Assembly (NCBI RefSeq): GCF_000013365.1
Contig: NC_007778.1
Span: 5,194,501-5,258,500, forward strand
DNA length: 64,000 bases
Source of the DNA: Rhodopseudomonas palustris HaA2
Lineage (GTDB): Bacteria; Pseudomonadota; Alphaproteobacteria; Rhizobiales; Xanthobacteraceae
Direction: 5' to 3'
Under the pieces are notes generated by a model. That model was not told where the DNA came from and searched no databases. It saw only the letters and a program-made list of their open reading frames with translations. The translations under genes and the position numbers were made by a program. Positions 1-64,000 of the stretch are shown here, one piece after another. How positions within the stretch are numbered: position 1 is the first letter of the stretch; every line of letters starts with the position of its first letter.

Positions 1-384
1 CAACAATCCCACCGTCGGCTCGTCCCCATCCTGCTGCGCCGAGGCGATTGCGCGGCGCAGTTCCTCGATCAGCGCCTCGTGGCCCGCCATCAACGCGCCG
101 ACCATGGCTTCGGCAGATTGCGCCGGCGCCGGCGACGCGCCCGCCAGTCCGGTCAGTTCGGCCAGCGAGCCGGGTGCATGAGCGCCGAGACTGCGGATTC
201 GTTCCGCGATGTCGTCGAGCGCGTTCCAGAGGTCGTTGTATTGCTCTTCGAACGCGGCGTGCAGGCGGCGGAATTCCGGCCCGACGACATTCCAGTGATA
301 GCCGTGGGTTTGCACATAGAGGCCGAAGGTCCGGCCGAGGACGCGGGAGAGTGCATCGGTCGTGGTCTGCGCAGCATTGGTCAT
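1..384 (-). CDS. dps: Dps-family ferroxidase/DNA-protection protein (C-terminus cut by window edge)
   Basis: Reverse-strand reading frame open from the ATG at 384 through the window edge, 128 codons visible. It starts MTNAAQTTTDAL and contains the Dps ferroxidase ligands with the family spacing: His30 and His42 (HGYHWN and RRLHAAFEE), Asp57 and Glu61 (ALDDIAER). Dps proteins form dodecameric cages in the cytoplasm that oxidise Fe(II) with hydrogen peroxide and store it, shielding DNA. A strong GGAGG lies 7-8 bases before the ATG. It is downstream of the peroxiredoxin gene on the same strand, 76 bp away with a hairpin between, so the two may be co-transcribed under peroxide control. The C-terminal part lies outside the window. 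Family assignment is secure from the spaced metal ligands; co-regulation is inference. Confidence 0.93.
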   Translation of the reverse strand, partial: MTNAAQTTTDALSRVLGRTFGLYVQTHGYHWNVVGPEFRRLHAAFEEQYNDLWNALDDIAERIRSLGAHAPGSLAELTGLAGASPAPAQSAEAMVGALMAGHEALIEELRRAIASAQQDGDEPTVGLL

Positions 385-426
385 GGCTTGATCCTCCGTG
401 ATGATCAGACGAATGAGTTGAAGGAA

Positions 427-450
427 GAGCTCCGGCGCGCGCCGGAGCTT
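427..450 (-). terminator. GC-rich hairpin between peroxiredoxin and dps
   Basis: Arms AGCTCCGGC at 428-436 and GCCGGAGCT at 441-449 with a 4-base loop. In the leftward direction there is only a weak pyrimidine run after the stem, so it may be a leaky terminator or an mRNA-stabilising hairpin separating the two stress genes. Confidence 0.4.
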
Positions 451-460
451 GCGCGCAGCC

Positions 461-1102
461 TCAGAGAGCGCGGGTCGAGTAGTACCAGTCGACCGTGTCG
501 TAGCCCTCACCGGCGCGGGCGAGCGCAGCGGCCGCTGTCGCCGGGGGCGGCACGATCACCGCATCGCCCGGCTGCCAGCTCTCCGGCATCGCGCACTTGT
601 TGGCGTCGGCCGTCTGCAGCGCCACCAGCAGCCGATAGATCTCGTCGACCGAACGGCCGGCGATCATCGGGTAGTAGACCATCGCGCGCAGCTTGCCTTC
701 GGGATCGATCAGGAACGTCGCGCGCACCGCCGACGTGTCGGACGCACCCGGCTGGATCATGCCGTACGCCCTGGCCACGGTCATGCTGAGGTCGGCGATG
801 ATCGGAAATCTGATCTCGACCCCGAACTTCTCCTTGATGTTCAGCATCCAGGCGATGTGCGAATAGTGACTGTCGATCGACAGGCCGAGCAGCTCGGCAC
901 CACGCGCCGCAAAGGCGTCGTGCTTTTTGGCGAAGGCGATGAATTCGGTGGTGCAGACCGGGGTGAAATCCGCCGGATGCGAGAACAGGATCAGCCACTT
1001 GCCGGCGTAATCGGCCAGCGTCTTGGGGCCATGGGTGGTCGGTGCATTGAATGCGGGCGCGGGGGCGTTGAGTTGGGGGGCAGGCGTGGCGAAATCGGTC
1101 AT
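461..1102 (-). CDS. Peroxiredoxin, AhpC/TSA family, Prx6 (1-Cys-like) type
   Basis: 213 residues. It reduces hydrogen peroxide and organic hydroperoxides in the cytoplasm. The peroxidatic cysteine is Cys50 in HPADFTPVCTTEF. The C-terminal half carries the Prx6-type segment ADANKCAMPESWQPGD with a second cysteine at 170, which could serve as a resolving or lid cysteine; this makes strict 1-Cys chemistry uncertain. Length matches the Prx6 group and exceeds typical 2-Cys AhpC. The start is the ATG at 1102, preceded by AGGAGAC. It is transcribed away from the OxyR-like gene at 1207, and dps follows it. Peroxide-inducible expression by that neighbour is inference from the layout and the candidate operator at 1170-1206. 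Confidence 0.93.
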   Translation of the reverse strand: MTDFATPAPQLNAPAPAFNAPTTHGPKTLADYAGKWLILFSHPADFTPVCTTEFIAFAKKHDAFAARGAELLGLSIDSHYSHIAWMLNIKEKFGVEIRFPIIADLSMTVARAYGMIQPGASDTSAVRATFLIDPEGKLRAMVYYPMIAGRSVDEIYRLLVALQTADANKCAMPESWQPGDAVIVPPPATAAAALARAGEGYDTVDWYYSTRAL

Positions 1103-1169
1103 TGCAGTCTCCTGGTGATCGGGATGTCCCGAGCACCTCGGATGTATGCGAGGCTGACTGATTGGAGAA

Positions 1170-1206
1170 ATTGATTATATTTCTTTCTGTGATAGACTAA
1201 CTCTAT
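1170..1206. promoter_or_regulatory. Candidate OxyR-type operator in the divergent promoter
   Basis: Four tetranucleotides spaced as in the OxyR consensus ATAG-N7-CTAT-N7-ATAG-N7-CTAT are visible: ATTG (1170-1173), TTCT (1181-1184), ATAG (1192-1195), CTAT (1203-1206). The right half is perfect. About 15 of the 20 fixed consensus positions match. It sits in the roughly 100-bp gap between the divergent peroxiredoxin and LysR genes and touches the LysR start codon, which suits autorepression. Binding is inferred. Confidence 0.55.
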
Positions 1207-2115
1207 ATGAACACCAACATCACCCTCCGTCAGCTCGGCTTCCTGGTCGCCGTCGCCGACACCCTGAATTTCTCGCGCGCGGCCGAGCAGTGTTTCGTCA
1301 CCCAACCGACGCTGAGCGCCGGTTTGAAGGAGCTCGAGGATCGGCTCGGCGTCGTGCTGGCGGAGCGCACCAAGCGCTCGGTGCTGCTGACGCCGGTGGG
1401 TGCGGTGATCGCCGCGCGAGCTCGCGCGGTGCTGCTGGCGGCGCGCGAAATCGAAACGCTCGCCGCAACCCAGGCTGCGCCGGATACCGGCGATCTGCGG
1501 CTCGGCGCCATCCCCACCATCGGGCCTTATCTGATTCCGCGCGCGCTGCCCGAAATCCGCCGAGCCTTTCCCGGCCTCCGATTGCTGATGCGAGAAGAGA
1601 TGACCGAGCCGCTGCTCGATGGCCTGCATCACGGGCGGCTCGATCTGATCCTGTTCGCGCTACCGTTCGAGACCAGCGGCATCGAGATCATGGAGCTGTT
1701 CGAGGACGGCTATCATCTCGCAGCACCACCCGGCAGCTTCGGGCCGGAGCCGGTGCGCGTGTCCCAGCTCGACGGCGCCCGACTGATGCTACTGGAGCGC
1801 GGCCATTGCCTGCAACGCCACGCGCTGAGCGCCTTCCCCGACCACGACATCCAACAGGACGAGAGCTTTTCGGCGACGTCGCTATCGACCTTGATCTCGA
1901 TGGTCAGTGAAGGATTGGGCATCACCCTGCTGCCGGATCTGGCGCTCGACGCCGGCGTTCTCGGCGGACAGAACGTGGCGATCGCGCCGCTGCCGGACGC
2001 CTGTCCGCGCAAGGTGGTGCTGGCGTGGCGAACGACCTCCGCCCGCGCCGAACTGTTCCGCAGCCTCGGCGACATCTTCCGGCGCACCCGCGGTCTAGTC
2101 CGCCCGCCGCGCTGA
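1207..2115 (+). CDS. LysR-family regulator, OxyR-like
   Basis: 302 residues. The N-terminal winged helix-turn-helix (about 1-60; ITLRQLGFLVAVADTLNFS, then QPTLSAGLKELEDRLG) is followed by a LysR substrate-binding domain close to OxyR (AIPTIGPYLIPRALP, LERGHCLQRHAL, SATSLSTLISMVSEGLGITLLP). OxyR senses peroxide through two cysteines. The first is present as Cys201 in RGHC. The position of the second, nine residues on, is Phe210. A further cysteine, Cys266, lies outside the usual loop. It is divergent from peroxiredoxin and dps, the typical OxyR target arrangement. The start ATG has no clear Shine-Dalgarno and directly follows the candidate operator, so initiation may be leaderless or depend on weak signals. 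OxyR-like function is likely; the missing cysteine leaves the sensing mechanism open. Confidence 0.88.
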   Translation: MNTNITLRQLGFLVAVADTLNFSRAAEQCFVTQPTLSAGLKELEDRLGVVLAERTKRSVLLTPVGAVIAARARAVLLAAREIETLAATQAAPDTGDLRLGAIPTIGPYLIPRALPEIRRAFPGLRLLMREEMTEPLLDGLHHGRLDLILFALPFETSGIEIMELFEDGYHLAAPPGSFGPEPVRVSQLDGARLMLLERGHCLQRHALSAFPDHDIQQDESFSATSLSTLISMVSEGLGITLLPDLALDAGVLGGQNVAIAPLPDACPRKVVLAWRTTSARAELFRSLGDIFRRTRGLVRPPR

Positions 2116-2200
2116 GGCGGCCGCATCGACCTTGACTCGAATTCATGCAACTGCATTTAATCGCGGGATAAGTCCCATCTCCCCGAGGAGGAAGCCGTCC

Positions 2201-2815
2201 ATGAAACTGTATTATTCGCCCGGCGCGTGTTCGCTCTCGCCGCACATCGCACTCAGCGAATCCGGCCTGCCGTTCGAGCTGGTCAAGGTCGACCTCCGGG
2301 CGAAGAAGCTGGAAAACGGCGACGACTATACGCAGATCAATCCGAAAGGCTCAGTCCCGGCGCTGGGCCTGGACGACGGCAGCGTGCTGACCGAAGGCCC
2401 GGCGATCGTGCAGATGATCGCCGACAAGATCGGCGGCGGCAAGCTCGCACCCGAGAATGGCACGCCCGAGCGCTACCGCCTGCAGGAATGGCTGAACTTC
2501 ATCTCCACCGACCTGCACAAGAGCTTCGGCCCGCTGTTCTCCCCGGTGCTCGGCGACGACGCCAAGCAGTTCTTCAAGGACCGCATCGCCAAATATTTCG
2601 CCTATGCCGACAAACAGCTCGCCGGCAAGGACTACCTGATGGGCTCGTCGTTCACGGTGGCGGACGGCTATCTGTTCGTGATCCTGAGCTGGGCCGAGCG
2701 GATGAAGATCGACACTTCGGCGTTTCCGAACCTCGTCGCCTTCAAGGCCCGCGTCGGCGCCCGCCCGCAAGTGCAGGCCGCGCTGCAGAGCGAAGGGCTG
2801 ATGCAGAAGGCGTGA
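2201..2815 (+). CDS. gstA: Beta-class glutathione S-transferase
   Basis: 204 residues, soluble, conjugating glutathione to electrophiles. The start MKLYYSPGACSLSPHIAL is the bacterial beta-class signature; Cys10 is the residue that forms the mixed disulfide with glutathione, and the helical domain keeps the conserved His in TDLHKSF. The thioredoxin-like domain spans about 1-80 with the cis-proline motif GSVPAL and the following LTEGPAI. The ATG at 2201 is chosen because GAGGAGG lies just upstream; the frame stays open further upstream without a better signal. It is monocistronic, followed by a palindromic repeat and a strong terminator. Adjacency to the peroxide genes suggests a detoxification role, but no shared regulatory site is visible. 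Confidence 0.93.
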   Translation: MKLYYSPGACSLSPHIALSESGLPFELVKVDLRAKKLENGDDYTQINPKGSVPALGLDDGSVLTEGPAIVQMIADKIGGGKLAPENGTPERYRLQEWLNFISTDLHKSFGPLFSPVLGDDAKQFFKDRIAKYFAYADKQLAGKDYLMGSSFTVADGYLFVILSWAERMKIDTSAFPNLVAFKARVGARPQVQAALQSEGLMQKA

Positions 2816-2826
2816 GCGCGCTTCAG

Positions 2827-2909
2827 CGTCATTGCGAGCAGAGCGAAGCAATCCAGCTCGACACACGTGATGTCTGGATTGCTTCGTCGCTGCGCTCCTC
2901 GCAATGACG
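2827..2909. repeat. Extragenic palindrome, family A, copy 1
   Basis: Inverted repeat with outer arms CGTCATTGCGAG / CTCGCAATGACG and inner GAAGCAATCCAG / CTGGATTGCTTC. The same unit recurs at 6796-6878 and 44215-44297, always between genes. Confidence 0.85.
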
Positions 2910-2928
2910 ACTGAAACGACCAGACGAC

Positions 2929-2963
2929 AAAAGGGCCGGATCACGATGATCCGGCCCTTTTTC
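2929..2963 (+). terminator. Rho-independent terminator after gst
   Basis: 14-bp perfect stem, AAAGGGCCGGATCA / TGATCCGGCCCTTT, with a 3-base loop and a run of T. The A-rich left flank also allows leftward use. Confidence 0.88.
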
Positions 2964-3010
2964 ATTCGGCCTTCGAATTCGATCCGAAGCCTTGCAAAAG
3001 CGGCGGCGGG

Positions 3011-3150
3011 CTCCCTCGCCCCGCTCTTCGCGGGGAGAGGGTTGGGGTGAGGGGCGACGCGAGCACTGATTCTCGACTGTGTGGAAACGCGCCCCTCACC
3101 CGGATCACCGCTTCGCGCTGATCCGACCTCTCCCCGCGCGCGGGGAGAGG
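3011..3150. repeat. Extragenic palindrome, family B, copy 1
   Basis: Long imperfect inverted repeat built from the motifs CTCGCCCCGCT...GCGGGGAGAGG, GGGGTGAGGGGCG, CGCCCCTCACCCGGATCACC and CCTCTCCCCGCGCGCGGGGAG. It lies between gst and the end of the FadJ-like gene. Related copies are at 37487-37626 and inside the helicase and ligase genes. Confidence 0.85.
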
Positions 3151-3161
3151 CAAGTAACGAC

Positions 3162-5378
3162 TTACGCCGCGGCCTGCTTCTTCGGGGCGAAGCGCTGGTA
3201 GAAGGTTTCGCCGGTCTTGGCCATGTCTTCGAGCAGCTTCGGCGGCGTGAAGCGCGAGCCGTATTTGCCCTCGAGCTTGTGGCACAGTGCCACGAACTCC
3301 TTGGTGCCCATGAAGTCGATGTAGCTCAGCGTGCCGCCGGTGAACGGCGCGAAGCCGAATCCGAGGATGGAGCCGACATCGGCCTCGCGCGGATCGGTGA
3401 TGACGTGATCCTCGACGGTGCGCGCGGCTTCGACCGCCTGCACCACCAAGAAGCGCTGCTTCAGTTCCTCGACGTCGACCGTATCCGGATCGACGTGCTT
3501 GGGCTGCAGTGCGCCGATGCCGGCCCACAGCGCCTTCTGGCCCTTGCCCTTCTCCGGATAGTCGTAGAAGCCCTTGGCGTTCTTGCGGCCGAACCGGCCC
3601 TGCTTCTCCACCATCTCGACCATCAGCTTCTTCTGCTGCTGATCGACCGCCTGTTCGCCGAGATCGGCCTCGGTGGCCTTCATGATCTTCAGCACCAGAT
3701 CGAGCGCGACCTCGTCGGCGAGCGACAGCGGCCCGACCGGCATGCCGGCCATCTTCGCCGCGGTCTCGATCATCGGCGCCGGGATGCCTTCCATCAGCAT
3801 CTCGAGGCCTTCGGCGGTGAAGCGCAGCACGCAGCGGTTGGCGAAGAAGCCGCGCGAATCGTTGACCACGATCGGGGTCTTGTTGATCTGACGGGTGTAG
3901 TCGAGCGCGGTCGCGAGCGCGACGTCGCCGGTGTTCTTGCCGACGATGATTTCGACCAGCATCATCTTCTCGACCGGCGAGAAGAAGTGGATGCCGACGA
4001 ATTTCGACTGGTCCTTGAACTCCTCGGCCAGCGAATTGATCGGCAGCGTCGAGGTGTTGGAGGCGAAGATCGCGCCTTCCTTCAAGAGCGGTTGCGCCTT
4101 GGCGTAGGTCTCGGCCTTGATCTTACGATCCTCGAACACCGCCTCGATCACCAGGTCGCAATCCGAGATCGCGTTGTAGTCCGGCGTGGCCGTGATGCGC
4201 GACATCAGCGCTTCGGCGTCGGCCGGCTTGGCGCGGCCCTTGGCAATCAGGCCGTCGATCACGCTCTTGCAGTGCGCCTTGCCCTTGTCGGCGCTCTCCT
4301 GATCGCGATCGATCAGCACCACGTCGATGCCGGCCTTGGCCGAGACGTAGCCTACGCTGGCGCCCATGAAGCCGGCGCCGATGATGGCCAGCTTCTTGAC
4401 CTTGGTCGGCGGCACGCCCTGCGGGCGGCGCGCGCCCTTGTTCAGCTCCTGCATCGACAAGAACAGGCTGCGGATCATCGCCGCGGCTTCCTTGGTCTGC
4501 AGCACCTTGGCGAAGTAGCGCGACTCGATCCGCAGCGCCGTATCCATCGGCACCAGCAGGCCCTCGTAGACGCAGCTCATGATCGCGCGCGCGGCCGGGT
4601 AGTTGTCGTAGGTCTCGCGGCGATAGATCGCGTTGCCGGCCGGGAACATCATCATGCCCTGCTTGGAGAACACCGGACCGCCGGGCAGCTTGAAGCCCTT
4701 CTCGTCCCACGGCGCCACAGCCTTGCCGCCGCCCTTGATCCAGTCCTTCGCGGTCTGGATCAAATCCGCGGCCGGCACCACGGCGTCGACCAGCTTCCAG
4801 GCCTTGGCCTTGTCGAGCTTGATCTGGTCGCCCTTGAGCAGGATCGTCATCGCGTCCTGCGGCGAGACGATACGCGGAATCCGCTGGGTGCCGCCGCCGC
4901 CGGGGAACAGGCCGACCTTGATCTCGGGCAGGCCGAGCCGCGACTTCGGATTGTCGGCGGCGACGCGATAGTGGCAGGCCAGCGTCACTTCGAAGCCGCC
5001 GCCGAGCGCGAGGCCGTTGATCGCCGCGACCCACGGCTTGCCGCTGGTCTCGATGCTGCGCAGGATCTGCGACAGCTTGCGGCTCTCGTCGAACAGCATC
5101 TGCTGCGCGGCCTCCTCGCCCTTGTCCTTGCGGATCTGGGCGAACTGCCGGTTCATGGTTTCCAGCATCGACAGGTCGGCGCCGGCGCAGAACGCCTCCT
5201 TGGCGGAGGTGATCACCACGCCCTTGACCGCGGCGTCCTTGGTGGTCTGCTCGACGATCGCGCCGAGTTCCTCGATGGTCGCGGCGTCCAGCACGTTCAT
5301 CGACTTGCCGGGCAGGTCCCAGGTCACCAGCGCAATGCCGTCGGCGTCGGTTTCGAGCTTGAAGATCTTGAAGGTCAT
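3162..5378 (-). CDS. fadJ: FadJ/FadB-like bifunctional enoyl-CoA hydratase / 3-hydroxyacyl-CoA dehydrogenase
   Basis: 738 residues, catalysing the middle two steps of fatty-acid beta-oxidation in the cytoplasm. The N-terminal crotonase domain (about 1-190) carries the catalytic glutamates Glu130 (ALGGGFE) and Glu152 (LGLPE). The Rossmann dehydrogenase domain has the NAD motif GAGFMG at 333-338, the catalytic His463 (GIHFFSPV) and Glu475. C-terminal 3HCDH domains follow. Length matches bacterial FadB/FadJ alpha subunits. The start at 5378 has AAGGAG 7-8 bases upstream. It is last in a leftward cluster after SnoaL-like, acyl-CoA dehydrogenase and thiolase genes; the 144-bp gap to thiolase holds a family C palindrome. 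Chain-length or aromatic-degradation specificity cannot be read from the sequence. Confidence 0.95.
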   Translation of the reverse strand: MTFKIFKLETDADGIALVTWDLPGKSMNVLDAATIEELGAIVEQTTKDAAVKGVVITSAKEAFCAGADLSMLETMNRQFAQIRKDKGEEAAQQMLFDESRKLSQILRSIETSGKPWVAAINGLALGGGFEVTLACHYRVAADNPKSRLGLPEIKVGLFPGGGGTQRIPRIVSPQDAMTILLKGDQIKLDKAKAWKLVDAVVPAADLIQTAKDWIKGGGKAVAPWDEKGFKLPGGPVFSKQGMMMFPAGNAIYRRETYDNYPAARAIMSCVYEGLLVPMDTALRIESRYFAKVLQTKEAAAMIRSLFLSMQELNKGARRPQGVPPTKVKKLAIIGAGFMGASVGYVSAKAGIDVVLIDRDQESADKGKAHCKSVIDGLIAKGRAKPADAEALMSRITATPDYNAISDCDLVIEAVFEDRKIKAETYAKAQPLLKEGAIFASNTSTLPINSLAEEFKDQSKFVGIHFFSPVEKMMLVEIIVGKNTGDVALATALDYTRQINKTPIVVNDSRGFFANRCVLRFTAEGLEMLMEGIPAPMIETAAKMAGMPVGPLSLADEVALDLVLKIMKATEADLGEQAVDQQQKKLMVEMVEKQGRFGRKNAKGFYDYPEKGKGQKALWAGIGALQPKHVDPDTVDVEELKQRFLVVQAVEAARTVEDHVITDPREADVGSILGFGFAPFTGGTLSYIDFMGTKEFVALCHKLEGKYGSRFTPPKLLEDMAKTGETFYQRFAPKKQAAA

Positions 5379-5431
5379 TGATTAGCTCCTTCGATGCCAG
5401 CAGCCGTTGCGGCGCGGCGGTGTGGGTGTTT

Positions 5432-5518
5432 GTAGGGTGGGCAAAGGCGCGCCTCGCGCCGTGCCCACGTTCACGCAATGAATGCGATGGTGGGCACGCT
5501 TCGCTTTGCCCACCCTAC
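5432..5518. repeat. Extragenic palindrome, family C
   Basis: Arms GTAGGGTGGGCAAAG and CTTTGCCCACCCTAC, with inner GTGCCCAC / GTGGGCAC. It lies between thiolase and FadJ-like genes and could form a large hairpin in the operon transcript. Confidence 0.85.
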
Positions 5519-5522
5519 GGCG

Positions 5523-6731
<1,209 letters not shown>

Positions 6732-6795
6732 CGGTTCTCTCCCGTATCGGTCCGTGCTCAGGATGCCGGACGAATTGAACAATCGCGTGTCATTT

Positions 6796-6878
6796 CGTCA
6801 TTGCGAGGAGCGATAGCGACGAAGCAATCCAGTCTTTGGGTGCGGCTTCTGGATTGCTTCGCTTCGCTCGCAATGACG
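6796..6878. repeat. Extragenic palindrome, family A, copy 2
   Basis: CGTCATTGCGAGGAGCG...GAAGCAATCCAG and its complement CTGGATTGCTTCGCTTCGC...GCAATGACG, between acyl-CoA dehydrogenase and thiolase genes. Confidence 0.85.
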
Positions 6879-6890
6879 CTTGGGGCTTGC

Positions 6891-8681
6891 TCAGAACGCT
6901 TCCGCCGGCAATTCCATCACCGTACCGCTGCCGGCCTGGATTCGCGCGAGATGCAGCGCGGTGCCCGGCAGGGTTCGCTCGGCAAAAAACCGGCCGGTGA
7001 CGAGCTTGGTGGTCAGATAGGGCGTGGCGCCGTCGGCGGCAATCTTGTCCTGTGCCACCTTGGCCATCTTCGCCCACATGTAGCCGCAGGCCACCAGGCC
7101 GAACAGCTGCATGTAATCGGTGGCGCCGGCGCCGGCATTGTCGGGCGCCGCCATCGCGTTCAGCATCAGCCAGGTGGTGGCCTGCTGCAGATGGCTGAGC
7201 GAGGTCGACAGCGGCGTGACGAACGGCTTCATCGCCTCGTCGCCGCCGTGCTCCTTGGCGAAGGCGCCGACCTCGGCGAAGAACGCCATCACCGCGCGGC
7301 CGCCGTCGCGCGGCAATTTGCGGCCGACGAGATCCAGCGCCTGAATGCCGTTGGCGCCCTCGTAGATCATCGCGATGCGGGCATCGCGGACGAACTGCTC
7401 CATGCCGTTGGCGGCGATGTAGCCGTGGCCGCCATAGACCTGCTGCGCCAGCACCGCGTTGGAGAAGCCGACGTCGGTCAGCACGCCCTTCAGAACCGGC
7501 GTCATCAGGCCGAGATGATCGTCGGCGATCTGCCGCTCCTTGGCGTCGTCGGAACGGTGCGCGACGTCGCTCTTCAGCGCCGTCCACATCACCAGCGCGC
7601 GCGCCGCCTCGTTGAAGGCGCGGATGGTGAGCAGCACGCGGCGCACGTCCGGATGCACGATGATCGGATCGGCCGGCTTGTCGGTCGCCTTCGGTCCCGA
7701 CAGCGCACGGCCCTGCAGACGCTCGCGCGCATAGGCCACCGCGTTCTGATACGCGACCTCGGACTGCGCGAGGCCCTGCACGGCGACGCCGAGGCGAGCC
7801 TCGTTCATCATCACGAACATGCCCTGCATGCCCTTGTTTTCTTCGCCGATCAGCCAGCCGGTGGCATCGTCGTAGTTCATTGTGCAAGTGGCGTTGCCGT
7901 GGATGCCCATCTTGTGCTCGATCGAGCCGCACATCACGCCGTTGCGGGCGCCGAGCGAACCATCGGCATTGACCAGGATCTTCGGCACCACGAACAGCGA
8001 CACGCCCTTGATCCCGGCGGGCGCGCCTTCGATCCGTGCCAGCACCAAATGGATGATGTTCTCTGACAGGTCGTGCTCGCCGGCGGAGATGAAGATCTTG
8101 GTGCCGGTGATCTTGTAGCTGCCGTCGGCCTGCTTCACCGCCTTGGTGCGCAGCAGTCCGAGATCGGTGCCGCATTGCGGCTCGGTCAGGTTCATGGTGC
8201 CGGTCCACTCGCCGGCGGTCATCTTCGGCAGATACAGCGCCTTCTGCTCGGCATTGCCGTGGACCAGCAGCGCCGCGGCGGCGCCCATGGTCAGGCCGTG
8301 ATACATCGAGAACGCCATGTTGGCGGAGATCTGGAATTCGGCGACGGTCTGCGTCAGCGTCACCGGCAGGCCCTGGCCGCCGAATTCCGGCGGCGACGAC
8401 AGGCCGAGCCAGCCGCCTTCGGCGATCTGCTTGTAGGCTTCCTTGAAGCCCTTCGGCGTCGTGACGCTGCCGTCGTCGTGGCGGACGCAGCCCTCGCGGT
8501 CGCCGACCGCATTCAGCGGCGCCAGCACCTGCTCGGAGAGCCGCGCCGCCTCGTTGATGATCGCGTCGCGCACGTCGGGTGCCGCGTCCGCGAAGCCGGG
8601 CAGGTTGTTGTACTTGTCGAAGTGAAACACGTTGTTCAGCAGGAAGCTGACATCTTCAACCGGAGCCTTGTAGATCGTCAT
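6891..8681 (-). CDS. Acyl-CoA dehydrogenase, long (about 600-residue) type with C-terminal extension
   Basis: 596 residues, an FAD enzyme introducing the alpha-beta double bond into acyl-CoA. The N-terminal, middle and C-terminal acyl-CoA dehydrogenase domains are visible (LTEPQCGTDLGLLRTKA; QVYGGHGYIAANGMEQ; RIAMIYEGANGIQALDLVG, whose Glu is the expected general base), followed by about 130 residues typical of the 600-residue subgroup that also includes DmdC. The start MTIYKAPVEDVSFLLNN at 8681 follows a GAGAG and is the conserved subgroup N-terminus; the longer upstream frame is not supported. It sits between a SnoaL-like gene and thiolase in the beta-oxidation cluster. Substrate is not predictable; DmdC-like 3-methylmercaptopropionyl-CoA activity is possible but unsupported. 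Confidence 0.93.
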   Translation of the reverse strand: MTIYKAPVEDVSFLLNNVFHFDKYNNLPGFADAAPDVRDAIINEAARLSEQVLAPLNAVGDREGCVRHDDGSVTTPKGFKEAYKQIAEGGWLGLSSPPEFGGQGLPVTLTQTVAEFQISANMAFSMYHGLTMGAAAALLVHGNAEQKALYLPKMTAGEWTGTMNLTEPQCGTDLGLLRTKAVKQADGSYKITGTKIFISAGEHDLSENIIHLVLARIEGAPAGIKGVSLFVVPKILVNADGSLGARNGVMCGSIEHKMGIHGNATCTMNYDDATGWLIGEENKGMQGMFVMMNEARLGVAVQGLAQSEVAYQNAVAYARERLQGRALSGPKATDKPADPIIVHPDVRRVLLTIRAFNEAARALVMWTALKSDVAHRSDDAKERQIADDHLGLMTPVLKGVLTDVGFSNAVLAQQVYGGHGYIAANGMEQFVRDARIAMIYEGANGIQALDLVGRKLPRDGGRAVMAFFAEVGAFAKEHGGDEAMKPFVTPLSTSLSHLQQATTWLMLNAMAAPDNAGAGATDYMQLFGLVACGYMWAKMAKVAQDKIAADGATPYLTTKLVTGRFFAERTLPGTALHLARIQAGSGTVMELPAEAF

Positions 8682-8770
8682 GCGGTTCTCTCGATCGGGA
8701 TTGTTGTGAGGTGTCCGCCATCCGAGTGATCTCGAACGGCGGCGAGGGAAATTCGGCCGGTCGCAGCGCC

Positions 8771-9157
8771 TTATTGTCGCGCCAGTTGCTCTCCCATCAG
8801 CCGATGCAGCAGGTTGATCGCTTTCAGTGGTCTTACCATGACCTTGAAACGGGTAATACGGCCATCCTCGGCGAAAGTGATGATGTCGACGCCGTTGAGC
8901 TTGATGCCGTCGATCACGTTCTCGAACTCGAGCACCGCGCCGTTGTCGCTGCGCCATTCGCCGACATAGCTGAAACCCGGGCCGCCCAGCACCTTCTCGG
9001 CGCTCGTGAGGTACTTGAACACGATGTCGCGCCCGGCCTGCGGCGTGTGAACGACCGGGCTCTCGAACACCGCGTCGGGATGCAGCAGCTCCCACAACGC
9101 CGCGGCGTCGTGGGATTTCATGAAGGCGTACCACTTGTCGAGCCCGGTCAAGGCCAT
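8771..9157 (-). CDS. SnoaL/NTF2-like small protein
   Basis: 128 residues with the cone-shaped NTF2-like pattern: helix TGLDKWYAFMKSHDAAAL, then ELLHPDAVFESPVV, then alternating strands ending DIITFAEDGRITRFKVMVR. Family members are small hydrolases, isomerases or ligand-binding proteins. No catalytic residues can be assigned. It is the first gene of the leftward beta-oxidation cluster, 89 bp before the acyl-CoA dehydrogenase, and faces the TetR gene across a 293-bp gap. Its position suggests a role in handling the cluster's acyl-CoA or ketone substrate, which is inference. Confidence 0.85.
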   Translation of the reverse strand: MALTGLDKWYAFMKSHDAAALWELLHPDAVFESPVVHTPQAGRDIVFKYLTSAEKVLGGPGFSYVGEWRSDNGAVLEFENVIDGIKLNGVDIITFAEDGRITRFKVMVRPLKAINLLHRLMGEQLARQ

Positions 9158-9427
9158 CGGCGACGCTCCAGATCAACGAGACATAAATACAAAGGGAACG
9201 TGGGGTGAGGGAGGATGTTGCCGAACAGGCGGCGCCGCAACATCAATCGACACGCGCAGCTGACGCAGGCCGCGAAGCGGCCGTCAGGGGCATCCAGCGC
9301 TGGACCGAGATGGCATGCACGAGCGCTCCTCCACCAGGATGATCCCGGCAGCCGTAGGGGCCGCATTCTGTCGGATCATCTCCATACACCTATGAATGGC
9401 ATGTAACGGCGCGGCTTGGACCTGTCA

Positions 9428-9441
9428 ATACACTGGTGTAT
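9428..9441. promoter_or_regulatory. Candidate TetR operator
   Basis: Inverted repeat ATACAC-TG-GTGTAT ending 9 bases before the TetR ATG at 9451. A further ATACAC half-site lies at 9384-9389. Placement suits autorepression and control of the divergent beta-oxidation genes; binding is inferred. Confidence 0.5.
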
Positions 9442-9450
9442 GGTCCGGCC

Positions 9451-9999
9451 ATGGATTCAGATACCAAGGACCGGCTGACACGTTCGGACTGGCTCGCGCA
9501 CGGGCTGCGGACGCTGGCCAGGCACGGGGCGAATGCCCTCAAGGTCGGCGATCTCGCGGCCGGGCTGGAGGTGTCGCGGGGCAGTTTCTACTGGCACTTC
9601 AGGGACGCCACCGATTTCCGCCTGCAACTCCTGCAGCTCTGGCAGGAGCGAGCGACCGACCAGGTGTTTCGCGACATCGACGCCGCCATCGTCGGGCCGG
9701 CGCGGCTGACGCATCTGATGAAGCTCGCCTTCAACGAGGACCGAAGCCTCGACCGGGCGATCCGCGAGCTTGCGGCGACCGATCCCACTGCGGCGGCGAT
9801 GGTCGCCTCGGTGGATGCCCGGCGCATCGACTATCTGTCGAAGCTCATGATCGAGTCGGGCGTCGAAGGCCGGCGCGCGCTACCGCGGGCCGAATTTCTG
9901 TACTGGGCCTATATCGGTCAGACCGCGGTGCTGAACCCGGCCCACACCGTCGTGACGGAATCGGATATCGACGATTTGAGCGCCCTGTTCACCCGATAG
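9451..9999 (+). CDS. TetR-family transcriptional regulator
   Basis: 182 residues. The N-terminal helix-turn-helix is clear (LRTLARHGANALKVGDLA, LEVSRGSFYWHFRDATDF), with a divergent ligand-binding domain after it. TetR proteins repress until a small ligand binds. The ATG at 9451 is chosen; a GTG at 9436 would lie inside the candidate operator palindrome. It is divergent from the beta-oxidation cluster, so control by an acyl-CoA or its precursor is plausible. No further gene of the strand is close: the next one starts 222 bp on and belongs to a different function. Confidence 0.88.
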   Translation: MDSDTKDRLTRSDWLAHGLRTLARHGANALKVGDLAAGLEVSRGSFYWHFRDATDFRLQLLQLWQERATDQVFRDIDAAIVGPARLTHLMKLAFNEDRSLDRAIRELAATDPTAAAMVASVDARRIDYLSKLMIESGVEGRRALPRAEFLYWAYIGQTAVLNPAHTVVTESDIDDLSALFTR

Positions 10000-10081
10000 C
10001 GAGCGAACACACCGGGCGACCGCGCGAAGGTGTGGCGGGCGGGTCGCGACCGGCAACTTTACGGCGCAACCGCCCAAATCC

Positions 10082-10096
10082 TTAACTCGGTATTTA
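10082..10096 (+). promoter_or_regulatory. CtrA-like box upstream of the PodJ-like gene
   Basis: TTAA-N7-TTTA followed by C, one base from the alphaproteobacterial CtrA consensus TTAA-N7-TTAA. It lies about 130 bp before the PodJ-like ATG in a locally AT-rich patch. Assignment is tentative. Confidence 0.3.
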
Positions 10097-10221
10097 CCCT
10101 AACAGGAAAAAGTCGATGCCAGAGGCGGCCCTCCCGCATTGAATTCGGGTGTCTTTCGGCACGGACACGACGGGGAGGATTCGCGGGCGCCGCAGGCGCC
10201 GGTTCGGAAGCGGACAAGGGC

Positions 10222-13200
10222 ATGAATCGCGTATCGTGGAGCGTCGAGGGCATCGAACCGTCAGTGCGCGAAAGGGCGGAGGCCGCCGCCCGGCGCGCTG
10301 GCATGTCGCTCGCCGACTGGATCGACGGTCAGCTCGGCGACAGCGCACCTCAGCCGCACCCGACGGCCGACACGACCCGGGAGTCGATCCGCGCCCCGCT
10401 GGCGGAAAAGAACGCGACCGAGGTCGCCGAAATTCACCAACGGCTGGATTCCATCGCCCGCCAGATCGACCAGATTTCACGCCCCCCGGTGCGCAGCGAG
10501 CCCGGCGTGGCGCGGCAGCTCAACGACGCGATTTCGCGACTCGACGCAAGGCTCGCCCGGATCACCGAACCCAAGGTCGCTACGGCGGCCCCCTCAGCCG
10601 TCGCGCCGACGCAGGCCGCGCCGCCCCGAGCCGCTGCCTCCGCCCCGCAATCGCCGACCGAACGCGTCGAGCACGCCGCGGCGCAGGTCTATCACGCCTC
10701 GCCGCCGCTCGATCCGAGTGCGCTCGATCGCGCGATCGCCGAGATCGCCGCGCGCCAGTCCGAGCTCGACGCCCCGGTGGAGCGGATGCCGCTGCGCCAG
10801 TCGCCGCCGATCGCGCCGGCGATGGCGCCGCCGCAGGCACGGCCGGGGCCCGACTTTTCCAGCCTCGAGCAACAGCTCCTCAAGATCACCAGCCAGATCG
10901 ACGCGCTGCAGCGCCCCGACGTGATCGAGCAATCGATCGCGGCGTTCCGCGCCGATCTCGCCGATATCCGCCAGACCATCACCGAAGCATTGCCGCGCAA
11001 GGCGATCGAATCGCTCGAAAGCGAGATCAGATCGCTGTCGCAGCGGCTCGACGAGACCCGTGCCAACGGCAGCGACGCCGGCGTGATCGCCGGGATCGAA
11101 CGCGCGCTCGGCGAAATCCGCGATGCCTTGCGCTCGCTGACGCCGGCCGAGCAGCTCGCCGGCTTCGACGAGGCGATCCGCAATCTCGGCGGCAAGATCG
11201 ACATGATCGTGCGCAACAGCGACGATCCCGGCACGCTGCAACAGCTCGAGAATGCAATCGGCGCATTGCGCGGCATCGTCTCCAACGTCGCCTCCAACGA
11301 GGCGCTGGCGCAGCTCAGCGACAACGTTCACACGCTGGCCGACAAGGTCGATCAGCTCGCCCGCGCCGACAGCCACAGCGATTCCTTCGCGGCGCTGGAA
11401 AGCCGGATTTCGGCGCTGACCGCGGCGCTGGAGAACCGCGAACGGCCGATCGCCACCGAATCCACCGAGCAGCTCGAAGGCGCGGTGCGGGCGCTGTCGG
11501 AGCGGCTCGATCAGATGCCGGTCGGCAACGACGGCTCGTCGGCGTTCGCTCATCTCGAACAGCGTGTTTCCTACCTGCTCGAGCGGATGGAAGCCGCCGC
11601 CGTCCAACGCGGCAGCGGCGATCTCGGCCGGGTCGAGGAAGGGCTGCAGGACATCCTCCGGATGCTCGAGCGGCAGCAGGAGAGCTTCCACCGCATCGCC
11701 GATCTCGGTCGCGCGCCGGCCGCGCCGCCGTTCGACCCGGGCGTCGTCGAGTCGATCAAGCGCGAAATTTCCGACATCCGCCTGAGCCAGTCGCAAACCG
11801 GACGCCACACCCAGGATTCGCTGGAAGCGGTTCACAACACGCTCGGCCACGTCGTCGACCGGCTGGCGATGATCGAAGGCGATTTGCGCAAGGCGCGGTC
11901 CGCGCCGCAACCCGCGGCGGCGCGCGAACCCGCCCAGCCGCAGCAGCCGGTCGTCACGCCTCCGCCGGCGGCGCCGCAAATCTCGCTGCCGCCGCGCCCG
12001 GAGATGCCGAATCCCGCAGCCGCGACCGCGTTCGCGGCCGCTCCGCGGGAGTTCGCGCCGACGCGGCCCACGGAACAGCCCGAGCCGACGCCGGGACCGC
12101 GGGCGATCATGGATATTCTGGCGCCGCCCGTCAGCCGCCCCTCGGCCCCTGAGCCGCAGATCGCGCCGCAAAGGCTCGCCGCCGATGCCTCGCTGCCACC
12201 GGATCATCCGCTCGAACCCGGCACCCGCCCTCCCGGCCGGGTGGCGTCGCCGTCGGAACGCATCGCAGCCTCGGAGAGCGCCATCAGCGAATTCGCCGGC
12301 GCCAAGCCGGAGCCCGCCAGCAGCTCGAATTTCATCGCGGCCGCCCGCCGCGCCGCGCAGGCCGCGGCAGCGGCCACCACCCAATCCGGCGACAAGCCCA
12401 AGGGCGACGGCGGCAAGTCCGGCCCGGCTCCCGGCAAGCCGGGATCGACCATCGGGTCCAAGATCCGCTCGCTGCTGGTCGGCGCCAGCGTCGTGGTGAT
12501 CGTGCTCGGCACCTTCAAGATGGCGATGAATCTGCTCGATGACGGCCACCCGACCCCGGCCGCCAGCCTCAGCGAACCGGCGCCGCAGGACTTGATGCCG
12601 CAGAGTGGGGACGAAGAGATCGAGCCGCCCGCGGCGAACCCCGCCACGCCGACGCCCGCCCCGTCGATGACATCGCCGACCCCGATCAATCGGCAGTCGC
12701 TGTTCGCGCCGCCGCAAACGCCTGCTGCGCCGCCCGCGCCGTCCACCGCTCCTGCCTCCGCCGACGTCACCGGGACGATCCCGACGCCGCAGGTCAACGC
12801 CGCCGCAAACACCACGGTCACGGCCACGGTCGCGATTCCGGCCGGCGAAACCCTCCCCGACGCGATCGGCGGACAGGCGCTGCGCAAGGCCGCGCTGAAG
12901 GGCGACGCCGCGGCGGCCTACGAGGTCGGCAACCGCTACGCCGACGGCAAGGGTATCACCGCGAATTTCGAGGAAGCGGCGAAGTGGTACGGCCGCGCGG
13001 CGCAAGCCGGCATCGTGCCGGCGATGTTCCGGATGGGGACCCTCAACGAGAAGGGCCTCGGCGTGAAGAAGGACCTCGACACGGCCCGGCGCTTCTACAT
13101 TCAGGCGGCGGACCGCGGCAACGCCAAGGCCATGCACAATCTCGCGGTGCTCGACGCCGATGGCGGCGCCAAGGGCGCCAACTACAAGAGCGCTGCGGAA

Positions 13201-13539
13201 TGGTTCCGCAAGGCGGCCGAGCGCGGCGTCGCCGACAGCCAGTTCAACCTCGGCATCCTCTATGCCCGCGGCATCGGCGTCGAACAGAACCTCGCCGAAT
13301 CGTTCAAATGGTTCAGCCTCGCCGCCGCCCAGGGTGACGCCGATTCCGCGCGCAAACGCGACGACGTCGCCAAGCGGCTCGACCCGCAGTCGTTGTCGGC
13401 GGCCCGGCTCGCGATCCAGACCTTCACCGTGGAGCCGCAGCCCGACAGCGCCGTCAAGGTCGCGGCGCCGGCCGGCGGCTGGGACGCGCAGGCGACCGCC
13501 ACAGCCAAACCAGCGACCAGCAAGCGCGCCGCGCGTTAA
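10222..13539 (+). CDS. PodJ-like polar localisation factor with coiled coils and Sel1 repeats
   Basis: 1105 residues. The N-terminus RVSWSVEGIEPSVRERAEA...GMSLADWID matches the start of Caulobacter PodJ, a pole-organising scaffold. About 60-620 is mostly heptad-rich coiled coil with many short repeated units (SLEQQL, ALEDR-like, LSERLDQM) broken by Pro/Ala-rich linkers, then a Pro/Ala-rich segment to about 740. One membrane span lies at about 749-770 (SLLVGASVVVIVLGTFKMAM). A second Pro-rich stretch precedes Sel1/TPR-like repeats at about 888-1050 (GNRYADGKGITANFEEAAKW, GTLNEKGLGVKKDLDTARRF, GILYARGIGVEQNLAESFKW), expected in the periplasm. The ATG at 10222 follows a weak AAGG; the frame extends upstream without support. 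It is alone, with a weak hairpin at 13576-13595 downstream. No C-terminal peptidoglycan-binding domain is evident. Confidence 0.85.
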   Translation: MNRVSWSVEGIEPSVRERAEAAARRAGMSLADWIDGQLGDSAPQPHPTADTTRESIRAPLAEKNATEVAEIHQRLDSIARQIDQISRPPVRSEPGVARQLNDAISRLDARLARITEPKVATAAPSAVAPTQAAPPRAAASAPQSPTERVEHAAAQVYHASPPLDPSALDRAIAEIAARQSELDAPVERMPLRQSPPIAPAMAPPQARPGPDFSSLEQQLLKITSQIDALQRPDVIEQSIAAFRADLADIRQTITEALPRKAIESLESEIRSLSQRLDETRANGSDAGVIAGIERALGEIRDALRSLTPAEQLAGFDEAIRNLGGKIDMIVRNSDDPGTLQQLENAIGALRGIVSNVASNEALAQLSDNVHTLADKVDQLARADSHSDSFAALESRISALTAALENRERPIATESTEQLEGAVRALSERLDQMPVGNDGSSAFAHLEQRVSYLLERMEAAAVQRGSGDLGRVEEGLQDILRMLERQQESFHRIADLGRAPAAPPFDPGVVESIKREISDIRLSQSQTGRHTQDSLEAVHNTLGHVVDRLAMIEGDLRKARSAPQPAAAREPAQPQQPVVTPPPAAPQISLPPRPEMPNPAAATAFAAAPREFAPTRPTEQPEPTPGPRAIMDILAPPVSRPSAPEPQIAPQRLAADASLPPDHPLEPGTRPPGRVASPSERIAASESAISEFAGAKPEPASSSNFIAAARRAAQAAAAATTQSGDKPKGDGGKSGPAPGKPGSTIGSKIRSLLVGASVVVIVLGTFKMAMNLLDDGHPTPAASLSEPAPQDLMPQSGDEEIEPPAANPATPTPAPSMTSPTPINRQSLFAPPQTPAAPPAPSTAPASADVTGTIPTPQVNAAANTTVTATVAIPAGETLPDAIGGQALRKAALKGDAAAAYEVGNRYADGKGITANFEEAAKWYGRAAQAGIVPAMFRMGTLNEKGLGVKKDLDTARRFYIQAADRGNAKAMHNLAVLDADGGAKGANYKSAAEWFRKAAERGVADSQFNLGILYARGIGVEQNLAESFKWFSLAAAQGDADSARKRDDVAKRLDPQSLSAARLAIQTFTVEPQPDSAVKVAAPAGGWDAQATATAKPATSKRAAR

Positions 13540-13703
13540 GCCTGTTCGTTCACCGTCTTGAAAACGATCCGGCCGCCGGGCTGAAAAAAGCCCGGTCGTC
13601 GCGGATTCGTTAATCCCTGCTCAGCCCGATTTCGGCTATTCAGGGTTGTCGGGTCGACGATCCGCGCTTTCAGCCACAGCGACGAACTCCGAAGCGACCG
13701 CGC

Positions 13704-14627
13704 GTGCAGCTTTATCTCCCGATCGCAGACCTGCCGGTCAACGTCCTGCTCATCCTCGCGATGGGCGCCGCGGTCGGGTTCGTGTCCGGCATGTTCGGCG
13801 TCGGCGGCGGCTTTCTACTCACCCCGCTGCTGATTTTCGTGGGCATCGCGCCCGCCGTCGCGGTGGCGTCCGTCACCAGCCACATGGCGGCCTCGTCGTT
13901 TTCCGGGGCTTTGTCGTATTGGCGGCGCCGCGCGATCGATCCGATGCTGGCCTTCGTGCTGCTGTGCGGCGGCATCGCCGGCACCGCCCTCGGCGTGTGG
14001 TTCTTCGTGCTGATGCGTTCGATCGGCCAGCTCGATCTGACGATTGCGCTGGCCTATGTGGTGCTGCTGACGGGAGTCGGCGGGCTGATGGTCTATGAGG
14101 GCCTGCGAGCGATCCTGCGCACCCGCCGCGGCGAAGTCGCGCTCAGTGGCCGCACCGGCAACCGCAACTGGATCCACGCGCTGCCGCTGAAGATCCGGTT
14201 CAAACGTTCCAAGATGTATCTGTCGGTGATCCCGGTGGTGACGATCGGCCTCCTGATCGGCTTCATCGGCGCGGTGATGGGCGTCGGCGGCGGCTTCATT
14301 CTGGTGCCGATGCTGATCTATCTGCTGCGGGTGCCGACCAGCATGGTGGTCGGCACGTCGATGGTGCTGACGCTGGTGACGATGCTGATCGCCACCATCC
14401 TGCACGCTGCGACCAACCATCTGGTCGACGCGGTGCTGGCGCTGATGCTGATGATCGGCGGCGTCACCGGGGCGCAGTTCGGCGCCCGCGCCGGCCAGCG
14501 CATCCGCAGCGAGCAGCTGCGGCTGTTGCTGGGCCTTCTGGTGCTCGGGGTCGGGGTCCGCTTCGGTGTCGAGCTCGGCATCCGCCCGGACGAGCTTTTC
14601 ACCATCCGTGATACGGGGCCGAGCTGA
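13704..14627 (+). CDS. TauE/SafE-family sulfite/organosulfur exporter-like permease
   Basis: 307 residues, eight or more hydrophobic spans, inner membrane. The duplicated family motif appears as GFVSGMFGVGGGFLLTPLLI (about 25-45) and GFIGAVMGVGGGFILVPMLI (about 190-210). A charged loop (YEGLRAILRTRRGEVAL...FKRSKM) separates the two halves. Family members move anions such as sulfite or sulfoacetate. The start is a GTG at 13704 placed just before the first span; no strong Shine-Dalgarno is visible. Its stop overlaps the ATG of the TIGR02186 gene (TGATG at 14625), implying translational coupling and a shared function. Substrate is unknown. Confidence 0.9.
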   Translation: MQLYLPIADLPVNVLLILAMGAAVGFVSGMFGVGGGFLLTPLLIFVGIAPAVAVASVTSHMAASSFSGALSYWRRRAIDPMLAFVLLCGGIAGTALGVWFFVLMRSIGQLDLTIALAYVVLLTGVGGLMVYEGLRAILRTRRGEVALSGRTGNRNWIHALPLKIRFKRSKMYLSVIPVVTIGLLIGFIGAVMGVGGGFILVPMLIYLLRVPTSMVVGTSMVLTLVTMLIATILHAATNHLVDAVLALMLMIGGVTGAQFGARAGQRIRSEQLRLLLGLLVLGVGVRFGVELGIRPDELFTIRDTGPS

Positions 14628-15418
14628 TGGCACGGCGTCGCTTATCGGCCTTCGCATTCACCGTCGCAGCTGCGTTCGGGCTCGCCTGCGCCTGGCCGGC
14701 GCAGGCCGAGAAACTGATCGTCTCCGTCTCCAACGCCCGGGTCACCGTGACGCCGAATTATTCCGGCGGCGAGCTGGTGCTGTTCGGTTCGGTCGAGCGC
14801 GACTCTCCGGCGCCGGTCGCGCAGATGCCCTACGACCTCGTGGTCACCGTGATCGGCCCGCGCACGAACATGGTGACGCGGCGCAAGGAACGGAAATTCG
14901 GGATCTGGATCAACAGCGATTCGCGCGAATTCCTGATGGTGCCGAGCTATCTGGCGGTGTTTTCCAACCGCCCGATCGAGGCCATCGCCGCGCCCGACGT
15001 GCGGCGGCGGCAACAACTCGGCATCAGACACACGCTGCTGACGCAGCGGATCGGCACCGACTATGCCGACGTCGTCGCCGACGATCAGTTTCGCACCGCC
15101 TTCGTCCGGCTCCGCGAGGAACGCAAGCTGTACGAGCAGGACCCCGCGGCGGTGAAGTTCCTCACGCCGACGCTGTTCCGCACCGGCATTCCATTGCCGG
15201 CCGAAGTGCCGATCGGCAGCTACGAAGTGCACATCAAGCTGCTCGGCAATGGCGAATTGCTGACCCAGACCGAGACCTCCTTCGAGATCGCCAAGGTCGG
15301 CTTCGAACAATTCGTCGCCACCGCGGCGAAGCAGCACGGCATCATCTACGGCCTGGTGACCGCCCTGATGGCGCTCGCGACCGGATGGATGGCGTCGATC
15401 GTCTTTCGTCGCGACTGA
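14627..15418 (+). CDS. TIGR02186 / alphaproteobacterial transmembrane protein
   Basis: 263 residues. A signal peptide (LSAFAFTVAAAFGLACAWPA, cut near AQA-EK) leads into a periplasmic beta-rich domain starting LIVSVSNARVTVTPNYSG. One C-terminal membrane span (HGIIYGLVTALMALATGW) ends the protein. This matches the alphaproteobacterial TIGR02186 family of unknown function. It starts within the stop codon of the TauE/SafE gene, so the pair likely forms a permease with a periplasmic accessory subunit; that role is inference. The next gene, pdeM, converges from the right. Confidence 0.85.
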   Translation: MARRRLSAFAFTVAAAFGLACAWPAQAEKLIVSVSNARVTVTPNYSGGELVLFGSVERDSPAPVAQMPYDLVVTVIGPRTNMVTRRKERKFGIWINSDSREFLMVPSYLAVFSNRPIEAIAAPDVRRRQQLGIRHTLLTQRIGTDYADVVADDQFRTAFVRLREERKLYEQDPAAVKFLTPTLFRTGIPLPAEVPIGSYEVHIKLLGNGELLTQTETSFEIAKVGFEQFVATAAKQHGIIYGLVTALMALATGWMASIVFRRD

Positions 15419-15475
15419 CCATCCCGCACGCGTCAATCCGGGGCGCGTTCGACGCGCGGGGCCGAACAGGGCCTT

Positions 15476-16168
15476 TCAGCAGCAGCGCGACGCTGCGATG
15501 GCGTGGAGACGGTGGTCGCCGAGGACATGGGCGATGACCACGGCCGAGCCGAACAGCCTGGCGAAGGCTGCATCGCGGATGTTGAGCCCGCCCGCATAGG
15601 CGCCGAACGCCGGCATCACCATGCGGCTGCCGTCGCCGGCGAAGCAACGCCGCTCGACGCTGCGGCCGCGGCGGCTGACCCGCGCCTTGGGATGCAGATG
15701 GCCGGCGATTTCGCCGTGCGCCCCGGTCGGCTCGTGGCGGAAGATCACGCCGCCGAGCGCGACCTCGTCGGCGACGCAACCGCCGAGATCGGCGGGCAGC
15801 GCCGGATCATGGTTGCCGGCGATCCAGATCCAGTCACGGCCCGCCTGCAGGGCCATCAGGATATCGCGATTGCCGCCTGACAGCCGGCCATGCGCGTCGC
15901 GATCGTGAAAACTGTCGCCGAGCGCGATCACCGTGCGCGGATTGAAACGCGTGACCACGGCGCCGAGCCGGCCCAGCGTGGCGACGGTATCGTAAGGCGG
16001 CAGCAGCACGCCGCGCATCGCATAGCTCGAGCCTTTTTCGAGATGCAGGTCGGAGACGACCAGCAGCCGCTCGCGCTCCCAATACAGCACGCCGGACAGA
16101 TCGGCGGCGAACGTAGCGCCGGCAATCGATACTGCGGAGTCGTTGATCGGAAGCGGATCAGCAAACAT
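15476..16168 (-). CDS. pdeM: Ligase-associated DNA-damage-response phosphoesterase PdeM
   Basis: 230 residues. All calcineurin-type metallophosphoesterase motifs are present: SDLHLEKGSSYAMRG (metal Asp/His), ALGDSFHDRDAHGR, AGNHDP and EIAGHLHPK, giving a two-metal nuclease or phosphoesterase site. This is the phosphoesterase that accompanies the Lhr helicase, exonuclease and ligase of the bacterial ligase-associated repair set. The ATG at 16168 (MFADPLPINDS) is chosen; an in-frame ATG at 16207 would add 13 residues encoded by a family D palindrome, an artefact of that repeat. The palindrome abuts the start codon and no good Shine-Dalgarno is visible, so translation may depend on the repeat sequence. 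It follows lhr on the same strand by 113 bp. Confidence 0.92.
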   Translation of the reverse strand: MFADPLPINDSAVSIAGATFAADLSGVLYWERERLLVVSDLHLEKGSSYAMRGVLLPPYDTVATLGRLGAVVTRFNPRTVIALGDSFHDRDAHGRLSGGNRDILMALQAGRDWIWIAGNHDPALPADLGGCVADEVALGGVIFRHEPTGAHGEIAGHLHPKARVSRRGRSVERRCFAGDGSRMVMPAFGAYAGGLNIRDAAFARLFGSAVVIAHVLGDHRLHAIAASRCC

Positions 16169-16169
16169 C

Positions 16170-16255
16170 GTCATGGCCGGGCTCGTCCCGGCCATCACGA
16201 TGGACACGGGGGGAAGCAGTGGTCGTGGATGCCCGGGACAAGCCCGGGCATGACG
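16170..16255. repeat. Extragenic palindrome, family D, abutting the pdeM start
   Basis: TCATGGCCGGGCTCGTCCCG followed by a related complement GCCCGGGACAAGCCCGGGCATGAC. It fills most of the lhr-pdeM gap and ends one base from the pdeM ATG. Confidence 0.82.
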
Positions 16256-16281
16256 GAGCGGATGCGGAACATCCAGTTCTT

Positions 16282-19095
16282 CTAGCGACGCTCGGTCGCC
16301 TCGCGCACCAGTTCGTCGGCCGCGTCGGCGAGCAGTTCGTCGGAAGCCTCGCCGTACACGGCTTCGCGGCCGATTTCCAGCATCACCGGCACCGCCAGCG
16401 GCGACACGCGATCGAGTTCCTTGTGGACGATGCGCCCCTTGATTCGCGTCAGCATATCACTGAGGCGCCGTAAATCGAGCAGCCCCGTGGCGGCGTCGGC
16501 GCGCGCGGCGCGCAACAGCACGTGGTCGGGCTGGTGCTTGTTGAGCACGTCGTAGACCAGGTCAGTCGAGAACAGCACCTGGCGCCGCGATTTTTCCTCG
16601 CCGGCGAAGCGCCGCGCGATCAGCCCGGAGATGATCGCCGCGTAACGGAAGGTGCGTTTCATCAGCGCCGATTCGGCGAGCCAGGCTTCGAGATCGTCGC
16701 CGAGCATATCCGGATCGAACAGCGCGTCGAGATCGAGCCGCCCCTGCCGGATCATGTGAGACGTATCGCCGAGCCCCCACACTGCGAGCGCATATTCGTT
16801 GGCGACGAAGCCGAGCGGCCGGGCGCGGGCACGCTCCAGCCGCCGCGTCAGCAGCATGCCGAGCGTCTGATGCGCCAGCCGTCCTTCGAACGGGTAGCAG
16901 ACCAGGTAGTATTTGGCGGCGCGCGGAAAGGTTTCGACCACGAGCTCGCTGCGGCCCGGCACGCGCGACGCCTTGCTCTGCAGCGCGAGCCAGTCACGCA
17001 CTTGATCAGGAAGCCCCTTCCACGCCTGCTTGTCGGCGAGCAACCCGCGGACGCGTTCGGCCAGATAGGTCGAGAGCGGGAACTTGCCGCCCATATAGGA
17101 CGGCACCCGCGCATCCTTGTCGTGCGCGCGGGAGACGTAGACCTGATCCTCCATCAGCGCCTCGTAGCGCACCACCTCGCCGCCGAACACGAAGGTGTCG
17201 CCCGGCGTCAGGCCCTCGATGAAGTACTCCTCGATCTGGCCGAGCATCCGGCCGCCGCGCGCGATCGCGCCGGTATGGCCGCCGCCTTTGGACTTCGCCG
17301 AGCGCACCAGCTTCACCTTCAGCATCGCCTCCTCGACGATGGTGCCGACATTCAGGCGATAAGCCTGCCGCACCTTCGGATTGGCGACGCGCCACTTGCC
17401 CTGCTTGTCCTGCCTGATGCGCGCGAAGCGCTCATAGCTCTTCAGCGCGTAGCCGCCGGTGGCGACGAAATCGAGCGTATCGTCGAAATCAGCCCGGCTG
17501 AGATCGGCGTAAGGTGCCGCACTCCGCACTTCCTTGTACAATTCATCTGCGACGAACGGCTCGCCGCAGGCGCAGCCGAGGATGTGCTGCGCCAGCACGT
17601 CGAGCGCGCCGGTGCGTTGCGGCGGGGTGTCCTGCGCGTTTTCGGCGACCGCATCGATTGCGGCAGCGCATTCCAGCACTTCGAAGCGATTGGCCGGCAC
17701 CAGCACCGCGCGCGACGCCTCGTCGAGCCGGTGATTGGCGCGGCCGATCCGCTGCATCAGCCGCGACGAGCCTTTCGGCGCGCCGACATTGACGACCAGG
17801 TCGATGTCGCCCCAGTCGATGCCGAGATCGAGCGAAGAGGTGCACACCACGCCACGCAGCCGCCCCGCCGCCATCGCGTCCTCGACCTTGCGGCGCTGCG
17901 CGACGTCGAGCGAACCGTGATGCAGCGCGATCGCCAGATTGTCGTCGTTCATGCGCCAGAGTTCCTGGAACAGCATCTCCGCCTGGCTGCGGGTGTTGAC
18001 GAACACCAGCGTGGTGGTGTTGCGCCGGATCAGGTCGTAGATCTCGGCCAGCGCATGGCGCGCCGAATGCCCGGCCCAGGGCAGCCGCTCCTTGGTGTCG
18101 AGCATCTCGACGATCGGCTGCGCCGCGCCGCGGGCGACGACGATGTCGGCCTGTTCTCCCTCTCCCCTTGTGGGAGAGGGCCGGGGTGAGGGGTAGGCTG
18201 CGGGCTCGGCGCCCGCGCTCGCCCCCTCACCCGTCGCCTCACTGCGTTCGGCGCCACCCTCTCCCACAAGGGGAGAGGGAACGAACGGCTGCGGCACCAG
18301 GAAGCGCGCGAGCTCATCGGGATCGGCGACCGTCGCCGATAGCCCGGTGGCGCGAAGCTGCGGCGCGATCCGCCAAAGCCGCGCCAGCCCCAGCGACAGC
18401 AGATCGCCGCGCTTCGAGGTCACCAGCGCGTGCAGCTCGTCGAGCACGATGCGCTGCAGGGAACCGAACAGATAGGGCGCATCGTCGGACGCCAGCAGCA
18501 GCGCGAGCTGTTCCGGCGTGGTCAGCAGAATGTCCGGCGGATATTTGCGTTGCCTCGCGCGTCGCGACACCGGCGTGTCGCCGGTGCGGGTCTCGACCCG
18601 GATCGGCAGATTCATCTGCGCGATCGGCGCTTCGAGATTGCGGGCGATGTCGACCGCCAGCGCCTTCAGCGGCGAAATATACAGTGTATGGAGACCGCGG
18701 CTCGAACCCTCTCCCCGCGCGCGGGGAGAGGGTGGCGCGGCAAGCGCAGCTCGGCGCGCCGGGTGAGGGGGCGCCTCGGCGCACACAGCTGCCCCGGCAA
18801 TGGGCAACTCATCAGCCCCCTCACCCGACTTGCCGGCTACGCCAGCTAGTCGACCTCTCCCCGCAATCGGGGAGAGGTTAGGCGCCGCCTCGCTCAACTC
18901 CACCAGCGTCGGCAAAAAGCCCGCCAGTGTCTTGCCGGCGCCGGTCGGGGCGATCAGCAGCGCCGAGCGTTGCGCGCGCGCCTGTCGCAGCAACGCTAGC
19001 TGGTGCGCGCGCGGCGTCCAGCCGCGTGCGGCGAACCAGTGCCGAAAGCGGTCGGGCAGCAGATCGAGGGGAGCGTCGGAATCGGCGATGGTCAC
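16282..19095 (-). CDS. lhr: Ligase-associated Lhr-family DEXH helicase, with two in-frame palindrome insertions
   Basis: 937 residues, an ATP-driven 3'-5' DNA translocase/helicase of the Lhr-core type. Motif I is APTGAGKTLAG (50-59), the DEXH box DELH is at 219-222, motif III SATVAD near 254 and motif VI QRIGRANHR near 448. The Lhr winged-helix and C-terminal domains follow (FIEGLTPGDTFVFGGEVVR and on). It is longer than expected because residues about 71-133 and 270-315 are low-complexity Pro/Gly/Ala/Arg segments encoded by family B palindromes. Both lie between conserved helicase blocks and keep the frame. The start is a GTG at 19095. It precedes pdeM; the partner exonuclease and ligase genes are 3 kb away on the other strand. 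Activity of the expanded protein is not known. Confidence 0.93.
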   Translation of the reverse strand: MTIADSDAPLDLLPDRFRHWFAARGWTPRAHQLALLRQARAQRSALLIAPTGAGKTLAGFLPTLVELSEAAPNLSPIAGRGRLAGVAGKSGEGADELPIAGAAVCAEAPPHPARRAALAAPPSPRARGEGSSRGLHTLYISPLKALAVDIARNLEAPIAQMNLPIRVETRTGDTPVSRRARQRKYPPDILLTTPEQLALLLASDDAPYLFGSLQRIVLDELHALVTSKRGDLLSLGLARLWRIAPQLRATGLSATVADPDELARFLVPQPFVPSPLVGEGGAERSEATGEGASAGAEPAAYPSPRPSPTRGEGEQADIVVARGAAQPIVEMLDTKERLPWAGHSARHALAEIYDLIRRNTTTLVFVNTRSQAEMLFQELWRMNDDNLAIALHHGSLDVAQRRKVEDAMAAGRLRGVVCTSSLDLGIDWGDIDLVVNVGAPKGSSRLMQRIGRANHRLDEASRAVLVPANRFEVLECAAAIDAVAENAQDTPPQRTGALDVLAQHILGCACGEPFVADELYKEVRSAAPYADLSRADFDDTLDFVATGGYALKSYERFARIRQDKQGKWRVANPKVRQAYRLNVGTIVEEAMLKVKLVRSAKSKGGGHTGAIARGGRMLGQIEEYFIEGLTPGDTFVFGGEVVRYEALMEDQVYVSRAHDKDARVPSYMGGKFPLSTYLAERVRGLLADKQAWKGLPDQVRDWLALQSKASRVPGRSELVVETFPRAAKYYLVCYPFEGRLAHQTLGMLLTRRLERARARPLGFVANEYALAVWGLGDTSHMIRQGRLDLDALFDPDMLGDDLEAWLAESALMKRTFRYAAIISGLIARRFAGEEKSRRQVLFSTDLVYDVLNKHQPDHVLLRAARADAATGLLDLRRLSDMLTRIKGRIVHKELDRVSPLAVPVMLEIGREAVYGEASDELLADAADELVREATERR
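18151..18288. repeat. Family B palindrome inserted in lhr (second insertion)
   Basis: CCCTCTCCCCTTGTGGGAGAG, GGCCGGGGTGAGGGG, CCCCTCACCCGTCGCCTCA and CTCCCACAAGGGGAGAGG form an imperfect inverted repeat entirely within the helicase reading frame. It encodes roughly residues 270-315, outside conserved motifs. Confidence 0.85.
18697..18885. repeat. Family B palindrome inserted in lhr (first insertion)
   Basis: CCCTCTCCCCGCGCGCGGGG, GCCGGGTGAGGGGGCGCCTC, CCCCTCACCCGACTTGCCGG and CCTCTCCCCGCAATCGGGGA sit inside the helicase gene between motif I and the conserved HTLYISPLKAL block, encoding about residues 71-133 with no stop or frameshift. Confidence 0.85.
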
Positions 19096-19170
19096 ATCGC
19101 CAAGCTAGGCATTCGTCGCGTCAAAATCGAGATCGTCGCGCGGCTCCGCCGGCCATGCGATCCGGAAACG

Positions 19171-19195
19171 CAAAACGCCCGCCGAAGGCGGGCGT
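19171..19195 (-). terminator. Rho-independent terminator of the 19225-20445 gene
   Basis: 9-bp stem ACGCCCGCC / GGCGGGCGT with a GAA loop; leftward the stem is followed by TTTTGCG. It separates the ABC binding-protein gene from lhr. Confidence 0.8.
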
Positions 19196-19224
19196 CCCGT
19201 CAGCGCTGGACGCGGTGAGATCCG

Positions 19225-20445
19225 TTATTCAGCGACCGGCTTGTCGGACACGATCCAGTCCTTGCCGCTGAATTCCATCGTGTAGAGCGTCTTGATCGAA
19301 GTGTAGTCGTCCGGCTTGTAGGAGTAGCTCACGCCGGGCAGCATGTGCGGAGCGCGGAATCCGCCCAGCATCGACGCCTGCTTGATGACGTTTTCACGCG
19401 TCAGATCGTCGCCGCAGCGGCGCAGAATTTCCGCCATGGCGGCGGCCTGCGCATAGCCGGAGAACGCGATCGAATTGTCCGGCGTGACGTTCGGCAGGTA
19501 CTTCTTGCGCAATTCCTCGAACGCCATCACGTCGGGGTCGCCGGCGTATTTCGGCGATCCGATGTCCTTGGTATAGGCGATCGCCACGATCCCCTTGGCG
19601 TTGTCGAGGCCTGCGGCCTCGAGAATCGAGCGCCCGGTCGAGCCGGCCGACAGCAGTTGCAGCGGCTTCCAGCCGAGTTCCACGACCTTGCGGATCGACT
19701 GCGACGACGCCTTGCCGGTGGTGATGTTGTAGAACACGTCGGCGCCGGATTTCGACAGATTGATCATCTGCGAGTCGATGGTCGGCTCGGTCAGATCGTA
19801 GCTGGCCTCGGCGATCACCTTGGCCTTGCCGCCGGCGTCTTCCAAAACCTTCTTGAACGGGCCGAGGAAGTCACGGCCGAAATCGTCGTTCTGATAGAGG
19901 ATCGCGATCTTGGCGTCCGGTTTCACGCTGAGCACGTATTTGGCGAGAATCCGCGCCTCGGTCGGATAGAGCGGCAGACCCGCCATGGTCCATTTGAAGT
20001 TCTTCGGGTCGTTCCATTTCGACGCGCCGGTGTTCAGCAGCAGCTGCGGCACCTTCTTGTTGTTGAGATATTTGTGGACAGCCGTCTGCGGCGCGGTGCC
20101 GAGCGAGCCGTACAGCGCCAGCACCTCTTCCTGCTCGACCAGCCGCCGGGTGGCTTCGACCGCCTTCGGCGCGCTGTAGGAATCGTCCAGGGTCAGGAAT
20201 TTGACCTTGCGGCCGTTGATGCCGCCCTTGTCGTTCAGCATCTGGAAATAGGCTTCGCCGACGCGGCCGAGCACGCCATAGAGCGAACCGGGACCCGAAT
20301 GCGGCACGGTCTGGCCGATCTTGATTTCAGTGTCGCTGGCGCCGGGATCGTATTTCTTCTCCGCCGCTGCAGCCGATGTGGCCGCAAGCATAACCGCGGC
20401 CACCGCGGCTGCCGACGCGAAAACGGAATTCGGGCGTAAATTCAT
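19225..20445 (-). CDS. Orphan ABC transporter substrate-binding protein, LivK/Peripla_BP_6 type
   Basis: 406 residues. A Sec signal peptide (SAAAVAAVMLAATSAAAAEK) precedes a two-lobed periplasmic binding domain of the branched-chain/aromatic type (DTEIKIGQTVPHSGPGSLYG, LALYGSLGTAPQTAVHKYLN, QNDDFGRDFLGPF). Such proteins deliver amino acids, aromatic acids or amides to Liv-type importers. The start follows GGGGAGG. No permease or ATPase gene adjoins it; the nearest Liv set is 18 kb away and has its own binding protein. It divides the two halves of the ligase-associated repair module. Ligand unknown. Confidence 0.92.
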   Translation of the reverse strand: MNLRPNSVFASAAAVAAVMLAATSAAAAEKKYDPGASDTEIKIGQTVPHSGPGSLYGVLGRVGEAYFQMLNDKGGINGRKVKFLTLDDSYSAPKAVEATRRLVEQEEVLALYGSLGTAPQTAVHKYLNNKKVPQLLLNTGASKWNDPKNFKWTMAGLPLYPTEARILAKYVLSVKPDAKIAILYQNDDFGRDFLGPFKKVLEDAGGKAKVIAEASYDLTEPTIDSQMINLSKSGADVFYNITTGKASSQSIRKVVELGWKPLQLLSAGSTGRSILEAAGLDNAKGIVAIAYTKDIGSPKYAGDPDVMAFEELRKKYLPNVTPDNSIAFSGYAQAAAMAEILRRCGDDLTRENVIKQASMLGGFRAPHMLPGVSYSYKPDDYTSIKTLYTMEFSGKDWIVSDKPVAE

Positions 20446-20800
20446 TGAGTTTCCTCCCCTGTTGTGCCGGTTCGCTGGCGCGTCCGGTTCTCGTTTGCCG
20501 CGGCTTGAATCGCTCTTTGCGGCAAGTCATCCTGTGCGGAACACTTCAGGACCGCAACCCTCGGCGCGCGAAATTGGAGCGGGATTTGCCGCTTGGCGGC
20601 AAATTCGAATGAATTTGTCGATTCTTCCCAGCGACTTGGTGCCGCAGCCTCCGGCGGACTTCGCTCCGCTCGGATTCAGTCCGTTAATCAATCATTTACG
20701 GCGAGGCCGGGGACCGATTTTCAGCGACTGTGGCCGCACGGGTACAGCGCAAAGAGGGCATGCCGGGTAATAGTTGGGCAATTGTCAGGAAGGTCCACTC
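20446..20800. other. Gene-free divergent promoter region
   Basis: 355 bp between divergent genes for the binding protein and the outer-membrane barrel. A nested dyad is visible near 20586-20616 (TTGCCGC-TTG-GCGGCAA, then AAATTC-GAAT-GAATTT). A CtrA-like TTAA-N7-TTTA box lies at 20684-20698. No convincing ORF. Confidence 0.6.
20684..20698 (+). promoter_or_regulatory. CtrA-like box upstream of the outer-membrane barrel gene
   Basis: TTAA-N7-TTTA followed by C, the same variant as at 10082-10096, 103 bp before the ATG. Tentative. Confidence 0.3.
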
Positions 20801-22150
20801 ATGAAAAAGATTCTCGTCGGCGTCGCGCTCATTGGCTCAGCCGTCAGCGCCCAGGCGGCCGATCTTGCCGTCAAAGCCCCGTACCTCAAGGCGCCGATCG
20901 CGGCCGTCTATGACTGGACCGGCTTCTACATCGGCGCGAACGTCGGCGTCGGCCTCGGTCGTGACCTTCAGACCCATGCCGTCCCGGCGGGCGGCGTTGC
21001 CTCGCACCTGTCGCCCCAGGGGGTGATCGGCGGCGGTCAGATCGGCTACAACTGGCAGTCCAATACCACCTTCCTCGGTCCGTTGCTGATCGGCGTCGAA
21101 GCCGACATCCAGGGCAGCGGTATGACCGACGGCCATACCACCCTGAGCAGCCCGCTCGGCGCGGCCAACTACAATCAGAAGCTGGACTGGTTCACCACCG
21201 TGCGCGGCCGCGTGGGCTTGGTGCGCGGCCCGGTGGTCGGCTACTTCACTGGCGGTTTCGCCGCCGCCAACGTCAAGACCACCGTTACCCAGATCGGCGG
21301 CATCGTGCCGTTCGCCTTCAGCGAGACCCGCACCGGTTGGACCATCGGCTCCGGCGTCGAAGCGGCGATCGGCGGCAACTGGACCGGCAAGATTGAATAT
21401 CTGTATCTCGACCTCGGCAACCGCAACGACGTGTTCGGCACCCAGGCGCTGCGCACCGAATATCGCGAGAGCATCTTCCGCGTCGGCCTCAACTATCGCA
21501 TCGGCGGCAACGGCATGTACATCACGCCGCCCCCGGCGAACTGGGCCGGCCTGTATCTCGGCGGCAATTTCGGCGGCGCCACCGCGCGCAACCGGACGAC
21601 CTCGTCGGTGATCTTTAGCGAGAACTTCAACCTCTCGCCGGACGGCTTCGTCGGCGGCGGTCAGATCGGCTACAACTGGCAGGCTTCGAACTGGGTGTTC
21701 GGTGCGGAGGCCGACTTCCAAGGCTCGACCCAGAAGGATGACCGGGCCGCGGTGTTAAGTTCGCTCCTCCTTTACAACCAGAAGCTTCCCTGGTTCGGCA
21801 CCGCCCGCGCCCGCCTCGGCTACACGGTCGGCTCGACCCTGTTCTACGCCACCGGCGGTTACGCTTACGGCAACGTCAAGACCAACGTCGTGACCGCGTT
21901 CAGCAACGAGACCTTCAACCGCTCGCGCAGCGGCTATGCGGTCGGCGCCGGCGTCGAGACGCCGTTCCAGCTGTTCGGCCTGCTCGGCCCGAACTGGACC
22001 TCGAAGACCGAATATCTCTACGTCGACCTCGGCTCGACCACCGACTCGTTCTTGGGCGGCGCAGCCGTGAGCACCTCCAAGGTGACCAATCACATGCTCC
22101 GCACCGGCATCAACTATCACTTCAACCAGCCGGTTGTTGCGAAGTACTAA
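20801..22150 (+). CDS. Outer-membrane beta-barrel protein with two tandem barrel domains
   Basis: 449 residues. A signal peptide (MKKILVGVALIGSAVSAQA, cut before ADLAVKAP) is followed by two Omp25/RopB-like eight-stranded-barrel units of about 200 residues each. They begin YDWTGFYIGANVGVGLG (near 37) and ANWAGLYLGGNFGGATA (near 246). Both share VIGGGQIGYNWQ/FVGGGQIGYNWQ, a central GVEADIQGS/GAEADFQGS, a TKIEYLYLDLG-like block and a terminal RxGxNYxxG/F strand. Single-barrel members of about 220 residues are usual in this group. The ATG at 20801 follows AGGAAGG; a strong terminator follows the gene. It probably lies in the outer membrane as two linked barrels or one larger one; function unknown. 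Confidence 0.9.
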   Translation: MKKILVGVALIGSAVSAQAADLAVKAPYLKAPIAAVYDWTGFYIGANVGVGLGRDLQTHAVPAGGVASHLSPQGVIGGGQIGYNWQSNTTFLGPLLIGVEADIQGSGMTDGHTTLSSPLGAANYNQKLDWFTTVRGRVGLVRGPVVGYFTGGFAAANVKTTVTQIGGIVPFAFSETRTGWTIGSGVEAAIGGNWTGKIEYLYLDLGNRNDVFGTQALRTEYRESIFRVGLNYRIGGNGMYITPPPANWAGLYLGGNFGGATARNRTTSSVIFSENFNLSPDGFVGGGQIGYNWQASNWVFGAEADFQGSTQKDDRAAVLSSLLLYNQKLPWFGTARARLGYTVGSTLFYATGGYAYGNVKTNVVTAFSNETFNRSRSGYAVGAGVETPFQLFGLLGPNWTSKTEYLYVDLGSTTDSFLGGAAVSTSKVTNHMLRTGINYHFNQPVVAKY

Positions 22151-22180
22151 GCCTTCCCGACAGCGACGACAGATATCGAA

Positions 22181-22208
22181 CCCCGGCCTCACGGCCGGGG
22201 TTTTTGTT
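22181..22208 (+). terminator. Rho-independent terminator after the outer-membrane barrel gene
   Basis: CCCCGGCC-TCAC-GGCCGGGG stem-loop followed by TTTTTGTTT. Confidence 0.92.
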
Positions 22209-22317
22209 TGGATGATGCCGCAGCGGCGCGGCGGGAAGCCTCCGCTTCCCGCTGAAAGAGAAGCCGGTCGACGGAACCGGGCGGGTCGAGACTCGTTTGC
22301 AGTCGAGGCCCGCCTAT

Positions 22318-23373
22318 ATGTCGTCGATGCGCCCGCAAGACATCCTGATGCCCCAAGCCGAAGGCCTGTGCTGCAAGCCAGGGGGCTTCCACATCGACCC
22401 GGTGCGGCCGGTCGAACGGGCCGTGATCACGCATGGCCATTCCGACCACGCCCGGCCCGGCCACGGCGCGGTGCTGGCGACGCAGGAAACGCTCGACATG
22501 ATGCGGCTGCGCTACGGCGAAAATTTCGCCGGCAGCACGCAGGCGATCGGCTACGGCGAAACGATCCGGCTCGGCGAGACGACAGTGACCTTCCATCCGG
22601 CCGGCCACGTGCTCGGTTCGGCGCAGGTGGCGGTCGAATGCGGCGGCCTCCGGATCGTTGCCTCCGGCGACTACAAGGACGCGCCGGACCCGACCTGCAC
22701 GCCTTTCGAACTCGTCCGGTGCGACGTCTTCATCACCGAGGCGACCTTCGGGCTGCCGGTATTTCGCCATCCCGACGCAACCGGGGAAGTGCGCAAGCTG
22801 CTCGGATCCGTCGCGCTGTTTCCGGAGCGCGCACATCTGGTCGGCGCGTACTCGCTGGGCAAGGCGCAGCGGGTGATCGCACTGATCCGCGATGCCGGCT
22901 ATGATGCACCGATCTATCTGCACGGCGCGATGGAGAAGATCACGCGTTACTATGCCCAGCGCGGTTTGCCGCTCGGCGAGCTGCGGCCGGTCAAGGGGGT
23001 GAAGAAGGCCGAGCTCGCCGGCACCATCACGCTGGCGCCGCCGTCCGCGACGTCCGATCTGTGGACGCGGCGCTTCCCCGATCCGCTCACAGCCTTCGCC
23101 TCCGGCTGGATGCGGGTGCGCGCCCGCGCGAGGCAGCGCGGCGTCGAGCTGCCGCTGGTGATTTCCGACCACGCCGACTGGGACGGCCTGACCGCGACCA
23201 TCGCCGCAACGGGCGCCGGCGAAGTCTGGGTCACCCACGGCCAGGAAGACGCGCTGGTGCATTGGTGCCAGCGCAAGGGCCTCACCGCGCGCCCGCTCGA
23301 TCTGGTCGGCTACGGTGACGAAGACGAAGACGTCGGCCTGGCGGCGGGCGAGACCGAGGCCGCCGAGGCATGA
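22318..23373 (+). CDS. Ligase-associated DNA-damage-response exonuclease (MBL/beta-CASP fold)
   Basis: 351 residues. The metallo-beta-lactamase motif THGHSDH (His39, His41, Asp43, His44) and later metal ligands (HPAGHVLGSAQV; SGDYKDAPDPT; ISDHADWDG) place it with the exonuclease of the Lhr-exo-ligase set, which trims DNA ends. The start is one of several ATGs; 22318 is chosen, but 22327 or 22348 are possible because none has a clear Shine-Dalgarno. It overlaps the ligase gene by ATGA at 23370, showing tight coupling. Helicase and phosphoesterase partners are on the other strand 3-6 kb to the left. Confidence 0.92.
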   Translation: MSSMRPQDILMPQAEGLCCKPGGFHIDPVRPVERAVITHGHSDHARPGHGAVLATQETLDMMRLRYGENFAGSTQAIGYGETIRLGETTVTFHPAGHVLGSAQVAVECGGLRIVASGDYKDAPDPTCTPFELVRCDVFITEATFGLPVFRHPDATGEVRKLLGSVALFPERAHLVGAYSLGKAQRVIALIRDAGYDAPIYLHGAMEKITRYYAQRGLPLGELRPVKGVKKAELAGTITLAPPSATSDLWTRRFPDPLTAFASGWMRVRARARQRGVELPLVISDHADWDGLTATIAATGAGEVWVTHGQEDALVHWCQRKGLTARPLDLVGYGDEDEDVGLAAGETEAAEA

Positions 23374-25238
23374 ACCGGTTCGCCGAATTGCTCGACCGCC
23401 TCGCCTATGAGCCCGGCCGCAACAACAAGCTGCGGCTGATCACCAATTACTTCCGCGCCACCGAAGACCCCGACCGCGGCTATGCGCTGGCCGCGCTGAC
23501 CGGCGCATTGTCGTTTCGCCACGCCAAGCCCGGCCTGATCCGGACTCTGATCGCCGAACGCACCGATCCGGTGCTGTTCGGCCTGTCCTACGACTATGTC
23601 GGCGACCTGTCGGAGACGGTCGCGCTGATGTGGCCTGCGCCGCGAGGCCGAGCCTCCTCCCCTCCCCCTTGCGGGGAGGGAGCCTGCCCCGGACTTGATC
23701 CGGGGTCGGGGGTGGGGGTCGACAACGGGAGCTTTTCCTCGGCGCACCCTCACCCCACCCCTCTCCCGCAAGCGGGAGAGGGAGCGCGCAGTCCGTCGGG
23801 TGAACACACCTCTCCACTATCCGACGCAGCAACGAAAGCTGGCCACAACAACCCGCCGCCGCCGACGCTCACCGACATCGTCACCACGCTGCACAGCCTC
23901 GGCAAGGCCGAGCTGCCGGCGCAGCTTGCGCGCTGGCTCGACGAACTCGACGAGACCGGACGCTGGGCGTTGTTGAAGCTCGTCACGGGCGGCCTGCGGA
24001 TCGGCATCTCGGCGCGCCTCGCAAAGACCGCTGCCGCAGCGCTCGGCGATAAGGATCCGCACGACGTCGAACTGGTCTGGCCCGGGCTCGAGGCGCCCTA
24101 TCTCGACTTGTTCGCCTGGCTCGACGGCCGCGGCCCGCAGCCGGTCAACCGCGATCCGGCGCCGTTCCGCCCGGTGATGCTGGCGCATGCGGTCGAGGAC
24201 GCCGACTTCGAGGCCATGACCCCGGCCGACTACATCGCCGAATGGAAATGGGACGGCATCCGCGTCCAGGCGGTGAGCGGCATCGGCGACGACGGCGAAA
24301 CCGTGGTGCGGCTGTATTCGCGCAGCGGCGAGGACATCACCATGAGCTTCCCGGACCTGTTGCCATCGCTGCGGCTGCCCGGCGCGATCGACGGCGAACT
24401 CCTGGTGCTGCGCGAAGGCCGGGTGCAGTCGTTCAACGTGCTGCAGCAACGGCTCAACCGCAAATCGGTGACGCCGAAGCTGATCAAGGAGTATCCGATT
24501 CATCTGCGCGCCTACGACCTGCTCGGCGACGGCGACGCGGATCTGCGGATACAGCCCTTCGTCGATCGACGTGCGCGGCTCGAGCGCTTCATCGCACGGC
24601 TCGACGACCCCAGAGTCGATCTTTCGCCGACGGTCGCGTTCGACGATTGGGACGGCTTGCGGGCGGCGCGGCGCGATCCGGCCAGCGCCGGCGCCGGCCT
24701 CGACGCCGACGCGGTCGAGGGCGTGATGCTGAAGCGGCGCGACGCGCTGTATCTGCCCGGCCGGCCGAAAGGCCAGTGGTGGAAGTGGAAGCACGACCCG
24801 CACATCATCGACGCGGTGCTGATGTACGCCCAGCGTGGCCACGGCAAGCGCTCGTCTTATTACTCCGACTACACTTTCGGGGTCTGGACTGAAGGCGACG
24901 ACGGCGACCAGCTCGTTCCGGTCGGCAAAGCCTATTTCGGCTTCACCGACGAGGAGCTGCTGCAGATCGACCGCTTCGTCCGCCGCAACACCACCGAGAA
25001 ATTCGGCCCGGTCCGCCATGTCGTGCACGAGCCCGACCAGGGCCTGGTGCTGGAAGTCGCGTTCGAGGGGCTGCAACGCTCGCCGCGGCACAAGTCCGGC
25101 GTGGCGATGCGGTTTCCGCGAATCAGCCGGCTGCGCTGGGACAAGCCGCCGCGCGACGCCGACCGGCTGGCGACGCTGGAACGGATGCTGAAGGCCGACA
25201 CCGCCGGCCCCGAAAAAGCCGCCCCGAGCAGCCATTGA
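23370..25238 (+). CDS. ATP-dependent DNA ligase of the ligase-associated repair module, with in-frame palindrome insertion
   Basis: 622 residues. It seals nicks through a ligase-adenylate: Lys293 in EWKWDGIRVQ is the adenylated lysine. An N-terminal DNA-binding domain covers about 1-260. The nucleotidyltransferase motifs (LYSRSGEDI, DGELLVL, EGVMLKRRDALYLPG, QWWKWK) and an OB domain follow. Residues about 91-155 (PRGRASSPPPCGEG... region) are low-complexity and encoded by a family B palindrome within the N-terminal domain, after ETVALMWP and before the native LTDIVTTLHSLGKAEL block. It is translationally coupled to the exonuclease. Such ligases usually have about 530-570 residues, so the extra length fits the insertion. 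Confidence 0.94.
   Translation: MNRFAELLDRLAYEPGRNNKLRLITNYFRATEDPDRGYALAALTGALSFRHAKPGLIRTLIAERTDPVLFGLSYDYVGDLSETVALMWPAPRGRASSPPPCGEGACPGLDPGSGVGVDNGSFSSAHPHPTPLPQAGEGARSPSGEHTSPLSDAATKAGHNNPPPPTLTDIVTTLHSLGKAELPAQLARWLDELDETGRWALLKLVTGGLRIGISARLAKTAAAALGDKDPHDVELVWPGLEAPYLDLFAWLDGRGPQPVNRDPAPFRPVMLAHAVEDADFEAMTPADYIAEWKWDGIRVQAVSGIGDDGETVVRLYSRSGEDITMSFPDLLPSLRLPGAIDGELLVLREGRVQSFNVLQQRLNRKSVTPKLIKEYPIHLRAYDLLGDGDADLRIQPFVDRRARLERFIARLDDPRVDLSPTVAFDDWDGLRAARRDPASAGAGLDADAVEGVMLKRRDALYLPGRPKGQWWKWKHDPHIIDAVLMYAQRGHGKRSSYYSDYTFGVWTEGDDGDQLVPVGKAYFGFTDEELLQIDRFVRRNTTEKFGPVRHVVHEPDQGLVLEVAFEGLQRSPRHKSGVAMRFPRISRLRWDKPPRDADRLATLERMLKADTAGPEKAAPSSH
23640..23835. repeat. Family B palindrome inserted in the DNA ligase gene
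   Basis: CTCCCCTCCCCCTTGCGGGG, GGGGTCGGGGGTGGGGGTCG, CTCACCCCACCCCTCTCCCG and CAAGCGGGAGAGGG form an imperfect inverted repeat inside the ligase frame, encoding about residues 91-155 without a stop. It carries an extra ACTTGATCCGGGGTCGG segment typical of another subfamily arrangement. Confidence 0.82.
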
Positions 25239-25308
25239 CGCCATCAGGCCGGTTCCCCATCTGCTCGACAGCGATTATCATGCGGCCGCACCGCACGAGG
25301 ACCCAGTG

Positions 25309-25611
25309 ATGCGCGACGACACCCGAAATATTCCGGCCTCCGACGACAGCCTGACCCGCTTCCTCGGCGGCTCGCCGCTCGCGGTGTTGTTCCGCCTGGT
25401 GCTGATGTCGATCCTGGTCGGCGTCGTGCTGGCGGCGATCGGCCTCGATCCGTGGAATATCCTCGTCAGCATCCGGCTGCTATTCCAGCGAATCTGGGAT
25501 CTCGGCTTCGACGCGATCAGCGGGGTGTGGCGCTACTTCCTGCTCGGCGCGGGGATCGTGATCCCGATCTGGCTGCTGACTCGCCTGTTCGGCACGCCGC
25601 GCGGGAGATAA
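25309..25611 (+). CDS. Small inner-membrane protein, DUF6460-like
   Basis: 100 residues. A soluble N-terminus (RDDTRNIPASDDSLTRFLGG) is followed by two membrane spans (PLAVLFRLVLMSILVGVVLA; YFLLGAGIVIPIWLLTRLFG). It resembles the alphaproteobacterial DUF6460 family; function unknown. The ATG at 25309 is chosen over an adjacent GTG; CACGAGG lies upstream. It lies 70 bp after the ligase and 18 bp before the MATE gene, so it may share a transcript with the exporter. Confidence 0.78.
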   Translation: MRDDTRNIPASDDSLTRFLGGSPLAVLFRLVLMSILVGVVLAAIGLDPWNILVSIRLLFQRIWDLGFDAISGVWRYFLLGAGIVIPIWLLTRLFGTPRGR

Positions 25612-25629
25612 TCCGCGCGGATCGGAATT

Positions 25630-26988
25630 TTGCCTCCCGCCTCGTTCGTCACCTCCCGGCAGGTGTTCGCCATCGCCGGCCCGGCGATGGTCGCCAACCT
25701 GACGACCCCGCTGCTCGGCGTGGTCGCCACCACGGCGATCGGACGACTCGGCGACGCCACCATGCTCGGCGGCGTGGCGATGACGTCGGTGATCTTCGAC
25801 TGCCTGTTCTGGCTGTTCGGCTTCCTGCGGATGAGCACGCTGGCGTTCACCGCGCAGGCACTCGGCGCCGGCGACACCCGCGAAGTGCCCGCTCATCTGG
25901 TCCGCGGCCTGATCGTCGCCGCGCTGATCGGGCTGGCGCTGATCGCGTTGCAAGCGCCGATGGCAGCCGCGCTGATCGGCGCGATGGGCGGCAGCGACGG
26001 CGTCAGCGCGGCGGCGAAGGCCTACTTCTCCATCCGGATCTGGTCCGCGCCGCTGGTGCTGGCGAATTTCGCCGTGCTCGGCTGGCTGGTCGGGCAGGCG
26101 CGCGCCAAGCTCGCGCTCGGCGTGCAGGTCGCGATCAACCTGATCAATATCGCGACGACGATCGCGCTGGTGCTGTGGTTCGAGTTCGGCATCGCCGGCG
26201 CGGCGATCGCGGCGGTGATCGCCGAGGGCTCGGGGCTGGTCGTCGGGCTTGCGGTCGCGATCTGGCTGTTCCGCGGCGTGCCGCGGCCGTCGCGCGCCGC
26301 CTTGTTCGACTCCGACAAGTTGAAGCGGATGTTCGCGGTCAACCGCGACATCATGATTCGTACTGCCGCGATGATCGCGGTGTTCCTGTTCTTCACCGCG
26401 CAGGGCGCCCGCGACGGCGACGTCGTGCTCGCCACCAACTCGGTGCTCAACAATTTCCTGATGGTCAGCGCGTTCTTTCTCGACGGCCTCGCCAACGCCG
26501 CCGAGCAGCTCTGCGGCCGAACGCTCGGCGCACGCGACCGCGCCGGCTTCGTCGCGGCGACGCGGCTGGTGATCCTGTGGGGCTTCGGCTTCGCGCTGGT
26601 GGTGAGCGCGACCTACGCGCTGGCCGGCCCGATGCTGATCGACGTGATGACGTCGAACGAAGAACTGCGCCGCGCCGCGCGCGACTATCTCTGGCTGGTG
26701 ACGCTGGCGCCGGTGCTCGGCGTGTTCGCCTTCGCGTTCGACGGCATCTTCATCGGCGCCACCTGGGCGCGCGAGATGCGCAATCTGATGTTGCTGTCGC
26801 TGGTGCTGTTCTTCGCGAGCTGGCTGGCACTGCGCCCGCTCGGCAACACCGGGCTGTGGATCGCGCTGCTGCTGCACTACGTCTGGCGCGGCGGGCTGCA
26901 GGCGCTGCGCTATCCGGCGATGCTACGCACCTCGTTTCCGGCTGCGACGGCCGGTTCAACTTTCCTAAAATTGACAGCACCGGATTAG
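25630..26988 (+). CDS. MATE-family efflux transporter (DinF-like)
   Basis: 452 residues with about 12 membrane spans in two homologous halves; inner-membrane cation-coupled drug or metabolite exporter. The family start FAIAGPAMVANLTTPLLGVV and the second-half counterpart VLATNSVLNNFLMVSAFFLD are clear. The start is TTG at 25630, forced by the frame and the position of helix 1; no strong ribosome site is visible, so it may be coupled to the preceding small gene 18 bp upstream. DinF-type MATEs sit next to DNA-repair genes in several bacteria; here the ligase operon is just upstream, a suggestive but unproven link. Confidence 0.9.
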   Translation: MPPASFVTSRQVFAIAGPAMVANLTTPLLGVVATTAIGRLGDATMLGGVAMTSVIFDCLFWLFGFLRMSTLAFTAQALGAGDTREVPAHLVRGLIVAALIGLALIALQAPMAAALIGAMGGSDGVSAAAKAYFSIRIWSAPLVLANFAVLGWLVGQARAKLALGVQVAINLINIATTIALVLWFEFGIAGAAIAAVIAEGSGLVVGLAVAIWLFRGVPRPSRAALFDSDKLKRMFAVNRDIMIRTAAMIAVFLFFTAQGARDGDVVLATNSVLNNFLMVSAFFLDGLANAAEQLCGRTLGARDRAGFVAATRLVILWGFGFALVVSATYALAGPMLIDVMTSNEELRRAARDYLWLVTLAPVLGVFAFAFDGIFIGATWAREMRNLMLLSLVLFFASWLALRPLGNTGLWIALLLHYVWRGGLQALRYPAMLRTSFPAATAGSTFLKLTAPD

Positions 26989-27090
26989 CTCGGATTTCAC
27001 GACAGAATGAGTTGCGGTCAAAACAGCTCTTCGCGAAATCCATGTCACCGAAATACCATCTCTCCGAGGATCGCAAAAAGGAGAGCTGAA

Positions 27091-27795
27091 ATGTGCGGCG
27101 CTTGCCCCAACAATGCCCTGTCTCGTCGGAAACTGTTTCAAGGCGGGCTCGGACTACTCGCCGCGGCATCGCTGCCGCTGGCAGCCCATGCGCAGGCGAA
27201 AGAGCCGAGCGATACGCCCGAGGCGGCGCTCGACAAGCTGATGCAGGGCAATGCGCGCTATGTCGGCAACGAACTACGCGAGCGTGATTTCTCGTCCGGC
27301 CGGGTTGCCCGGACGCAAAGCCAATCGCCCTTCGCCGCGATCCTGGGCTGCGCCGATTCCCGGATCGCGCCGGAACTGGCGTTCGACCAGGGGCCGGGCA
27401 GTCTGTTCGTCGTTCGCGTCGCGGGCAATTTCGTCACGCAGGACGGGCTCGCCAGTCTCGAATACGGCGCCGCGGTGCTCGGCACCAAGGTGATCATGGT
27501 GCTCGGCCACAGCAATTGCGGCGCGGTCAACGCCACGATCGGCGCGCTGCAGAAGGGCAATGACCTGCCCGGTCACATCGGCGATCTGGTGCGCGCGATG
27601 AAGCCCGGGATCGAGCCCGCCCTCAAGCAGGCCGGCGACGACCTGCCGCAGCGAGCGGTAATCGCGAACGTCCGCAGCAATGTGCAGCAGTTGCAGCAAT
27701 CGAAGCCGATCCTGGCGGACATGGTCTCGGCCGGCAAACTGAAAGTCGTCGGCGGCGTCTATGATCTGGCCAGCGGCAAGGTCACGCTGGTGTAA
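27091..27795 (+). CDS. Beta-carbonic anhydrase with twin-arginine signal peptide
   Basis: 234 residues. It interconverts carbon dioxide and bicarbonate. Zinc ligands Cys87 and Asp89 (GCADSR) and His140, Cys143 (GHSNCGAV) are intact. The N-terminus has a Tat motif SRRKLFQGG at 11-19 followed by a hydrophobic stretch ending AAHAQA, so export of the folded enzyme to the periplasm is predicted; most beta-class enzymes are cytoplasmic. The ATG at 27091 is preceded by AAAAGGAGAG, which decides it over an upstream in-frame ATG at 27007. It stands alone between MATE and MBL genes. A second, alpha-type, exported carbonic anhydrase is encoded 3.5 kb further on. Confidence 0.93.
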   Translation: MCGACPNNALSRRKLFQGGLGLLAAASLPLAAHAQAKEPSDTPEAALDKLMQGNARYVGNELRERDFSSGRVARTQSQSPFAAILGCADSRIAPELAFDQGPGSLFVVRVAGNFVTQDGLASLEYGAAVLGTKVIMVLGHSNCGAVNATIGALQKGNDLPGHIGDLVRAMKPGIEPALKQAGDDLPQRAVIANVRSNVQQLQQSKPILADMVSAGKLKVVGGVYDLASGKVTLV

Positions 27796-27993
27796 CTTCG
27801 GCGACAAGCCCCTCGCCTCTCCGGCGCGATCCGGCGCGCGTCGGATGGCGGCGCTATCGTGCGTCCATCCGCCACGTGTCGATCGACGCGACATCGGGGC
27901 GCGTGCAATCCGGCGATGGTTGGGCTTCCGCTCGCCTTCGCCCCAGCGTAGAGGTGCCCTGGCCCGGCAACTGCCGTGGCCGAGGGATCAGCG

Positions 27994-28728
27994 ATGCAAC
28001 TGCGATTTGTCGGCTGTGGCGATGCGCTCGGCTCCGGCGGCCGGCTCAACACCTGCTTCCACGTCGCGGGAGAGCGCGTCAACTTCCTGATCGACTGCGG
28101 CGCGACATCGTTGCCCGCGCTGAAGCGCTACGGCATTTCGCGCGATGCGCTCGACCTGGTGCTGATCACCCACTTTCACGGCGACCATTTCGGTGGCCTG
28201 CCGTTTCTGCTGCTCGATGCGAAATCCGCCAAGCGCAAGCGACCGCTGGTGATCGCCGGGCCGCCCGGCATCGACATCCGCCTGACGCGGGTGATGGAGG
28301 CGCTGTTCGAACATTCCTCGGCGACCCAGCCGACGTTCGATCTGCAGGTGATCGCGCTCGACCCGACCGTGCCGCGGACCTTCGGCGCAGTGACGGCGAC
28401 GCCGTTTCCGGTGATCCACGGCGATTCCGGCGGGCCATTCTATGCCTATCGCATCGAAGCCGAAGGCCGCACGCTGGCCTATAGCGGCGACACGCAATGG
28501 ACCGATACGCTGGTCGCCGCGGCGCACGACGCCGATCTGTTCATCGCCGAGGCCTACACCTACGACCGCAATGTGAAGAACCATCTCAGCCTGAAGGCGC
28601 TCGAGACCCACCTGCCCGAGATCAATCCGAAGCGGCTGATCCTCACCCATATGGGCGACGATGTGCTGCACAAGCTCGACACCGTCCCGCATATGGCCGC
28701 GAGCGACGGACTGATCGTGGAGTTGTAG
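27994..28728 (+). CDS. MBL-fold metal-dependent hydrolase (RNase Z-like)
   Basis: 244 residues. The metallo-beta-lactamase signature THFHGDHFGG, the late ligands FPVIHGDSG and YSGDTQWTD, and a final His in LILTHMGDD form a complete two-metal site. Overall shape resembles the RNase Z/PhnP-like group, but lacks an obvious exosite arm, so it is more likely a small-molecule phosphodiesterase or hydrolase than tRNase Z. The ATG at 27994 follows GAGGGA. It converges on pyrD across a family E palindrome. No operon partner. Confidence 0.88.
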   Translation: MQLRFVGCGDALGSGGRLNTCFHVAGERVNFLIDCGATSLPALKRYGISRDALDLVLITHFHGDHFGGLPFLLLDAKSAKRKRPLVIAGPPGIDIRLTRVMEALFEHSSATQPTFDLQVIALDPTVPRTFGAVTATPFPVIHGDSGGPFYAYRIEAEGRTLAYSGDTQWTDTLVAAAHDADLFIAEAYTYDRNVKNHLSLKALETHLPEINPKRLILTHMGDDVLHKLDTVPHMAASDGLIVEL

Positions 28729-28824
28729 TCATTCCGGGGCGCGCCGCAGGCGCGAACCCGGAATCTCGAGATGCTCTGCTCGTATCAGACTCCGGGTTCG
28801 CCGCTCCGCGGCGCCCCGGAATGA
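28729..28824. repeat. Extragenic palindrome, family E
   Basis: TCATTCCGGGGCGCGCCGCA with inner AACCCGGAATCT, and the complement AGACTCCGGGTTCGC...GGCGCCCCGGAATGA. It fills the gap between the convergent MBL and pyrD genes, where it may act as a bidirectional terminator. Confidence 0.85.
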
Positions 28825-28841
28825 CGACGATCTGACAGCCC

Positions 28842-29936
28842 TTACACCGGCCACTCTTCCGCGGTGATGGTCGGCGCGTCGGCACCGACGATTTCGGAAA
28901 GCGAGTCACGCCCGGTGCGCAGCAGCGTCGAGGCGAGATCGGCCTTGATGCTGTCGACGAGGCCGAGGCCCTTGTAGATCAGCGCCGAATACAGCTGCAC
29001 CAGGCTGGCGCCGGCGCGGATCTTGGTCAGCGCCGCGCCGCCGGAATCGATGCCGCCGACGCCGATCAGCGGAAATGCGCCCTCGGCCCGGACATAGGTC
29101 TCCGCCACCATCCGGGTCGACAGCCGGAACAGCGGCCGGCCGCTGAGGCCGCCCTGCTCGTTCAGCCGCGTCCGTTCGCGCAGCATCGGGGAGCGCGACA
29201 GCGTGGTGTTGGCGACGATCATGCCGTCGACCCGGCGCGAGCGGGCGATGTGCACCACGTCGTCGAGTTCACTGAGCGTGAGGTCGGGCGCAATCTTCAG
29301 CAGCACAGGAGTGTCGCCGGCGCTGGCGCGGACCCGTTCGCGGGCCTCGATCACCCGCGCCAGCAGATCGTCGAGCGCCGCCGCCTGCTGCAGATTGCGC
29401 AGGCCCGGCGTATTCGGCGACGACACGTTGACGGTGAAATAGCTCGCCACCGGCGCAAAGGTCTCGATCAGCGACACGTAGTCGGCGACGCGATCGGTGC
29501 TGTCCTTGTTGGCGCCGACATTGACGCCGACGATGCCGCCCTGCTGCGCCCGCGCCGCAAGCCGGCGTAGCACGGCCTCGGCGCCGTCATTGTTGAAGCC
29601 CATCCGGTTGATGATAGCCTCGTCGCGCTCCAGCCGGAACAACCGCGGCCGCGGATTGCCGGCCTGCGGCTTCGGCGTCACCGTGCCGATCTCGACGAAG
29701 CCGAAGCCGAGCCGCAGCAGCGCATCCGGCGCTTCGGCATTCTTGTCGAAACCGGCGGCGATGCCGACCGGATTGGGGAAGTTCAGCCCGAAGGCGCGCA
29801 CCGCGAGCTTGGAATCGTCCGGGCGCGGCTTCACCTGCGGCAGCAGCCGCAACCCCTGGATGGCGAGGCGGTGGGCGTCTTCGGCGTCGAGCAGACGCAG
29901 CAGCGGGAGCGAGAACGCGTCGAAGGCGCGGATCAC
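28842..29936 (-). CDS. pyrD: Dihydroorotate dehydrogenase, class 2 (quinone-dependent)
   Basis: 364 residues. It oxidises dihydroorotate to orotate in pyrimidine synthesis, membrane-associated and quinone-linked. The N-terminal amphipathic region (FDAFSLPLLRLLDAEDAHRL) is the class 2 membrane/quinone tunnel. The FMN barrel carries GIAAGFDKNAEAPDAL, NRMGFNND, the catalytic serine in NVSSPNTPGLR (172-173) and the late GVGGIDSG. The start is GTG at 29936, which overlaps the stop of the DUF952 gene (GTGA), indicating coupling. Longer upstream frame readings run into DUF952 and are discarded. Confidence 0.95.
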   Translation of the reverse strand: MIRAFDAFSLPLLRLLDAEDAHRLAIQGLRLLPQVKPRPDDSKLAVRAFGLNFPNPVGIAAGFDKNAEAPDALLRLGFGFVEIGTVTPKPQAGNPRPRLFRLERDEAIINRMGFNNDGAEAVLRRLAARAQQGGIVGVNVGANKDSTDRVADYVSLIETFAPVASYFTVNVSSPNTPGLRNLQQAAALDDLLARVIEARERVRASAGDTPVLLKIAPDLTLSELDDVVHIARSRRVDGMIVANTTLSRSPMLRERTRLNEQGGLSGRPLFRLSTRMVAETYVRAEGAFPLIGVGGIDSGGAALTKIRAGASLVQLYSALIYKGLGLVDSIKADLASTLLRTGRDSLSEIVGADAPTITAEEWPV

Positions 29937-30277
29937 AGCGCGACCTCCGTGAGATCGTGGCGACCGTCGGCAAAGGTTGCGATGTCGCGAATGCCAGTGA
30001 CGGCGCCGAGATGGAGTTCGCCGTAGAGATGCGGAAACAGCTCGCCGCCACGCGACGGCTCCCAACGCAGCGCCGGCCCCAGCCCTTCCGCATCGACCGC
30101 GATCAGCTTCAGGCCGGTCTGGCCGGCAAAATGCCTGGCGAGCGTCCCCGCCAATTGCTCCGCGGTGGAGAAATGGATGAAGCCATCACGGCCGTCGTCG
30201 GCGCTGCCACGGTAGACGCCGGCCTCCTCGGCCTCACGCCATGCCGAGGCGTCACAGATCTTGTAAATCGTGCGCAA
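29933..30277 (-). CDS. DUF952 family protein
   Basis: 114 residues. Family pattern: TIYKICDASAWREAEEAGVY, GFIHFSTAEQLAGTLARHFA, LRWEPSRGGELFPHLYG. DUF952 proteins are small cytoplasmic proteins of unknown function. It overlaps pyrD by four bases and is the first gene of that pair, a pairing common in this bacterial group as far as I recall. The frame begins with TTG at 30277 placed exactly at the family N-terminus; no strong ribosome site is visible. Confidence 0.88.
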   Translation of the reverse strand: MRTIYKICDASAWREAEEAGVYRGSADDGRDGFIHFSTAEQLAGTLARHFAGQTGLKLIAVDAEGLGPALRWEPSRGGELFPHLYGELHLGAVTGIRDIATFADGRHDLTEVAL

Positions 30278-30606
30278 AGGCCCGGATTCCCGTTGCGGCT
30301 GGTTGTTGTAGCGGATCGATCATGCAACCCGCGACCGCCGGCAACCGAAACAACATCCGCGGAAACAATACTTTGCGTACGTCCTGATCGCAGAACAGGC
30401 CCCCCAGAGCGGACCGGCGCGCGTTCGGTTGCCTGGAAATCGTCCGGGCTCGGCATTGACCGTATCGGTGGCCTCGGTGCACTGCAAGCGCCGCGTTTTT
30501 GTCGCAAGACGGGATTGCGGAACGCCGCGCGTTGAGGTAATAATTCCTAGTTGTCAAGCTTTTTCTGCCGCCCGGCCGCGCCGGGCTTCGCCAGGGGGTG
30601 GCCGCG
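30278..30606. other. Divergent intergenic region between DUF952 and S24 genes
   Basis: 329 bp with no convincing ORF. An AT-rich patch near 30535-30568 may hold the promoter of the S24 gene. A hairpin GCCCGGC-CGC-GCCGGGC at 30570-30586 lies in its 5' leader, about 20 bases before the start codon. Confidence 0.5.
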
Positions 30607-31239
30607 ATGCAAATGCTGACGCACGACCAGATCTGGACCGCACTCGACCGATTGGCCGAGCGCTCGGGCCTTTCTCCTTCCGGACTCGCCAAGAAGTCCG
30701 GTCTCGATCCGACCACCTTCAACAAGTCCAAGCGGATCACCAATGACGGCCGTGAGCGCTGGCCATCGACCGAATCGGTAGCGAAGGCGCTCGCCGCCAC
30801 CAACACGGCGATCGACACCTTCGTGCAGCTCATCACCGATCGGCCGCGGGTGGTGCAGTCGGTGCCGTTGCTCGGTCTCGCCCAGGCCGGTGCCGGTGGC
30901 TTCTTCGACGACGGCGGATTTCCGGCCGGCAAGGGCTGGGACGAAATCGGCCTTCCGTCGATCAACGACGAGCACGCCTATGCGCTGGAAATCTCCGGCG
31001 AATCGATGAAGCCGGCCTATCGCGACGGCGACATCATCGTGGTGTCTCCAGGCACTGCAATCCGGCGCGGCGACCGCGTGGTGGTCAAGACCACCAGCGG
31101 CGAGGTGATGGTGAAGGAGCTGAAGCGCCGCACCACTAAAATCGTGGAACTCGCCTCCCTGAATCCCAGCCATCCGGACCGGACGCTGGCACCGGCGGAC
31201 GTCGAGTGGATCGCACGCATCGTCTGGGCCAGCCAGTAA
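30607..31239 (+). CDS. S24-family LexA-like transcriptional regulator
   Basis: 210 residues. An N-terminal helix-turn-helix region (TALDRLAERSGLSPSGLAKK) is followed by a C-terminal S24 peptidase domain. The catalytic pair is Ser133 (EISGESMKPAYRDGD) and Lys170 (GEVMVKEL), with the 37-residue spacing seen in LexA. An Ala-Gly sequence near 94-97 (QAGAGG) lies where LexA-type self-cleavage occurs. It is therefore a possible autocleavable repressor rather than LexA itself. No phage genes surround it, and its targets are unknown. The ATG at 30607 is chosen; GGGGG precedes it, and 30613 is an alternative. The alpha-carbonic anhydrase follows 91 bp on. Confidence 0.88.
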   Translation: MQMLTHDQIWTALDRLAERSGLSPSGLAKKSGLDPTTFNKSKRITNDGRERWPSTESVAKALAATNTAIDTFVQLITDRPRVVQSVPLLGLAQAGAGGFFDDGGFPAGKGWDEIGLPSINDEHAYALEISGESMKPAYRDGDIIVVSPGTAIRRGDRVVVKTTSGEVMVKELKRRTTKIVELASLNPSHPDRTLAPADVEWIARIVWASQ

Positions 31240-31330
31240 CCAACTGTAAGTCCTAGCTGTTCGTCGGGACTTCACAAAGTTCCCGGGGTGACGGATGATG
31301 GAACCCATCCTCATCCCGGAGCACAGACCG

Positions 31331-32089
31331 ATGGACCGTCGCGCTATCCTCAAGGCCTTCGCGGGCCTCGCCCTTTGTCCGCTTTGCGCCAGCGCCGGCG
31401 TTGCCGGGGAAGGCGGGCATCATTGGGGCTATGAAGGCGACGGCGGACCGGCGAAGTGGGGCGAGCTCGATCCGGCCAACCAGTTCTGCAGTGTCGGCGT
31501 GCAGCAATCGCCGATCGATATCGGCACGACGATCGGAGCCAATCTGTACCCGATCGAGATCCGTTGGGCGGACACGGCCGACACCATCGTCAACAACGGC
31601 CACACCATCCAGCTCAACGTCGCCGAAGGCAGTCACCTGAAGCTCGGCGGCGTGACCTTCAAGCTGGTTCAGTTCCATTTCCATCATCCGAGCGAGCATC
31701 TGATCGACGGCAAGAACTTCCCGATGGAAGTGCACTTCGTTCATCGCGCGGATTCCGGCACGCTCGGCGTGGTCGGCGTTCTGATGCAGCCCGGCAAGGC
31801 CAACGCCGCCTTCAGCAAGATCGTCGCGACAATGCCGCAGAGCGAGGGACCGGCGAAAAAGGCCGACCCGGCGATCGATCCGAACGCGCTGCTGCCGGAG
31901 ACCCGCAACTATTACCGCTACGAAGGCTCGCTGACGACGCCGCCATGCTCCGAGATCGTCGACTGGATGGTGCTGGCGAGTCCGATCACCGTGGCGGCCG
32001 ACGACATCGCCGCCTTCGCCAAGCTGTATCCGATGAATGCGCGGCCGGTGCAGAAGGACAACCGCCGCTTCGTGCTGCAGTCGAACTGA
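31331..32089 (+). CDS. acaP: Alpha-carbonic anhydrase, periplasmic
   Basis: 252 residues. Zinc histidines His116, His118 (QFHFHH) and His135 (MEVHFVH) are intact, as are the gatekeeper Thr in SLTTPPCSE and two cysteines suited to the usual disulfide (Cys53 and that of TTPPC). A twin-arginine-like start MDRRAILKAF precedes a hydrophobic segment, so export to the periplasm is expected. An alpha-type enzyme called AcaP was described in Rhodopseudomonas palustris as needed for bicarbonate use; this is probably its counterpart, so the symbol is by resemblance. The ATG at 31331 has GGAG 8 bases upstream; the ATG at 31295 would give a longer, less typical signal. A terminator follows. Confidence 0.93.
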   Translation: MDRRAILKAFAGLALCPLCASAGVAGEGGHHWGYEGDGGPAKWGELDPANQFCSVGVQQSPIDIGTTIGANLYPIEIRWADTADTIVNNGHTIQLNVAEGSHLKLGGVTFKLVQFHFHHPSEHLIDGKNFPMEVHFVHRADSGTLGVVGVLMQPGKANAAFSKIVATMPQSEGPAKKADPAIDPNALLPETRNYYRYEGSLTTPPCSEIVDWMVLASPITVAADDIAAFAKLYPMNARPVQKDNRRFVLQSN

Positions 32090-32115
32090 GCGACCGCAAC
32101 GCGCATCGCAGATAC

Positions 32116-32152
32116 AAAAAGACCCGAGCCGCTGTCCGGCTCGGGTCTTTTC
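32116..32152. terminator. Bidirectional Rho-independent terminator
   Basis: AAAAGACCCGAGCC / GGCTCGGGTCTTTT stem with a 7-base loop and A and T runs on its two flanks, between the convergent carbonic anhydrase and pseudo-caspase genes. Confidence 0.92.
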
Positions 32153-32182
32153 GCTGAACTCTGAACGTGGTTGCTGCTGTGG

Positions 32183-33058
32183 TCAGCCGCCGCTCGCCGG
32201 GGTTGCATCGGCGGTGACCGGCGCCAGGGTGACGTCGTCGACCAGCGAGGACGACAGCGACGGCACTTGCGCGCCGTTGGTCGCGCGCGTGACGGCGAGC
32301 CGCGCCTTGGTGAAAGCGGCTTCGGCGCTGACGACGCGAGACGAGATCGAGCCGAGCAGCGCCCCGACGAGGATGCTGTTCTGGCCGTCGCCGTCCTCGG
32401 CGACCTTGCCGGGCGTCGACGATGACAGCACCAGCGCGTTGGCCGGCGCATTGATCGGCGCAAGACCATGCGAATAGGCACGGAAGCGGCGCTCATAGGG
32501 ATTGCGGCGCGAGGCGTCGACGATCGCGAGCTTGGCTTGCACGCCGCGCTCCTGCATCGCGCCGAGCACGGATTCGATGCTGATACCGGTGCGGCGGACA
32601 TCGGCCTCGTTCCAGATCCGGGCGTCGACCGGGATCATGTAGCTCTCGCGGCCGGACTGGATGCCATAGCCGCCGAAGAACAGCACGACGGTGGAATCCT
32701 TGGTGACGCGGGACTTCATCCGCTCGATCGCCTGGAGCAGATCGTCGCGGTTGGCATCCTCGATCATGTCGACGTCGAAACCCTCGCGACGCAACGCTCC
32801 GCTGAGCGCGCGCGCATCGTTGATCGGTTGCACCATCGGCTGCGACGCATCCGGATAGCGGCCGTTGCCGATCACCAGCGCAAAACGCGACGCGGCCGGG
32901 CCGGAGCCGTCGATCCGGGCGACATCCTTGCTGCCGTTCGGATCGCCGACGCGCTTGTTCAGCGCGGCATGCGCCCCGATCGCCAGCGACACCACGCCGA
33001 TCAAAGCGGCGATGGTGGTGATCGAGCGGCGCGACAGGCCGGGTACACGAAACGTCAT
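32183..33058 (-). CDS. Caspase-family (C14) homologue with substituted catalytic dyad
   Basis: 291 residues. After a short basic N-terminus, a membrane anchor or signal (ITTIAALIGVVSLAIGAHAA) is followed by a p20-like caspase fold: RFALVIGNGRYPDASQPMVQ, INDARALSGALRREGFDVDM. In active members the dyad reads GHGIQ and DACRNNP. Here Tyr131 replaces His (FFGGYGIQSG) and Ser183 replaces Cys (IVDASRRNPYE), so cysteine protease activity is not expected. Such Tyr/Ser variants are known among bacterial caspase homologues. The ATG at 33058 follows GGAAGACTGAG; longer readings lack a signal. Probably a periplasmic or membrane-tethered pseudoenzyme with a binding role (inference). It converges with the carbonic anhydrase and is not in an operon. 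Confidence 0.88.
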   Translation of the reverse strand: MTFRVPGLSRRSITTIAALIGVVSLAIGAHAALNKRVGDPNGSKDVARIDGSGPAASRFALVIGNGRYPDASQPMVQPINDARALSGALRREGFDVDMIEDANRDDLLQAIERMKSRVTKDSTVVLFFGGYGIQSGRESYMIPVDARIWNEADVRRTGISIESVLGAMQERGVQAKLAIVDASRRNPYERRFRAYSHGLAPINAPANALVLSSSTPGKVAEDGDGQNSILVGALLGSISSRVVSAEAAFTKARLAVTRATNGAQVPSLSSSLVDDVTLAPVTADATPASGG

Positions 33059-33539
33059 CTCAGTCTTCCTTATCCACGCGACATCGTTCGCGCCGGAGAC
33101 ATTTGTCTGTGAAGGATGAACCAATCCAGTGCGGGAAAATTGCGCTCAATTTGCGGCATCGCACCATAAGAAAGCATTAGCTGTTTCAAGGCTTTCGGGC
33201 AACCCCACAATCTGGCGACCGTATAACCCGAAGGCACTTCCCTTCCTAGACCACGGATTTTCTTGGAACCGATCACGTCTCATCAGCCAATATTGCACGG
33301 CGTGACTTTGTGCCCCGGGGCTAATCTTGCGATCCAGCGTTAGTCTTGGACAGGCCTTGGAACGCAAGATCATCCGGGACGCTGCTTTGGTCGTCGGAGC
33401 CGGATCTTCCGTTCAGCAGATTCTGGAGCCAGACCGCAAACCGCCAGGGCTGTTCGCCCCGCCGGCCGCCGATTTGTCAATCGGACCGATCCGTGCGAGT
33501 TCTCAATGGCTTGACGGTTCGGAACGGCGGGACGAAGGC
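33059..33539. other. Gene-free divergent region
   Basis: 481 bp between the pseudo-caspase and the 33540 gene. The frame of the latter stays open to 33327 but without a start signal or protein-like composition. Relatively AT-rich around 33130-33290. No clear repeat or RNA gene. Confidence 0.5.
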
Positions 33540-35279
33540 ATGGACAAGTTGAAGATGGCCGGCGCGGCCTACCGCGCGCTGACCGCCCGCAAACAGGCGC
33601 CGTCGCTCTACGACCTGTGCGACCCGGTCTTCCTCGGCCGCAAGCACGGGGATCCGCACATCGCTAAATTCTACCGGACGGCGCTCGGCAATCCGGCGCT
33701 GCGCCCCTTGTTGCGCAAGGCCGGCCTGCCGGAGCTGAATGACCCGGTCCGGTTCCGCGCCATCCGCGACGCGTTGATCGCGGCGCGAGACGAGGCCGAT
33801 CCGGATTGGACCGCGATCGGCCGTCCGATCGCCGAACTGATCGACAGCGTCCAATTGCAGCATCCGCGCCCGCCTGCCTCCATCGCGCCGACCCAAATGC
33901 CTCGGCTCGCCGACATCGACAGCGCGATCCGGGCCACGAGCGACCATCTGCTGCGGTCGTGGGAACACAACGGCTTCATTCCGACCTACGCCGCCTTCAA
34001 CCTGATCGGCGATCCGGATTTCGGCAGCCCGGCGTTCCTCGCGGCGCTCACCGGGCTGAATGCGCGCAGCTACAAGAATTCGACGCTGCTGTTCAATCTG
34101 GCGCGGGTGTTCATCGCCCGATCGCCGGCCGCGGGATTGATCAACCCGCCGTGGCGCGGCATCGCCGAGCCGATCTGGGCGCCGGTGCAAATCCGGCATC
34201 GCTCGGCCTATTACGACGCCTTCTACGTCGAAGCGCTGCTGAGCTTCATCGAAACCGGACTCGGCACGCCCGAAGACGTTCGGGCGGCCCGCCGGATCGT
34301 CGCCGACATGGTCCAGTTCTGCATCGAGACCAGCCGCGAACGCGTGCGGTCGGCGGAGGGCGAGAGCTTCGATGTGATCACGGCGCTGGCGCCGCCGCCG
34401 CATCCTCGCTTCAGCCGTTTCTTCACCCAGATCAAGCAGAACCTCGGCTTCGGCGTCTACGTCCCCGACTGCGACACCACCGCCTGCGCGATCTCGGCCG
34501 CCACCCAGGCCAATTCCACCGATCCGATCCTGGACCGGCCGCTGATCGATTTCTACGCTGGCTATCAGGTGCGAGCCGGAGCCAACGAACCGCTGGTCAC
34601 CGTCCCGCTCAACGACAACGTCGACTATGAGGGCGGCATCGCCACCTGGATCGACAGCATTTCCGGCGAGCGGCCGTTCGGCAACGACCTCGATCCGACG
34701 CTCAATCTCGACGTGCTCGAAGTCAGCTTCCGCAACTGCGCGCGCTGGGCCATCGTCGAGACGCCGTCGCGCCTGGACACGGTGCGACGGATCGTCGATT
34801 TCCAGCGCCGGCTGGTGGCGAGCGGCGCCTTCGCCGAGCCGAAATCGCACGTCTACTATCTGCCCGAACTGTATTGCGCCTATTTCGGCCGCTGCTACGC
34901 CTCCTTCCGCGCCCTCGACGAAGGTGCCAGACGCGCGATCGATCCTGACGGCGTGTTCGAATTCATCCGCGAGCGCGTCCTGGCCTATGTCGCGGACGAA
35001 CTGGTGGCGAAGGAGATGAACGTGTTCGACGCCGCGCTGGCGCTGATCGCGCTCGGCCATCTCGACGGCGACCTCGCGCACTTCACGCCGGCGCTGCATT
35101 GCGTCCTCAATCACCTCGGCGAGGGCGGGCGGCGCGGCCCGTTCAAGGCCTATGAATGGAATAAGATGAAAACCCCGACCCGCATCCTGGTCGGCGGACC
35201 GGAGGTCACCTCGGCCTTCGTGCTGATGGGGCTGGCGCTGGCGCGCAAGGCGATCCTGCAGCGCCCACGCAACGGCTGA
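33540..35279 (+). CDS. Protein of unknown function, helical-repeat type with a DCDTTA motif
   Basis: 579 residues, no signal peptide or membrane span. The body alternates helices in pairs (SAYYDAFYVEALLSFIETGL; VRRIVDFQRRLVASGAFAEP; SHVYYLPELYCAYFGRCYAS; ERVLAYVADELVAKEMNVFD; DAALALIALGHL), the texture of an alpha/alpha toroid as in terpenoid cyclases or prenyltransferases. Residues 310-315 read D-C-D-T-T-A within YVPDCDTTACAISAAT, close to the D-x-D-D-T-A acid motif of class II terpene cyclases and at a comparable place before a helix. I do not recognise the family with certainty, and the cyclase link is a hypothesis. The ATG at 33540 follows GACGAAGG. It stands alone between a pseudo-caspase and a nuclease-like gene. 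Confidence 0.82.
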   Translation: MDKLKMAGAAYRALTARKQAPSLYDLCDPVFLGRKHGDPHIAKFYRTALGNPALRPLLRKAGLPELNDPVRFRAIRDALIAARDEADPDWTAIGRPIAELIDSVQLQHPRPPASIAPTQMPRLADIDSAIRATSDHLLRSWEHNGFIPTYAAFNLIGDPDFGSPAFLAALTGLNARSYKNSTLLFNLARVFIARSPAAGLINPPWRGIAEPIWAPVQIRHRSAYYDAFYVEALLSFIETGLGTPEDVRAARRIVADMVQFCIETSRERVRSAEGESFDVITALAPPPHPRFSRFFTQIKQNLGFGVYVPDCDTTACAISAATQANSTDPILDRPLIDFYAGYQVRAGANEPLVTVPLNDNVDYEGGIATWIDSISGERPFGNDLDPTLNLDVLEVSFRNCARWAIVETPSRLDTVRRIVDFQRRLVASGAFAEPKSHVYYLPELYCAYFGRCYASFRALDEGARRAIDPDGVFEFIRERVLAYVADELVAKEMNVFDAALALIALGHLDGDLAHFTPALHCVLNHLGEGGRRGPFKAYEWNKMKTPTRILVGGPEVTSAFVLMGLALARKAILQRPRNG

Positions 35280-35436
35280 AGCAGAGCCGACGGACTCTCG
35301 CGCCGAGTTGAAGCCTCTGTCCGCGCATCGCGCTGGCCCGACCGTCAAATAACCATCACAATCGGCAGACCTTGCTCCATCGACCCGGCACGCTGGCGCA
35401 CCAGCCGTGAACATCCCGATCGAGATCGGCCAACCC

Positions 35437-36165
35437 ATGCTGAAGACCTTCCTGCTTCCGCTCTGTCTCGTCCTGCTGTTGCCGGTGACGGCGCAGGCTG
35501 CCGACGTCACCGGCGTTCCGAAGATCCGCGACGGCGATCATGTCACGATCGGCGGCGCCCGTATCCGGCTGGCGGGCATCGACGCGCCTTCACTCGATCA
35601 GCTGTGCCTCAACCCCAAGGGCGAGCGATGGACCTGCGGCGTCGCCGCGCGCGACGCGCTGGCGGCCCACGTCGGCGGCAAGAGCTGGACCTGCCGCGTT
35701 ACGCGCACGGAGAAGAACGGCCTTTCGATCGCGAAATGCGAGGTCGACGGCGAGGACATCCAGCAATGGATGGTCAAGAACGGCTGGGCGCTGTCTTACG
35801 TTCGCGTCGCGCGCACCTATGACGCCGACGAGAAACTGGCGCGCGCGGCACGCGCCGGATTGTGGCAGGGCGCGTTCATCGCGCCGTGGGACTGGCGGGT
35901 GCGCAACAGCAAGACCGCCGTTCTCGGCGCGACCAGGCCGCCGAAGAATGCGCGCCGAATTCTGCTCGCCTCGGCCTCCGGCCCCGTCGCGCCGTCACCA
36001 GACTGCACCATCAAGGGCAACGTCAACACGGCGGGCGAGTGCATCTATCACAAGCCGACCAGCCGCTGGTATGCCAAGATCAAGATGACGATCAGCAAGG
36101 GGACGCGCTGGTTCTGCTCGGTCGAAGAAGCCGAAGCCGCCGGCTGCCGCGAGACCCGACGCTGA
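35437..36165 (+). CDS. Secreted SNase-like (thermonuclease-fold) protein with degenerate active site
   Basis: 242 residues. A signal peptide MLKTFLLPLCLVLLLPVTAQ is followed by an SNase-like OB domain (KIRDGDHVTIGGARIRLAGI, DAPSLDQLC, WMVKNGWALSYVRVARTYDA). A C-terminal Cys/aromatic tail (CTIKGN... GECIYH... RWFCSVEEAEAAGCR) is common to many SNase-like proteins of this group. Staphylococcal nuclease needs Arg35, Glu43 and Arg87. The Arg of RLAGIDAP is present, but the Glu site in IDAPS is Ser and the second Arg site in KNGLSIAKC is Leu, so classical nuclease activity is doubtful. The ATG at 35437 is chosen over a GTG at 35407 because it begins the signal peptide directly. It is likely periplasmic; function unknown. 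Confidence 0.85.
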   Translation: MLKTFLLPLCLVLLLPVTAQAADVTGVPKIRDGDHVTIGGARIRLAGIDAPSLDQLCLNPKGERWTCGVAARDALAAHVGGKSWTCRVTRTEKNGLSIAKCEVDGEDIQQWMVKNGWALSYVRVARTYDADEKLARAARAGLWQGAFIAPWDWRVRNSKTAVLGATRPPKNARRILLASASGPVAPSPDCTIKGNVNTAGECIYHKPTSRWYAKIKMTISKGTRWFCSVEEAEAAGCRETRR

Positions 36166-36252
36166 CCCGGCCCACTCGCGCCCTGGTCGCTTGAATTCGA
36201 TCGCGCGCGGCGGCAAGGTTCCGCAGCATTTCAATCTCCAGAGGACAGCATC

Positions 36253-37440
36253 ATGGCCGTCAGCGCCGGACGGGAATTCCTCGCGATTCCCGGCCCCACC
36301 AATATGCCCGACGAGGTGCTGCAGGCGATGCATCGCCCGGCGCTCGACATCTATTCGAGGCAGATGGTGGAGCTCAGCGACAGCTTGCTGAGCGACCTCA
36401 GCCGGCTGTTTGCGACGAAAGGCAAGTCCTACATCTACATCGCCAACGGCCACGGGGCCTGGGAGGCGGTGATCAGCAACGTGCTGTCGCGCGGCGACAA
36501 GGTGCTGGTGCTGGAGAGCGGCCGCTTCGCGCTGGGCTGGGGCAATGCCGCGCAGGCGATGGGCTGCGAGGTCGAGGTGCTGAAGGGCGACTGGCGTCGT
36601 GCGGTGCGGCCCGACGAGGTCGAGGAGCGGCTGCGCCGCGACAAGGACCACAGCATCAAGGCGATCATGGTGGTGCAGGTCGATACCGCATCGAGCGCCT
36701 ATAACGATATCGAAGCGATCGGGCGCGCGATCAAGGCCGCAGGGCATCCGGCGCTGTTCATGGTCGACGCCGTCGCCTCGCTCGGCTGCATGCCGTTCGC
36801 GATGGACAAATGGGGCATCGACGTCGCGATGTCCGGTTCGCAGAAGGGCCTGATGTCGCCGCCCGGCCTCGGCTTCGTCGCGGTCGGCGATCGCGCCCGC
36901 GCGGCGCACCAGACCGCCGGCCTGCGCACGCCGTATTGGGACTGGACCCAGCGCGACGGGCCGGAGCATTACCAGAAATATGCCGGCACCGCGCCGGTGC
37001 ATCTGCTGTTCGCGCTGCGCAAGGCGCTCGACATGCTGTTCGAAGAAGGGCTGGACAACACCTTCACACGCCACCGGCTGCTCGCCGAAGCGGTGCGCCG
37101 CGCCGTCGCGGTGTGGTCCGAAGGCCAGGTGTTCAGCTTCAATATCGCCGATGCCGCCGAGCGCGCCGACACGGTGACCACGGTGCGCGCCGCCGAGGGC
37201 CACGACCTGTTCGCGCTGCACCGCTATTGCAAGGACAAATGCGGCGTGGTGCTGGGCGTCGGCATCGGCGAACTGCAGAACCGCGCCTTCCGCATCGCCC
37301 ATATGGGCCACGTCAACGCCCCGATGCTGCTCGGCACGCTCGGCGTCGTGGAAATGGCGCTGGCCGCCCTCGACATCCCGCACCGCAAAGGCGGCGTCGC
37401 CGCCGCGATCGGCTATCTGGCCGAAAGCGTGCCGGCGTAG
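36253..37440 (+). CDS. Class V aminotransferase, serine-glyoxylate aminotransferase type
   Basis: 395 residues, a PLP enzyme. Lys198 in SGSQKGLMSPPG binds PLP and Asp172 (MVDAVASLG) contacts its ring. The family N-terminus GREFLAIPGPTNMPDEVLQAMHRP and the tail RIAHMGHVNAPMLLGTL match serine-glyoxylate / alanine-glyoxylate transaminases, which make glycine and hydroxypyruvate in the serine cycle or photorespiration-like glyoxylate recycling. AGAGGA lies 8 bases before the ATG. No serine-cycle genes are near. A Liv-type transporter converges from the right across a family B palindrome. Confidence 0.92.
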   Translation: MAVSAGREFLAIPGPTNMPDEVLQAMHRPALDIYSRQMVELSDSLLSDLSRLFATKGKSYIYIANGHGAWEAVISNVLSRGDKVLVLESGRFALGWGNAAQAMGCEVEVLKGDWRRAVRPDEVEERLRRDKDHSIKAIMVVQVDTASSAYNDIEAIGRAIKAAGHPALFMVDAVASLGCMPFAMDKWGIDVAMSGSQKGLMSPPGLGFVAVGDRARAAHQTAGLRTPYWDWTQRDGPEHYQKYAGTAPVHLLFALRKALDMLFEEGLDNTFTRHRLLAEAVRRAVAVWSEGQVFSFNIADAAERADTVTTVRAAEGHDLFALHRYCKDKCGVVLGVGIGELQNRAFRIAHMGHVNAPMLLGTLGVVEMALAALDIPHRKGGVAAAIGYLAESVPA

Positions 37441-37486
37441 ATTCCGAAGGAAGTTCGGCCTGCTGACTCGCCCCGCGCACGGCAGG

Positions 37487-37626
37487 CTCCCTCGCCCCGC
37501 TCTTGCGGGGAGAGGGGTGGGGTGAGGGGCGACGCGCGTCGCGAACTCTCGACCTTGTCGAGACGCCCCCTCACCCGGATCACCGCTACGCGGTGATCCG
37601 GCCTCTCCCCGCGAGCGGGGAGAGGT
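37487..37626. repeat. Extragenic palindrome, family B, copy 2
   Basis: CTCCCTCGCCCCGCTCTTGC, GGGGAGAGGGGTGGGGTGAG, CGCCCCCTCACCCGGATCAC and GGCCTCTCCCCGCGAGCGGG; nearly the same layout as 3011-3150, between the convergent aminotransferase and binding-protein genes. Confidence 0.87.
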
Positions 37627-37642
37627 TACTAAGCCCTCTTCT

Positions 37643-38794
37643 TTACTGCTTCAACCGGAACGCGCCGTCGCGGATCTCGATCAGGAATGCGGAGCGCTCG
37701 TCATAGCCGTTATGGTTGTCGGGCGTCATATTCGACAGGCCGTTGTTGAGCGCGAGGTCCTTCGACTTCTCGATCTGGTCGCGGATCGCGGCGCGGAATT
37801 CCGGCGTGCCGGGCTTGGCAGCCTTGAGCGCCGCGGGAATCGCGTTCTCGACCAGCGTCATCGAATCCCACAGATGTACGCCGAAAATGGTCGGCGCCGC
37901 GCCGCCATTGGCGGCCTTGTAGGCGTCGACGAAGCGCGCCTTGACCTTGCGGAACGGACTGTCGGCCGGCATATCCTCGGCGCCCGAGAACGCCTCGCCG
38001 GCGAAGATCGCGCCTTCGACGTCCTTGCCGCCGAGCTTGATGAATTCCTCGGTGGCGACGCCGTGGGTCTGATAGATCGCCCCCTTGAAGCCGCGCTCGC
38101 GCAGCGCCTTCTGAGGCAGCACCGCCGGCGTTCCGGCAGAGGCGATGAACACCGCGTCGGGCTTGGTGGCGATGATCTTCAGCACCTGGCCGGTGACGCT
38201 GGCATCGCTGCGCGCATAGACCTCGTGGGTGGTGAGTTCGAAGCCGAGCTTGGGCGCCGCGGCGGCGAGCACCTTGTAATAGCCTTCGCCGTAGGCGTCG
38301 GAGAAGCCGATATAGCCGACCTTCTTGGCGCCGGTCTTGGCGATGTATTTGCCGATCGCCTCCGCCATGATGTCGTCGTTCGGCACCACCTTGTAGACCC
38401 ATTTGCGCCGCTCATCCATCGGCGCGACCAGGATCGCGGCCGCCGCCATCGTCATCAGCGGCGTCTTGGCTTCGGCGGCGATGTCGATCAGCGGCAGGCT
38501 CACCGGGGTCAGCGACGAGCCGATCAGCACGTCGACCTTCTCTTCCGACAGCAGCTTGCGGGCATTCTGCGCCGCCTTGGTCGGATCGGATTCGTCGTCC
38601 AGCGCGAAGTAGGTCACTTTCTCGCCGCCGATTTCCTTGGGCAGCGCCGCCACCGTCTTGGATTGCGGCTGGCCGAGCGCGGCGCCGGGGCCGGACGCGC
38701 TCATGGTGATGCCGATCTTGATCTCGGCCTGCGCCGCAGTCACACCGGCCAGCATCGTCGCCAGCGCGACGATCAGAGTCTTGGTCTGTTGCAT
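37643..38794 (-). CDS. ABC transporter substrate-binding protein, Liv/aromatic type
   Basis: 383 residues. A signal peptide MQQTKTLIVALATMLAGVTA, cut near AQA-EIK, is followed by a Peripla_BP_6 two-lobe domain (EIKIGITMSASGPGAALGQP, VDVLIGSSLTPVSLPLIDIA, YIGFSDAYGEGYYKVLA). It is the binding component of the importer encoded just upstream on the same strand (ATPase, fused permease-ATPase, permease) and is the last gene of that set, 44 bp after livF. GGAGGAGG precedes its ATG. In this bacterial group such systems often import aromatic acids or branched amino acids; the ligand cannot be assigned here. Confidence 0.93.
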   Translation of the reverse strand: MQQTKTLIVALATMLAGVTAAQAEIKIGITMSASGPGAALGQPQSKTVAALPKEIGGEKVTYFALDDESDPTKAAQNARKLLSEEKVDVLIGSSLTPVSLPLIDIAAEAKTPLMTMAAAAILVAPMDERRKWVYKVVPNDDIMAEAIGKYIAKTGAKKVGYIGFSDAYGEGYYKVLAAAAPKLGFELTTHEVYARSDASVTGQVLKIIATKPDAVFIASAGTPAVLPQKALRERGFKGAIYQTHGVATEEFIKLGGKDVEGAIFAGEAFSGAEDMPADSPFRKVKARFVDAYKAANGGAAPTIFGVHLWDSMTLVENAIPAALKAAKPGTPEFRAAIRDQIEKSKDLALNNGLSNMTPDNHNGYDERSAFLIEIRDGAFRLKQ

Positions 38795-38838
38795 TGACGT
38801 CCTCCTCCGTTGGTTCTTCTTTGGTAATCGTCGTGTCG

Positions 38839-39564
38839 TCAGTACTCGTGCCCGCCGAGGCCGAGATAGCTTTCGACCAGTCTCGGATCCTGGGCGATGT
38901 CCGCCGGAGAGCCCTGCTTGGTGATGGCGCCGAGCTCCATGACGTAGGCGTAGTCCGCGACTTCCAGCGCGGCGCGGGCATTCTGCTCGACCAGCAGGAT
39001 CGACACGCCGGTCGTGCGCAGATCGGTGAGAATGTGGAACACGTCGCGCACAATTCGCGGCGCCAGCCCGAGGCTCGGCTCGTCCAGCATCAGCAGCGTC
39101 GGCCGCGCCATCAACGCCCGCCCCATCGCCAGCATCTGCCGTTCGCCGCCGGACAGCGTGCCGGCGAGTTGCACACGTCGCTCCTTCAGCCGCGGCAGCC
39201 GGCTATAGATCTCCTCGATCGTTGTCTTGCGCTCTGCGCGGCTCCTGCGAAAGCCACCGAGCAGCAGATTGTCCTCGACCGCCATGTCGGCGAACAGCTC
39301 GCGCCGCTCCGGTACGAGACAAAGTCCCGCCTTGACCCGCGATTCCAGCATGACGCTGCTGACGTCCTCACCGCGGAAGCCGATCCGGCCGCGCGCTTTC
39401 AGCAGGCCCATGATGGCGTTGAGCAGGGTGGTCTTGCCGGCGCCATTGGCGCCGATCACGGTCACCAGCGCACCTTGCTCGACCTTGAGCGAAACGTCGT
39501 GCACCACCTCGGCGCGGCCATACGCGACGCTGACGTTCTGCACGTCGAGGAGGGCCGCGGTCAC
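38839..39564 (-). CDS. livF: Liv-type ABC transporter ATPase
   Basis: 241 residues. Walker A GANGAGKTT (38-46), signature LSGGERQM, Walker B LLMLDEPSLGLAP, and the LivF-type tail VMELGAITKQGSPADIAQDP. It pairs with the ATPase half of the fused protein upstream to power import. The GTG start at 39564 overlaps the upstream stop by GTGA. An internal ATG reading would lose the first strand. It lies between the fusion gene and the binding-protein gene in one operon. Confidence 0.94.
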   Translation of the reverse strand: MTAALLDVQNVSVAYGRAEVVHDVSLKVEQGALVTVIGANGAGKTTLLNAIMGLLKARGRIGFRGEDVSSVMLESRVKAGLCLVPERRELFADMAVEDNLLLGGFRRSRAERKTTIEEIYSRLPRLKERRVQLAGTLSGGERQMLAMGRALMARPTLLMLDEPSLGLAPRIVRDVFHILTDLRTTGVSILLVEQNARAALEVADYAYVMELGAITKQGSPADIAQDPRLVESYLGLGGHEY

Positions 39565-41333
39565 GACACGCCTCCGAGATAGGCCTCGAGTACGGCGGGG
39601 TCCTGACGGATCGCCACAGGCGCCCCCTCGGCGATCTTGGTGCCGAAATCGAGCACCACGAGCCGATCGGCGAGACTCATGACGAAGTCCATGTCGTGCT
39701 CGACCAGCAGCACACTCATGCCTTCGCTGCGGACCTCGCGCAGCAGCTTGGCCAGCGCCTTCTTCTCGCCGACACGCAGCCCCGCGGCCGGCTCGTCGAG
39801 CAGCAGCAGCACCGGCTCGAGGCACAGCGCACGCGCGACCTCGACGAGGCGAAGCTGCCCGAGCGCCAGCGTACCCGCCGGCTCGTACGCGACATCGGCG
39901 AGGCCGACCCGCGCCAGCGCGCGCATCGCACTGTCGAGCAACAGCGCCTCCTCGGCGCGATCGAGCCGAAGGATCGCGCGCAGCACACCCGCCCGGCCGC
40001 GCAAATGCGCGCCGAGCGCGACGTTCTCGATCACGCTCATGTCGGCGACGATCTCGACATGCTGGAAAGTACGGCCGAGCCCGAGCGTTGCCGCGCGCTG
40101 CGGCGTCTGCGCCTGCAACGGATGACCCTCGAACGCGATCCGCCCCGATGTCAGCGGCAACACGCCGGTGATCAAGTTGAAGGTGGTACTCTTGCCGGCG
40201 CCGTTCGGCCCGATCAGGCCGATGATCCGGCCGCTGTCGACCTCGAAGTTCACATCGTTGACCGCCACCAGGCCGCCGAAACTCTTGCGCGCCTGATCGG
40301 CCTGCAGCAGCTTCGTGCCGGGCGCTGGCAGTGCACGGGTCGGCAGGCGGTCCCCCTCGTCCGGCGGCGGCAGTTTCGGGGCCGGCGGCGGACCGAACAG
40401 GATCGGCCACAGCCCGCCGGGCGCGGTCTGCAGCAGCAGCACCAGCACCGCGCCGAAAGCGATGATCTCGAAATTGCCGGTGTGGCCGAGCAGCCGGGGC
40501 AACCAATCCTGCAACTGATCGCGCAGGAAGGTGATGCCAGCCGCGCCGAGGATCGCGCCGTAGACGCGCCCCGCGCCGCCGAGCACGGCCATCAGCAGAT
40601 ATTCGGTTCCGGCGGTGATGCCGAAAGGGCCCGGCGACACCGAGCGCTGGAAATGCGCGTAGAGCCAGCCGGCGAGACCCGCCAGCATCGCCGCATAGAC
40701 GAACACCATCAGCTTGGCGCCGGCGGTGTTGACGCCGAACGCCTCGGCGGCGCGCGTCGAGCGCCGCAGCGCCCGCACTGCACGGCCGACCCGGCCGCTC
40801 AGCAGATTCTGCGTGGCGATCACCGCCAGCACCACGGCGATCCACACCACGACGAAATAATCGCGCGGCGCGATCAGGGCGTAGTCGCCGATCTTCAGCG
40901 CCGGGATTCCCGGCAGGCCGTCATGGGCGCCGAGCCAGCTCAGATTGCCGAACAGATAGAAGAACGCGATGCCCCAGGCGATGGTGCCGAGCGGCAGATA
41001 GTGACCGGACAGGCGCACCGTGATCGCGCCGACCGCCAGCGCCGCCACCATGGTGACGAGGATCGAAGCCGGCAGCGTCAGCCAGGGCGAAATGCCGTAA
41101 TACACGGTCAGCACGCCGGTGGTGTAGGCGCCGAAGCCGACGAACGCCGCTTGGCCGAACGAGGTCATGCCGCCGACGCCGGTGAGCAGAACCAGACCGA
41201 TCGCCACCAGGCTGGAGATGCCGATATAGTTGAACAGCGTGATCCAGTAGTCCGGCATCAGCCCGCTGAACGGAAGGATCAGGAGAGCGACGGCAATCGC
41301 CGCGCTGACGAGCCGGGGCGCGGGGAGCTTCAT
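39561..41333 (-). CDS. Fused Liv-type permease-ATPase (LivM-LivG)
   Basis: 590 residues. About 1-320 is the LivM permease with roughly eight spans ([40 protein letters not shown]). A short linker (about 305-345, Pro-rich [15 protein letters not shown]) joins it to a LivG ATPase with Walker [10 protein letters not shown] near 374, a slightly altered signature LALGQ in place of LSYGQ, Walker [12 protein letters not shown] and the switch His in LVEHDMDF. Fusion fixes one permease to one ATPase; the other subunits are livH and livF, which overlap it by four bases on each side. Start ATG at 41333. Confidence 0.94.
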
Positions 41334-42367
41334 TCCGATTCCTCGGCATGCGGTGCCACGATCGAACGCCAGGCGAGCACCGGAATGATCAGCGTGAACA
41401 CCAGAACTTCCTTGAAATTGCTGGCCCAGAACGAAAACAGCGCCTCTGCAAATCCCACCGTGAGCGCCGCCAGCACCGTCAGCGGATAGCTCACCAGCCC
41501 GCCGAGGATGGCGGCGACGAACGCCTTCAGCCCGATCAGGAAGCCGGAATCATAAGCCACCGTCATCAGAGGCCCGACCAGCGCGCCCGACACCGCGCCG
41601 ATTAGCGCGGCGAGGGCGAAGGCGATCTGCCCCGCCGCCGAAATCGGGATGCCGACAAGCCGCGCGCCGGTCCGGTTCGACGAGCACGCCTTGAGAGCCT
41701 TGCCGAGCAACGTCCGGCCGAAGAACAAGGCGAACATCGCCAGCAGCACGGCGGTCACCACCAGCACCGCGACGCTCTGGCCTGTGATCAGCAATTCGCC
41801 CAGCGAAAAGGATTGCGACGACAGCGGCGTGGTGCCGGTGCCTTCCGGACCGAAGAACAACAGCCCCAGCCCCATCAGCGAGAAATGCACGCCGAACGAC
41901 GCCATCAGCAGCACCAGCACACTGGCATGCGCGATCGGCTCGAACGCGATGCGGTACAGCATCGGGCCCATCGGCATGATCAGGGCGATCGCAAGCAGGA
42001 TGCTGCCGACCTGCCCGATCTTCATCGGCGCCAGAGCCTGCGTGAGCAGCAGCAGCGCGACCGGCAGCGCCAGGTCGAACAGCATGATCCGGGCGACGCG
42101 GCGCAGCGTCAGATCGCGAAAATGGCGGATCAGCTCGGACGCGGCCGCGAGACATCCGAGCGCCAGCAGCAGCCACGGCGTCGCCGGCGCGACGCCGTTC
42201 TCCAGCGCCGCGATGGTCAACGCGGTGAACGCGACGAATTCGCCCTGCGGCACCAGGATGACGCGCGTCACCGCGAACACCAGCACCAGCGCAATGGCGA
42301 CCAACGCATAGACCGCACCGTTGATGATGCCGTCCTGCAAGAGAAACAGGAATATCGTGGTGTCCAC
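41330..42367 (-). CDS. livH: Liv-type ABC transporter permease
   Basis: 345 residues, about eight to nine spans, inner membrane. Family motifs: DGIINGAVYALVAIALVLVF, VPQGEFVAF and GLKAFVAAILGGLVSYP. It is somewhat longer than a standard LivH (about 300) because of an extra segment near 60-110 containing EIRHFRD-like charged residues between spans. The start is GTG at 42367 after GGGGGAGG, a strong signal; it is the first gene of the importer operon. It overlaps the fusion gene by ATGA. Confidence 0.92.
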   Translation of the reverse strand: MDTTIFLFLLQDGIINGAVYALVAIALVLVFAVTRVILVPQGEFVAFTALTIAALENGVAPATPWLLLALGCLAAASELIRHFRDLTLRRVARIMLFDLALPVALLLLTQALAPMKIGQVGSILLAIALIMPMGPMLYRIAFEPIAHASVLVLLMASFGVHFSLMGLGLLFFGPEGTGTTPLSSQSFSLGELLITGQSVAVLVVTAVLLAMFALFFGRTLLGKALKACSSNRTGARLVGIPISAAGQIAFALAALIGAVSGALVGPLMTVAYDSGFLIGLKAFVAAILGGLVSYPLTVLAALTVGFAEALFSFWASNFKEVLVFTLIIPVLAWRSIVAPHAEESE

Positions 42368-42566
42368 GCGTCCTCCCCCGGCGCGACCCGGGCACTTGAA
42401 CGGCCCGGTTTTCGCTGCGGCAGGTAAAATTCACCAACCGCTCGTTTAATTCAAGGGGGTCGTGATGCGGAAGCCGTCAAAGATCGACGCCGTGCAGCAA
42501 TAGACCGCGCGGTCCCCCGACGCGCGGCATCGGAGGCTTAACGCACCGGGCAAGAGCGAAACATCC

Positions 42567-43982
42567 CTACGTTGGGACCAAGGCCGCCCGCCGCATCCAG
42601 TGCAGCAGGATGATGCTGCCGGCGACCGAGCCTGCGATCACCGACAATGCGACCAGGAACGCGAATTGCCCGGAGATCGCATGGTCGAGCGAAAAATACA
42701 GCGAGCCGATCGCAGCGATACCGGCGGCCGAGGAAATCTGCGTGGCGGTGCCGTACAGGCCGGAGCCGGAGCCGGCGCTGGCCGCCTGTACCGTCGACAA
42801 CACTGCGCCGGACAACGGCGCCATCACCAGGCCCTGACCGTAGCCGACCACGATCAGCACCAGCGCCAGCACGAACGGCGTCGGCGCCTCGATCATGGCG
42901 ACCGTCAGCGCGACCAGAGCGAGACCTGCGATCTGCAGCAGGCAGCCCTCGATCAGCACCAGGGTGCCACGGCGCCGTGCCCGCGCGCCGGAATGCCGGG
43001 CCGCAATCACGAAGGCCAACGCCAATGGCAGGAACACCAGGCCGGCTGGAAGCGGCGGGATCTCGAGCACCATCTGCATGTAAAGCGTCACCACCAGATA
43101 GAATGACTGGTTGGCGAAGAAGAAGCAGAACACCGCGCCGAGGCCGCGCATGAAAGCGGAGTCGGCGAGTAGCGCCAGATCGATCAGCGGCATCCCGCCG
43201 CGCGCCGCAACACCGCGTTCGTAGCGCAGGAAAATCAGCACGATGGCGACGCCGGCGGCCATCACCACCCAGATCCAGCCCGCCCAGTCGACTTCGCGGC
43301 CGAACAGCAGCGGGCCGATCACGCACAGCAAGCCGGTGAACAGGATCACCGCGCCCGGCAGATCGAGCCTCGTGCCCGGCCGGCGCGGCGCCTGCGGCAC
43401 CACCCACGCCGCCGCGGCGAAGATGATCAGCCCGACCGGACCATTGACGAAGAAGATCGCGCGCCAGCCGTAGCCGCCGAGATCGAGCGTCACCAATAGC
43501 CCGCCGAGCGCGAAGCCGGCGGCGCCGGCGAGCCCGAGCACAATTCCGTAGATCGCGAAAGCCTTGGCGCGGGCGGCGTCCGGAAACAGCACGTGCAGCG
43601 TCGCCAGCACCTGCGGCACCATCAGCGCCGCGGTGGTGCCCTGCGCGAGCCGCGCCAGGATCAGTTCGGTGCCGGAGCGCGCCAGCCCGCACCACAGCGA
43701 AGTCAACGTGAAGCCGATCACACCGGCGAGGAATACCGTCTTGGTGCCGTAGATATCGCCGAGCCGGCCGCCGGTGACGATCAGTGTCGCATAGCCGATC
43801 AGATAGATCGCGATCACCGCCTCGAGCTGTGACGACGAGGCGTTCAGCTCGACGGAGATCGTCGGAATCGCGACGTTGACGATGAAGGAATCGACGCCGA
43901 ACATGAACTGCGCGGCGACCACGATCGCCAGCACCCGCCAGCGGCGCGAAGAAGCCGTGGTGACGGCGAGGGTCTGATCCAT
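42567..43982 (-). CDS. MFS transporter, DHA2/EmrB-QacA (14-span) type
   Basis: 471 residues with about 14 spans; proton-driven multidrug or metabolite exporter in the inner membrane. Motif A appears as GYATLIVTGGRLGDIYGTKT and the DHA2 start FMFGVDSFIVNVAIPTISVE is clear; FDYI-like D-x-x-x-V-N-V-A-x-P matches the family. The ATG at 43982 (MDQTLAVTT) is chosen over an upstream TTG. It stands alone between the Liv operon and htpX, on the same strand. A family A palindrome and the htpX terminator lie upstream. Confidence 0.92.
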   Translation of the reverse strand: MDQTLAVTTASSRRWRVLAIVVAAQFMFGVDSFIVNVAIPTISVELNASSSQLEAVIAIYLIGYATLIVTGGRLGDIYGTKTVFLAGVIGFTLTSLWCGLARSGTELILARLAQGTTAALMVPQVLATLHVLFPDAARAKAFAIYGIVLGLAGAAGFALGGLLVTLDLGGYGWRAIFFVNGPVGLIIFAAAAWVVPQAPRRPGTRLDLPGAVILFTGLLCVIGPLLFGREVDWAGWIWVVMAAGVAIVLIFLRYERGVAARGGMPLIDLALLADSAFMRGLGAVFCFFFANQSFYLVVTLYMQMVLEIPPLPAGLVFLPLALAFVIAARHSGARARRRGTLVLIEGCLLQIAGLALVALTVAMIEAPTPFVLALVLIVVGYGQGLVMAPLSGAVLSTVQAASAGSGSGLYGTATQISSAAGIAAIGSLYFSLDHAISGQFAFLVALSVIAGSVAGSIILLHWMRRAALVPT

Positions 43983-44000
43983 GGCGACGATCCTGGGCAA

Positions 44001-44214
44001 ACGGCTGCGGAAGCCGGAGCGTCGCAGCCCGTCGTCATCGGGTCGATTACCCGGCAGGTAACCGGAATGAATGGGGACATCGTCGCCATCGGGCGGCGAT
44101 CGGAAAATGCAAACAGCTCGAAAACAGCGTCACGAAACGGCCCGCAGGTCGCTCCGCAGAAATGGATGTGACTAATCTGACGAAGCCGCCGGCCATCTGT
44201 CAACGACCTTTCCC
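44001..44214. other. Upstream region of the MFS gene
   Basis: 214 bp with no ORF; contains GATTACCCGGCAGGTAACCGG, a loose dyad (TTACC...GGTAA) near 44046-44060 that could be a regulator site. The rest of the gap is a palindrome and a terminator. Confidence 0.4.
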
Positions 44215-44297
44215 CGTCATTGCGTACGAAACGAAGCAATCCAGCGCCTCGGTACTCGGCGCTGCTGGATTGCTTCGTCGTTCGCTCTCGCAATAAG
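44215..44297. repeat. Extragenic palindrome, family A, copy 3
   Basis: CGTCATTGCGTACG...GAAGCAATCCAG with CTGGATTGCTTCGTCG...CTCGCAATAAG; the right outer arm is diverged relative to the other two copies. Confidence 0.83.
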
Positions 44298-44315
44298 GGG
44301 GGCGAACAATGGTCA

Positions 44316-44346
44316 GCAAAAAGGCCCCGGTGTGATCTGGGGCCTT
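44316..44346 (-). terminator. Rho-independent terminator after htpX
   Basis: AAGGCCCC / GGGGCCTT stem with a 10-base loop; leftward it ends in TTTTTGC. Confidence 0.88.
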
Positions 44347-44383
44347 CGCTCTCTCATGCTGCAATGCGGTCGGTGCCGGCGCA

Positions 44384-45334
44384 TCAACCCCACGGGCCGC
44401 GCGCGCGGGGCTCGCCGCTGCCGCGCGGCGCACCGCTCCACGGCCCGCGCGGTGACGGGGTCGGCCGGCCGAAGCTCGCGCCACCGCCGCCGATCTCACC
44501 GGCCAGCCGCTGCAATGCAGCGACCCGGTTTGCGGTCGCTGGATGGGTCGAGAACAGATTGTCCATGCCCTGACCCGACAGCGGGTTGATGATGAACATA
44601 TGCGCGGTCGCCGGCGCCCGCTCGGCCTCGTAGTTCGGCACCTGATGCGCAGCGTTTTCAATCCGGCCGAGCGCGGAAGCGAGCCACATCGGCTGGCCGC
44701 AGATCCGCGCGCCCATTTCGTCCGCGGCGTATTCACGGGTCCGGCTGATCGCCATCTGCACCAACATGGCGCCCAGCGGTGCCAGGATCATCAGTGCAAT
44801 CGAGCCGATCAGGCCCGGGCCGTTGTTGTTCTCGCGGTTGCCGCCGAAGAACATGCCGAACTGCGCCACCATCGAGATCGCACCGGCGATCGTCGCGGTG
44901 ATGGTCATCAGCAGCGTGTCGTGGTTCTTGATGTGCGCGAGCTCGTGCGCCACCACGCCGGCGAGTTCCTCGCGGCTGAGCGACTGCATCAGGCCGGTGG
45001 TGACGGCGACCGCGGCGTTCTCCGGATTGCGGCCGGTCGCGAACGCGTTCGGCTGCGGGTTGTCCATGATGAACACGCGCGGCATCGGCAGGCCGGCGCG
45101 ACCCGCCAGCTCGGCGACCATCCGCACCAGGTCCGGCGCGGAGCGTTCGTCGACCTGCTGCGCGCCGTACATCGACAGCACCATCCGGTCGGAATTCCAG
45201 TAGGTGAAGATGTTCATCGCCGCAGCGACGACCAGCGCGATCATCGCGCCGCTGGCGCCGCCGATCAGGTAGCCGACGCCCATGAACAGCGCGGTCATAC
45301 CGGCGAGCAACATCGCGGTTTTGAAGTAACTCAT
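44384..45334 (-). CDS. htpX: Membrane zinc metalloprotease HtpX
   Basis: 316 residues. It degrades misfolded membrane proteins from the cytoplasmic side. Two N-terminal spans ([36 protein letters not shown]), the zinc motif HELAH (130-134, [13 protein letters not shown]), the later Glu in REYAADEMG, and two further spans are present. The C-terminus has a Gly/Pro/Arg-rich tail ([16 protein letters not shown] and on) common in alphaproteobacterial HtpX. The ATG at 45334 follows AGGAGGAC. Single gene with its own terminator. Related proteins respond to membrane stress; no such site is evident here. Confidence 0.95.
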
Positions 45335-45649
45335 GGTCCTCCTCCTGCGTCCCGCTCCGGTAGAGCAGGTCACGCATCCGTGAGATGGTAACTCTTTGGT
45401 TTCGAACAAGATCGTCTTGTGCGGCAGCGCGTCGCGGCTTGCCGCGGCAAAGCGATCGCCAGCCGCGTCGCGGACCGATCGCCCCTGCGCCGGTCGACGT
45501 TCTCGCCGGCAAACAGCGGCATCATGACTGGGTGCCTGCCGAGTTAGCGCTTGCCAAGCCGATCACCCGCCTCCTATTTTCAGTTGCAACAGGCCGCAAG
45601 ACGGAGGTCCACCTCCGCGAAGGCTGTCCGGAAACGCCGAGGGAACTCC
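45335..45649. other. Gene-free divergent region between htpX and the P450 gene
   Basis: 315 bp without a convincing ORF. A small dyad CGGAGG-TCCA-CCTCCG lies at about 45602-45617, in the likely P450 leader. It could occlude or present a ribosome-binding-like sequence, but the gene's own GAGGGA is closer to the ATG. Confidence 0.45.
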
Positions 45650-47029
45650 ATGTCGATCCAGGTCGCGGATTCGTCGCTCGTTGCCACGCTGGCGCCGCCG
45701 CCGCGCAGTGCGCTCGCCCATATTCCCGGGGACGAAGGCTGGCCGATCATCGGTCGCACCCTGCACGTGCTCGCGGACCCGAAGGGGCAGGTCGAGATGA
45801 TGGGCCGGCTGTACGGCCCGGTGTATCGCAGCCGGGTGCTGGGCGAGACCAGCATCACCCTGCTCGGGCCGGAGGCCAACGAGCTGGTGCTGTTCGACAA
45901 CACCAAACTGTTCTCCTCGACCCATGGCTGGGGATCGATTCTCGGACTGCTGTTTCCACGCGGACTGATGATGCTGGATTTCGACGAGCACCGGCTGCAC
46001 CGCAAGGCGCTGTCGGTGGCGTTCAAGGCCGGGCCGATGCAGTCCTACCTCGCCGAACTCAACTCGGGCATCGCACGTCAGGTGGCGCAGTGGCGGGCGC
46101 AGCCCGGCGAGATGCTGTGCTATCCGGCGATGAAGCAACTCACCCTCGATCTCGCCGCGACCTCGTTCCTCGGAACCGCGATCGGCGCCGAGACCGCCGA
46201 GGTCAACGCCGCCTTCGTCGACATGGTCGCGGCCTCGGTCGCGCCGATCCGCAAGCCCTGGCCCGGCACCGCGATGGCACGCGGCGTCCGCGGCCGCCAG
46301 CGCATCGTCGCCTACTTCTCCGAACAGATCCCGATCCGCCGCGCCGAGGGCGGCGACGACCTGTTTTCACATCTGTGCCGTGCCACCCACGACGACGGCG
46401 CATTGCTGTCGACGCAGGACATCGTCGACCATATGAGCTTCCTGATGATGGCGGCGCACGACACGCTGACGTCGTCGCTGACGTCGTTCGTCGCGGCGCT
46501 CGCCGCGGCTCCGGAATGGCAGCGACGGCTGTGCGAAGAAATCGGCGGCCTCGGGCTGAAGCCGGGCGAGCCGATCGCGTTCGAGCAGCTCGACGCGCTG
46601 CCGCTGACCGAGATGGCATTCAAGGAGGCGATGCGGCTGCGGCCGCCGGTGCCGTCGCTGCCACGCCGCGCCACCCGCGAATTCAGCTTCAAGGGCTACA
46701 CCATTCCGGCCGGCACAATGGTGGCGATCAATCCGCTGTACACGCACCACATGCCGGAGATCTGGCCCGCCCCGGACAGATTCGATCCGCTGCGCTTCAC
46801 CGACGAGGCGCAGCGTGGCCGCCACCGCTTCGCCTGGGTCGCCTATGGCGGCGGCGCGCATATGTGCCTCGGGTTGAACTTCGCCTACATGCAGGCGAAG
46901 TGCTTCGCGGTGCACCTGCTGCAGAACCTCAGCCTCGACCTGCCGCCGAACTATCAATCGTCGTGGCAGATGTGGCCGATCCCGAAGCCGAAAGACGGCC
47001 TGCGGGTGCGGATCGCGCCCCTGCAGTAG
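45650..47029 (+). CDS. Cytochrome P450
   Basis: 459 residues, soluble by appearance. Heme-ligand loop FAWVAYGGGAHMCLG with Cys406, the ExxR motif in EAMRLRPP, and an I-helix oxygen-binding region MMAAHDTLTSS (usual A/G-G-x-D/E-T, here A-A-H-D-T). The PERF-like region PDRFDPLRF is present. Overall shape is nearest the CYP51/CYP120/CYP26-like bacterial group acting on hydrophobic substrates. The ATG at 45650 follows GAGGGA. No ferredoxin or reductase gene is close, so electron partners must be elsewhere. The converging SDR gene (17 bp away) may handle related alcohol products, which is inference. Confidence 0.93.
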   Translation: MSIQVADSSLVATLAPPPRSALAHIPGDEGWPIIGRTLHVLADPKGQVEMMGRLYGPVYRSRVLGETSITLLGPEANELVLFDNTKLFSSTHGWGSILGLLFPRGLMMLDFDEHRLHRKALSVAFKAGPMQSYLAELNSGIARQVAQWRAQPGEMLCYPAMKQLTLDLAATSFLGTAIGAETAEVNAAFVDMVAASVAPIRKPWPGTAMARGVRGRQRIVAYFSEQIPIRRAEGGDDLFSHLCRATHDDGALLSTQDIVDHMSFLMMAAHDTLTSSLTSFVAALAAAPEWQRRLCEEIGGLGLKPGEPIAFEQLDALPLTEMAFKEAMRLRPPVPSLPRRATREFSFKGYTIPAGTMVAINPLYTHHMPEIWPAPDRFDPLRFTDEAQRGRHRFAWVAYGGGAHMCLGLNFAYMQAKCFAVHLLQNLSLDLPPNYQSSWQMWPIPKPKDGLRVRIAPLQ

Positions 47030-47046
47030 CGCGCAATCACGACGGC

Positions 47047-47889
47047 TCACCCCTCGCCGTGATCGAACGCCTTGCGCAGCGCGACGTAGCCCTGCTGTTG
47101 CTGCGTCCAGTTGCGGCCGCCGGTGATGCCGCCGTCGATCACCAGGTCGTGGCCGTTGATGAAGCCCGACTCGTCGCTGGCGAGAAACACCGCGGCGTGC
47201 GCGATGTCTTCGGGTAGTCCTGCACGCTGGATCGGCTGCGCGGTCTTGTAGATTTCGCGCATCGTCGCCGAGGTTTTCTCCGCGGCCTCGGTGGTCAGGC
47301 CGAGCGCCTTGCCGAAGATGCCGGTCGCGATCGCACCGGGCGAGATCGAATTGACCCGGACGCCGGACTCGCCGAGCTCCATCGCGACGCATTTTGTGAG
47401 ATGGATCACCGCCGCCTTGGCGGCGCCGTACACCAGCGATGACGAGAAGCCGGCGAGCCGGCCGGCGATGCTGCCGTTGTTGATGATCGAGCCCGAGCCC
47501 TGTTTCTTCATGTGCGGCGCGGCATGCTTCATGCCGAGCATCACGCTGCGCACCAGCGTCGCCATCGCAGCATCGAACCGGTCGGCCTCGAGGCCTTCGA
47601 TGCCGCCGGTCTGCGCCGGGCCGCCGGCATTGTTGAACAGGCAATCGATCCGGCCGAAGGAGTCGATCGCCTGGCCGATCAGCGCCTTCATCTGATCCTC
47701 TGCGGTGACGTCGGTCTGCCTGAAAATGCAGGACGGCCCGAGCTTTGCCGCCAGCGCCTCTCCCTCCGGGGCACGCCGGCCGGCGATCACGACGTGAGCA
47801 CCCTCGGCGACGAAGACCTCGGCCGTGCGCAGACCAATCCCGCTGGTCGCGCCGGTGATCACCGCGACCTTGCCGTTCAGCCGTCCCAT
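47047..47889 (-). CDS. Short-chain dehydrogenase/reductase
   Basis: 280 residues. NAD(P) motif GATSGIG (13-19), NNAGG, and the catalytic Ser140, Tyr154, Lys158 (NNGSIAGR; YGAAKAA) are intact, with the classical SDR tail DLVIDGGITGG. An acidic residue for NAD preference is not clear (IAGRRAPEG suggests NADP). The ATG at 47889 follows GGGGAGACG. It converges with the P450 and is divergent from the GGDEF/EAL gene. Substrate unknown. Confidence 0.92.
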   Translation of the reverse strand: MGRLNGKVAVITGATSGIGLRTAEVFVAEGAHVVIAGRRAPEGEALAAKLGPSCIFRQTDVTAEDQMKALIGQAIDSFGRIDCLFNNAGGPAQTGGIEGLEADRFDAAMATLVRSVMLGMKHAAPHMKKQGSGSIINNGSIAGRLAGFSSSLVYGAAKAAVIHLTKCVAMELGESGVRVNSISPGAIATGIFGKALGLTTEAAEKTSATMREIYKTAQPIQRAGLPEDIAHAAVFLASDESGFINGHDLVIDGGITGGRNWTQQQQGYVALRKAFDHGEG

Positions 47890-48064
47890 CGTCTCGTCTC
47901 CCCTGTTGCGGCGCAGTTTCCACTGCGCTCGGCTTGTTGATTGACGTTCTGTTAATGATAAATCGCAGTGTCGCAATTCAAATCGAGTAGGGCGCAGATT
48001 TGCGGCAACCTTTGCGCGTGGAACTTAACATTTATTACAACCAAGCTTGCCATGCTTCGCCGCG

Positions 48065-49891
48065 ATGTCCAGTGCAGCCCCCCACGAAATGTCCGGCGAC
48101 GCGACCGAATCGGAGCCCAGCGCCTCCGCAGGGACTGCGTCCGGTGGGGATCTGCCGGCGTTTGCCGAAGACATCGACTTTCAGCTTCTGAAAGACATCG
48201 TCCGCGGGCTCCCATCCTTGGTCACGGTACAAGATCACCAGGGCGAGTTTCTGATCGTTAACGATGCCGCCGCCGCCCGCTTCAACCGGCCGGCCGGTCC
48301 AGGCGCGACCGCCACGCCCTGCGTCGCGCTCGAACAGCGCCGTGCCGACGGCTTGGCTTTGCTCGCCACCGGCCGCGGCGCGATCTGCGAGGAACGCGCC
48401 GGCGACGGCGCGACGGCGCGCACGTTCCTGACCGCGCATCGGCCGATCGAGATCGGCGGGCGCCGGCTGCTGCTGTCGAGCTCCCTCGACATGACCGAAC
48501 AGAAGGCGATCGAGGACGACCTGTTTCGCCGCGCCTATTTCGACGAGTTGACGGGGCTGCCGAATCGCAGCGTGATCGAACATCGCGCCGACACCTTGCT
48601 GCGCGCCGGGGGAACGCCGAGCCGGTTCGCGCTGGCGTTCCTCGACATCGATAATTTCAAGCACATCAACGATTATTACGGCCACGCGGTCGGCGATGCA
48701 TTGTTGGTCGGGGTCGCCAAACGGCTCGGCCTCGAACTGCGCGAGACCGACATGCTGTCGCGCATCAGCGGCGACGAATTCCTGCTGTTGCTGAATCCGA
48801 TCGAGAGCCCGGCCGAGGTCGCCGACCACATCGATTTCCTGCTGCAGCGACTGAAGGCGCCGTTCTACATCGACGGGTCGGAATTGTTCGCTTCGGCTTC
48901 GACCGGCATCAGCCTGTATCCCGAGCACGGCCACACCTTCGACGCCTTGCGCCAGAACGCCGACATTGCGATGTACCGGGTCAAGATCGCGACGAAGGGC
49001 GCGGCCGCGATGTTCGACGTCGCGATGGAGCGCGAGGCGCTGGAACGCATGCGCATCGAGCAGTCACTGCGCCAGGCGATCCTCGACAGGCGTTTCTGCT
49101 GCGCATTCCAGCCCAAGGTCGACATCCGGACCCGCGAGATCAAGGGGATCGAGGCACTGGTCCGGCTGCGCGATGACGACGGCGTCATCCAGGCGCCAGG
49201 CACTTTCGTCGATCTGGCGGTCGAACTCGGGCTGATCGACGAACTCACCCACCTGGTCCTCGCCGAGATCATGAAATCGATCGACCTGATCAATGACGCA
49301 TTCGGCACCCACGCCAGCATCAGCATCAACGTCGCGGCCAAGCAGGCCGGCAATTCCCATTTCATGCAGTCGTTTGCGGCAGCGCTCGCGGCGACCGAGT
49401 GCCCGTCGCGCTTCATCATCGAGGTGACGGAAGACGCTTTCGTCACGAAAAGTCACTTCCAGAGCGAAATTCTGCCGATGCTGCGCGAGATCGGCGTCGG
49501 CATCTCGATCGACGATTTCGGCATCGGCTACTCGTCACTGTCGGCGCTGGCGGACATCACCGCGGACGAAATCAAGATCGATCGATCCTTCATCACGGAC
49601 ATCCACAAGCGGCCGCGCAGCCAGGGCATCCTCAGGGCGATCGAGTCGCTGAGCGAGGCGCTCGGCATGACGGTGATTGCCGAAGGCATCGAGACCTTCG
49701 AAGAACTCGCCTATCTGCAGACTATGACCCGGATCCGCTACGCACAGGGCTATTATTTCGCAAAGCCGGTGTTCCTCGAGGAGTTGAAGCCCTCGGCGCA
49801 AGGCTTCGAGGGCGGGCGTCCACGCGAGTCAGGTCGCCAGATCGACCAGGCGCGACCGGTGATTTCGCGCACCAATGCCGGTCGCAGTTAG
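48065..49891 (+). CDS. PAS-GGDEF-EAL cyclic-di-GMP protein, degenerate GGDEF
   Basis: 608 residues, cytoplasmic. A PAS-like domain at about 40-155 (IVRGLPSLVTVQDHQGEFLI to LSSSLDMTEQ) is followed by a GGDEF domain with SGDEF at 235-239 and an EAL domain with EALVR at 363-367. The EAL metal and catalytic residues look complete (INVAAKQ Asn, IEVTED Glu, SIDDFG, EIKIDRS, IAEGIET), so phosphodiesterase activity is likely. The GGDEF part probably only binds GTP or is weak. Start is uncertain: 48065 or 48089, neither with a strong Shine-Dalgarno. It is divergent from the SDR gene; no partners. Confidence 0.92.
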   Translation: MSSAAPHEMSGDATESEPSASAGTASGGDLPAFAEDIDFQLLKDIVRGLPSLVTVQDHQGEFLIVNDAAAARFNRPAGPGATATPCVALEQRRADGLALLATGRGAICEERAGDGATARTFLTAHRPIEIGGRRLLLSSSLDMTEQKAIEDDLFRRAYFDELTGLPNRSVIEHRADTLLRAGGTPSRFALAFLDIDNFKHINDYYGHAVGDALLVGVAKRLGLELRETDMLSRISGDEFLLLLNPIESPAEVADHIDFLLQRLKAPFYIDGSELFASASTGISLYPEHGHTFDALRQNADIAMYRVKIATKGAAAMFDVAMEREALERMRIEQSLRQAILDRRFCCAFQPKVDIRTREIKGIEALVRLRDDDGVIQAPGTFVDLAVELGLIDELTHLVLAEIMKSIDLINDAFGTHASISINVAAKQAGNSHFMQSFAAALAATECPSRFIIEVTEDAFVTKSHFQSEILPMLREIGVGISIDDFGIGYSSLSALADITADEIKIDRSFITDIHKRPRSQGILRAIESLSEALGMTVIAEGIETFEELAYLQTMTRIRYAQGYYFAKPVFLEELKPSAQGFEGGRPRESGRQIDQARPVISRTNAGRS

Positions 49892-50086
49892 TCCGCGCAG
49901 AGCTATCTGCACGGGACGCAGAGCTCCCGCAGAGCCGGCCTCGTATTTCTCCCAAGCCGTTGATTGCCGACGACTTTGAGCCCCGCCCACGATCCGATAT
50001 GAAGTTGTTCGGCTTGATCTGGCGCAATGTGACCTAGCAAATCATCGGCGATGGTCGCGGCATCCCCGACACATCTGGAGGGCGTC

Positions 50087-50524
50087 ATGCCTGCCCATTC
50101 TCGCCCCTACCCCTTCGTCGATCGGCTGATCGAGACCTTCGCCGAGTGGCTCAAGCACCGGCGCGACGTGTCCGAAATGTGCCAGTTCGACGCCGCCGAA
50201 TTCAGCCGCATCGCTCATGATCTCGGCGTCACCTCGACCGACCTCGACGAATTGGTCCGCCAGGGCCCACACAAGGTCGAAGAGCTGCCGCAACTCCTGA
50301 AGGCGCTCGGCATCAGCGAGGAGGCGATCGCGCGAACCCAGCCGCTGGTGATGCGCGACCTCGAACGCGTCTGCGCGCTGTGCCGCCACAAGAGCGAATG
50401 CGACCACGACATCGCCGACGGCTCGCTGGCGCAGCACTACCAGGCCTATTGCGCCAACAAGGTCACGCTCGACGCGCTGGCGGAAGAGCTGGCGAATACC
50501 CCGCCTCTGTCCGCCCGTCACTGA
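50087..50524 (+). CDS. DUF6455-type four-cysteine protein
   Basis: 145 residues. An N-terminal half of small helices (LKHRRDVSEMCQFDAAEFSR; IAHDLGVTSTDLDELVRQGP) precedes a cysteine cluster CALCRHKSEC...YCANK, giving C-x2-C-x5-C with a fourth Cys about 16 on. This suggests a metal or Fe-S site. It resembles DUF6455, whose function is unknown. The ATG at 50087 follows GGAGGGC and is preferred over an upstream frame. The cytochrome c gene starts 8 bp after it, so the two are co-translated and may cooperate in redox. Confidence 0.85.
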   Translation: MPAHSRPYPFVDRLIETFAEWLKHRRDVSEMCQFDAAEFSRIAHDLGVTSTDLDELVRQGPHKVEELPQLLKALGISEEAIARTQPLVMRDLERVCALCRHKSECDHDIADGSLAQHYQAYCANKVTLDALAEELANTPPLSARH

Positions 50525-50532
50525 CTGCCGTG

Positions 50533-50877
50533 ATGTCGCACGGCTGGATCCGTCTGCTGGCGACCATCCTTCTGATCGTCGCGGTGCTGCTGGTGATCCG
50601 GCTGCACCGCGCCGAAGGAGCGACCTTGCCGGAAGCCGTCACCGCCGGACATCGGCTGGCGGTGAACTGGTGCAAGGAATGCCACGCCGTCGAGCGCAAC
50701 GACGTGCTCAGCGGCAAGGGGCCGGCATTCGTGCGCATCGCGAACATGCCGTCGACCACCGAATTGTCGCTCAAGGTGTTCCTGCGGTCGAACCACTCCG
50801 ACATGCCGAATCTCGTCATCGCGCCCAGCGAGGCCGACGAGATCGTGCGCTACATCCTCAGCCTCAAGCGCGACTGA
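50533..50877 (+). CDS. Small membrane-anchored c-type cytochrome
   Basis: 114 residues. An N-terminal signal-anchor (WIRLLATILLIVAVLLVIRL) leads to a single-heme class I domain with CKECH and a likely Met ligand in NHSDMPNL. It would sit on the periplasmic face of the inner membrane as a one-electron carrier. The ATG at 50533 is inside a longer overlapping frame that mostly shadows the upstream gene; the signal peptide supports this start. It follows the DUF6455-type gene by 8 bp and precedes an acyl-CoA dehydrogenase by 78 bp. Confidence 0.9.
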   Translation: MSHGWIRLLATILLIVAVLLVIRLHRAEGATLPEAVTAGHRLAVNWCKECHAVERNDVLSGKGPAFVRIANMPSTTELSLKVFLRSNHSDMPNLVIAPSEADEIVRYILSLKRD

Positions 50878-50955
50878 TGCGTCGCGCGGGACGCTGCGGA
50901 CATTCCCCGCCATCCGCCCCGCCGCGCCGCGGCCCATCCTGCTGAAGGCCGCGCC

Positions 50956-52221
50956 ATGGATTTCGACGACAGCGACAAGGTCGCACGGCTACGCGCGCAG
51001 CTCTCCGACTTCATGCGCTTTCACGTCGAACCGGCGAATGTCGCCTGGCACCGCGACGTCGCCGCAGGCCGCTATCCGTCGGCGCTGATCGAGCGGCTGA
51101 AGTCTCGCGCCTTCTCCGAGGACTTGTGGAATCTGTTTCTGCCGAGCCTCGGCGACGACGATCCCGGCCAGCGCCTGAGCAATCTCGAATACGCGCCACT
51201 GGCCGAAATCATGGGCCGGATTCACTGGGCGTCGGAAGTGTTCAACTGCAGCGCGCCCGACACCGGCAATATGGAACTGCTGCAGCTCGCCGCGACGCCG
51301 GAGCAGCGCCGGCAATGGCTGGAGCCGCTGCTGATCGGCGAGATCCGCTCCTGTTTTGCGATGAGCGAGCCCGACGCCGCCTCGTCCGACGCCCGCAACA
51401 TCCGCACCACCATCGCCCGCGACGGCGACGACTACGTTGTCAACGGTCGCAAATGGTTCATCACCGGGGCCGCGCATCCGAACTGCAAGCTGGCGATCGT
51501 GATGGGCGTCACCGGCGATCACCTCGACCCGAATTCCACCGAACGGCATTCGATGCTGCTGGTGCCGATGGACACCCCCGGGCTGAGCATCGTCCGCAAC
51601 ATTCCGGTGATGCACTATCACTCTCCGGAAGGGCATTGCGAGCTTCTGTTCCGCGACGTCCGGGTGCCGGTCACGGCTCTGCTCGGCGAACAGGGCAAGG
51701 GCTTCCGCCTGGCGCAGGACCGGCTCGGCCCCGGCCGGGTCCATCACTGCATGCGCACGATCGGGCAGTGCGAGGTCGCGCTCGAACTGATGTGTGAGCG
51801 CGCGCTGGAACGCAAGGCGTTCGGCAGGCATCTGGCCGACTACGCCAACATCCAGGACTGGATTGCGGAGTCGCGCCTGGAAATCGATCAGGCGCGCCTG
51901 CTGGTGATGAAGGCGGCGCATCGCATGGACCGCGAAGGCAATGCGGCGGCTCGCGTCGACGTCTCGGCGATCAAGCTGGTCGCCGCACGGCTGCAGACGC
52001 GAATCGTCGACCGCGCCATGCAGGTGTTCGGCGCGATGGGTCTGACACCGGATACGCCGCTGTCCTATCTGTGGACGTGGGGACGGGCGATGCGCTTTCT
52101 CGACGGCCCGGACGAAGTGCATCTGCGCGTCGTCGCGCGGGCGGAGCTGGCGTCGGCCAAGGCCCAGGCCGGCCGCAATGCCCACCACTTCGTCCCGCCG
52201 GACGCCCTGCTCGGCGGCTGA
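50956..52221 (+). CDS. Acyl-CoA dehydrogenase, ACAD10/11-like group
   Basis: 421 residues, FAD-dependent. Domain order is complete: an N-terminal helical part, SCFAMSEPDAASSDARNIRT, the NGRKWFITGAAHPN block, and the C-terminal ERKAFGRHLADYANIQDWIA with GPDEVH near 395. The group acts on long or branched/hydroxylated acyl-CoAs. The start has a weak AAGG. It is close to the cytochrome c gene (78 bp), but a direct electron link is doubtful, since these enzymes use ETF. Its stop abuts the stop of a convergent small gene. Confidence 0.92.
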   Translation: MDFDDSDKVARLRAQLSDFMRFHVEPANVAWHRDVAAGRYPSALIERLKSRAFSEDLWNLFLPSLGDDDPGQRLSNLEYAPLAEIMGRIHWASEVFNCSAPDTGNMELLQLAATPEQRRQWLEPLLIGEIRSCFAMSEPDAASSDARNIRTTIARDGDDYVVNGRKWFITGAAHPNCKLAIVMGVTGDHLDPNSTERHSMLLVPMDTPGLSIVRNIPVMHYHSPEGHCELLFRDVRVPVTALLGEQGKGFRLAQDRLGPGRVHHCMRTIGQCEVALELMCERALERKAFGRHLADYANIQDWIAESRLEIDQARLLVMKAAHRMDREGNAAARVDVSAIKLVAARLQTRIVDRAMQVFGAMGLTPDTPLSYLWTWGRAMRFLDGPDEVHLRVVARAELASAKAQAGRNAHHFVPPDALLGG

Positions 52222-52434
52222 TCAGGCGCGAGGCTGCTTCTCGATCACGGTCACGATCCAGCGCGGCGTTTCGCCGGTGGTATCCTCCTTGACCGCACGA
52301 ACGATACCAGTGATCGAGGAGCCACCGACTTTGAGTGTCGCCGCGCGGCCGCTGAACTGGGCGATCCGCGAGCGTCGGGCTTCTTTCACATCGGTCGTTT
52401 CGAGCATTTGCATCATCATGGTGCTGATCTCCAT
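52222..52434 (-). CDS. Small conserved hypothetical protein
   Basis: 70 residues: a short helical N-terminus (MQMLETTDVKEARRSRIAQF) and a beta-strand-rich C-terminus (ATLKVGGSSITGIVRAVKED; RWIVTVIEKQ). No known domain recognised. Codon usage and the ending look gene-like, and the compact strand pattern suggests a small barrel. Several Met codons near the start leave the N-terminus uncertain. Its stop codon directly abuts the convergent acyl-CoA dehydrogenase stop. Confidence 0.6.
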   Translation of the reverse strand: MEISTMMMQMLETTDVKEARRSRIAQFSGRAATLKVGGSSITGIVRAVKEDTTGETPRWIVTVIEKQPRA

Positions 52435-52890
52435 GATGCGGACTATTCGGGGAACGTCGTTACGCAGAGATTAAATTCGGGGCTCGTACGAATACCGACC
52501 GCCGGGCCAGCAGGCGATGCGAAGACGCACCGGACCGATGCACAGCCGGTCATCAGATGGCCTCCTGCACCACGCGACAATCGACCGCAGCGCGACCAAA
52601 ACGATCCCGTTCCGCGCGAGCCTCGCGCAGCGTCGGCGGATGACTTTCGTCCAATGGACGCTGTCAGCAATTCGCCTGACTGGCGACCGTTCCTCGTTTG
52701 TTTTATCGAACAGAGCTGGCATCGGGACGCGCCGGTTCGCTTCGCCTTACGAGATCGTGGACGCAGTCCCCGATGACGACCTCTGCTCTTGCGTCCGCGT
52801 GCTTGGCGTCCTTTCCCTCCACTCGCGATCATGCGTGCGTGGACGAACCCGAAAAGGCACCCGAGAACCGGGTGAACATAGGTACATCAC
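52435..52890. other. Gene-free region
   Basis: 456 bp with several overlapping frames but none with protein-like composition or a start signal. No strong repeat or hairpin. It probably holds promoters of the two flanking small genes. Confidence 0.45.
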
Positions 52891-53295
52891 ATGCAATTCT
52901 GGCTCGCTGCATTTGCGGTCGCTCTTGTGGTCGTGATCGGCTACGCGGGTGGCCCGCCCGGGGCGCTCGTCGCCCTGCTCGCTTTTGTGATCGCGCTGTT
53001 CCTGCTGTGGGCCCGCGAGCTCGGCTTCAAGGGCGCGTGGGAGAAATTCGGATTGCAGTCGCTGTCGCCACCGTTGTGGAAGCAGGACAATATCGACCGG
53101 TTCAAAGCGCTTTTTGCCGACGAGCAGAAGCTCGTCAAAGCCTGCACCATTTCGGTTGCGTTGATCGCGGCATCGATGCTGCTGCCACGCAATCTCGTCG
53201 TCTTCATTTTCCTGGCCGCAATCGCACTCGGGGTCTTCGAAGTGTATCGAAATACCAGTTCGGCGGCGACCCGGCCCGGAAACCGAATCAACTGA
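52891..53295 (+). CDS. Small inner-membrane protein of unknown function
   Basis: 134 residues with two N-terminal spans (FWLAAFAVALVVVIGYAGG; GALVALLAFVIALFLLWARE), a soluble middle (FGLQSLSPPLWKQDNIDRFK), and two more spans (LVKACTISVALIAASMLL; LVVFIFLAAIALGVFEV). No domain recognised. The ATG at 52891 begins the first span directly; ribosome site weak. A strong terminator follows. No operon partners. Confidence 0.72.
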   Translation: MQFWLAAFAVALVVVIGYAGGPPGALVALLAFVIALFLLWARELGFKGAWEKFGLQSLSPPLWKQDNIDRFKALFADEQKLVKACTISVALIAASMLLPRNLVVFIFLAAIALGVFEVYRNTSSAATRPGNRIN

Positions 53296-53347
53296 TCGGC
53301 GACGCACCGATTTTCACACCCGAAACCCAATTCGGGGAGACGATCTC

Positions 53348-53377
53348 GGGCCGGCGGCATCTGCCGCCGGCCCTTTA
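53348..53377 (+). terminator. Rho-independent-like terminator after the small membrane protein
   Basis: 11-bp perfect stem GGGCCGGCGGC / GCCGCCGGCCC with ATCT loop and a short TTTAT run. Confidence 0.75.
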
Positions 53378-53514
53378 TCGTTTGCCGAACGCCAGATCCC
53401 GGCGGCGCCGTTGTCCAGAGCTGCCGACGACGCGCCCGGTTTGGGCATTCGTTTAAGGTTTGATTACCGTGATTGCTAACTTGGTTTCCATCACTGGTAG
53501 TTATTCCTGTCTAA

Positions 53515-56229
53515 ATGAGCACTACCTCGAACAGCGCCACCGGTGACACGGATGCGTCGGACCCGTCCGAGCGCTTCGCCATCGGAAATATGCTGAACCA
53601 CCGCCCCGTGGCGCTGCTGATGGGATGCGGGCTGCTGTTGATCTCCGCGATCGCGATCGTGACGACGATGATCGTCGGCGATTTTCGCACCAAAGCCCTC
53701 CAGAACAGCGAGCGGGAGCTGGCCAATACGGCCATGCTGCTGGCGCATCACTACAATCGCGAACTGGAGGAATTCCTCGCGATCCAGACCGAGGTGGTCG
53801 CGCTGGTGAGACAGGCCCAGCTCGACTCCGCGGACGCCTTCAGCGGCCAGATGGCGACGCTGGACACCCACCAGATGCTGCGCGCCAAGGCGGGGACCGC
53901 GCCGGAACTCTCCGGCCTCGCGATCTTCAACGATCGTGGCAATTTGATCAACAATTCGTCGCATTGGCCCGTGCCCGAATTGTCGATCGCCGAACACTCT
54001 TATTTTCAGGCCCACAAGGCCGGCATCGCGCCGCGAACTACGGTTGAATTGGTGCAGAACACCCTCGCCGGCGGTTGGGCGATCGTGCTGGCGCAGCGGC
54101 TCGACAATTCGCGCGGCGAATTCGTCGGCGTCGTCAGCCGATCGCTGACGCCTGCGCATTTCGAATATTTCCTGGCGTCGGTGTCGCTCGGCGGCGATTC
54201 CGCGATCTCGCTTCATCACAGCAACGGCGTGCTGATGGCGCGCTATCCGCATGCCGAAGACAGCATCGGGCTCAATCTGCGCTCGGACGAGGTGGCCCGA
54301 CTCGGACTGTTCGAATCGAACGTGACCATGCCCGTGACGAGCCCGGTCGACGGTCGGGAGCGGCTGGTGTCCTCGTACTCGCTCGCGAGCTTGCCGATTG
54401 TCGTCGTCACCGCCACCACCACGGACGAGGCGCTGGCGGCGTGGCGCAAACAGACGCGGCTGCTGATTTCGGCCGCCACCGTCTCGGCGCTGGTGGTGTC
54501 GGTCATTCTGCTGCTGATCATCAGGCAACTCGGCAAGCAGCACCAAGCGACACAAGCGAGGCTGGCGCTGGACAAGCAACGCCTCAACACGGCGATCAAC
54601 AACATGTCTCAGGGCCTGCTGCTGTTCGACGCAGCGCAGCGCCTGGTCGTGTGCAATCAGCGCTACATTCAGATGTACGGACTGTCGCCGGAGATCGTCA
54701 AGCCGGGCTGCAGCTTCCGCGACATCATCGCTCACCGGCATGCACGGGGGTCGTTCAAGGGCGATGTCGACGAGTATTGCGGTCGCATCGTCCAGGCCGT
54801 GATCGTCGAAAAGACCTCGGCGGTGCACGGCTCCCACGACCGCTCGATCCAGATTTCGAGCGTGCCGGTTCCGGGCGGCGGCTGGGTCGCGACGCATGAA
54901 GACATCACCGAGCGAATTCGCGACAGCGAGAAGATCGCCTATCTTGCGCACTACGACAGCCTGACCGATCTGCCCAACCGCAGCCTGTTCCGGCAGCGGC
55001 TGGAGCGCGAGTTGCACCCCGGCAGGGGCAGTGCGGCGTGCACGCTGCTCTATATCGACATCGACGAGTTCAAGAGCATCAACGACACGCTCGGCCATCC
55101 GATCGGCGACGAACTGCTGAAGCAGGTCGCCGTCCGGCTGCGCGAATGCGTCGGCGCCAGCGACTTCGTCGCCCGGCTCGGGGGCGATGAATTCGCGGTG
55201 ATCGCGACCAGCGCCGCCGACAGCGATCAGGCCACCGCGCTGGCCGAGCGCATTCTGCAGACGATCCGCGCGCCGTACCACTGCCTCGGCCATCATCTGT
55301 CGACCGACGCCTCGATCGGCATAGCGATCGCGCCCGGCGATGGGGAGGATATCGACCAGCTCATCAAGAACGCCGATCTGGCGATGTACAGTGCCAAGGC
55401 GGGAGGCCGGCGCACTTTTCGATTCTTCGAGCCGGCGATGGACGCGATTGCGCGGGCGCGTCGTGAACTCGAATTCGATCTGCGCACCGCAATCGCCGAC
55501 GGCGGCTTCGAGATTCACTATCAGCCGATCGTCGACCTGCGGAGCGACGAGATCACCGGCTGCGAGGCGCTGCTGCGCTGGCGACATCCGACCCGTGGTA
55601 TGATCTCACCGGCCGAATTCATCCCGGTCGCGGAAGACACCGGTTTGATCAATGAGATCGGCGGCTGGACCCTCGCCGCTGCGTGCGCCGAGGCGGTGCA
55701 GTGGGAGCAGAACATCACGCTGGCCGTCAATATTTCGCCGGTGCAGTTCCGGCAACCGACGCTCGCGCTCCTGGTGGCCTCGGTACTGGGGTCGACCGGA
55801 TTGCCCGCGCAGCGACTCGAACTCGAAGTCACCGAGGCGGTGCTGATCCACGACGACGATGCGGCGCTGACGACGCTGAATCTGCTTCGCGCGCTGGGGG
55901 TGCGGATCTCGCTCGACGATTTCGGAACCGGCTACTCGTCGCTCAGCTACCTGCAGCGCTTCCCGTTCGACAAGATCAAGATCGACCGCGCCTTCGTCGA
56001 GAATATCGACACCACCGAAGGATCGACCGCGATCATCGAGGCCGTCGTCAACATCGCGGCGTCGCGCAGCATGACGACCACCGCGGAAGGCGTCGAGACC
56101 GTACGGCAGCGCGATATCCTGCGCGGGCTCGGCTGCACCCAGATGCAGGGCTGGTTGTTCAGCCCGGCCGTGCCCGCGGCGAAATTCAGGATGTTGCTCG
56201 CCGAGCGCCGCGCCACCAGGGCCGCCTGA
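53515..56229 (+). CDS. Membrane Cache-PAS-GGDEF-EAL cyclic-di-GMP protein
   Basis: 904 residues. A first membrane span at about 33-55 (ALLMGCGLLLISAIAIVTTM) and a second near 320-340 (AATVSALVVSVILLLIIRQL) enclose a periplasmic Cache-like sensor domain. Next come a PAS domain (about 365-470; NNMSQGLLLFDAAQRLVVCN), GGDEF with intact motif at 556-560, and EAL with EALLRW at 684. Its EAL active site is complete (NISPVQF, LEVTEAV, SLDDFGTGYSSL, IKIDRAF, AEGVET). Both synthesis and breakdown of c-di-GMP are possible, chosen by the sensor state. Start ATG at 53515; no ribosome site stands out. It lies just before the kdp operon, with no sign of co-transcription. Confidence 0.93.
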   Translation: MSTTSNSATGDTDASDPSERFAIGNMLNHRPVALLMGCGLLLISAIAIVTTMIVGDFRTKALQNSERELANTAMLLAHHYNRELEEFLAIQTEVVALVRQAQLDSADAFSGQMATLDTHQMLRAKAGTAPELSGLAIFNDRGNLINNSSHWPVPELSIAEHSYFQAHKAGIAPRTTVELVQNTLAGGWAIVLAQRLDNSRGEFVGVVSRSLTPAHFEYFLASVSLGGDSAISLHHSNGVLMARYPHAEDSIGLNLRSDEVARLGLFESNVTMPVTSPVDGRERLVSSYSLASLPIVVVTATTTDEALAAWRKQTRLLISAATVSALVVSVILLLIIRQLGKQHQATQARLALDKQRLNTAINNMSQGLLLFDAAQRLVVCNQRYIQMYGLSPEIVKPGCSFRDIIAHRHARGSFKGDVDEYCGRIVQAVIVEKTSAVHGSHDRSIQISSVPVPGGGWVATHEDITERIRDSEKIAYLAHYDSLTDLPNRSLFRQRLERELHPGRGSAACTLLYIDIDEFKSINDTLGHPIGDELLKQVAVRLRECVGASDFVARLGGDEFAVIATSAADSDQATALAERILQTIRAPYHCLGHHLSTDASIGIAIAPGDGEDIDQLIKNADLAMYSAKAGGRRTFRFFEPAMDAIARARRELEFDLRTAIADGGFEIHYQPIVDLRSDEITGCEALLRWRHPTRGMISPAEFIPVAEDTGLINEIGGWTLAAACAEAVQWEQNITLAVNISPVQFRQPTLALLVASVLGSTGLPAQRLELEVTEAVLIHDDDAALTTLNLLRALGVRISLDDFGTGYSSLSYLQRFPFDKIKIDRAFVENIDTTEGSTAIIEAVVNIAASRSMTTTAEGVETVRQRDILRGLGCTQMQGWLFSPAVPAAKFRMLLAERRATRAA

Positions 56230-56261
56230 CGCGCGGCGCTGCGGCCGACCCCGCGGCGATC

Positions 56262-56278
56262 TTTATACCGTCTTTATG
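56262..56278 (+). promoter_or_regulatory. Candidate KdpE-binding box
   Basis: TTTATA-N5-TTTATG, an 11-bp-period direct repeat (larger unit TCTTTATACCG / TCTTTATGCCG at 56260-56281). The E. coli KdpE site has TTTATA-N5-TTTACA with the same spacing. It lies 77 bp before the first small ORF of the kdp operon. Binding by the KdpE encoded here is inferred. Confidence 0.65.
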
Positions 56279-56354
56279 CCGCCGCCAGCGATTCCACATC
56301 GCTTCCTTACGGCGAGAAGCCTAGCTGATCGAAGCCCGATCACAGGAGGCTTCG

Positions 56355-56438
56355 ATGTCCGATCTTCTCATGCTCCTCACCGGCCTCGGCCTGTTCGCCG
56401 TCACCATCGGCTACGCCTATGCGTGCGAACGAATCTGA
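56355..56438 (+). CDS. 27-residue single-span membrane microprotein leading the kdp operon
   Basis: 27 codons, ATG with CAGGAGG 5-6 bases upstream, a strong ribosome site. The peptide is one hydrophobic helix (LLMLLTGLGLFAVTIGYAYA) ending CERI. It is distinct from KdpF, which follows 12 bp on. Conserved small ORFs of this shape precede kdpF in related bacteria as far as I recall. It may be an extra stabilising subunit of the Kdp ATPase or a translated leader; the function is unknown. Confidence 0.72.
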   Translation: MSDLLMLLTGLGLFAVTIGYAYACERI

Positions 56439-56450
56439 AGGAGCGCAATG

Positions 56451-56540
56451 ATGTCGTTCGACTATGTTCTCGCCGCATCGGTCAGCGCCGCGCTGCTGAT
56501 CTATCTCGTCACCGCGCTGTTGCGCCCCGAACGCTTCTAG
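56451..56540 (+). CDS. kdpF: KdpF subunit of the potassium P-type ATPase
   Basis: 29 residues: MSFDYVLAASVSAALLIYLV then TALLRPERF, the typical single-span KdpF with the LxxPERF ending. KdpF stabilises the KdpABC complex. AAGGAG lies 7 bases before the ATG at 56451; the adjacent in-frame ATG at 56448 is an alternative. kdpA starts 9 bp later. Confidence 0.93.
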   Translation: MSFDYVLAASVSAALLIYLVTALLRPERF

Positions 56541-56549
56541 GGGGCTGCG

Positions 56550-58253
56550 ATGACACTGATTGGATGGACCCAGATCGCGCTGTTCTGCGCGATCATCGTC
56601 GCGCTGACGCCGTTGCTCGGCGCCTATCTCACCCACGTTTTCGACGGCCAGACCACGCCGCTGTCGTTCGTGCTCAGGCCGGTCGAAACCGGTCTGTACC
56701 GCCTCGCCGGCGTCGACCCGCAGCGCGAGCAGCACTGGCTGACCTATACGTTGGCGATGCTGCTGTTTCACGCCGCCGGCTTCGTGCTGCTGTATTTGCT
56801 GCTGCGGCTGCAGGCGGTGCTGCCACTGAACCCGGCGGAGCAAGGCGCGGTGGCACCGGATCTCGCGCTCAACACGGCGGTCTCGTTCCTCACCAACACC
56901 AACTGGCAGAACTACGGCGGCGAGAGCACGCTGTCGTATCTCACCCAGATGTTCGGGCTGACGGTGCAGAACTTCCTGTCCGCCGCCACCGGCATCGTGC
57001 TGGCGGTGGCGCTGATCCGCGGCTTCGCCCGCGCCTCGGCGAAGACCATCGGCAATTTCTGGGTCGACGTCACCCGCTGCACGCTCTACGTGCTGCTGCC
57101 GATCTGCATCGTCTTCACCCTCTTTCTGGTCTGGCAGGGTGTGCCGCAGACGCTGGGGCCGTCTATCGACGCGACCACGCTCGAAGGCGGCAGGCAGACG
57201 ATCGCGCTCGGGCCGGTGGGCTCCCAGGTCGCGATCAAGATGCTCGGCACCAATGGCGGCGGCTTCTTCAACGCCAACGCCGCGCATCCGCTCGAGAACC
57301 CGACCGCGCTGTCGAACTTCCTGCAGATGCTGTCGATCTTCGCGCTCGGCGCGGCACTCACCAATGTGTTCGGCCGGATGGTCGGCGATCAGCGCCAGGG
57401 CTGGGCGATCCTGGCCGCGATGGGCGTTCTGTTCATCGCCGGCGTCGCGGTCTGCTACTGGGCCGAAGCCAACGGCACGCAGATCCTGCAGGCGGCCGGT
57501 CTTGCCGGTGGAAACATGGAAGGCAAGGAGGTCCGCTTCGGCATCGCCGCCTCGGCGCTGTTCGCGGCGATCACCACCGCGGCCTCGTGCGGCGCCGTCA
57601 ACGCGATGCACGACAGCTTCACCGCGCTCGGCGGCATGATCCCGATCATCAACATGGAGCTCGGCGAAATCGTGATCGGCGGCGTCGGCGCCGGACTCTA
57701 CGGCATGCTGCTGTTCGTGATCATCACGATCTTTCTTGCCGGACTGATGGTCGGCCGCACGCCGGAATATGTCGGCAAGAAGATCGAGGCGCGCGAGGTC
57801 AAGATGGCGATGCTCGCGATCCTGATCCTGCCGCTGTTGATGCTCGGCTTCACCGCGATCGCCGTGGTGTATCCGCCGGCGGTGGCGTCGATGGCCAATG
57901 CCGGGCCGCACGGCTTCTCGGAAGTGCTCTACGCCTTCACCTCGCAGGCCGCCAACAACGGCTCGGCGTTCGGCGGCCTGACCGGCAACACGCCGTTCTA
58001 CAATCTCGCCGGCTCGATCGCGATGTTCCTCGGGCGGTTCTGGATGATCATCCCGGCGATGGCCATCGCCGGCTCGCTGGCGGGCAAGAAATCGGTCGCC
58101 GCCACGGCAGGCACCTTCCCGACCAGCGGCCCGTTGTTCGTCGGGCTACTCGTCGGCGTCATTCTGATCGTCGGTGGCCTCACCTTCTTTCCGGCGCTCG
58201 CCGTCGGCCCCATCGTCGAGCATCTCGCGATGCTGAACGGCACCGCCTACTAA
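56550..58253 (+). CDS. kdpA: Potassium-transporting ATPase subunit A
   Basis: 567 residues, about ten spans; the channel-like potassium-binding subunit, related to SKT transporters. Filter-loop signatures include [18 protein letters not shown] and [19 protein letters not shown], both typical of KdpA. Length equals family standard. The ATG follows GGGGGC. It is part of the kdpFABCDE operon with short spacings. Confidence 0.97.
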
Positions 58254-58268
58254 TCCGGAGACACATCC

Positions 58269-60338
58269 ATGCAAGCGAAACTCCGCAAACGGACCGCCGC
58301 CTCGGCCATGCTCGATCCGGCGATCCTGCTCCCCGCGATCGGTCACGCCTTCGTCAAGCTCGATCCGCGGACCCTGATCAAGAACCCGGTGATGTTCGTC
58401 CTCGAAGTCGTCACAGTGCTCACGACGATCCTGACGATCCGCAACATCGTTGCCGGCAACGGCAGTCTCGGCTTCGACCTTCAGATCACCATCTGGCTGT
58501 GGTTCACGATCTTGTTCGCCAATTTCGCCGAAGCCGTCGCCGAAGGCCGCGGCAAGGCGCAGGCCGACACCCTGCGCCAGACCCGGGCCTCCACGGTCGC
58601 CAAGCGGCTGCTGATGCCGGACAATCACGAGCTCTACGAGGGCGTCGCCGCCGAACATCTCAAGGTCGGCGACCTGGTGCTGTGCGAGGCAGGCGACACC
58701 ATCCCGGGCGACGGCGACATCATCGAAGGCATCGCCTCGGTCAACGAGGCCGCAGTGACCGGCGAATCCGCCCCGGTGATCCGCGAATCCGGCGGCGACC
58801 GCTCTGCGGTCACCGGCGGCACCAATGTGATCTCGGACCGCATCGTCGTGAAGATCACCGCGGCGGCCGGTTCGTCGTTTCTCGACCGCATGATCGGACT
58901 GGTCGAAGGCGCCGAGCGCCAGAAGACGCCGAACGAGATCGCCCTCAACATCCTGCTGGTCGGCCTCACCATCATCTTCGTGTTCGCCACCGTGACCATT
59001 CCGAGTTTCGCGACCTACGCCGGCGGCTCGATCTCGGTGATCGTGCTGGTGGCGCTGTTCGTGACGCTGATCCCGACCACGATCGGCGCGCTGCTGTCGG
59101 CGATCGGCATCGCCGGCATGGACCGGCTGGTGCGCTTCAATGTGCTGGCGATGTCCGGTCGCGCGGTGGAGGCCGCCGGCGACATCGATACGCTGCTGCT
59201 CGACAAGACCGGCACCATCACCTTCGGCAATCGCCTGGCCTCGGAAATCATCCCGGTGCCGGGCGTCAGCGACACCGAGGCGGCGGAGGCCGCGCTGCTG
59301 GCGAGCCAGGCCGATGAGACCGCGGAAGGCCGCTCGATCGTGACGCTGGCGCAAGAGAAGCACGGCCTCGCCAACGTTGCGGTGCCCGGCGCCGCGAGTT
59401 TCATCGCGTTCTCGGCGATGACGCGGCTGTCCGGCGTCGATCTCGACGGGCGCAACCTGCGCAAGGGTGCGGTCGATTCGATCCTGAAATTCGTCCGCGA
59501 CGAATCCGGCGCCGATATCGCCGAGCCGCCGGCGTTCCGCGCGGCGGTCGACCGCATCGCCCGCGCCGGCGGAACACCGCTTGGACTGGCGGAAGGCGGT
59601 CGGCTGCTCGGCGTCATCCACCTCAAGGACGTGGTCAAGCCGGACGTCAAGGAGCGCTTCGCGGCGCTGCGCCGGATGGGGATCAAGACGGTGATGATCA
59701 CCGGCGACAATCCGGTCACCGCGGCCTCGATCGCCTCGGAAGCCGGCGTCGACGACTTCATCGCGCAGGCCACCCCCGAGGACAAGCTGCGCTACATCCG
59801 CAGCGAGCAGGCCAACGGCCGGCTGATCGCGATGTGCGGCGACGGCACCAACGACGCCCCCGCACTGGCGCAAGCCGACGTCGGCGTGGCGATGCAGAGC
59901 GGCACCCAGGCGGCGCGCGAGGCCGGCAACATGGTGGACCTCGACTCCGACCCGACCAAGCTGATCGAGGTGGTGGAGATCGGAAAACAGCTTCTGATGA
60001 CGCGCGGTGCGCTGACCACCTTTTCGATCGCCAACGACGTCGCCAAATATTTCGCCATCATCCCGGCGATGTTCGTGGCGTTCTACCCGCAACTCGGCGC
60101 GCTCAACGTGATGGGGCTGTCGACGCCGCAGAGCGCGATCCTGTCGGCGATCGTGTTCAACGCGCTGATCATCATCGCGCTGATCCCCCTGGCCCTGAAG
60201 GGCGTGACCTATCGCCCCGTCGGCGCGGCGGCGCTGCTGCGGCGCAATCTGCTGATCTACGGCCTCGGCGGCCTGGTGCTGCCGTTCATCGGAATCAAGG
60301 TCATCGATCTCGCGGTGACCGCCCTGCATCTCGCCTGA
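58269..60338 (+). CDS. kdpB: Potassium-transporting ATPase subunit B (P-type ATPase)
   Basis: 689 residues. Energising subunit: phosphorylated Asp312 in DKTGTIT, TGES in the actuator ([11 protein letters not shown]), nucleotide-binding KGAV-like region ([11 protein letters not shown]), and [10 protein letters not shown] in the hinge. Seven spans expected. It starts 15 bp after kdpA. Family length and motifs are intact, so the pump should be active. Cytoplasmic catalytic domains drive K+ moved through KdpA. Confidence 0.97.
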
Positions 60339-60356
60339 ACCCGAAAAGGTGACGCC

Positions 60357-60977
60357 ATGTTGAAAGAAATCCGTCCCGCGATCGTGTCGTTCGCAGCGCT
60401 CGCCTGCCTCACCGGCCTGATCTATCCGCTGGCGATGACCGGCATCGCGCAGGTCGCCTTCCCGACCCAGGCCAATGGCAGCCTGATCACGCAGAACAAC
60501 CAGGTGATCGGCTCCGCGCTGATCGGCCAATCGTTCACCGAGCCCAAGTACTTCCACGGCCGGCCGTCTGCGACCACCGCGCCGGATCCGCAGGATCCGG
60601 CCAAGTCGGTACCTGCCCCCTACAATGCCGCCAACTCGATGGGCTCCAATCTCGGCCCGACCAGCAAGGCGCTCGCCGACCGGCTTGCGAGCGACATGGC
60701 GGCGCTCAAGCAGGAAAATCCCGGCGCGGCGGTCCCGGTCGATCTCGTGACCACCTCCGGCAGCGGCCTCGATCCCGACGTCTCGCCGGAGGCGGCGCTG
60801 TTCCAGGTGCCGCGCGTCGCCAAAGCCCGCAATCTGCCCGAAGCCAGGGTGCGCGCCCTGGTGGAAAGCCAGGCCACCGGCCGCGATCTCGGCGTCCTCG
60901 GCGAGCCGCGCGTCAACGTACTGAAATTAAACCTGGCCCTCGATAAGATGCAGGCACAGAACCAGCCGGGCTCCTGA
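60357..60977 (+). CDS. kdpC: Potassium-transporting ATPase subunit C
   Basis: 206 residues, one N-terminal span ([20 protein letters not shown]) and a periplasmic domain with [20 protein letters not shown] and the conserved [17 protein letters not shown]. KdpC assembles with KdpA/B. Its stop overlaps the kdpD start (TGATG at 60975), indicating translational coupling of pump and sensor genes. Confidence 0.97.
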
Positions 60978-63679
60978 TGTCGACCTCGACCGCCACCGCA
61001 CGCGCTTCACCCGACGCCCTGCTGGCCCTCGCCGGCAAGGAAGGGCGCGGCCGGCTCAAGATCTTTGTCGGCGCCGCGCCCGGCGTCGGCAAGACCTATG
61101 CGATGCTGTCTGCTGCGCGCAGCGAGCGGGATGGCGGCCGTGACGTGGTGGCGGGATTGATCGAGACCCATGGCAGGCTCGAGACCGAACACTTGCTGCA
61201 GGGCATCGAAGTGCTGTCGCGGCACCCGATCGTTTATCGCAACCGGGTGATGCGCGAATTCGACCTCGACGGCGCGCTGGCGCGCAAGCCTTCGTTGCTG
61301 CTGGTCGACGAATACGCCCACACCAACGTGCCGGGCAGCCGCCATCCGAAGCGCTGGCAGGACATCGACGAACTGCTCGCCGCCGGCATCGACGTCTGGA
61401 CCACGCTGAACATCCAGCATCTCGAAAGCCTCAACGACGTCGTGCTGAAGATCAGCAAGATCCGCGTGCGCGAGACGGTGCCCGACAAGGCGTTCGACCG
61501 TGCCGACGAGATCGTGCTGGTCGACCTGCCGCCGGACGAACTGCTGAAACGCCTCGCCCAGGGCAAGGTCTACGTCCAGGACACCGCGGCGCGCGCGGTC
61601 GAGAGCTTCTTCAAGCCGCAGAATCTCACCGCGCTGCGCGAACTGGCGATGCGCCGCGCCGCCGAGCGGGTCGACGCCGCTTTGGTCGAGCGGATGCAGG
61701 CGCACGCGATCGAAGGGCCGTGGGCCGCCGGCGAGCGCATCCTCGCCTGCGTCGGTCCGGACACCGGCTCGCCCGGCGTGGTGCGCACCGCCAAGCGGCT
61801 CGCCGACCTGATGGACGCGCCGTGGATCGCGGTGACGGTCGAACGCTCCGGCGTCAATCCCGACTCCGCGGCGCGCCGGCAGATCGACGAGGCGCTGAAG
61901 CTCGCCGAGAGTCTCGGCGCCGAGACCCATACGCTGACCGGCAACGACATTCCCGACGAGCTGCTGCGCTTCGCCCGTTTCGAAAACGTCACCCAGATGG
62001 TGATCGGCCGCGCCCGCGGCGGCGCGCTGCGGCAATGGCTCGCGGGCTCGCTGCCGCAGCAATTGATGCAGCGCTCGACCGACATCGCCATCCATCTGGT
62101 GCCGGTGCAGGGGGAACCCGCCGAACGCGACAGCCGCTCGCTCGCGGCACGGCTGAATGCGTCCAAGCCGGCGCATTTTGTCTATGCGACCGTCGCGGTC
62201 GCCGGCGCGGTGGCGGTCGGCAAGGCGTTCGCACAGGCGATCCCGACGGCGAGCCTGTCGGTGGTGTTCCTGATGGCGGTGCTGTTCAGCGCGGTGAAGT
62301 CCGGTGTCGGCCCGGCGATCTTCGCCTCGGTGCTGTCGTTCTTCACTTACAATTTCTTCTTCATCGCCCCGCTCTACACCTTCACCGTCGCGGAGCCCTA
62401 CGAACTGCTGGCGCTGCTGATGTATCTGGTGGTCGCGATCGTCGCCGCGACGCTTGCCGGCCGGCTGCGTGATCAAGCGCGGATCTCCGCAGGCCGGGTT
62501 CGGGCGATGCGGAGACTCTACGAGTTCACCCGCCGGTTGTCGGGGCTCGCCACCAGCGATGATATCGCCGAAGGCGCGGCGAGCGAAATCCACGCCAGCC
62601 TGGGCCGCCCGGTGATGGTGATGCTGCCGCGCGAGGACGATCTGGTGCTGGCCGCAGCCTGGCCGCCGGAGGACGCACTCGACGAGGCGGCGATGATGGC
62701 GGCACGTTGGGCCTTCACCCACAATGAACCCGCCGGCTTCGACACCGGCACGCTGCCGATCGTGCCGTGGCGTTTCCTGCCGGTGCGCACCGGCGCCACC
62801 ACCTACGGCGTGATCGGCGTGATGCAGAAGAAGGACAGCGCTGCGCTCGACTCCGAGGCCCAGGCACTGCTCGATACACTCACCGAACAGACCGCGGCCG
62901 CGCTGGAGCGCGCCGCATTGACGCGCGACATGGTGAGGGCGCGGACGGCGACCGAGACCGAGCGCGTCCGCAACACCTTGCTGGCTTCGATTTCGCACGA
63001 CTTCCGCACACCGCTGTCCTCGATCCTCGGCTCGGCCACCAGTCTGTCCACCTTTGGCGACAAGCTCGACGACGCCGCGACCCGCGACCTGCTCGCCAAT
63101 ATCCGCGAGGAGGCCGAAGGCCTCGACGAGATGGTGCGCAACCTGTTGTCGATCACCCGGATCGAATCCGGCGCGCTCGAACTGCGCCGCGACTGGGTCG
63201 ATCTGCGCGAGATCGCCGCACGCGTGATCGAAGCGGCACGGCGGCGCGGCGCGGCGCAACACATAGACCTCGACTGCCCGGCCGATAGTCCGCTGGTGCG
63301 GGCCGACGCGGCGCTGGTCGAACAGGCGCTCGGCAACATCGTCGCCAATGCCGTTGCGCACACGCCGCCAACGTCGCACATCCTGATCGACGCCGAGAAC
63401 GACGCGTCATCGGTGAAGCTGCGCGTCACCGACGACGGCCCGGGCGTTGCCGTGGCCGATCTGCCGCGCATCTTCGATCGCTTCGTGCGCAGCGCCAGCG
63501 GCACCGCGCCGTCCTCGAGTCGCGGCCAGGGCGTCGGATTGGGACTGGCCATCGCCAAGGGAATCATGGAAGCGCATGGCGGCGCGGTGTCCGCGCTCAG
63601 CCCCGTCGCGAACGGGCACGGCACGCGCTTCGTGCTCACCTTCATGCGCGACAGGACACAGGAGACGCCGCAGCCATGA
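60977..63679 (+). CDS. kdpD: Potassium sensor histidine kinase KdpD
   Basis: 900 residues. The N-terminal KdpD domain has Walker A GAAPGVGKTYAM (about 32-43) and LLVDEYAHTN. A USP-like domain (about 250-370), four closely spaced spans (about 395-500; PIFASVLSFFTYNFFF-type), a GAF domain, then HisKA with the phosphorylated His674 (SISHDFRTPLSSI) and HATPase follow. It senses low potassium or turgor and phosphorylates KdpE. It overlaps both neighbours: four bases with kdpE (ATGA) and one with kdpC. Confidence 0.97.
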   Translation: MSTSTATARASPDALLALAGKEGRGRLKIFVGAAPGVGKTYAMLSAARSERDGGRDVVAGLIETHGRLETEHLLQGIEVLSRHPIVYRNRVMREFDLDGALARKPSLLLVDEYAHTNVPGSRHPKRWQDIDELLAAGIDVWTTLNIQHLESLNDVVLKISKIRVRETVPDKAFDRADEIVLVDLPPDELLKRLAQGKVYVQDTAARAVESFFKPQNLTALRELAMRRAAERVDAALVERMQAHAIEGPWAAGERILACVGPDTGSPGVVRTAKRLADLMDAPWIAVTVERSGVNPDSAARRQIDEALKLAESLGAETHTLTGNDIPDELLRFARFENVTQMVIGRARGGALRQWLAGSLPQQLMQRSTDIAIHLVPVQGEPAERDSRSLAARLNASKPAHFVYATVAVAGAVAVGKAFAQAIPTASLSVVFLMAVLFSAVKSGVGPAIFASVLSFFTYNFFFIAPLYTFTVAEPYELLALLMYLVVAIVAATLAGRLRDQARISAGRVRAMRRLYEFTRRLSGLATSDDIAEGAASEIHASLGRPVMVMLPREDDLVLAAAWPPEDALDEAAMMAARWAFTHNEPAGFDTGTLPIVPWRFLPVRTGATTYGVIGVMQKKDSAALDSEAQALLDTLTEQTAAALERAALTRDMVRARTATETERVRNTLLASISHDFRTPLSSILGSATSLSTFGDKLDDAATRDLLANIREEAEGLDEMVRNLLSITRIESGALELRRDWVDLREIAARVIEAARRRGAAQHIDLDCPADSPLVRADAALVEQALGNIVANAVAHTPPTSHILIDAENDASSVKLRVTDDGPGVAVADLPRIFDRFVRSASGTAPSSSRGQGVGLGLAIAKGIMEAHGGAVSALSPVANGHGTRFVLTFMRDRTQETPQP

Positions 63680-64000
63680 GCGTGAAATCGCGCGTGCTGG
63701 TGGTCGACGACGAACCGGCGATCCTGCGCTTTCTCAAGCCGGCGCTGGAAGCCAACGGCTACGACGTCTCGCACGCCGCGACCGTCACCGAGGCGATCAA
63801 GCGGGTCGCCGCGGATGCGCCCGACATTGTGCTGCTCGATCTCGGCCTCGCCGACGGCGACGGCAAGGACGTCATCCGGCAGGTCCGCGCCTGGTCGGAT
63901 CTGCCGATCCTGGTCCTGTCCGCGCGCGAGCGCGAAGCCGAGAAGATCGAGTCGCTCGACCTCGGCGCCGACGACTACGTCAACAAGCCGTTCAACTCCG
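63676..64000 (+). CDS. kdpE: Response regulator KdpE (C-terminus cut by window edge)
   Basis: 108 residues visible. Receiver domain: acidic pair VVDDEP (Asp11, Asp12), phosphorylated Asp55 (LLDLGLADGDG), Ser82 (LVLSARE) and Lys104 (YVNKPF). The OmpR-type DNA-binding domain lies beyond the window. It should activate kdp through the box at 56262-56278. It overlaps kdpD by ATGA. Confidence 0.95.
   Translation, partial: MSVKSRVLVVDDEPAILRFLKPALEANGYDVSHAATVTEAIKRVAADAPDIVLLDLGLADGDGKDVIRQVRAWSDLPILVLSAREREAEKIESLDLGADDYVNKPFNS

Follow-up and report, generated by a model that had tools for sequence, protein, structure and literature searches.

In-frame copies of dispersed hairpin repeats in two loops of a ligase-associated Lhr-type helicase of Rhodopseudomonas palustris HaA2 and its relatives

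The presence of repeats in frame within bacterial genes is already known. In the available part of PMC10969869, Rickettsia palindromic elements (RPEs) are palindromic repeats of about 150 bp, located in frame in unrelated genes. Similarly, the available part of Di Nocera 2013 (PMC3733652) describes the GTAG/CGTC REP families as hairpin repeats, often arranged in inverted dimers, with intragenic copies in uvrABCD, recBCD, polymerase genes, DNA ligase, RNA helicases and tRNA synthetases. The same text reports that two species of Xanthomonas carry a unit at roughly the same position in recB, and argues (rather than demonstrates) that repair genes are unlikely as fortuitous targets; Lhr and the ligase-associated gene set are without mention in that part. 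Br-REP1 and Br-REP2, according to the accessible portion of PMC5082802, are palindromic, common to Bradyrhizobium and Rhodopseudomonas, and located in 3' UTRs. Apart from these, bacterial MITEs and intragenic RU/ERIC elements are small non-autonomous repeats which, in the excerpts of that literature at hand, are able to add in-frame peptide. Here, a repeat of R. palustris HaA2 is compared with these systems; what is new is the repeated capture of such repeats, of differing types, at fixed loops.

Like RPEs, HaA2-type repeats are inserted in frame into unrelated protein genes. Unlike RPEs, however, most surveyed copies are not in frame in a gene (164/175 clusters), the reading frame is not conserved, and the hosts are hit repeatedly at one loop in many genera. 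Furthermore, the conserved-peptide ORF of each RPE has no counterpart here, with outer hairpins read in differing frames and open frames falling below those of shuffles. The arrangement of hairpin units as inverted dimers is shared with REPs, but the superfamily tag and its transposase are not. Across the own-genome clusters, GTAG is present in 0/63 and CGTC in 10/63 (outer 8-nt flanks), while within 57 distinct half-elements GTAG occurs in 17, away from the beginning of the inner part, and CGTC in 12; this scattered occurrence in flanks and half-elements therefore amounts to no consistent REP tag. Y1 (RAYT-type) transposase PF01797 gave 0 matches in the HaA2 genome, the controls being matched in E. 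coli, Caulobacter and others. Br-REP1 and Br-REP2 are likewise palindromic repeats of Rhodopseudomonas, but their consensus sequences are unlike the HaA2 repeat. As compared with MITEs and RU/ERIC, no parent transposon was identified for the HaA2 repeat in a search by PF01797, and no clear target-site duplication was seen by eye (5/8 empty/filled comparisons were alignable, with divergent loops).

The host gene lies in the 64-kb stretch of the HaA2 genome analysed here (the window; Table 1). Its product scores 1091 bits against the TIGR04121 (Lhr type) profile (curated cut-off 850) and carries the DEAD, Helicase_C, WH_Lhr and DEAD_assoc Pfam domains, which together with the ligase-associated neighbours (PdeM and ligase) is the TIGR04121 architecture. 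Two segments of the gene are full copies, in frame, of a hairpin-rich repeat that is dispersed in the genome. Each begins and ends with an outer hairpin and has GGTGAGGGG / CCCCTCACC as its inner pair. A preliminary description had delimited them at 18697-18885 and 18151-18288, between conserved helicase motifs and in frame, and all of this holds: the building blocks shared with two intergenic repeats belong to families D7 and D12, the insertion intervals are motif I to motif Ia (site 1) and motif III to the second RecA domain (site 2), and one open frame runs through both. When folded as single-stranded DNA, as that description had proposed, both are far more stable than dinucleotide shuffles (z -6.4 and -9.5 for inserts 1 and 2). 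The added lengths, however, had been put at 63 and 46 residues, instead of which gains of about 54-57 and 42 were obtained. Loop positions were taken from sequence alignment to a solved Lhr and from motifs: site 1 comprises 60 residues in the HaA2 helicase but 3 in chain 5v9x of the M. smegmatis Lhr (about 57 gained), and the interval between motifs is 81 vs 27 residues in the insert-free relative L019 (a gain of 54), while site 2 comprises 81 vs about 39 residues in 5v9x (a gain of about 42, its far side being weakly aligned).

Table 1. Positions of the helicase gene, its neighbours and the repeat copies within the window
Feature	Position	Strand	Remarks
Intergenic repeat copy	3011..3153		Blocks in common with inserts, families D7 and D12
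PdeM endonuclease/phosphoesterase, ligase-associated	15476..16207	minus	Adjoins helicase; TIGR04123 220 bits, cut-off 150
Lhr-type ligase-associated DEXH-box helicase	16282..19095	minus	937 aa, GTG start; carries two in-frame repeats
Insert 2	18158..18279	minus	Inverted-dimer repeat, one inner hairpin reduced; motif III to second RecA domain
Insert 2 outer hairpin	18158..18180		CCCTCTCCC-cttgt-GGGAGAGGG; from sequence
Insert 2 outer hairpin	18257..18279		CCCTCTCCC-acaag-GGGAGAGGG; from sequence
Insert 1	18706..18878	minus	Inverted-dimer repeat, motif I to motif Ia; from sequence and fold
Insert 1 outer hairpin	18706..18733		ACCCTCTCCCC-gcgcgc-GGGGAGAGGGT; from sequence, palindrome class counted in genome
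Insert 1 outer hairpin	18853..18878		ACCTCTCCCCG-caat-CGGGGAGAGGT; from sequence, repeat family D7
ATP-dependent DNA ligase, ligase-associated	23370..25238	plus	TIGR04120 800 bits, cut-off 400; carries in-frame repeat
In-frame G-rich repeat in ligase	23657..23780 (approximate)		About 41 aa within a longer extra segment
Intergenic repeat copy	37487..37628		Blocks in common with inserts, families D7 and D12

The repeat unit consists of an outer hairpin, a variable inner hairpin and GGTGAGGGG, and is usually found in inverted dimers. The HaA2 genome has 79 matches to the palindrome CTCTCCCCN{2,14}GGGGAGAG and none to its reversed control; for the half-element GGGGAGAGG-N{15,45}-GGTGAGGGG there are 68 (control 0), or 85 under a looser pattern. 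Such numbers are not due to chance. Covariation in the inner hairpin is strong, with 370/399 cells paired in 57 distinct units as compared with a mean of 246.1 and a maximum of 280 in 2000 shuffles. No Rfam family exceeded its gathering score in the window, and in a literature search by the repeat letters, none of the papers among the matches listed looked related by title and abstract.

Homologues of the helicase were surveyed for the same two loops. The search figure of 144/149 includes weak matches (probably other helicases) because any match at E <= 0.001 was counted; the homologue set was confined to the 110 best-scoring rows, with ranks down to G120. At least 15 extra residues are present at site 1 in 42/110 rows and at site 2 in 7/110, and in 59/190 and 13/190 rows, respectively, once the best 80 of 326 named loci (15 of which share their core with an unnamed row) are added. 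The two loops are by far the chief insertion places among these 190 rows. A motif test, for which controls came from the same gene, classed segments of at least 36 nt as repeat-like in 50/112 cases at site 1 and 17/19 at site 2; as L108, L114 and L125 are unconvincing on inspection, the count of 45/174 repeat-like calls is perhaps a few too high. In relatives, the loops hold repeats of other types or remnants with a single hairpin, or are empty; length variation, which the preliminary description had suggested looking for between strains, is thus found among these relatives. At site 2, for example, L024 and L129 retain single-hairpin remnants and L025 and L155 are empty, while at site 1 the Rhizobium rows mostly have the four residues IPPG. 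Where motifs I and Ia could both be located (182 rows), a single open frame contains the two in 180. The inserts are not regarded as an assembly artefact, because in-frame inserts that differ in sequence are present in many independent assemblies.

The helicase is not the only host. The partner ligase lies about 4 kb from the helicase and has an insert of its own, likewise in frame and of a related, G-rich type; neither this insert nor the many hits on the two helicase loops across the family had figured in the preliminary description. Surveys of six genomes revealed in-frame repeats in 11/175 clusters: three in Lhr, three in proteins of UvrD/PcrA type and one each in ligase, HrpB, GlyS, IleS and a metabolic exception. 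Lhr, ligase and HrpB are the hosts in the HaA2 genome, and UvrD/PcrA, GlyS, IleS and an FAD-binding protein those in relatives. The UvrD-type proteins were named by their Pfam UvrD domains, scoring 745 and 741 bits against a curated pcrA cut-off of 911. Inserts recur in relatives at the same UvrD site (30 loci compared) and the same ligase site (the counts covering the 26 of 30 loci that could be anchored); the partner ligase and, in relatives, the UvrD/PcrA proteins are also recurrent capture sites, which is new here. On the other hand, a metabolic control gene of similar size showed no gain of at least 15 aa in 98 rows (98 of the 99 above 1000 bits, omitting a second copy in G122 and leaving lower rows unused), gain being measured as match length vs query span and not from full alignments. 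The repair enzymes named above look like preferred places where mobile repeats survive within genes. The survey counted copies by strict patterns (in HaA2, the 68 half-elements and 9 of another type) and is an undercount, because the already known, decayed Lhr insert of G108 escaped these patterns. Two further patterns were designed from Lhr inserts; the fraction of their matches that falls in lhr is therefore biased and was not taken as evidence of enrichment. The survey class 'at locus edge' mostly denotes no open frame across the cluster, and the coding test, for which 19 open frames from the window served as training set, had a sensitivity of 451/468 control positions. A cluster of G050 (L289) was a near miss in this survey.

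It is likely that a repair helicase here harbours dispersed, putatively mobile hairpin repeats, which survive in its reading frame where the protein forms flexible loops at its surface. Copies would have spread round the genome as non-autonomous mobile elements and most insertions inside genes would be lost, while in-frame landings in flexible surface loops may survive as disordered, predicted translated extra peptide. The repeat has a G+C content of about 75%, so that several frames are open by composition and many insertions would therefore be readable. The over-representation of helicases, the partner ligase and tRNA synthetases among survivors is explained most simply by their being large multidomain proteins with such loops. 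Nevertheless, loop tolerance by itself explains the host bias only loosely, and several observations count against this explanation: 10/11 in-frame events lie in nucleic-acid enzymes or tRNA synthetases, unlike a random protein sample; the homologue L033 is out of frame at its insert; the search for a Y1 transposase gave no mobilising enzyme in the HaA2 genome; and the five alignable empty/filled comparisons showed no clear target-site duplication. The 'tolerated mobile repeat' of the preliminary description is supported as regards tolerance, because repeat-free homologues lack the segments and a conserved core contrasts with a much relaxed site-1 insert; mobility itself we infer. Alternatively, the inserts might be kept as useful, by tuning the helicase, by binding partners or as an mRNA hairpin unwound by the encoded enzyme (autoregulation), with repair enzymes favoured. 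The narrow range of hosts, the return of inserts to the same loops of Lhr and to fixed positions in UvrD and the ligase, and the argument of Di Nocera 2013 (PMC3733652), in its available part, on fortuitous targets are in line with such usefulness, but it is improbable given the selection data and the variability of the inserts. Among 15 pairs of 6 Rhodopseudomonas-like rows, the core has a dN/dS of 0.07-0.17 and the site-1 insert 0.46-1.18 (4 to 12 times the core); purifying selection acts strongly on the helicase core and far less on the site-1 insert. Moreover, one and the same loop holds inserts of differing sequence, many relatives are without any insert, and some copies, L025 and L027 among them, have hairpins with lost pairs. 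The insert dN/dS is below 1 in 14/15 pairs, and weak constraint on the insert may therefore persist.

The preliminary description had also offered that the repeat carries and preserves peptide-coding capacity, as described for RPEs. The inserts are free of stops in the gene frame and peptides such as PSPxxGEG are recurrent, but this proposal fares poorly and is highly unlikely: in 50 intergenic copies only 3.04/6 frames are open as against 3.98 (sd 0.14) in composition-matched shuffles, and the outer hairpins are translated in two different frames (LSP.. and PSP..). It is equally hard to credit that each site received a single ancient insertion, which was inherited and then diverged or was lost, in place of repeated capture. 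Across Rhodopseudomonas and its near relatives the site-1 inserts can be aligned with one another and probably share descent, and state changes on the tree do not separate gain from loss. However, repeat-like state changes number at least 25 at site 1 and at least 8 at site 2 (on a FastTree tree with open forks, as minimum state changes and not gains), and sister species carry different repeat types; in one five-member clade (support 100), L034 has one type, L033, L035 and L039 another and L037 none. Mesorhizobium and Pseudaminobacter rows, too, have site-2 inserts that are repeat-like but of other sequence. Beyond the preferred reading of survival in tolerant loops, repair and RNA-handling enzymes may be favoured hosts in their own right. 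Throughout Hyphomicrobiales, fixed loops of Lhr, of its partner ligase and of UvrD/PcrA would then capture palindromic repeats of several unrelated families time after time, through an insertion route or selection involving the enzymes themselves (e.g. by their binding or unwinding single-stranded DNA or the hairpins of their own mRNA). This is fairly doubtful; if true, the loops would be dedicated capture sites tying repeat load to repair-enzyme output.

In related bacteria, a single gene set thus offers numerous replicates of capture in known loops, where empty and filled forms and those with a single hairpin occur next to one another, and the partner ligase and UvrD/PcrA show the same behaviour, making the question of why repeats sit in repair genes countable and testable. 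This natural series of loop insertions also serves as material for the study of the origin of new protein segments. Furthermore, caution is required with family alignments and annotations of such enzymes, as these hold repeat-derived stretches. The preliminary description had named, as a case against it, repeat-free homologues with the same extra segments, and for the repeat segments none was found; extra length without the repeat does exist in some rows (L111, L113, L115, L117, L121 and L122), where the site-1 loops are longer, of low complexity and of another kind.

The preliminary description of this stretch claimed two repeat segments in frame within an Lhr-type helicase gene, and both were recovered in a single open frame of 937 aa on the minus strand, amid conserved helicase motifs as it had placed them. 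Profile search identifies the product as a ligase-associated DEXH-box helicase of the Lhr type (TIGR04121, 1091 bits, cut-off 850) with DEAD, Helicase_C, WH_Lhr and DEAD_assoc domains, and its close named relatives among the matches listed are Rhodopseudomonas (best segments: 95% for an R. palustris metagenome record, 93% for strain AAP120). On alignment with the solved structure of M. smegmatis Lhr (chain 5v9x), site 1 (the place of insert 1) holds 60 residues vs 3 and site 2 holds 81 vs about 39, the far side of site 2 being weakly aligned. Extra residues are thus present at both sites, with sizes of about 57 and 42 relative to 5v9x instead of the roughly 63 and 46 proposed earlier.

Coordinates of the inserts and associated repeats, counted from the start of the window
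Feature	Coordinates	Strand or gene	Position or state
Insert 1 (coordinates checked)	18706-18878	minus-strand gene	motif I to motif Ia
Insert 2 (coordinates checked)	18158-18279	minus-strand gene	motif III to second RecA domain
Ligase in-frame repeat	~23657-23780	within 23370-25238	filled or empty in relatives
42-nt inverted repeat	28725-28828		
Separate dispersed repeat	2825-2856, 6849-6880, 44215-44244		

The inserts are copies of a dispersed hairpin repeat, for which the inverted dimer is the usual arrangement. Its outer palindrome (CTCTCCCC..GGGGAGAG) occurs in 79 copies in the R. palustris HaA2 genome and its half-element (GGGGAGAGG-N-GGTGAGGGG) in 68, while the reversed control of the former and the control of the latter gave none. 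The inner part is likewise a hairpin, the letters of which differ between copies with retention of pairing (370 of 399 cells paired over 57 distinct units; shuffle mean 246.1, sd 9.7, maximum 280 in 2000). Folding of the two inserts as single-stranded DNA, a check suggested at the outset, gave z-scores of -6.4 and -9.5. No Rfam family reached threshold anywhere in the window, no Y1 transposase was found in the own genome and no consistent GTAG/CGTC tag was found in the outer flanks of 63 own-genome clusters (GTAG 0, CGTC 10). Among 48 chosen family genomes, a looser half-element pattern matched in 46 and two further G-rich repeat types in 30 and 31. The window also carries a 42-nt inverted repeat (GTAGTCATTCCGGGG..CCCCGGAATGACGAC), similar by eye to the Br-REP2 consensus from the literature, and a separate dispersed repeat (CGTCATTGCG..GAAGCAATCCAG).

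Helicase matches were obtained in 144 of the 149 related genomes of the family, weak matches included. Alignment covered the 110 top-scoring rows, including that of the window itself, and addition of 80 named loci (best 80 of 326) later extended the set to 190 rows. Inserts recur at the same two loops: at least 15 extra residues are present at site 1 in 42 and at site 2 in 7 of the 110 best rows, and in at most one row at each of the other places listed. Across the 190 rows, the respective counts are 59 and 13; a place beside site 1 follows with three rows, and no other place listed exceeds one. Among segments of 36 nt or longer, a motif test that included controls from the same gene classified 50 of 112 at site 1 and 17 of 19 at site 2 as repeat-like. 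Turnover is evident on a tree of distinct cores, with at least 25 state changes at site 1 (45/174 repeat-like) and at least 8 at site 2 (14/175). Sister species differ in the repeat type at one and the same site (one in L034, another in L033, L035 and L039, none in L037), and Rhodopseudomonas-like rows harbour dimers (L017, L018, L019), single-hairpin remnants (L024, L129) or nothing (L025, L155) at site 2. The gap mapping and length comparison advised in the preliminary description revealed variation among relatives at both sites. Outside the family, repeat-like inserts of other sequence occupy site 2 in rows named Mesorhizobium and Pseudaminobacter (L162, L168, L181), and in the Rhizobium rows shown, the helicase insert place holds four residues. 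A short recurring motif, STGRxV, fills site 1 of insert-free family homologues (e.g. L037, L041, L054) and is absent from the Rhodopseudomonas inserts shown.

These inserts had been attributed either to a tolerated mobile repeat or to peptide-coding capacity kept by the repeat. Both motif I and motif Ia were found in 182 rows, and in 180 of these they lie in a single open frame; in one exception (L131) a run of unknown bases lies between them, and in the other (L033, the lhr homologue of genome G066) the frame is lost at the insert, reflecting either gene breakage or an error in the sequence. Motif I or Ia was not found in eight further rows, six of which begin near a locus end. Where the site-1 insert could be aligned, in six Rhodopseudomonas-like rows (15 pairs), dN/dS is 0.07-0.17 for the core and 0.46-1.18 for the insert (below 1 in 14 pairs); conservation is strong in the core, and selection on the insert is much relaxed, these values pertaining to site 1 only. 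Retention of coding capacity is not supported: 50 intergenic copies have 3.04 of six frames open vs 3.98 (sd 0.14) in dinucleotide shuffles, and therefore nothing suggests that the repeat retains it. Several frames are open anyway because the G+C content of the repeat is 75%. Most likely, the repeats would have spread through the genome as non-autonomous elements; most insertions into genes would be lost, those in frame within flexible loops would survive as disordered extra peptide, and survivors might later erode or shrink to one hairpin. In this course we infer mobility of the repeat as well as translation and disorder of the inserts; the data do show that the inserts are present, in frame, recurrent, subject to turnover and under relaxed selection.

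Repeats within genes have precedents. A review reports RPEs in genes of Rickettsia (PMC10969869). Di Nocera et al. (2013; PMC3733652) describe REPs in DNA repair genes, including one at about the same site of recB in two Xanthomonas species, and argue that repair genes are unlikely chance targets; the sections consulted name neither Lhr nor the ligase-associated set. Beyond that work on repair genes generally, titles and abstracts listed by searches of the openly accessible literature yielded no account of repeats in Lhr or ligase-associated genes. In-frame repeats in genes are known; that fixed loops in a single set of repair genes have captured them repeatedly appears new as far as literature searches go.

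The neighbouring ligase-associated ATP-dependent DNA ligase matched in 124 of 149 family genomes. Its insert site could be anchored in 26 of 30 loci and holds a repeat-bearing segment of 83-121 aa in 19 and a bare 45-aa segment in seven. UvrD/PcrA matched in 148 of 149, and its stretch from QYLWLRLL to CCVGDDDQS spans 46-80 aa in 28 parsed loci, eight of which contain a G-rich repeat (at least six motif hits). Two further loci both carry this repeat by eye; of the other 20 parsed loci, 17 have recurrent peptides that fall by eye into three additional groups. The own-genome UvrD insert contains a different dispersed repeat, since 32-34 nt of it were found again at three further positions within 316 kb of own-genome sequence. 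The variable segment lies directly before DDDQSIYGWRGA (L346 in the own genome; L343-L372), with about four repeat-like peptide kinds in relatives. A control gene, the 737-aa 3-hydroxyacyl-CoA dehydrogenase/enoyl-CoA hydratase, showed no gain of at least 15 aa in 98 rows (maximum 11 aa); a single control gene is thin evidence, and the cluster survey is independent of it.

The aim of this survey was to identify repeat clusters that lie in frame inside a coding frame (coding-test sensitivity, 451/468 control positions). In the own genome, four of 75 clusters (65 + 10) do so: two in Lhr, one in the window's ligase and one in HrpB; an earlier, stricter pass gave 2/63, both in Lhr. The corresponding figures are 3/33 in G050 (UvrD/PcrA type, GlyS, Lhr), 2/23 in G108 (UvrD/PcrA type, IleS), 1/13 in G129 (UvrD type), 0/8 in G106 and 1/23 in G120 (an FAD-binding, probably metabolic, protein). 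Overall, 11 of 175 clusters in six genomes are in frame, 10 of them in nucleic-acid enzymes or tRNA synthetases. These counts are too low, as the decayed Lhr insert of G108 was missed; G140 (nine clusters, one Lhr match) was excluded from the totals, the pattern used being Lhr-derived. The HrpB helicase insert is a G-rich repeat (L329 1406-1516, at about 566.8 kb of the own genome). In-frame repeat inserts are likewise seen in GlyS (L303, G050) and IleS (L322, G108), the peptide of the latter being close by eye to the ligase inserts of Rhodopseudomonas-like rows. The one surveyed host that is neither a nucleic-acid enzyme nor a tRNA synthetase is a FAD_binding_4 protein, with its in-frame repeat at L424 1522-1620.
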